NCBI GenBank assembly: GCA_031257955.1
Contig: JAIRNQ010000124.1
Coordinates: forward strand, 1 to 34,689
DNA: 34,689 bases
Direction: 5' to 3'
DNA from: Deltaproteobacteria bacterium
GTDB taxonomy: Bacteria > Desulfobacterota > Desulfarculia > Adiutricales > Adiutricaceae
Under the pieces are notes generated by a model. It was not told the origin of the DNA and made no database searches. It saw only the letters and a list, made by a program, of their open reading frames with translations. Position numbers and translations under genes: made by a program. Shown piece after piece: positions 1-34,689 of the stretch (position 1 is the first letter of the stretch; every line of letters starts with the position of its first letter).

Positions 1-1900
1 CCTCGCCGCTGCCGATGGCCCAGCCGTATTTGGGGTCGTAACCCTCGTCCCACCAGCCGTCCAGTACCGACAGGTTCAAGACGCCGTTGGCCAAGGCTTT
101 CATGCCCGAGGTGCCGCAGGCTTCCAGGGGACGGCGGGGGTTATTGAGCCAGACGTCGGCCCCGCAGGTGAGCATTGAGGCCAAGTAGATGTTGTAGTTC
201 TCGATGAAGAGGATGCGGTTGTTGAAGCGCTCTTCCCTGGAGAAATGAATGACCCGTTTGATAAAGGCCTTGCCGTCGTTGTCCTGGGGGTGGGCCTTGC
301 CGGCGATGATGATCTGGACCGGCTTTTCGGGGTTGTTGAGGATTTGGGCCAAGCGGTCCGGGTCGGAAAAGAGAAGGGTGGCCCGCTTGTAAGTGGCAAA
401 GCGGCGGGCGAACCCGATGGTCAGGGTGTCCGGGCTAAAGAGTTCCATGGACTTCTGAAGGACGTCGGCCGTGGCCCCCTGGCGCTTGAGCTGGCGGAAA
501 TGGGCCCGGCGGGCGTAGGCCACCAGACGCTCCCGACAGTGGCAGTGGGCCCGCCACAATTCGGAGAGGGGGATCTGGCTGGCGAACTCCCAGATGCGCT
601 TGGGATCGGGCTCGAGGGACCAATCCTGGCCCAGATAGCGGGAGTAGAGCCTGGAGATCTCCCTGGAGGTCCAGGAGGAGGTGTGGATGCCGTTGGTGAC
701 CGAGTCGATGGGCGTGTCCTCCACCGGGGTCTTGGGCCAGATGTTTTGCCACATGTGGCGGCTGACCAGGCCGTGGAGCTTGCTGACTCCGTTGGCGTGG
801 GCCGAAAGGCGCAGCGAGAGGGGAGTGACCCCGAAGGGCTCGCCGTCGTCTCGGGGGTTAACCCGGCCGTAGCCCAAGAGGACCGGCCAGCTGATGCCCA
901 GTTCCTTGGCGTATTCCTCGAAGTAGGCCCGGGCCAGATCCGGGGCGAAGGTGTCGTTGCCGGCCGGTACCGGGGTGTGGGTGGTAAAGACGGTCGAGGC
1001 CCTGACCACTTCCCGGGCGGCGTCAAAAGAAAGGCCGTGGTCCTTGCGCAAGAGGTTAATGCGTTCCAGGGCCGAGAAGGCGCTGTGGCCCTCGTTCATG
1101 TGGACCACGGTCGGGGTGATGCCCATGGCCTTAAGGGCCCGGATCCCGCCCACGCCGAGGACCAATTCCTGGCGAATGCGCATTTCCCGGTCGCCGCCGT
1201 AAAGTTGGCCGGTGGTGCCCCTGATGTCCGGGGGATTCTCGTCCAGATCGGTGTCCAGAAGGTAGAGGGGCACCCGGCCCACCTGAACCTTCCAAACGTA
1301 AATGGCCGCCGACCGTTCCTTGAACTTGACGTAGACCTTGATCGGTTGGCCTTGGGCGTCCAGGACCTGGTTCATGGGCATGGTGTCGAAGGCGTTGGCC
1401 GGGTAAGACTCCATCTGCCAGCCGTCGTTGTTGAGGTACTGCTGGAAGTAGCCTTCCTGGTAGAGGAGGCCCACGGCCACCAGGGGGATATTGACGTCTG
1501 AGGCCGACTTGAGGTGGTCGCCGGCCAGGATGCCCAAACCCCCGGAGTAGATGGGCACGCAGGTGGTCAGGCCAAACTCGGCCGAGAAGTAGGCCACGGT
1601 GGTGGTGTCGGACTCCTGGGGCGGGGCCTTCATGTAAAGGTCAAAGCGGTGGGACAGTTCGTCCAGTTGGGAGAGGAAGCCCGTGTCGACGGCCAGCTCG
1701 TCCAGGCGCTTTTGGTCGACCAGGCCCATCAGCAGGACCGGGTTGTTGCCCGACTCCGACCAAAGTTTGGGGTCGATCCTCTGGAATATGTCTCGCATTT
1801 CCGAGTGCCAGCTGAACATGACATTGTAAGCCATGCGTTTAAGCGGCAGGAGCCTTTCCGGTATCCTGGGGATGACCTTAAATTCCCGTTTGGCCTTCAT
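1..1900 (-). CDS. glgP: Alpha-glucan (glycogen) phosphorylase, partial (C-terminus runs off the left edge)
   Basis: Manual minus-strand translation from ATG at 1900 is open to base 1: MKAKREFKVIPRIPERLLPLKRMAYNVMFSWHSEMRDIFQ...VAYFSAEFGLTTCVPIYSGGLGILAGDHLKSASD...VVHMNEGHSAF...FTTHTPVPAGNDTF...VTNGIHTSSW...IGFARRFATYKRATLLFSD...IIIAGKAHPQD...WLNNPRRPLEACGTSGMKALANGVLNLSVLDGWWDEGYDPKYGWAIGSG. Absent from the ORF track because it has no stop within the window. Confidence 0.95.
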   Translation of the reverse strand, partial: MKAKREFKVIPRIPERLLPLKRMAYNVMFSWHSEMRDIFQRIDPKLWSESGNNPVLLMGLVDQKRLDELAVDTGFLSQLDELSHRFDLYMKAPPQESDTTTVAYFSAEFGLTTCVPIYSGGLGILAGDHLKSASDVNIPLVAVGLLYQEGYFQQYLNNDGWQMESYPANAFDTMPMNQVLDAQGQPIKVYVKFKERSAAIYVWKVQVGRVPLYLLDTDLDENPPDIRGTTGQLYGGDREMRIRQELVLGVGGIRALKAMGITPTVVHMNEGHSAFSALERINLLRKDHGLSFDAAREVVRASTVFTTHTPVPAGNDTFAPDLARAYFEEYAKELGISWPVLLGYGRVNPRDDGEPFGVTPLSLRLSAHANGVSKLHGLVSRHMWQNIWPKTPVEDTPIDSVTNGIHTSSWTSREISRLYSRYLGQDWSLEPDPKRIWEFASQIPLSELWRAHCHCRERLVAYARRAHFRQLKRQGATADVLQKSMELFSPDTLTIGFARRFATYKRATLLFSDPDRLAQILNNPEKPVQIIIAGKAHPQDNDGKAFIKRVIHFSREERFNNRILFIENYNIYLASMLTCGADVWLNNPRRPLEACGTSGMKALANGVLNLSVLDGWWDEGYDPKYGWAIGSGE

Positions 1901-2631
1901 TGTTACTCACCCAAATGAAACCGACGATTATAGTCGGGGTAGGAATGCGGTTCCTGCCTGGCGCCGAATCCGCGTCTGTCAATATGAATCCGCTTCGGGG
2001 CGGGATTTTGTGGTTGCGAGCGTTTGTTTGTTGCAGGCCTTAAAGAAATACGTAGCCCCGCGCCCCCGATTGGGCACCGGGCTGACAGATCTTTTTTTTC
2101 GGCCTTGAAAAGGGGGCGAGGGGCCCCGCCCCAGGGGGATTCCGTCAAGGGGAACGGAATCCATTGTAATCTTTACCGGGCCGGGACTCAACAGAATTGT
2201 CGTTGGACCCTTTGCGGCCGGTAGGTGCCCGGCTTGGTCCGGCTGGCTGGGGGAGAAAAGCCTTGGTGTAGGGCTTTTTAGGGACTGTTGCGGTGATAAT
2301 TTAGCCAAGCCGGCTATGTGGTGAGAACTTGAGTATTAAAGTCTTAAAAATATCACGCTAATAAGATTTCATACGTACCCCATGAAGAATAATAGCATTT
2401 TGACGTGGCTTGGTCAAGCAAAACGCAGCGTAAAAAATCAAATATTTTGGAATCGGTGGGGGTAAGGCCTAGATTTTGGGACATAATTTGGCCATTTTTG
2501 GCGGTTGTGGGGATATTGCCCGGGTTTTTGTCCCGGCCATGGGTTTTAAATTAGTGGACCTCCCCCGGGCCCGGGCCCGGAGTCGCGGGAGGCGGTCGGC
2601 TTGGCTGAGGGGCCCGGGGTATCGGGGGGGG

Positions 2632-3771
2632 TTAGGGTTGGCAGAGGGCCCGGGGGAGGTCGGGGTGGCGGCGGCGGAAGTCGGCGCCCAGGCGGTCGGC
2701 TTGGCCGAGGGCGGCGTGGACCGAGTCTTTGGTGACCGGGAAGGGTTCGGCCTCGACGCCGGAGTTGCCGTCCAGGATACGGCCGGAGATTAGGGAGAGG
2801 TTTTCGGGGCTGGGGTGGAGGCCCATATCGGCAAAGGTCAGCGGCAGCCCCACCCGGCCCATAAAGTCCAGGATGGGGTCGATTGTGGCTGTCTGGGCCC
2901 GTTCCAGGGCCAACTGGAAGAGGATGCCAAAGGCCACCACCTCGCCGTGGTAGAGGCGGGAGGAACCGGGGATTTCGTGGATGCCGGTGTGGAGGGCGTG
3001 GGCCCCGGCGCAGCCGTTGTTCTCGAAGCCCAGGCCGGATAGGAGAATGTTGGCCTCGATTACGTCTTCCACCGCCTCGGTCAGGCGACCGGCGGCCAGA
3101 TCGGCGACGGCGGCCAGGCCCCGGTCCAGAACGGCCCGGTGGCAGGCCTCGGCCACGGCCCGGCCGGCCAGGGTGGGGCGATAGCCGGGACCGACATAGT
3201 TGCGGGTGCCGGAGAGGGCGTTGGCCTGGGCCTCAAAATTGGTGGAGAGGGCGTCGCCGATGCCGGCCACGAATAGGCGGAGAGGGGCCCGGGCGATGAG
3301 GGCCGAGTCGACCAGAACCAAATCCGGGGCGTGGGGAAGGGTCTGGCAGCGCAGGTGGCGGCCGTCCGGGTGGTAGACGACGCCCATGGCGCTGACCGGG
3401 GCGTCGGTCGAAGCCGAGGTTGGGCAGATTATGACCGGTTTTTGGAGAGCGTGGGCGGTCAGTTTGGCGGCATCCAGGGTCTTCCCTCCGCCCAAGCCGC
3501 AAACGGCCCCGGGGCCGATTGGCCCGGCCCGGGCGATGAGGTTGTCTATCTCGGCCAGCGAGCATTCCCCGCCGAACTTATGGAAGATCGCCTTCAGGCC
3601 GGATCCGGCAAAGTGGCCTTCCAGCTCGGCCGAAAGGCCATCGAAAAGAAAGGGGTCGATTACGGCCAGAAGGTTGGGACCGAAGGCCTTGGCCTGGCCG
3701 GGCAGGCCTTTTAGGGCCCCTGGGCCCTGGACGTAACGGAAGGGCGCGCCGAAACCTCGATATGCGCTCAT
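2632..3771 (-). CDS. gldA: Glycerol dehydrogenase-like iron-containing alcohol dehydrogenase
   Basis: Motifs GLGGGKTLDAAK, PTSASTDAPVSAMGVVY, VAGIGDALSTNFEA, ENNGCAGAHALHTGIHEIPGSSRLYHGEVVAFG typical of the GldA family. Confidence 0.85.
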   Translation of the reverse strand: MSAYRGFGAPFRYVQGPGALKGLPGQAKAFGPNLLAVIDPFLFDGLSAELEGHFAGSGLKAIFHKFGGECSLAEIDNLIARAGPIGPGAVCGLGGGKTLDAAKLTAHALQKPVIICPTSASTDAPVSAMGVVYHPDGRHLRCQTLPHAPDLVLVDSALIARAPLRLFVAGIGDALSTNFEAQANALSGTRNYVGPGYRPTLAGRAVAEACHRAVLDRGLAAVADLAAGRLTEAVEDVIEANILLSGLGFENNGCAGAHALHTGIHEIPGSSRLYHGEVVAFGILFQLALERAQTATIDPILDFMGRVGLPLTFADMGLHPSPENLSLISGRILDGNSGVEAEPFPVTKDSVHAALGQADRLGADFRRRHPDLPRALCQP

Positions 3772-3823
3772 TTAATCCAATCCTTAACGACCGACCTTGG
3801 GGGTAGGGGCCGGGTGCCGGCCC

Positions 3824-4594
3824 TCACTGGGGTCGGTATTCGGTGCCAACCCGGCGGCGGATTTCCCGGTAGTCGAAGTGGAGGCGGAAATTTAGTTGGC
3901 TGAATTCGGTCAGTTCCGGCGGGAAGGCCGTGTAGGGGGCGGCCCCGCGCAGGGCCTCCATGGCGGCGAAATCCAAGGCCGAGCTGTTGGAGCTTTCCTC
4001 GACCACGATGGAGAGGATCTGCCCCTCCCGGGAAACGGTCATGACGGCGATGAAGCGGCCGGGCTTAAAGTTGCTCCGGGCTTCCGGGGGGAGTATCCAG
4101 TGCCTGGCCACGGCCGAGCGGACGTAGGTCTCGTAGGACTTAAATTCCGGGGCCGTCTCTTCGAGGCTGACGGTATTGTCGGGCATTTCCGGGAGAGGGG
4201 TCGGGCCCTGGCCGTCGCTTTCCACCAGGTTGGCCGAGGGGGCCATGGGCGGTATGGGCGCCTCCTCCGGAGGCGCCGGCTGGTCGGTTGGGGTCTCCGT
4301 CGGAAGGGCTTCCGGACTAATGGCCTCGGGCGAGGCCCCGGTAGCGGTCGCTGGTTCGGCCTCCGGCCCGTCCGGCGGGCCGGTCAGTTCCAGGGCCAGC
4401 TCGAGGTAGCGTTCCTCGGGCAGCTCAAAGTTTAGATCGGCGTAGCGTTGGCTCAGGCCCAGATGGCCCCAGAGGAGAAAAAAACCCAGGTGTAGGACGG
4501 CGGCCAGGAGAAAAAACAGGGCCAGGCGACCGCGATCGGAGGCGGTGGGTAGGGCCCGCGGCCCATCAAGGTCTGTGGCGAGTGCGTGTCCCAT
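3824..4594 (-). CDS. TonB/TolA-like energy transducer (N-terminal TM helix, Pro-rich linker, TonB_C-like C-terminus)
   Basis: N-terminal hydrophobic segment LALFFLLAAVLHLGFFLLW; Pro/Glu-rich middle; C-terminal YETYVRSAVARHWILPPEAR...IAVMTVSREGQILSIVVEESSNSSALDFAAMEALRGAAPYTAFP. Confidence 0.75.
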   Translation of the reverse strand: MGHALATDLDGPRALPTASDRGRLALFFLLAAVLHLGFFLLWGHLGLSQRYADLNFELPEERYLELALELTGPPDGPEAEPATATGASPEAISPEALPTETPTDQPAPPEEAPIPPMAPSANLVESDGQGPTPLPEMPDNTVSLEETAPEFKSYETYVRSAVARHWILPPEARSNFKPGRFIAVMTVSREGQILSIVVEESSNSSALDFAAMEALRGAAPYTAFPPELTEFSQLNFRLHFDYREIRRRVGTEYRPQ

Positions 4595-4629
4595 TCTGGC
4601 CTTGGCGGATGAGGTTTGGGCCCTTCCCC

Positions 4630-5211
4630 TCAGCGGGAGGGGCCCTCGGGGTTAACCCAAAGGGCGTCGTCGCGTTCGAACCACCAGTCGTCCGGGCCGG
4701 AGGCCAGGATTTCTTGGCAGAGCTTTTGGCCCTCCGGGGTCTTGAGGCGTTTGGTGGCGTAGCCCAGCCAGTCGCCGGCCGGATCGTGGCCGTGGGCTTG
4801 CAGAAGCCTAAGCTCCAGGATCATGTCCAGCTGGTCGGCGTCGGCGGCCAGACGGGCTTCCAAACTTTCCCCGTTTAGCCACTCCTCGTTTAGGCCGCCC
4901 AGCTCGGGGGCGAAAGGGAGACCCTTTATGGCGTCCGAGAAGGCCTCTTTCTCGAGGGCCTTGACATAGCGTTTGTTGACGTAGTTTAGATCCCCGGTTC
5001 GGGCCTCGGCCAGATCGTGGAAGAGGGCCAAGAGAAGTAGCCGCTCCATATTGGCTTGGCCGTTAAGGCGGCCCAGGGCGTAGGCGATGGCCGCCACGCC
5101 AAAGGTGTGCCCGGCCACGTTCTCGGCGCCCCGGCCCAGGAATTGGTAGCCGGTCCTGGGGGCGCGTTTGAGCGAGGCCGCCTCGAAGAGAAAGTCGGAT
5201 AGGCGGCTCAA
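4630..5211 (-). CDS. HD-domain hydrolase (YfbR/HDDC2-like 5'-deoxynucleotidase family)
   Basis: ENVAGHTFGVAAIAYALG...LLLLALFHDLAEARTGD...AADADQLDMILE: H...HD...D arrangement. Confidence 0.75.
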   Translation of the reverse strand: MSRLSDFLFEAASLKRAPRTGYQFLGRGAENVAGHTFGVAAIAYALGRLNGQANMERLLLLALFHDLAEARTGDLNYVNKRYVKALEKEAFSDAIKGLPFAPELGGLNEEWLNGESLEARLAADADQLDMILELRLLQAHGHDPAGDWLGYATKRLKTPEGQKLCQEILASGPDDWWFERDDALWVNPEGPSR

Positions 5212-5321
5212 GGGATCGTCCTTTCCGGCGACCGACCGGGCCGGCCGCGAGTTTTGGTCCTCCCGGCGCTTGGGCCTTTGGCCCGGCGCAAGGGCAAGGT
5301 CGCCTGGCTTTGGGGGCCCCG

Positions 5322-8302
<2,981 letters not shown>

Positions 8303-8303
<1 letters not shown>

Positions 8304-8791
8304 CAGACGGCCTCCATGGCGACGGCGTCCGTCCCGGCGAACCAGCGCAGGGCCAGCTCGTAGGAGCGGGGGCCAAAGCCGGCCACCAGTCCCACGGTCG
8401 CCCCGGCCAGGAAAGAGCGGTGCCTGAAGTCTTCCCGGGCCGCCGGGTTGGTCAGGTGGACCTCGACGACCGGCTTGTCTATGGCCAGAACGGCGTCCCT
8501 CAAGGCCAGGGAGGTGTGGGTATAGGCGGCGGCGTTAAGTATGGCCCCTTGGAAGTCCCGGCCGGCCCGTTGGACGGCCTCGACCAGCTCGCCCTCGTGG
8601 TTGGACTGAAAAAACTCCACCTCCAATCCCATCTCCCGGGCCAGACCGGCCAGCTCGCGGTTTATCTCTTCCAGGCTCTTGTACCCGTAGCGTTCCGGCT
8701 CCCGTTGGCCGAGCAGGTTGAGATTTGGCCCATTTATAACCAAAATTTTATTCAAAAATCTGTTCGAATTTTTATTCGATGTTCTGGTCAT
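8303..8791 (-). CDS. aroQ: Type II 3-dehydroquinate dehydratase
   Basis: KILVINGPNLNLLGQREPERYG...FFQSNHEGELVE...GAILNAAAYTHTSLALRDAV...VEVHLTNPAAREDFRHRSF. The stop overlaps the uvrA start (TGATG). Candidate RBS GAAGGG upstream. Confidence 0.95.
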
Positions 8792-9013
8792 TTAAATCCC
8801 TTCAATGATTTTTTATTTCCTGATAAGATTAATTGGGGATAATTTGGATGTCTTCTTTGGAAGGAGAATCGGCCCCTCCCGACGGCTGGCGCCGCCGGGC
8901 CAAAATCGGTCCAGTCCCGACGGAGGATTATACCACGACTTGGGCCAGGCCCAGATCCCAAGCCCCATATCCCCCATATCCCATATCGGGCCGCCTTTAA
9001 AGCCTGGGGCCTC

Positions 9014-10075
9014 TCAGGCCGGCGGCCATTTGGCCGGCCCGGCCAGGCAAAAGTCGGCCAGGACGATCAGGCACATGGCCTCGGCCACCGGGGCCAGGCG
9101 CGGCGAGAGGCAGGGGTCGTGGCGCCCGCCGGTGGCCACCTTCACCGGCTGGCCTTCGAGATCCACCGAGTCCCCGTCAATGGCGATTGAGGGCGTGGGC
9201 TTGGCGAAGAGTCTGGCCGTGAGCTCCCGTCCCGTGGAAATGCCGCCCAAGACGCCCCCGTGGCGATCGGAGAGGGGTCCCTCGGGACCCATGGGGTCGT
9301 TGGCCTCGGAGCCCAGCATGGCCGAAAGGGCCAAGCCCTCGCCGAATTCTACCGCCCGGACGGCCCCGATGGAAAAGAAGGCCCGGCCCAGCTTGGCCTC
9401 AAGCTTGTCGAAAACCGGATCGCCCCAGCCGACCGGAAGGCCCCGGGCCGAAAGCTCCACCGCCGACCCGATGGAGTCGCCGTCTTTCTTGGCCCCGGCC
9501 ACCGCCGCCTCGGCTTGATCGTAGAGATCCGGGTCCAGAAACCGTAAGGGGTTGCTCTCGGCGAAATCCCAATCCCGCTTTATCGCCCGGACCGGGCCCA
9601 GGGCCAAACTGGCCGCCCGCGCGGTAACCCCCAAGGGTTTTAGCAACGCCCTGGCCACGGCCCCGGCGGCCACCCGGGCCACGGTTTCCCGGCCGCTGGA
9701 GCGCCCGCCGCCCGGCTGCGGGGTCAAGCCGTATTTTTTAAAATAGGTCCAGTCGGCGTGGCCAGGCCGAAAGATCCTGGAGATGGCGGCGTAGTCCCCG
9801 GATCTGGCGTCCCGGTTTCGGATCAACACGGCCAGCGGGGCCCCGTTGGTCAGTCCCCCCTCGGTCAGGCCCGACAATATCTCCGGCTCGTCGCTTTCCT
9901 TTCTGGCCGTGGCGTATGGCGATTGGCCCGGCCGCCGGCGCTCCAGATCCCGTCTTAGATCCTCAAGCCCCAGGGCCAGCCCGGCCGGAAGGCCGTCGAT
10001 GACCACCCCCAAGGCCGGTCCATGGGACTCGCCAAAGGTCATGACCCTAAAGTGTCGGCCAATTAAGCTCCCCAC
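9014..10075 (-). CDS. aroC: Chorismate synthase
   Basis: MTFGESHGPALGVVIDGLPAGL, RRRPGQSPYATARKESD, GRSSGRETVARVAAGAVA, GDSIGSAVE. Confidence 0.96.
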   Translation of the reverse strand: MGSLIGRHFRVMTFGESHGPALGVVIDGLPAGLALGLEDLRRDLERRRPGQSPYATARKESDEPEILSGLTEGGLTNGAPLAVLIRNRDARSGDYAAISRIFRPGHADWTYFKKYGLTPQPGGGRSSGRETVARVAAGAVARALLKPLGVTARAASLALGPVRAIKRDWDFAESNPLRFLDPDLYDQAEAAVAGAKKDGDSIGSAVELSARGLPVGWGDPVFDKLEAKLGRAFFSIGAVRAVEFGEGLALSAMLGSEANDPMGPEGPLSDRHGGVLGGISTGRELTARLFAKPTPSIAIDGDSVDLEGQPVKVATGGRHDPCLSPRLAPVAEAMCLIVLADFCLAGPAKWPPA

Positions 10076-10159
10076 GCCACCACGCTCCTCTCCATGAACC
10101 CTAATCGGGTTCCCGGCTTACGCCCCCGGACCGACCTGACCGAAGGCGGTCGGGCCGGC

Positions 10160-11803
10160 TCAAGCCTCTCGCGCGTCTTTCGACAGCCCCCGGACGGCCT
10201 CCAGGATATCGCCGACCGGGACGGAGGGATCGACGACGCTCTCGCCCGGGGCCTTGAGGGCCACAAACTTTAGCTGGCCCCCGCGGATTTTTTTGTCGAA
10301 GCCCAAAAGCTTGGCCGTCTCGGCGTCCGGGGGCGGGTCCGGGAAGGCGCCGCCGGCCAAGCGGCGACAGACGCCGATGGCGTTTTTGGCCAGCTCCGGG
10401 TCGAAGCCGTGACGATCCCGCGAATAGATAAGGGCCACGGCCAAACCCAGGGCCACGGCCCGCCCATGGCTTAGGTGGGGCGCGTAGAAGCTCTCCACGG
10501 CGTGGCCGTAAGTGTGGCCAAGGTTTAGGACGTCCCTAAGGCCCAGTTCCTCCCGCAGATCCTTGGCCACCAGGTTGGCCTTGTGGCGGGCCGAGTCGTG
10601 GGCGATCTGGGAGAGGAGCAGCAAGTCGCCGGCCAGAACGTTGTTGATTTGCCGGGCGATCATGGCCTGAAGGATAGGGTCGAAGAGAAGGGCCGTTTTG
10701 TAGGCCTCGACCAGCCCTTCGCGCCAGAGCTCGCCCGGAAGGCCGCGCAGGACCAGGGGATCCAGCCAGACCTCCTTGGGCAAATGAAAGAGCCCGACCT
10801 GGTTCTTGGCCCCGGCCAGATTGACGGCGGCCTTGCCGCCGATGGCGGCGTCCACGGCGGCCAGCAGGGTGGTCGGGACGAGGATGAGGTTTAGGCCCCG
10901 GCGGTAGAGGCCGGCGCACAAGGCCCCCAAATCGGTGAGGCTCCCCCCGCCCCGGACCAGCAAATAATCGGAACGGTCCAGCTTGGCTTCGGCCATGGCC
11001 AGAAGGACGTCGGTGGCCTCGGCCAGGGTTTTGGCCTCCTCGCCCCGGTGTTTGGCGTAAACGACCGGCACGTCGGCCAAGGCCCCGTTAAAGGCGTCGG
11101 GCTCGTCCCTAAAGCGGTGGTCCATCAGGACCATGGCCTTGGAGGGTCCGAGAATTTCGCCCAAAAGTTGGGCCGCGCCGGAAGCCGGGGCGTAGGTGCG
11201 GATCAGGCAGGTTTTGCCCTCGGCGGAAAGCTCGAAGGGCTCCTGGTACAAAATAAAGTCCAGGATGTTGTCCCGGACCTTGGAAGGGGAGGGCAAGGCC
11301 GAGAACTCGGCCCCGCATTTGGCGTAGAGACCCAAGCGTTTGGCGTGGAGGGCCTTGAAGGCCACCGGGTCGGCGGCCAGGGGCCGGCAGCCGCGGTTTT
11401 CGTCGTCGACCCTTTCCCAGGCCGCCTCGGCCGGAAGGTTAAGAAAAAACGTGAGGGCGCCTTTAAGTATGTCGCAATTGTATTGGCTTTCGACGATACC
11501 GCCGCCGGTGGCGATGACTTTGGGTTGGTCTTGGCCGTTCAATTTTTTGAGTAAGCCGGTCTCGGTTTGCCGAAAGTAGGCCTCGCCGCTCTCGGCAAAG
11601 ACCTCGCTGACGCTTTTGTTGTGGTACTTGGTCAGCTCGGCGTCCATGTCCACGAAGGGTCGGTTCAGGGACTCGGCCAATAGCCGCCCGACCGTGGATT
11701 TGCCCGAACCCATGAAGCCGGTCAAAAAAATATTTTTTTCCGGGTAGGTTCGGTCGGCCTCCCGGCTCAAAGTGGATATCCCAAATAGTTTATGGTCTTT
11801 CAC
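10160..11803 (-). CDS. aroKB: Fused shikimate kinase / 3-dehydroquinate synthase (AroK-AroB)
   Basis: N-terminal kinase: NIFLTGFMGSGKSTVGRLLAESLNRPFVDMDAEL...ATGGGIV. C-terminal DHQ synthase: RGGGSLTDLGALCAGLYRRGLNLILVPTTLLAAVDAAIGGKAAVNLAGAKNQVGLFHLPKEVWLDP...LNLGHTYGHAVE. Confidence 0.93.
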   Translation of the reverse strand: MKDHKLFGISTLSREADRTYPEKNIFLTGFMGSGKSTVGRLLAESLNRPFVDMDAELTKYHNKSVSEVFAESGEAYFRQTETGLLKKLNGQDQPKVIATGGGIVESQYNCDILKGALTFFLNLPAEAAWERVDDENRGCRPLAADPVAFKALHAKRLGLYAKCGAEFSALPSPSKVRDNILDFILYQEPFELSAEGKTCLIRTYAPASGAAQLLGEILGPSKAMVLMDHRFRDEPDAFNGALADVPVVYAKHRGEEAKTLAEATDVLLAMAEAKLDRSDYLLVRGGGSLTDLGALCAGLYRRGLNLILVPTTLLAAVDAAIGGKAAVNLAGAKNQVGLFHLPKEVWLDPLVLRGLPGELWREGLVEAYKTALLFDPILQAMIARQINNVLAGDLLLLSQIAHDSARHKANLVAKDLREELGLRDVLNLGHTYGHAVESFYAPHLSHGRAVALGLAVALIYSRDRHGFDPELAKNAIGVCRRLAGGAFPDPPPDAETAKLLGFDKKIRGGQLKFVALKAPGESVVDPSVPVGDILEAVRGLSKDAREA

Positions 11804-11903
11804 AAAAATCCCATTCCTGGGGTTGGTCCGCCTTTGGCCGCCCCAACCCCTTTAGCCCCCAGCCCTTTTAGTCTTTGGCTTTGCTGAGTTGGCGGTAGGC
11901 CGG

Positions 11904-12818
11904 CTAACCGCCAGCCCCTTTGGACCCCAGCCCCTTTGGACCCCAGCCCCGTTGGTTCTTGGCTTTGTTCAGTAGCAGTAGGCCGGCCACCAAGCTATCG
12001 TGGAAGACCGAAATGTTCACGTCGTGGCCCGTCCAGATTTTAAAAGAACGATGGGCCTGGTGGGCTAGCATGGCCTGACCGTTTTGGTACGTACCCTCGG
12101 CGTTGTCGGACAGTACCTTGAAGTGGTTCCCCTGCCGGGCGTAGTTGACGTCGATGACCATGGCCCCATCTTTAAGGGGCACCAAGGGCGGCTTGCCGTT
12201 GAACTCGGCGGGGGTGGAGGCCGTGGTGGCGTTAACCAACAGATTGAAGGGCCCGCTTTGCCCAAGCCTCTCCCAAGAGGTGGTCCGTAGTCCGAATCGG
12301 TCGGCCACGACCTCGGCCTTGGCCGGATCCCTGGCCGTCAGGAGGGGTTTATAGCCGCTCCGCTGGAGGGCCACGATGACCGCCTGCGAGACCCCGCCGG
12401 CCCCCAGGACCAGCGCCTTGGTATCTTCCGGGGCCGGGGCCCCGTCGTCCAAGTAGGCGTCCTGGAAGCCCAGGGCGTCGGTGTTGTCGCCGCGAAAGCC
12501 CTTATCGTCCGGAATCAGGGTGTTAACCGAGCCCACCGTCTTGGCCTCTTGCGACAAACCCGTAAGGTGCTCGATTACGGCGATCTTGTGGGGGTTGGTG
12601 ACGTTTAGCCCCAGGAAACCGCGTTTCCAGAGAGAGGCCAAGATTTTGGGAAGCATTTTCCCGGAAAGATTCAGCACTTCATACTTACCCACAAACTGTA
12701 GGCTTTGCAGGGCGGCCAAGTGCATCATGGGGGAGGGCGAGTGGATAACGTTGGGCCCACCCAATAGGCCCAGGTACCATATTGCGGACCGTTCGTTCGA
12801 TTCTGTCCGGCTGCTCAT
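11904..12818 (-). CDS. aroE: Shikimate dehydrogenase
   Basis: LLGGPNVIHSPSPMMHLAAL, GLNVTNPHKIAVIEHL, GSVNTLIPDDKGFRGDNTDALGFQDA, ALVLGAGGVSQAVIVALQRSGY, LLVNATTAS. Confidence 0.92.
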   Translation of the reverse strand: MSSRTESNERSAIWYLGLLGGPNVIHSPSPMMHLAALQSLQFVGKYEVLNLSGKMLPKILASLWKRGFLGLNVTNPHKIAVIEHLTGLSQEAKTVGSVNTLIPDDKGFRGDNTDALGFQDAYLDDGAPAPEDTKALVLGAGGVSQAVIVALQRSGYKPLLTARDPAKAEVVADRFGLRTTSWERLGQSGPFNLLVNATTASTPAEFNGKPPLVPLKDGAMVIDVNYARQGNHFKVLSDNAEGTYQNGQAMLAHQAHRSFKIWTGHDVNISVFHDSLVAGLLLLNKAKNQRGWGPKGLGSKGAGG

Positions 12819-12936
12819 GCTTGCGTCAAGTCCTTTGCTTTAAAAGTTTAAAAAGTTTCACCCGTGCCCAACCCCAACGGCCCGGGGCCGCATGCGGCCC
12901 CGGGCGGCCGCGCCCCCCTTACGGAAGGCTTTTGGC

Positions 12937-14250
12937 CTACGCCTGCCCGGAGTCGTCTCGCCAGAGGGAGTTAAGATCGGCGTCGAAGGTCGGGTAAGAG
13001 ATGGCGATGGATTCCCGGCCCAATATGGGCAAATCGGCGCCGGCCGCCTTGAGGGCGATGGCCAGGGTCATGGCCAGTCGGTGGTCGGATCCGGAATCGA
13101 GGCTCTCGGGGAGGATGAAGGAAGTCGGCCCGTCGATGATCAGATCGTCGCCGTCGGCGTTGGCCCTGGCCCCCAGGGCCCCCAGCTGGTGGCGTATGCC
13201 CATCAGGCGGTCGGTTTCCTTAACCCTTAGCTCGTCTACCTGACGGAAGACGGTCCGGCCCTGGGCCTGGGTGGCGGCCAGGGACAGGATAGGGATCTCG
13301 TCGATCAGCGACGGGATCTCTTCCTCGGTGATTTCCGTGGCCCTAAGGGGCCCGTCGTGGCTGACGGTAACGTCGCCGGTCGGCTCGGGCGTGTCGGCCA
13401 CCATCGTCAGGCTCACCTTGGCCCCCATGCGGTCCAAAACCCGCAGGAAGCCCGAGCGGGTCCGAGAGAGAAGCAAATTTTGGGCGGTCACCCGGCTGCC
13501 GGGGATCATGGCCGCGGCCACCAGGAAAAAGGCCGCCGCCGAGGGGTCGGCCGGGGTGGTAAAGCGTTTGGGTAGGGTAAGCCCCACCGGGGCGACCGTG
13601 GCCGTGAGTTCCTGGACGGCGATTTGGCCACCGAAGTAATTAATTAGGCGCTCGGTATGGTCCCGGGTGGCGTGGGGCTCGGTAACCGAGGTTTGCCCGG
13701 CCGCTTGGAGGCCGGCCAGCAATATGGCGCTTTTAAGTTGGGCGCTGGCCGTGTTCATCCGGTAGTCGATGCCGGTAAGCGGGCCTCCCCAAATGGTTAC
13801 CGGGGGCCGGCCGTTGAGGGTCTCTATCTTGGCCCCCATGAGCCGCAAGGGCTCGGCCACCCTCTCCATGGGCCGGCGCCGCAACTGGGTATCCCCGTCC
13901 AGAAGGTACTTGCCGGGTCGGGCGCTCAAAATGCCCATGAGGAGCCTTATGGTCGTCCCGCTGTTGCCGCAGTCTAGTTCAATACTCTCCGGACTCCCCG
14001 GACTCCCCGGCGCCTCCCAGCGGCCTCCCAGCCCCCGAATCGCCAGGCCCCGGACTCCCAATTCCCCTTCCCCCGTCCTCGTCTCGGCCCTACCGCCCAA
14101 TTTTCGGTATATGGCCAAACTGGACTTACAGTCTTCGCAGTCGGAAAGGCCTTCGATAAAGGCTTCCCCGCCCGCGATGAGGGACATGAGAATCAGACGG
14201 TGGCTTATGGACTTGTCGCCGGGGGGCGTGAATCGTCCGTTGAAAGGCAT
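12937..14250 (-). CDS. aroA: 3-phosphoshikimate 1-carboxyvinyltransferase (EPSP synthase)
   Basis: MPFNGRFTPPGDKSISHRLILMSLIAGG...ELDCGNSGTTIRLLMGILSA...DGDTQLRRRPMERVAEPL...SAQLKSAILLAGLQAAG...LRVKETDRL. The track ORF starts at 14385, but the first 45 aa (EYPPWRPGEFPWPWATG...) look non-coding. The family start fits ATG at 14250. Confidence 0.94.
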   Translation of the reverse strand: MPFNGRFTPPGDKSISHRLILMSLIAGGEAFIEGLSDCEDCKSSLAIYRKLGGRAETRTGEGELGVRGLAIRGLGGRWEAPGSPGSPESIELDCGNSGTTIRLLMGILSARPGKYLLDGDTQLRRRPMERVAEPLRLMGAKIETLNGRPPVTIWGGPLTGIDYRMNTASAQLKSAILLAGLQAAGQTSVTEPHATRDHTERLINYFGGQIAVQELTATVAPVGLTLPKRFTTPADPSAAAFFLVAAAMIPGSRVTAQNLLLSRTRSGFLRVLDRMGAKVSLTMVADTPEPTGDVTVSHDGPLRATEITEEEIPSLIDEIPILSLAATQAQGRTVFRQVDELRVKETDRLMGIRHQLGALGARANADGDDLIIDGPTSFILPESLDSGSDHRLAMTLAIALKAAGADLPILGRESIAISYPTFDADLNSLWRDDSGQA

Positions 14251-14710
14251 GCGTTCTCCAAAAACCCGAATCCCAATCGCCGCCCCCGCCGGCAAAGGCG
14301 AAGGCCCGGGGTCCCAAACGGCCAATCCCCAGCCCGTGGCCCAGGGCCAAGGGAACTCCCCCGGCCGCCATGGCGGGTACTCCATTGGCGCAAAAATCGA
14401 CCTTCATTATCCGCTAAAACCTTCCCCTTTTCAAGTGACCCCCCGACACTTTCTCGCGTTTTTCCCCCTCAATTACCCTTATCCTTATATAAACTTCACT
14501 AACTCCCTCTCTTCCATCCCATTGGTCACTACCTTTCACGCCAATCCCAAACAATCCATCAAAATTCTCCCAAACGTCCCCATTTTTTCCCTCTTCCACC
14601 CCAATATCTCACAATGTTTCTCGCGCCGCCAAACAACCCACCCCCTCCCCGGAACCCGCTCCCCGGCCGCTACCGAAACCGCCATCATTCGCCTCGGGCA
14701 CCCTATGAGG

Positions 14711-15400
14711 TCCCGGTAGGTCAGGTGTCTTCCCCGATGGCCCGTGGATGCCCCTGAGAAGCCCTCAGAGGCTTGGCAATGGTCTGGTGGCTAGGGGAGT
14801 AGCGGGAAAGAGCTAAAACGCGACTGGGAGGCTCTGAACGGCCTCTGGGAGGCCAGTGAGGTGAGAGGTGGGATGGGAAGGCGCGTGGTTGACCATGGAA
14901 GGCCTTGGGAGGCCCCTGGGAGGTTTTGAAAGGGTTTGGCTGTCCCGGTAGGTCAGATCTGTTCCTGGAAGGCCCGTGGTGGGCCCTGAGAGCCCGTAGA
15001 GGCCTGGGAATGGGCGGGTGGCTAGGGGGGGCGCGGGAAAGAGCTAAAACGCGACTGGGAGGCTCTGAGCGGCCTCTGGGAGGCCAGTGAGGTGAGAGGT
15101 GGGATGGGAAGGCGCGTGGTTGACCATGGAAGGCCTTGGGAGGCCCCTGGGAGGTTTTGAAAGGGTTTGGCTGTCCCGGGAGGTCAGGTCTGTTCCTGGA
15201 AGGCCCGTGGTGGGCCCTGAGAGCCCCGTAGAGGCCTGGCAATGGGCGGGTGGCTAGGGGAGTAGCGGGAAAGTTTGAAAACGCGACTGGGAGGCTCTGA
15301 GCGGGTTTGGTAGGCTTGTAAGGCGAGAAGTCCGCCGGGAAGGCGCGGGTGGACTTGGGTTGGGAGGCGTTCAGGGGCTGGGGTTGGCCCGGGTGGGGGT
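14711..15400. repeat. Three tandem ~231-bp direct repeat units (start points 14711, 14943, 15174; third unit decays at its right end)
   Basis: tcccggtaggtcag recurs at 14711/14943/15174 (spacing 232, 231). cgggaaag recurs at 14803/15034/15266. Long shared tracts such as gcgactgggaggctctga...gttttgaaagggtttggctgtcccgg. Confidence 0.9.
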
Positions 15401-15753
15401 GTTTTTGGGCCGGTGGGCTGTGGGAAGCGATTTAGGCGGGGATCAAGAGGTGCCTAAACGTCCCGCTTGGATGGGCAAAGGCGTTCAAAGATTTTATTTT
15501 GTCCCGCGGCATGCGCTTATCTGGACTATCAAGGCCCTAGGTGCTATACTTTTCGCTGTAAATCGGGAATCGCCCTATCCGGGCGGGCCCGTTTGGTTTT
15601 TTGGCCGGTCGTTCGGCCTTCGTTTTTATGGGTTTAGGGGCAAGAGAATCGCCGTCCAAACGCCAGCTTATAGTTTTTTTCTGAGTATTTAGTGCGCAAT
15701 CGCCGAGTAAACGCCGCTTAAGCGTTGAGTATTCGGGGAGTATTCTGGGCGCG

Positions 15754-15969
15754 GGCCTCGCATGGTCTCGGGGCCTCGCATGGCCACCGGGTCTTGATTG
15801 GCCGCGGGGCTTTGCTTGGCCACCGGGCCTTGATTGGCCGCGGGGCTTTGCTTGGTCGCCGGGTCTCGCTTGGTCGCGGGGCCTCGCTTGGCCACCGGTT
15901 CTCGCATGGTCTCGGGGCTTTGCTTGGCCACCGGGCCTTGATTGGCCGCGGGGCTTTGCTTGGTCGCCG
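15754..15969. repeat. 18-bp tandem minisatellite, 12 copies, with a 36-bp dimeric higher-order pattern
   Basis: ggcctcgcatggtctcgg / ggcctcgcatggccaccg / ggtcttgattggccgcgg / ggctttgcttggccaccg / ... 12 consecutive 18-mers without indels. Confidence 0.93.
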
Positions 15970-16156
15970 AGATTGTGGGCGCGTTTTTTTGGGCAATTGG
16001 CGCCGGTAACGCCCGTTCGTTCTGGCCAACGGTTATGGTTCTTTTCGGCCTCGTTTGATCGATTTGGTTAGGTTTATACCCGAAAGTTATTTAATCGGAA
16101 CGTGAATTAGGTACCGCGATGGCCAGCCAAGTCTTTGGCGGCCGCATGGATAGAGA

Positions 16157-16219
16157 GCCAAACCCCGAAACCGGGGAATTTGGCGGCTCCCTTTGGGCCC
16201 CGGGGCTTTAGGCCGGGGC
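16157..16219 (+). promoter_or_regulatory. Two adjacent hairpins in the leader of the cheY-like gene
   Basis: GCCAAACCCCG-AAAC-CGGGG(AA)TTTGGC (16157-16184) and GCCCCGG...CCGGGGC (about 16197-16219), immediately upstream of ATG 16241. Confidence 0.5.
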
Positions 16220-16240
16220 ATCCAGGATGAGGTGGACATC

Positions 16241-16621
16241 ATGCCCTTGGGCTCAGGTCAAACCGTGCTGATTGTCGATGATTCCCCGGTCATGAGACAG
16301 ATGTTGTTCAATATATTCGCCAACGAGGGTTTCAACGTCGTGGCCCAGGCGGCCGACGGCGAGGAGGCCCTGACCCTTTTCGACCTCCACAAGCCCGACC
16401 TGACAACCCTGGACATCGTCATGCCAAAAATCAGGGGCACTGAGGTTTTGGCCAGCCTGATGGAGAAATACCCGGATAGCTGCGTCATAATGGCTTCGTC
16501 GGTCTCCGACGCCAGGACCGTCATGCATTGTTTGAAAATGGGCGCCAGGCAGTACATCATCAAACCTTACGATGAGGAAAAGGTCATGAACGCGGTCAAA
16601 AAGGCCCTTCGATTGGGTTAA
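16241..16621 (+). CDS. CheY-like single-domain response regulator
   Basis: VLIVDDSPVMRQMLFNIFANEGFNVVAQAADGEEAL...PDLTTLDIVMPKIRGTEVL...IMASSVSD...GARQYIIKPYDEEKV. ATG at 16241 with GGATGAGG upstream is preferred over the track start at 16193. Confidence 0.92.
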   Translation: MPLGSGQTVLIVDDSPVMRQMLFNIFANEGFNVVAQAADGEEALTLFDLHKPDLTTLDIVMPKIRGTEVLASLMEKYPDSCVIMASSVSDARTVMHCLKMGARQYIIKPYDEEKVMNAVKKALRLG

Positions 16622-16745
16622 GGCGACCACGAAATTTTCACTAACGCGGGCGATATATCGCCGACGAACGGAAACCGAATGAACCGAGGCGCCTAAAAAG
16701 GCCCAATAGCCGAGGCGGCCCACTCCAAGGCCGCGGAGGGCTCAA

Positions 16746-18983
16746 ATGAACGTAAGCGACGAAAATCTAGCCGAACTGTTTGAACAATATAAAGACGAGG
16801 TCAGGGAGACCATTGGCACGCTCGATAACGAGTTGGTGGCCATTGAGCAAGACCCCACCTCCAGCGAGACCATTTTTTCCCTGTTTAGGCACATGCACTC
16901 GCTGAAGGGCTCGTCCAAAATGTTCAACGTCGACAACATCGCCAACATAGCCCACCGGCTTGAGGATTTGATGTCGTTGATCGACAAAAATAATTCCATC
17001 CTGCCCAAATACCCCAAAATAATCGATCTGCTTTTCAAGGGAAACGACATATTCCGGGACATCATCGCCAAACTTGAAGACGACATCACCTATACCACCA
17101 TGACCGTGGACCACGTGGCTTTCGTCGGCGAGATCCAAAACCAGATTGACAAAATCAACCGCCGCGACACCCAATTGGTCGACTCGGCCCGCAAGCTGGT
17201 CGAGGATCTGGAAGCCCTGCTCCCGGCCATGGAAGAGATGGAGATCGAGCACCTAAAGAAAGACATTCAGGAACTCAATAACGGGCTGGCCTTGGTTACC
17301 TTGGAGGAGGAAGGGGCCAACCAGATTCGCTTCAATTATAACGGGGCCGATCTGACCGACGACGTTAGGGCCATGGAGGAACTGCTAAAGAAATTTAACG
17401 ACGGAAAAGCCACGCCCGAAGACGGCCAGGCCTTTCTTGACGCGGCCAACCGCCTCTACAACAGCTTGGCGGACGTGGCCACCGAAGACGCCATGAGCCT
17501 CATAGCCGAGCTGGGCGACGGGCTTTCGCTCTTTTCCGAGCGCAAGTTGGAAATGGACCAGATGATGGTCGAGTTCTTCGCCGCCATGCTCAAGGAACTG
17601 AAGGAAAAGTTTCACGTCGAGGTCGAGGCCCCGGCGGCCAAGGTCTCCGGGCCGGCCAAGAGCCAGGCCAAGGCCCAGGAGCCCCAAGTCAAGACCATCA
17701 GGGTGGACGAGGCCAAGATAGATCTTTTCCTAGAGTCGGTCGGAAAGCTAATCACCAAAAGCGAAATCTTAAACCACCTCCAGTTCTCCTTTAGGCAGGC
17801 CGGTATCGACACCGGGCTCCTTCGGGATTTCTCAACCGTCTCCCGCACCATCTCCACCGACATCGTCAACCTCCAGCGCTCGATAATGGAAGTGCGCCAG
17901 GTGGAGATGAATAATATTTTAAAGAAATTTCCGCGCTTGGTCCGGGACATTTCCCACAAGATTGGGAAAGAGGCCGAAATGATCATTACCGGCGAGCGGG
18001 TGCCCATCGACAAAAGCCTTCTGGACGACGTTGAGCAGGCCATGGTCCATATCGTCCGAAACGCCGTGGATCACGGACTGGAAGGCCCAGAAGAGAGGGT
18101 GGCCGCCGGAAAGCCCAGACGGGGCACCGTCAATATCGCCGTCACCCCCGAGGAGGCCTCGATATTCATTGAGGTCTCCGATGACGGACGCGGCCTGGAT
18201 CTGGAAAAGATAAAAGCCAAGGCCATAGAACGCGGCGTGCTCACCGAGGATCAATCCCAGACCATCTCCGACAAAGACGCGGCCATGCTCATCTTCAACT
18301 CGGGCCTTTCCACCAAAGACCAGGCCACCGACCTCTCCGGCCGCGGGGTGGGCATGGACGTGGTCATGACCAATCTGAAAAAATGGAACGGCGAGGTCTT
18401 GATCGACAACCGCCCCAGCCACGGCCTTTCGGTCGGCTTGAGACTACCGGTGACCAATACCCTCCTGACCAAGGAGGCCATAATGCTCCGGGTGGGCACC
18501 TCGACCTTCTGCCTGCCCCTGGAGTTCGTCAACGAAATCGTCACCGTCCCGGCCGACTCCGTTCACCACCACAAGGAAGGGGCCGTCTTCCGCCACCGGG
18601 ACATGGTCATCTCGGTCATCGATCTTAAGGGCCTGTTGGGCCTCTCCGACGTGGACGCCGCCTTCTACGCCCAGGGCAAAGGCGGGGCCGGCCAGAACTT
18701 GGGCGAATTTTCCTTGGGGGAGGGCGACTTCGTCGCCGACATGGACGAGGGCGACGGCCTCAAGGGCGGGGTCAAGAACAACAATATCTTCATCATCCTC
18801 CGGGGCAAGGTCGACTCCCGCCAGTCCATCATGGCCGACGAGATACTGGGCCAGCAAAAGATTGTCATCAAAGAGTTTGAGCTGGAGACCTTCCGCCGGC
18901 TCCCGTATTTCAACGGCTTGACCCTCCTGGGTGACGGTCGGGTCGTTCTCATCCTCGACTCCGAAAAGCTCTTGGAATCCTAA
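16746..18983 (+). CDS. cheA: CheA-type chemotaxis histidine kinase (Hpt, dimerisation, HATPase, CheW-like)
   Basis: Hpt HMHSLKGSSKMF; KTIRVDEAKIDLFLESVGKLI; VHIVRNAVDHGLEGPEERVAAGKPRRGTV; DDGRGLD; GLSTKDQATDLSGRGVGMDVV; CheW-like C-terminus LRVGTSTFCLPLEFVNEIV. Confidence 0.93.
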   Translation: MNVSDENLAELFEQYKDEVRETIGTLDNELVAIEQDPTSSETIFSLFRHMHSLKGSSKMFNVDNIANIAHRLEDLMSLIDKNNSILPKYPKIIDLLFKGNDIFRDIIAKLEDDITYTTMTVDHVAFVGEIQNQIDKINRRDTQLVDSARKLVEDLEALLPAMEEMEIEHLKKDIQELNNGLALVTLEEEGANQIRFNYNGADLTDDVRAMEELLKKFNDGKATPEDGQAFLDAANRLYNSLADVATEDAMSLIAELGDGLSLFSERKLEMDQMMVEFFAAMLKELKEKFHVEVEAPAAKVSGPAKSQAKAQEPQVKTIRVDEAKIDLFLESVGKLITKSEILNHLQFSFRQAGIDTGLLRDFSTVSRTISTDIVNLQRSIMEVRQVEMNNILKKFPRLVRDISHKIGKEAEMIITGERVPIDKSLLDDVEQAMVHIVRNAVDHGLEGPEERVAAGKPRRGTVNIAVTPEEASIFIEVSDDGRGLDLEKIKAKAIERGVLTEDQSQTISDKDAAMLIFNSGLSTKDQATDLSGRGVGMDVVMTNLKKWNGEVLIDNRPSHGLSVGLRLPVTNTLLTKEAIMLRVGTSTFCLPLEFVNEIVTVPADSVHHHKEGAVFRHRDMVISVIDLKGLLGLSDVDAAFYAQGKGGAGQNLGEFSLGEGDFVADMDEGDGLKGGVKNNNIFIILRGKVDSRQSIMADEILGQQKIVIKEFELETFRRLPYFNGLTLLGDGRVVLILDSEKLLES

Positions 18984-19020
18984 GCCCCGCCGACGGCGGG
19001 CCCAGGATTCCGGGGGGCCC

Positions 19021-19050
19021 CGGGTTTCCGGGAACCCGAAAACCGTTTTT
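19021..19050 (+). terminator. Candidate intrinsic terminator after cheA
   Basis: CGGGTT-tccggg-AACCCG followed by aaaaccgTTTTT. Confidence 0.55.
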
Positions 19051-19231
19051 CCCTCGCCCCAATTTTCCCCTACCCTTGGGTTACCCCCTTGGCCATCGAT
19101 AGGTCTTTTCCTTACTCCCTCGTTAGACGCGTGTTTTTCCTCCTTCTGGATATCCTTTACTTAGCCAAATTTGGAAAGTTGGGAATGTCATGGGTTTATC
19201 TCCATTGGCGTAGTGATTGGCGGGATGGAAT

Positions 19232-19260
19232 TTGACAATTTGCCGTAATTAATCTAAGAT
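19232..19260 (+). promoter_or_regulatory. Sigma70-like promoter upstream of the 19373 gene
   Basis: TTGACA (19232-19237), 17-nt spacer, TAAGAT (19255-19260). Confidence 0.6.
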
Positions 19261-19372
19261 GCTTCCATGAATGGTTGCCTTAGCTCCGGCTTAAGCACGA
19301 AAGATTTCAAAAACTATGAGGTCAGCCCGAAGGAGTGTTTTTGGGCTTGAAGCTTTTCCACGGGGGTATATC

Positions 19373-19948
19373 GTGTCCCAAAATAAACAACTAGGTTATT
19401 TCCTCGGCCTGGCTTTGGCCTTGGCCGTCTGGCTGGCCTGCCCGGCCGTACCGGCGGCGGCCCAGCAAACCAATGGCGGGGGTAACTTCCAATTTAACGA
19501 GCTGGACTTCGATCGCCAAGGCACCGGGCAAGCCCCGGCCACCCGTGACCCCGACGCCGGCCTGACCGACCTCTTTTCGGGCGAGCCAGTCCAAGCCCCC
19601 AGCCAGACGGTCAAAACGCCGGCCCAGCCGCCGGCCATCCCGGCCGCCGACGGGCGTCTGCAGAGCCTGCCCGGGGTGCCCAGCCCGGTTTCCGTGCCGG
19701 CCGGCCAGGGCGAGGCCAAGATAGAGGTGGCCAACGGCAAGGCCGCCCCGGCGGCCCGGCCGGTGAGGCGGCGTAGGGCCGCCAGGAAAAAGGATCCGGA
19801 ATTCCGGAACCCCCAGGAGAGACGTTTTTATTACGCCATGCAGGCTTGGCGCAACCACCCGGAACTCGCCCCGGTCAACTGCAAGTCCTACGTGCCCGAT
19901 CGGCCCCTCTACCACGTGAGGTGCTTTGGGGCCCTGGCCCTCCGCTAG
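19373..19948 (+). CDS. Small exported hypothetical protein (signal peptide, Pro/Ala-rich linker, basic segment, short Cys-containing C-terminal domain)
   Basis: GTG start at 19373 (track start 19316): VSQNKQLGYFLGLALALAVWLACPAVPAAAQQTNGGG... then RPVRRRRAARKKDPEFRNPQERRFYYAMQAWRNHPELAPVNCKSYVPDRPLYHVRCFGAL. Confidence 0.65.
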   Translation: MSQNKQLGYFLGLALALAVWLACPAVPAAAQQTNGGGNFQFNELDFDRQGTGQAPATRDPDAGLTDLFSGEPVQAPSQTVKTPAQPPAIPAADGRLQSLPGVPSPVSVPAGQGEAKIEVANGKAAPAARPVRRRRAARKKDPEFRNPQERRFYYAMQAWRNHPELAPVNCKSYVPDRPLYHVRCFGALALR

Positions 19949-20210
19949 GCCGGCCCTGGGCCCTGGACCCTTGGCCCCGAGCTCACCGGTTTCGACGCTC
20001 TCCAGACCCGAGTTTTCCAGGCTCGGGCTCGCCAGTCCCAATTTCGTTTAGGTCCGGGGCCAGTCTGGTCCCTGACCCGTATCGGTCCTGGCCGGTTGGG
20101 CCCGGCCATTACCGATACGCCAGAATTGGCCCCCCGACAAGTTTAGCCAACCCGAAGGCGCCGCGAGGCGCCTTTGGCATGGCCGTTTTGCCATAAGGAC
20201 GCGTGAACGC

Positions 20211-21977
20211 ATGGATATTTCTGACGACGCCCCGCGATGGGACTTGAACGGGTTCTCCCCGTCCGGGCCTATGAACGTGGAAGAAACGCTGGCCAACCTG
20301 GAGGTAAAGTTTACCCAATTCGCCACCTTTCGCTCCCTCCTGTCGCCGGGCCAAGGCATCGAGGCCCCGCTTTTCTCGGACCTTTTGGGCCGGCTCGAAG
20401 AGATACACCGCCAGGCCAGGCTTCTGGGCGGCTACGCCTCCCTGGCCTTCGCCCAGGACACCTCCGACCAGAAGGCCCAGAGCCTCTTGGCCAAGATCGA
20501 GGGGGCCCTGGCTAGGATAGACAACGAAATCATGTTTTTTAGCCTCTGGTGGAAGGGGCTGCCCGAGGATCAAGCCGGGCCACTTTTGGGGAGCGCCCCC
20601 GATTACGGCTACATGCTGACCCGGGAAAGGGCCTTTAGGGAACACACCCTGACCGAGCCCGAAGAGAAAATAATCAACATCAAGGACCTGACCGGCCGGG
20701 AAGCGCTGAACAGGCTCTACGAAACCATCACCAACGGCTACGCGTTTATCCCGGATTTTTTGCCCCCAGACCAAAGGGTCCCGCTGACCCGTGACGGCCT
20801 GGCCGTCCACTTCCGCTCCCATCTGCCCGAGCGCCGGGAGGGGGCCTACAAGGTTTTCAACTCCGTCTACGGCCAAGCCGGCCCCATCCTGGGCCAAATC
20901 TACCAAGGCCTGGTTCAGGACTGGCATTACGGGGAGGTGGTGCTGCGTCGCCACCCCACCGCCCAGTCGGCCAGAAACAAACACAACGATCTTGGCGACG
21001 AAACCGTGGCCAGTCTCCTGAGGGTCTGCCGGGCCAAGGCCCCCGAAGTCTTTGGGCGTTACTTCAAGCTCAAGGCCAAACGCCTGGGCCTTCCGGCCTT
21101 GCGCCGCTACGACATTTACGCCCCCCTCAAAGAGGACGCCAAGACTTACCCGTTCGACGAGGCCCTGCGGGAGGTGGAACTGGCCTTCCGGGCCTTTGAC
21201 GACGAATTCGCCGATCTAGCCATGAAGATCCCCCAAGCCCATCGCCTCCACGCCGCCAAGTATCCCGGCAAGCAGGGCGGGGCCTTCTGCGCCTCCCACG
21301 TCCCCGGCGAGGTCCCTTGGGTATTGATGAATTACGGCGGCCACCGCCACGATCTCTTCACCCTGGCCCACGAGCTGGGCCACGCCGTCCATAGCCTTCT
21401 GGCCGCCGACCACAATATTTTTGAGTTTCACAGCGCCCTGCCCATGGCCGAGACGGCTTCGACCTTTGGGGAAATGCTACTGGCCAAGCGTTTCCGAGAG
21501 GTGGGGGATCCGGAAGACGCCGAAGCTTTGGCCTTTTCCTTGCTGGACGACGCCTACGCCACCGTCGGCCGCCAGGCCTTCTTCGCCCTCTTTGAGGTCG
21601 AGGCCCACCGCCTGGTCCAAGAGGGGGCCACCCCGGACGAGCTGGCCGAGGTCTACCTAAAAAACCTCTCCGAGGGCTTTGGCGACGCCGTGGACTTGGA
21701 CGGATCGTTTCGCTGGGAGTGGGTCAGCGTCCCCCACTTCTACCAGGCCCCCTTTTACGTCTACGCTTACAGCTTCGGCCTCCTTTTGGTCTACGGCCTC
21801 TGGAACCTCTACCAGGCCGAGGGACAAGCCTTCGTCCCCAAGATGAAGTCCATCCTGGCCAAAGGCGGTTCCGACTCCCCGGAAGCCATCCTGGCCGCCG
21901 CCGGCCTGGGCCCCCTCAACGACGATTTTTGGCTGGGCGGTTTCGCGGCCATTGAAAGCTTAATCCCCAAAGTCTAA
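20211..21977 (+). CDS. pepF: M3-family oligoendopeptidase (PepF-like)
   Basis: HELGHAVHSLLA zinc motif within DLFTLAHELGHAVHSLLAADHNIFEFHSALPMAETASTFGEMLL. Confidence 0.9.
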   Translation: MDISDDAPRWDLNGFSPSGPMNVEETLANLEVKFTQFATFRSLLSPGQGIEAPLFSDLLGRLEEIHRQARLLGGYASLAFAQDTSDQKAQSLLAKIEGALARIDNEIMFFSLWWKGLPEDQAGPLLGSAPDYGYMLTRERAFREHTLTEPEEKIINIKDLTGREALNRLYETITNGYAFIPDFLPPDQRVPLTRDGLAVHFRSHLPERREGAYKVFNSVYGQAGPILGQIYQGLVQDWHYGEVVLRRHPTAQSARNKHNDLGDETVASLLRVCRAKAPEVFGRYFKLKAKRLGLPALRRYDIYAPLKEDAKTYPFDEALREVELAFRAFDDEFADLAMKIPQAHRLHAAKYPGKQGGAFCASHVPGEVPWVLMNYGGHRHDLFTLAHELGHAVHSLLAADHNIFEFHSALPMAETASTFGEMLLAKRFREVGDPEDAEALAFSLLDDAYATVGRQAFFALFEVEAHRLVQEGATPDELAEVYLKNLSEGFGDAVDLDGSFRWEWVSVPHFYQAPFYVYAYSFGLLLVYGLWNLYQAEGQAFVPKMKSILAKGGSDSPEAILAAAGLGPLNDDFWLGGFAAIESLIPKV

Positions 21978-22183
21978 TCCCCGGTCCCCCCTTTGGGCCC
22001 CGGCCCGGTGGCCGGGGACCAATGGGGCCGGCCAAGTAAAGTTTTCCCTTTTGCGAAATTAATGATTTTTTGATTAGCCTTATCTCAATATTAATGCAAT
22101 AAAGAGTGACTTGACACAGAGTAGAAACTTATATTTTCACTCCTAAAACCTGTCTTTGTCTATCATAATTAGCTAGAGTAAAA

Positions 22184-22212
22184 TTGACTTTTCTGGGCCT
22201 GCGGCTTATAAT
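22184..22212 (+). promoter_or_regulatory. Consensus sigma70 promoter reading into a structured non-coding segment
   Basis: TTGACT (22184-22189), 17-nt spacer, TATAAT (22207-22212). Confidence 0.65.
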
Positions 22213-22311
22213 GGCCCAAAGCGCCAATCACTTTCACTTGCCGATGGCCGGGTGGCCATCGGATTTGGTGACGGCCGGACTTGGGGGTTGCCGTTTGGAC
22301 TTGGCGGTGGT

Positions 22312-22359
22312 CGGACTTGGTCGCAACCAAACTTGGTCGGGACCAAACTTGGTCGGAAC
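22312..22359. repeat. 16-bp tandem repeat, three copies
   Basis: cggacttggtcgcaac / caaacttggtcgggac / caaacttggtcggaac. Confidence 0.75.
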
Positions 22360-22706
22360 TAAGTTACTTCGGTTATATTATAGCATGATAGTGTAAATGT
22401 TCTGCATAAATGAGTATAAAGTGTATATAAAATATTAAATAGTTTCCTGTCAGTCCCTAAGTTTGTCCTTCTTCGGTGGAGGGCCTTTAGGGATTGGACT
22501 TTTCTACCCAAGGCGGGTAATATAATTGACGGTCTCTCCCGCCCATAGACGCGACGGGCCCCATTTTCTCACCGGCCAGCGGCCCTGGCCAAGGCCAAGC
22601 TTGGCCAGTACCGGCCCTTTGGGTCTTCCTTTGGATTTCTTTGGCAATATTTCCACCATGTCGGCGCCGAGGCCTTGGGCGCGGCAAAGCAAACGGACGA
22701 GCGTAG

Positions 22707-25724
<3,018 letters not shown>

Positions 25725-25752
25725 GGCCCGTAAGGATTATTCCATCCCCTTC

Positions 25753-25908
25753 CTACTCCCCGTCTTGTATTTCGGCCTTTAGATTCGCGAGCAATGACAA
25801 TTGCCTCCGCGTAATGTCTTTTGGCTTGCCGTCTGGCAGTCTAAGCACAAATTGTCTATAGACGGATAAAGCAAATTCTTCGGCGTCGGCGTAACTACGA
25901 TTAAGCAT
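25753..25908 (-). pseudogene. Short possible gene remnant
   Basis: Minus-strand translation MLNRSYADAEEFALSVYRQFVLRLPDGKPKDITRRQLSLLANLKAEIQDGE*. The frame stays open upstream through an A8 run (...FEKRHNGFSFGHSHSTLAKK-M) with no start codon until a TAA. Family not recognised. Confidence 0.35.
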
Positions 25909-26129
25909 TTTTTTTGCTAGCGTGGAGTGGGAGTGCCCAAACGAAAATCCGTTATGTCGCTTCTCGAATAGTGAGAACCATTTTTCTAAGTCTGACCCCG
26001 ATGGCTTTGACGGTTATGGGACGGGTTGTAAGCAAAATAGATGCCAATACTCTCAAATTTCAGGTCTGTTTGAAAAAATTTGACGCTTTTGTACTGTTTT
26101 CAAAAGAAAAAGCCCTTGAATAACTGGGT

Positions 26130-26158
26130 CGTAGATGTTATTATAATAAATATCTACG
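26130..26158. promoter_or_regulatory. Palindromic operator-like site containing a TATAAT box, upstream of mntA
   Basis: cgtagatgttattataataaatatctacg: arms CGTAGAT(g)TTATTA / TAATAA(at)ATCTACG around TATAAT (26142-26147), 18 nt before the TTG start. Confidence 0.6.
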
Positions 26159-26176
26159 AATACGGGGGCGATTATT

Positions 26177-26473
26177 TTGCTTTCGATTGACGACATAAAA
26201 AGGCTGGTAGAGCCTGTCGCTCGACGTTACGGCGTTGATAGCGTACGATTGTTCGGTTCTTATGCCCGTGGAGAGGCAACGCCAAGTAGCGATGTAGATC
26301 TATTGGTGGATACAGGTATTGTGTATAGTCTTTTCAAAGTTGGTGGTCTTTATGGTGACCTTAAAGAGGCTTTAGGTATGGAAATTGATTTGATAACAAT
26401 TAATAAAAAAGAAAATGATTTCGATTTTTTAAAATTTATAGCCGTTGATGAGGTAATTATATATGAAAAATAG
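26177..26473 (+). CDS. mntA: MntA-like minimal nucleotidyltransferase antitoxin
   Basis: VRLFGSYARGEATPSSDVDLLVDTG (GSx10DxD nucleotidyltransferase motif). TTG start with GGGGG upstream. Confidence 0.88.
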   Translation: MLSIDDIKRLVEPVARRYGVDSVRLFGSYARGEATPSSDVDLLVDTGIVYSLFKVGGLYGDLKEALGMEIDLITINKKENDFDFLKFIAVDEVIIYEK

Positions 26474-26475
26474 TC

Positions 26476-26850
26476 GTGATATATATTTTAGAACATATAG
26501 TAAAGTATTGCGACGAAATTGATGATGGGATTAAACAATTTGGTAATACTGTTCAATCATTACAATTAAATATTCATTACAAAAATTCGATGGCCATGTG
26601 CGTTTTGCAGATTGGAGAACTGACTACTCATCTTAGCGAAGATTTTAAAATATCACATTCTGAAGTTCCCTGGAAAGCTATAAAAGATATGAGAAATGTG
26701 GCGGCTCATAGGTATCATACTTTTGGTATTGAAGAATTATTTAAGACAATAACAGAAGATATTCCTAATTTACAAGTTTTTTGCAATATTTTAACAGATG
26801 AATATCGTTTAAAAGAAGTCTCTGCACCATCTCCAATGCGATCAAGATAG
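26476..26850 (+). CDS. hepT: HepT-like HEPN toxin (DUF86 family); 5' end possibly frame-disrupted
   Basis: IYILEHIVKYCDEIDDGIKQFG...MCVLQIGELTTHLSEDFK...VPWKAIKDMRNVAAHRYHTFG. RNVAAHRY matches the RX4HXY motif. Directly follows mntA. Confidence 0.88.
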   Translation: MIYILEHIVKYCDEIDDGIKQFGNTVQSLQLNIHYKNSMAMCVLQIGELTTHLSEDFKISHSEVPWKAIKDMRNVAAHRYHTFGIEELFKTITEDIPNLQVFCNILTDEYRLKEVSAPSPMRSR

Positions 26851-26877
26851 TGAAAACTTTAATTTTTTTCTCTATAT

Positions 26878-26985
26878 GTTAATCCGTAATCCGTAATTTT
26901 TTCAAGCTAAGCTAACACATCATGGGGGCCAGGGGCCCCCATGATGCGTTAGCTTGAAAATAAATTACGGATTACGGATAATAAC
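26878..26985. repeat. Long imperfect inverted repeat (about 50-bp arms, 3-nt centre)
   Basis: gttaatccgtaatccgtaattttttcaagctaagctaacacatcatgggggcc-agg-ggcccccatgatgcgttagcttgaaaataaattacggattacggataataac. Confidence 0.9.
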
Positions 26986-27195
26986 ACTGGCGATATTTGT
27001 TGTAAAGATTAATTTGATGATTTAATAATTTAAGACTAGCGGACATTATAATGCGGCAAGTATATTATGCTTCTCTTATGGTCGGGTAAACAATAATGGC
27101 CGCGCGAGAGATGAAATGAACGTGGATGCCGATGGCTCGTCGGCTGGTCAGGTTTGGGACGGGCACTTCTCTTGGGGCGGGGACTTCCCTTGGGA

Positions 27196-27990
27196 CTAGG
27201 GTGAGTCCTGGGATTGCGCGTCGGAAGATTGGGCCCCGGAAGACTGGGCCTCGGAAGTTGGGGCATCGGGGGAATTGGTCAGCCTTACGTAAAGCTCCCC
27301 CATGGCCGCGTGGGCACTGGCGGCCAGGGCGCTCAGCGAGGACCCTTCGGCCTTTATGGGGCGGCCGATGGCCACGCGGATGAGGCCGGGTTTGGGGAGG
27401 TAAGAGCCGCTGGGCCAAAGTTGGCCGCTGTTTTGGATGGCCAGGGGGATTAGGGGTACCCCGGTATGTTTGGCCAGGATGAAGGCGCCTTTCTTGAAGG
27501 GCAAGAGGGGCTCGGAGGTTTTGTTGCGGGTGCCCTCGGGGAAGATGGCCATGATCTCGCCGCGACTTAGCCGTTGGGTGGCCTCGTCAAGCATTTTTTT
27601 GGCCGACTCGGCGCTGCCGCCCCGTTCCACCAGCATGTGGGCCCGCATCAGGGTCCAGCCGAAGATGGGAATCCGGCCCAAGGCCGCCTTGGCCACCCAG
27701 GAAAAATTCCGGCCCGTGGCCTTGGCCGCCACCGGTATGTCAAGTAGGGAGCGGTGATTGGCGAAGACGATAAAGCCGCCGGCCTTGGGGTCCGGGAGGT
27801 TTTCCCGGCCCGAGACTACCTCGACCTTGATAAAGGCCGGCAGGAGCACTACGTTGGCCCAGATCTGGCCGGTTATGAATCGGGTCAGGCGCCGGGAGAA
27901 GAGGCTGATAATCAGGCAGGCCACACCGCTTATGATGGTCAGGCAAAAGAATATGGGCAGGTACCACAACCCGTATATAAATCTTAACAT
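27196..27990 (-). CDS. plsC: 1-acyl-sn-glycerol-3-phosphate acyltransferase
   Basis: FANHRSLLDIPV (NHx4D), FPEGTRNKTSEPLLPFKKGAFILA, GVPLIPLAI. C-terminal Ser/Gln repeat tail. Confidence 0.9.
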   Translation of the reverse strand: MLRFIYGLWYLPIFFCLTIISGVACLIISLFSRRLTRFITGQIWANVVLLPAFIKVEVVSGRENLPDPKAGGFIVFANHRSLLDIPVAAKATGRNFSWVAKAALGRIPIFGWTLMRAHMLVERGGSAESAKKMLDEATQRLSRGEIMAIFPEGTRNKTSEPLLPFKKGAFILAKHTGVPLIPLAIQNSGQLWPSGSYLPKPGLIRVAIGRPIKAEGSSLSALAASAHAAMGELYVRLTNSPDAPTSEAQSSGAQSSDAQSQDSP

Positions 27991-28069
27991 GGGTAAGAGC
28001 GCTTGGCGTTTTCGCGTCCCGCCCCAGACCCGGGCGGTCGTTGGCCGGCGCCTCGGGGCGCCGGGTTCG

Positions 28070-28663
28070 TTAACCCTCTTCCCGGGTCCAACGGGCCACC
28101 CAGGCCCGCAGCCTGGGCAGTTCCTCCGAGGCCCATTCCGGCGACAGCCTAAGCTTCAGGAACATGGACAAAAGGGCCTCGATGGTACCGGTGAGTTCGG
28201 TATAATAAACGACCCTATCCAGTAAAGCCCCGACTTTGGAGAGCTTGCCGTCCTCGTCGTCCTTAAACTCGGCCCCGGCCATCAACTTGGCCGACTTGGG
28301 GCAGAGGGTGTCGGCCGGCAAAGCCAGCGACCACTCCCGCTCCTCGCTTTTGATCCTTAGCCGCCCGTTCATGACCTTTTTGTTTTTCATGACCGCCGTA
28401 AAGGCCTCGGGCCACTCGGTACCGTTTTCCTTGCCGGCGTTCTGGCAGGTGACGCTTCTCTTGCTCGGGCCCTGGCCGCTTTGCAGCTTTAGGGAATTCT
28501 CGAACCAGATCTCCACCTTGGGGCCCCCGTCGGCGGCGAAACCGCTGTCTATCTCCGAACACAGCCACAACCAGGTCAAAAATTCCTCGCCCAGGAACAT
28601 CTTTTCCTGCCACAGCTCAAAATAATCGATTGTCCTTTCCCTCGCCTCAGCCACTGGTCTCAC
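28070..28663 (-). CDS. Conserved hypothetical, partner of RdgC-like gene (EFLTWLW family)
   Basis: MFLGEEFLTWLWLCSEIDSGF...; adjacent to and downstream of the RdgC-like gene; resembles the second gene of RdgC pairs in Desulfovibrio-type genomes as I recall it. Confidence 0.6.
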   Translation of the reverse strand: MRPVAEARERTIDYFELWQEKMFLGEEFLTWLWLCSEIDSGFAADGGPKVEIWFENSLKLQSGQGPSKRSVTCQNAGKENGTEWPEAFTAVMKNKKVMNGRLRIKSEEREWSLALPADTLCPKSAKLMAGAEFKDDEDGKLSKVGALLDRVVYYTELTGTIEALLSMFLKLRLSPEWASEELPRLRAWVARWTREEG

Positions 28664-28813
28664 CTACCAATTCCGCCGGTCTCCCCAATCGGGGGCCGGG
28701 GTCCAATCCTACGCCCGGCCCAATTATCGGGCGGGCGGCCGTCTTTCCCGGTCCGCCTTTCGGGGGCCGGGCCTTGTCCGTAACCCTTTTCGGGCCAAAG
28801 GCCGGAAAGGGGT

Positions 28814-29434
28814 TTACTCGTCGTCGGCCCCGAAAAACGATGGCTCCTTGAGGGCCATCAGGCGGGTCCGGGCCGGTTTTTCCAGGACCTCCAGGCCCAC
28901 GGTCACCGGGACCAGAAGCCTCAGGCCCAGCCCGAAGGTCCGCAGCCAGCTCTCCTCAAAGAGGGACCGGTTGCGCTCGCCGGTGGCCCCCAGCCAGACC
29001 TCGTTGTTTTCGAGCAGCCAGATGACCTCGAAGAGTTGGGTGTCCAGAAGGGAGCGCTTCAGGAGATCCAGTCTCAGGGCGTCTTTCATGTCCCTTTTTT
29101 TGGCCGCGTTGGGTTTTTTTCCAATTTCGGCGATAAAACGGGCCTCGGCTATGGCCATGTAGCGGTTAAGAATTTTGTTTGGCAGCTTTCTTTCGTCCAA
29201 ACGCAGGCTAAAGGCCACGATTGGGTGGAAATGAAAGGCTTCCGGCGGAAAGGTAGCCTCCAGGTGGTCAAAAAACTGTACCCACCCCTGGCTGGATTCC
29301 TCGCTGGTTTCTTCGATGTCAACGAAAGCGTTGGCGGTCAGCCTCTCCGAGATGAATTCGTCGGTCAGCCCGGCCTCGGGCTCCTCGAAGATTCTATAAC
29401 GGGTTAAGGTGGCCCCGCCTTTGACGAAACCCAT
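28814..29434 (-). CDS. rdgC: Recombination-associated RdgC-like protein (short form)
   Basis: MGFVKGGATLTRYRIFEE...GWVQFFD...FSLRLDERKLPNKILNRYMAIAEARFIAEIGKKPNAAKKRDMKDALRLDLLKRSL...FEVIWLLENNEVWLGATGERNRSLFEE. Confidence 0.7.
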   Translation of the reverse strand: MGFVKGGATLTRYRIFEEPEAGLTDEFISERLTANAFVDIEETSEESSQGWVQFFDHLEATFPPEAFHFHPIVAFSLRLDERKLPNKILNRYMAIAEARFIAEIGKKPNAAKKRDMKDALRLDLLKRSLLDTQLFEVIWLLENNEVWLGATGERNRSLFEESWLRTFGLGLRLLVPVTVGLEVLEKPARTRLMALKEPSFFGADDE

Positions 29435-29682
29435 TTGGGCACTCCTTGGCCAAATCTGTGGCCGCGGTAAGGATTACGGATATCCCCGCCGGCATTGGGC
29501 CCGGGCGCGGCCGCCCCGGGCAATACAGTTTACCCCGGTCCCGGGCTTATCTCAAGGCCGGACCGGCCCTAAGGCGTCAACGATAGGCCGCCAAAGCGCC
29601 TATAATGGCCTCTGGGCCATAAATGGACCTCGGGGGGCAGGACGGCCCGGGCCAAGGGCGGCCCGCGGCCGGGCCGGAGGCC

Positions 29683-30810
29683 TCATTCGCCTCGAAGCGG
29701 GGGTCTCTTGGGCGGTTGGGCGGGGAACATGTTGGGCGGACGATGGGAGTCGGGCGGGGGCAGCATGTAAAGCTTTTTCTTGATCTGGTAGCGTTGGTAG
29801 GCCTGCATCCAGTAGGAGAGATCCTCCAGGGCCGTTTGGGTGAGGCCTCTGTAAGTCCATACCTTCTGGACCTTGTCCTTGAGGTAGCGGCCCAGGAAGC
29901 GTAGCCTGATGGCGTTGTAGCCGCGCTGGCCGGACTCGCTGGATTGTTGGACGTATTCTTGGGAGAGGAGCTGCAAGAGGATGACCAAGTTCGGTTCCGA
30001 CAGATCGACGTTTAAATCTTGGGTCGGCAGGGCCATGATGCCCAGAAATCGCTGGGTCTCCCTAAGGGTCACGTTGTTTGTTAGCTTAATTTGGGCCCCG
30101 CCGATGCTGATGTCCATGATCTCGCCCTGACAAACGGTCTCCAGGGCCTCGATGTCAACTATGTTGCCCTCGGGCACCTCATGGAGGGAGCAGCTGAAGG
30201 CGAACTGCCCGGTCGGTTCCAGGCGCAGGAAGTTGCGCCTCTGGGCGCTGGTGATGACCTTGGGTATGGGCAAGAGGATTTGGGCCTCTCGCCAGTCGTT
30301 GACTTTTACAAACCGGAAGGTGGCCACCTTGGTCGCGAATTGATAGTGTTCCGTGGGTTCTTTGACCGCCGGCCGGAAGTTTATGTGAATGACCCCGGGC
30401 AGCCCAGTAAAATCGGCTTCGGCCGAGGGGGCCTCCGACAGGGAAAGAATCAGTTGCGCCTCTTCGCCGAGGCCGCTTAGCACTCCCTTGAAGTTAACCG
30501 TTCTGGTGGCCTCGTAGATGTCCAGGGAAAAATGGGCTTGCCTGGTCACGGCCTTGGAGAGGACCTCCCAAATGGCTTGGCCGTTGGTTATGGAGGACCA
30601 ACCCCGGTGGGCCCGCTGGCGCTTGCGACGCCAATTGAGGAGCCCAGCCGCCAAAAGAGTGAGGACGATGGCCCCGGAGATAATAAAAATATATCTCATG
30701 TCGTTCGAGGAGATGGTCGAGGGGGCGGTTAACCCCGCTTGCAATTCCTCGAGCTTGTCGGTGGAACTGGCCGCCTTCAGGGTAAGCCGGTTAAAGAAGT
30801 CAATGACCAT
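29683..30810 (-). CDS. Membrane-anchored PilZ-domain protein
   Basis: TM segment YIFIISGAIVLTLLAAGLLNW; QRRNFLRLEPTGQFAFSC...IMDISIGGAQI (PilZ RxxxR...DxSxxG). ATG at 30810 preferred to the track start at 30861. Confidence 0.75.
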   Translation of the reverse strand: MVIDFFNRLTLKAASSTDKLEELQAGLTAPSTISSNDMRYIFIISGAIVLTLLAAGLLNWRRKRQRAHRGWSSITNGQAIWEVLSKAVTRQAHFSLDIYEATRTVNFKGVLSGLGEEAQLILSLSEAPSAEADFTGLPGVIHINFRPAVKEPTEHYQFATKVATFRFVKVNDWREAQILLPIPKVITSAQRRNFLRLEPTGQFAFSCSLHEVPEGNIVDIEALETVCQGEIMDISIGGAQIKLTNNVTLRETQRFLGIMALPTQDLNVDLSEPNLVILLQLLSQEYVQQSSESGQRGYNAIRLRFLGRYLKDKVQKVWTYRGLTQTALEDLSYWMQAYQRYQIKKKLYMLPPPDSHRPPNMFPAQPPKRPPLRGE

Positions 30811-30820
30811 GGTGGATTCG

Positions 30821-31204
30821 TTAAGCCTTGAGCGTGATGTCGGGGAGGGCGAAGAGATCAATCAGCAAATTGATACTCCGTCTGGCCTCCTCGCTGGTTT
30901 CCGTAAACATCAGACCGCTTTCGTTGAAGGGTCTGGCCTGGCTGGGGTGGACCCAGACGCAGCGGGCTTTGGCCTCTATGGGCGGGTAGCCTTGTTCCGA
31001 AAGAACTTTGGGCATTTCGATGTTAATCGGGTAATCTTGGCCCACGTTTAAGCAATTCTGTCCAATGAGTAAAAGTCCCCTAGTATGAATATCGACTAAA
31101 CGACCCAATTCTTGGCTGCTTAAGTGTTCTATAACCTTCAAATAATAAATTAACTCGCGTCGAGCAAGCGTGCGTTTCTCGCTGACTAAAATATTGGCGG
31201 CCAT
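30821..31204 (-). CDS. Single-domain PilZ-like protein
   Basis: EKRTLARRELIYYLKVIEHLSSQELGRLVDIHTRGLLLIG...ARCVWVHPSQARPFNESGLMF. Confidence 0.7.
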   Translation of the reverse strand: MAANILVSEKRTLARRELIYYLKVIEHLSSQELGRLVDIHTRGLLLIGQNCLNVGQDYPINIEMPKVLSEQGYPPIEAKARCVWVHPSQARPFNESGLMFTETSEEARRSINLLIDLFALPDITLKA

Positions 31205-31311
31205 GTTGCCTCTTTAATTTAATCCCGAGTCGGCCGGTCCGGCGACGATCTGGGTATGGCTTAGCGTTGTAGGGGAAACACCCTCCAAATCTTCCTTCCG
31301 CGGGGCCCTGG

Positions 31312-31422
31312 CGGTCGTCCTCACTCGGTCACCCTGGCTCGGTTGCCCTCGCCCGGTCGCCCTTATGCGGCTGCCCCCGTTCGGTCGCCCTTACTCGGCT
31401 GCCTCCGTTCGGTCGCCTTTGC
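31312..31422. repeat. 14-bp tandem minisatellite, about 8 copies
   Basis: cggtcgtcctcact/cggtcaccctggct/cggttgccctcgcc/cggtcgcccttatg/cggctgcccccgtt/cggtcgcccttact/cggctgcctccgtt/cggtcgcctttgc. Confidence 0.85.
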
Positions 31423-32130
31423 CGGTCGGGGCCGACCGCTCGGCGGCCAGGGCCAAATGGGCCCAAGCCAGCGCAAATAAATCGCCGGCGAAACAATCCC
31501 AGGCCCGGGATAGATATATCGCGCCAAGTTTCCGGAAAGGAACGTTATTAATTTTTCTGTCTTAGGACGGTGAGTGACGGATCGTTTTCCACCCCTACCG
31601 GATACCGGGACTTTAGGAAAAGGGGGTAGATTTATTAATTATACTTTAGAAGTGGAAAAAAGCAACATTTATCGTTATCTCCAAATCGTCCCGCAATTAC
31701 GGCATCTTTTGAAATCGTTCGCTAAAAACCTTGCTTTTGTAGTAAGTTATCGATCCGTCTTTCTCCCAACCATCGCAGACCAATCAGAAAAATAGTCTTT
31801 TACAATATCACCAATTGCCTTGTTAAGTTGGGCTAAACTCTCCTATATTTAGATTTTTACATCTATGTCTATTAAAATAATACAAGCCTTTTAAAGCGAG
31901 TAAAAGTATAGATAAAATCAACTGCTTATATGGTCAAAGGCTCTACCTTACGTTGCCCCGACCCGGCACCCCGGCCAAAGGCAATGTGGCCATTTCCAGG
32001 CATGTATTTTTTCATTGGTAGATAAAAATATGTACTTATGGTTCAAAGATAACCAATCACAAGCAAAAATCAAATACTCATAATCGCGATTAACTTCCCT
32101 TACGCCCTATCCACCCGCCCCATCGATCCA

Positions 32131-32302
32131 CTCCCGCCGTGCCAATCTGGGCCTACGGCCAGGCCGGTCCCTGAGCCGGCCCGGTCCTCTGATAGAGATA
32201 AAGGGCCCACCAACCACTCCCGCCGTGCCGATCTGGGCCTACGGCCAAGCCGGTCCCTGAGCCAGCCCGGTCCCCTGATAGAGATAAAGGGCCCACCAAA
32301 AA
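32131..32302. repeat. 86-bp direct tandem repeat, two copies (about 95% identical by eye)
   Basis: ctcccgccgtgcc(a/g)atctgggcctacggcca...gatagagataaagggcccacca at 32131 and 32217. Confidence 0.92.
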
Positions 32303-32413
32303 AACCCCCGCCGAGCCGGCCGAAAGGGCCAAGCCGGAAGGGGTCGCCAATATAGTTTCCCGCGGCTGCCCGCGGTCCCCCGGCCAAGCGAACCGGGCCG
32401 GGGGGCCCAGGGT

Positions 32414-33391
32414 TTAGTTGGATTCCTGGTTGGGGATGATTATAAGTTCCGGTTTTTTTATGAAGACCTTGGTGTCCGGGGGGATGCTCTCGGTAAGCCA
32501 GACGTTGCCGCCGATGACCGAGCGGGTGCCGATGACCGTCTCGCCGCCCAGGATGGTGGCCCCGGAGTAGACGATGACCTCGTCCTCGAGGGTCGGGTGG
32601 CGCTTGCGGCCCTTGAGGCTCTCGCCGGCGTCCCGAGGCAGGGACAAGGCGCCCAGGGTCACGCCCTGGTAGAGCCTGACCCGCTCGCCGATGACGGTGG
32701 TCTCGCCGATGACCACGCCCGTTCCGTGGTCGATGAAGAAACTCTTGCCGATGGTGGCCCCGGGGTGGATGTCGATGCCGGTGCGGCTGTGGGCGTATTC
32801 GGTCAAGATCCTTGGGACAAAGGGCACCTTGCGGATCCACAGCTCGTGGGCCAAGCGGTAGACCAGGGTGGCGAAGAGACCGGGATAGCAGAGTATTATT
32901 TGGTCAAGGTGGTTTCCGGCGGCCGGATCGCCCTCTTTGGTGGCCACCACGTCCGAGGCCACGGTTAGCCTAAGCTTCGGGAGGAGACTTATGATCTCCT
33001 TGGCCGTTTGGCGTCCCTGCTGGTAGCAGTTCGAGCAAAGGCTGTCGTAACGGACATGGTCGTGGCGCAGGGCGGCGCAGACCTCCCGGGTTAGGGCGGC
33101 GAACAGCTTGGTCAGGGTTTGGCCGATGGAGAACTTGACGTTAAGTTCGTTGGAGGGATGCTGGGGATCGAAGAATCCCGGAAAGATGATCTGCCGGATC
33201 AGGTTAATGATTTCTTTGGCGGCGGCGAAAGACGGACGGGGTACTGCCGTGACGTATTCCAAAAGCGGCAAATCGGACCGCATGGCCGAAAGCTGGTTGG
33301 TGATTTCCTCTAGGCTGGGAATGTCGTCGGTTAAGTACTCAAGCTCGGCAAGTTTATATTCGCACGACTTCTCTACTGGGACTGGAGCCAT
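32414..33391 (-). CDS. cysE: Serine O-acetyltransferase (EpsC/CysE family)
   Basis: GIDIHPGATIGKSFFIDHGTGVVIGETTVIGERVRLYQGVTLGALS...RHPTLEDEVIVYSGATILGGETVIG (left-handed beta-helix hexapeptides). Confidence 0.93.
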   Translation of the reverse strand: MAPVPVEKSCEYKLAELEYLTDDIPSLEEITNQLSAMRSDLPLLEYVTAVPRPSFAAAKEIINLIRQIIFPGFFDPQHPSNELNVKFSIGQTLTKLFAALTREVCAALRHDHVRYDSLCSNCYQQGRQTAKEIISLLPKLRLTVASDVVATKEGDPAAGNHLDQIILCYPGLFATLVYRLAHELWIRKVPFVPRILTEYAHSRTGIDIHPGATIGKSFFIDHGTGVVIGETTVIGERVRLYQGVTLGALSLPRDAGESLKGRKRHPTLEDEVIVYSGATILGGETVIGTRSVIGGNVWLTESIPPDTKVFIKKPELIIIPNQESN

Positions 33392-33700
33392 GATGCCTCT
33401 GTTTTTTTGAAACTCAAGTTTGGCAAAAAAGGGGATCGGCCTTGGGGCAGGCCGTGGCAGTGAGGGGAGGGGAAAAACGGAGGCGGGTAGGGCTTTACGT
33501 TATTCGACCCCCTATGCTTCGACGTCTAGGCCGGGGCGACATCGCGACGTGTAGTGACAAGCCATTTTTTTCCTCGCTCCCTGGGGAGGGTTCAATAGCG
33601 CTTGGGGATAGGACTTTCCGTCTAAGAATAGTCCTTGCTCGGCATCCCTTCCCGAAGGCGGGAAGGAAGGCCTGGCGCCTCGGTTGTGGATCTGTTTGAC

Positions 33701-33729
33701 ATTATACCGAAAAAAATAATGGCTGTCCA
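33701..33729 (-). promoter_or_regulatory. Sigma70-like promoter about 300 nt upstream of cysE
   Basis: Minus strand TGGACA (33729-33724), 17-nt spacer, TATAAT (33706-33701). Confidence 0.65.
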
Positions 33730-33891
33730 GGGTCTCAAAAAATTTGTCAATTTACCCACGCGGTTCCGAAAAGGCCAAACCGGCCCGTCCCGGCCCGGCT
33801 CGGTCTGGCCACGATGGGGGCCAAAGGCGGGCCAGGGCGAAAGGGGAGCGACCATCAAGGACGGCCGCCGAGGGCGGCCGGGCAAGCCGGG

Positions 33892-34689
33892 TCAGGCGCC
33901 GCTTTCCGGGGCCGGTTCGGTGGTGAGGCTGACCAGGGGGCCCAGATCTTGGTCCGGCTTGCGGTGGGGGTCCCTAAAGTCGACCGGGCCGGCCTGGCGG
34001 GCTTCGATCAGGCGCTGGGGCCTTTCTTCCTCAGGCACCTTAAAGAAAGTCAAGACCGTGTCGAAGACCTCGATGGCCGCCTCGAATTCCTCGGCCACCA
34101 CGGAGTCGGCCCCCAGGCGCGTCAGGATGTCTTTGGTCAGCACGAAACGGGTTCGGGCCAAGATGTAGAGCTTGGGGTTCATGGATTTGGCCTGGACGAT
34201 TATGCGCCTGGTGGCCACGGGATCGGGGATACTGACCACCAGCATGGCCGCCTTGTGGATGCCCACGTGCTCGAGGACGTGTTCGTTGACGGCGTCGCCA
34301 AAAATAATGGGCTCGCCCAGTTTTTGGAAGGCCTGGACGCTGGAGGGGTTCATGTCAATGACCGAGTACTGGCGATTGGTCAGCCGGCAGGCCCGGGCCA
34401 CGCCTTGCCCGGCCACCCCAAAGCCCACGACTATGGCGTGGTTCTCGGCCTCGGTTTTGGGCCCGTCGATTTGCGGCTTGGCCAGGTCGGCCAGGCGGTG
34501 GGAGATGGCTCGGCCCAGGGCCAGGGCCAGCGGGGTCATGGCCATGGTCAGCACGGCCATGTTCAGGAAAAGCGTCAACTCGAAGTCGTCGAGGAGCTTC
34601 AGATCGCCGCCGTTCTTGGCCAGCACGAAGGCGAACTCGCCTACCTGGCACAAGGAAAAGCCTATGAGCACCGCCACCCGGTTGGTGAG
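33892..34689 (-). CDS. Kef-type cation/proton antiporter with RCK/TrkA-N domain, partial (N-terminus off the right edge)
   Basis: LTNRVAVLIGFSLCQVGEFAFVLA...; Rossmann HAIVVGFGVAGQGVARACRLTNRQYSVIDMNPSSV...GEPIIFGDAVNEHVLEHVGIHKAAMLVVSIPD. Confidence 0.9.
   Translation of the reverse strand, partial: LTNRVAVLIGFSLCQVGEFAFVLAKNGGDLKLLDDFELTLFLNMAVLTMAMTPLALALGRAISHRLADLAKPQIDGPKTEAENHAIVVGFGVAGQGVARACRLTNRQYSVIDMNPSSVQAFQKLGEPIIFGDAVNEHVLEHVGIHKAAMLVVSIPDPVATRRIIVQAKSMNPKLYILARTRFVLTKDILTRLGADSVVAEEFEAAIEVFDTVLTFFKVPEEERPQRLIEARQAGPVDFRDPHRKPDQDLGPLVSLTTEPAPESGA

Follow-up and report, generated by a model that had tools for sequence, protein, structure and literature searches.

A probable frameshift null of the hepT toxin gene beside an intact mntA antitoxin gene on an acquired AT-rich island

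The stretch of DNA analysed here (the window, 34,689 nucleotides; contig C185 in a draft genome with 375 contigs, a total of 3.4 Mb and a completeness of 68%) carries a hepT toxin gene directly behind the gene of its MNT (minimal nucleotidyltransferase) antitoxin, mntA, and this hepT has no uninterrupted reading frame from its start codon, since the frame changes between codon 6 and the ILEH segment. The question is whether such a break reflects an error of the assembly, a reversible switch, recoding by the ribosome, a start of translation further downstream, or a real loss of the toxin. We consider the last of these quite probable: a genuine two-nucleotide frameshift that made hepT a null or near-null allele of a type VII pair, situated on an acquired AT-rich island and leaving mntA intact.

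The antitoxin gene occupies positions 26177 to 26473 of the forward strand, with a TTG start and the stop codon TAG at 26471-26473. Its product carries the GSX10DXD motif in the form GSYARGEATPSSDVD and matches the Pfam model NTP_transf_2 with 59.3 bits (cut-off 21), and no frame break was found in mntA by profile alignment. The ATG of hepT at 26463 lies inside mntA and overlaps its stop; a GAGG that resembles a Shine-Dalgarno site for this ATG was recognized in the sequence at 26451 to 26454 of the same strand, within the mntA codons for DEV. The frame opened by the ATG (26463 to 26522, forward strand) reads MKNSRDIYFRTYSKVLRRN and ends after 19 codons at two successive stops. The body of the gene is in the other frame (26476 to 26850, forward strand), open for 124 amino acids from a GTG; it encodes the HEPN RNase domain with the RX4HXY motif as RNVAAHRY, and matches the Pfam HepT-like model with 51.2 bits (cut-off 23.5). 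The coordinates, the two-frame structure and the intact catalytic motif downstream had been given in a preliminary description of this DNA, and all three were confirmed from the sequence and its frame translation.

The pair can be compared with two known systems. HepT/MntA of Shewanella oneidensis (SO_3166/SO_3165; PMC7641770, PMC4621449) has the same antitoxin-first order, the same overlap of the hepT start with the mntA end, and the same RX4HXY and GSX10DXD motifs; unlike in S. oneidensis, hepT of the window leaves its frame after codon 6. Sequence similarity is too low for phmmer to reach any PDB chain, and both proteins of the window remain below the cut-off of 60 bits set for each of the NCBIfam equivalog models of the pair, NF047751 and NF047752 (19 bits for HepT_toxin and 43.8 bits for MntA_antitoxin), so that within the superfamily the pair forms a divergent branch. 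PADLOC gave candidate-system matches for mntA only (PDC-S09) and none for hepT. With the HEPN-MNT system of Legionella pneumophila (PMC11586414) the window shares the HEPN fold and RX4HXY, but the Legionella toxin is intact, whereas the protein start is lost in the window.

The position of the true start was established by comparison with 47 loci from bacterial genomes (the wider set) and with the copies of the same family. In nearly all in-frame homologues the start is an ATG that corresponds to 26463 and falls within the end of mntA, and the sequence continues in one frame with the pattern M-x(n)-[RK]-D-x-x-[IV]-L-x-x-I; the arrangement GAG(G/A)T..TATG at the hepT start is common to most of them. 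Among 26 intact homologues, 25 have Arg or Lys at position 5 and 25 have Asp at position 6, a conservation close to that of the catalytic Arg, His and Tyr, which were each found in 26 of 26. A frameshift-aware profile alignment built on these 26 homologues placed a single frame change of minus two nucleotides between NSRD and IYILEH, so that the gene reads NSRD, then the loss of two nucleotides, then IYILEHIVKYCDEI, with the rest unbroken; the DNA alignment put its gap at the same place. At the site, ATATATAT at 26479 to 26486 on the forward strand, the Asp codon is separated from ATTTTA by 4 nucleotides, compared with 6 in the homologues. The alignment to HepT homologues that had been proposed was thus carried out, and the start at ATG 26463, with the RD-x-x-IL pattern following it and the body two nucleotides out of frame, stands on the agreement of homologue starts, profile and DNA.

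The same preliminary description had offered a start at GTG 26476 with a shortened N-terminus, and such a start is mechanically possible. It would mean that translation restarts at the GTG and yields a HepT that is five residues shorter and still a toxin, if a weaker one. The frame is open from this codon, two nucleotides after the mntA stop, a position that would suit termination-reinitiation; RX4HXY is intact and the body has no further decay; and an AlphaFold model of the 124-residue product (pLDDT 91) is a confident HepT-like helical fold, with helix 1 from residue 2. In a fold search of the PDB the HepT entries led, and the best structural matches include 6m6u, 7bxo and 5yep, but E exceeded 0.1 and the TM-score was about 0.57; a phmmer search by sequence against PDB chains gave no hit. 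Against the restart, the GTG is simply the Arg-Asp codons CGT-GAT read out of frame; it has no Shine-Dalgarno site, and the competing ATG has such a site and lies 13 nucleotides upstream. None of the compared homologues was found to start at the IYILEH/GTG position, and the product would be without the near-invariant Arg-Asp. In the Legionella HEPN protein helix 1 is in the dimer interface and charged crevices are lined by N-terminal residues (PMC11586414). An out-of-frame GTG at CGT-GAY is present in about ten relatives as well, by pattern match and with two doubtful cases. A toxin made from the GTG is, in our judgement, unlikely. Gene callers should beware that the 124-residue reading frame from this GTG would pass as a normal HepT.

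The break falls in a run of AT units, and reversible phase variation through dinucleotide slippage had been suggested, as one unit more or less would change the frame. The (AT)4 at 26479-26486 is the only one in the window against 0.07 expected, an expectation obtained by shuffling the window in its entirety, most of which is GC-rich; short AT runs are to be expected at hepT, because this stretch has a GC content of about 26-35% in a contig of about 60%. In the whole genome (AT)4 was counted 58 times against 52 in a reversed control, and (AT)5 three times in both, so the run is not enriched, and intact homologues have no AT repeat at the site where the window is broken. Four units are very short for a contingency locus. 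On these grounds, namely the short run, the control-level counts and the lack of a repeat in intact homologues, hepT was rejected as a phase-variable contingency locus; an on/off switch is most improbable here, and no precedent for a phase-variable hepT was found in the literature searched. The two nucleotides may well have been lost by slippage in the short run, but then in a single mutational event and not through a switch that has evolved.

The broken frame has company in its own genome, where all four hepT copies are broken: the one described here (C185) by the frame change, others by an in-frame TAG (C170) or by several stops (C54), and one is a fragment (C146). Breaks affect 12 of the 26 hepT copies linked to mntA within the family, compared with 7 of 47 in the wider set (Fisher p = 0.005); the copies were sorted by reading the alignments, and where the algorithm had passed a stop or an insertion by a pair of compensating shifts, the decision was made by hand. 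Of the 12 broken family copies, 9 are next to an intact antitoxin gene. Breaks in mntA were seen in five copies. Three of these lie beside a broken hepT; of the other two, L084 stands beside a hepT in which the catalytic Arg is replaced by Ser, and L083 beside an intact hepT frame, with a shorter mntA start possible. Antitoxin breaks (n=5) are almost always paired with a broken or catalytically mutated toxin. In Shewanella, deletion of the antitoxin gene alone was not achievable (PMC4621449). A broken hepT beside an open mntA is what would be expected from the usual order of toxin-antitoxin decay, with the toxin dying first. Decayed family copies such as G000:C170, G004:C82 and G019:C131 resemble the window in having mntA open and hepT interrupted by a stop or a frame change, but they differ in the site of the break, which is earliest in the window. 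In the copies examined the breaks occur at many positions, with no clear excess of frame changes towards the 5' end. Beyond these copies, the hepT of an unrelated gut bacterium (L047:2972-3060) also appears to be frame-broken near its start.

An error of assembly or sequencing, with the real hepT in frame, had also been considered, and the fragmented draft with its 68% completeness and the low-complexity AT run at the break would both suit it. As a control we took uvrA from the same window, searched it in all 37 genomes of the family and obtained matches in 36: the coding sequence aligned from these 36 genomes, about 99 kb, contained no frame change, which bounds the indel error at about 1% per hepT-sized gene (two uvrA copies at contig edges each list one stop). 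The large genes of the window that match Pfam models are likewise uninterrupted, and among hepT copies breaks are frequent and comprise in-frame stops and truncations as well. The explanation by error is improbable, given the clean uvrA record in the same family.

Two paralogous mntA-hepT pairs of another genome (G033; L007:1189-1870 and L086:681-1370) form an observation of their own. The two can be aligned with no gap, and both have a net +1 frame change in mntA, located at GSYA-RGD, as well as a second one close to the hepT start. Comparison of the encoded segments gives dN/dS values of 0.27, 0.32 and 0.15, i.e. purifying selection, which is puzzling because in copies that died long ago the ratio should be close to 1. 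The pattern might stem from gene conversion, from recoding, or from two strains in one bin. In L007 mntA is broken and hepT is shifted at its 5' end with RX4HXY intact; an active toxin beside a broken mntA would be expected to be lethal, so L007 is tolerable only if the shift disarms the toxin, and this suggests that a 5' frame change of this kind is disarming, which speaks against an active toxin from the GTG of the window.

The recoding explanation holds that programmed ribosomal frameshifting joins both frames of hepT. The shared net +1 changes of L007 and L086 in mntA and in the 5' end of hepT, with their dN/dS of 0.15-0.32, speak for it, and in the window the net shift of frame is identical and occurs close to those codons. 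Nearly all intact homologues, however, need no such event, the intact copies of the wider set being in frame here; the spacing is unequal, with 28 nucleotides in the window, 31 in L007 and L086, and 30 in intact copies; no common slippery motif was seen; and one more in-frame stop in the hepT of L086 argues against recoding as a general answer. Programmed frameshifting is accordingly very improbable, and it is just as doubtful that the mntA-hepT of this lineage is read through a net +1 shift near the hepT start (in one relative also in mntA), with toxin dosage kept low. Recoding, if true, would be a novel means of keeping a toxin in check, but little evidence speaks for it.

The pair lies on an AT-rich island (25825 to 27074, strand not assigned) with a GC content of about 26-44% in the contig of about 60%, and from this composition the island is a horizontal acquisition. 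Viral contigs searched for closely related mntA-hepT copies gave no match, and the plasmid relatives are distant only, below 60% identity. Two further elements flank the genes. Upstream, at 26010-26099, there is a dispersed repeat of about 87 bp, and at least six other contigs of this genome contain copies with 80-92% identity to it. Its right border at TTGTACTG is sharp and lies about 75 bp before mntA, and the repeat is possibly the end of a mobile element. Downstream of hepT, at 26877-26986, an imperfect palindrome spans about 110 bp, with a folding energy of -68 kcal/mol (z -13); the genome has it once, and the six other genomes of the genus lack it.

For the frameshift null as the preferred reading, the direct observations are the frame break, the homologous position of the start, a body with no other damage, and the repeated finding of broken hepT copies in the genome and the family. 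The sequence of events would run as follows: a two-nucleotide deletion about six codons after the hepT start leaves ribosomes that load at ATG 26463 by means of the GAGG at 26451 to stop after 19 codons, this truncated reading would give little or no HepT RNase, and MntA, which normally AMPylates the tyrosine of the RX4HXY motif of HepT, would be left without its target. We infer that the allele has lost its toxicity; the deletion is probably recent, and selection on this hepT seems to be relaxed.

The case of the window is an ordinary but well-defined one, and decay of hepT is common in the family. A type VII pair appears to be caught here early in its decay, with the toxin lost and the antitoxin kept; in this family breaks affect about half of the linked copies.
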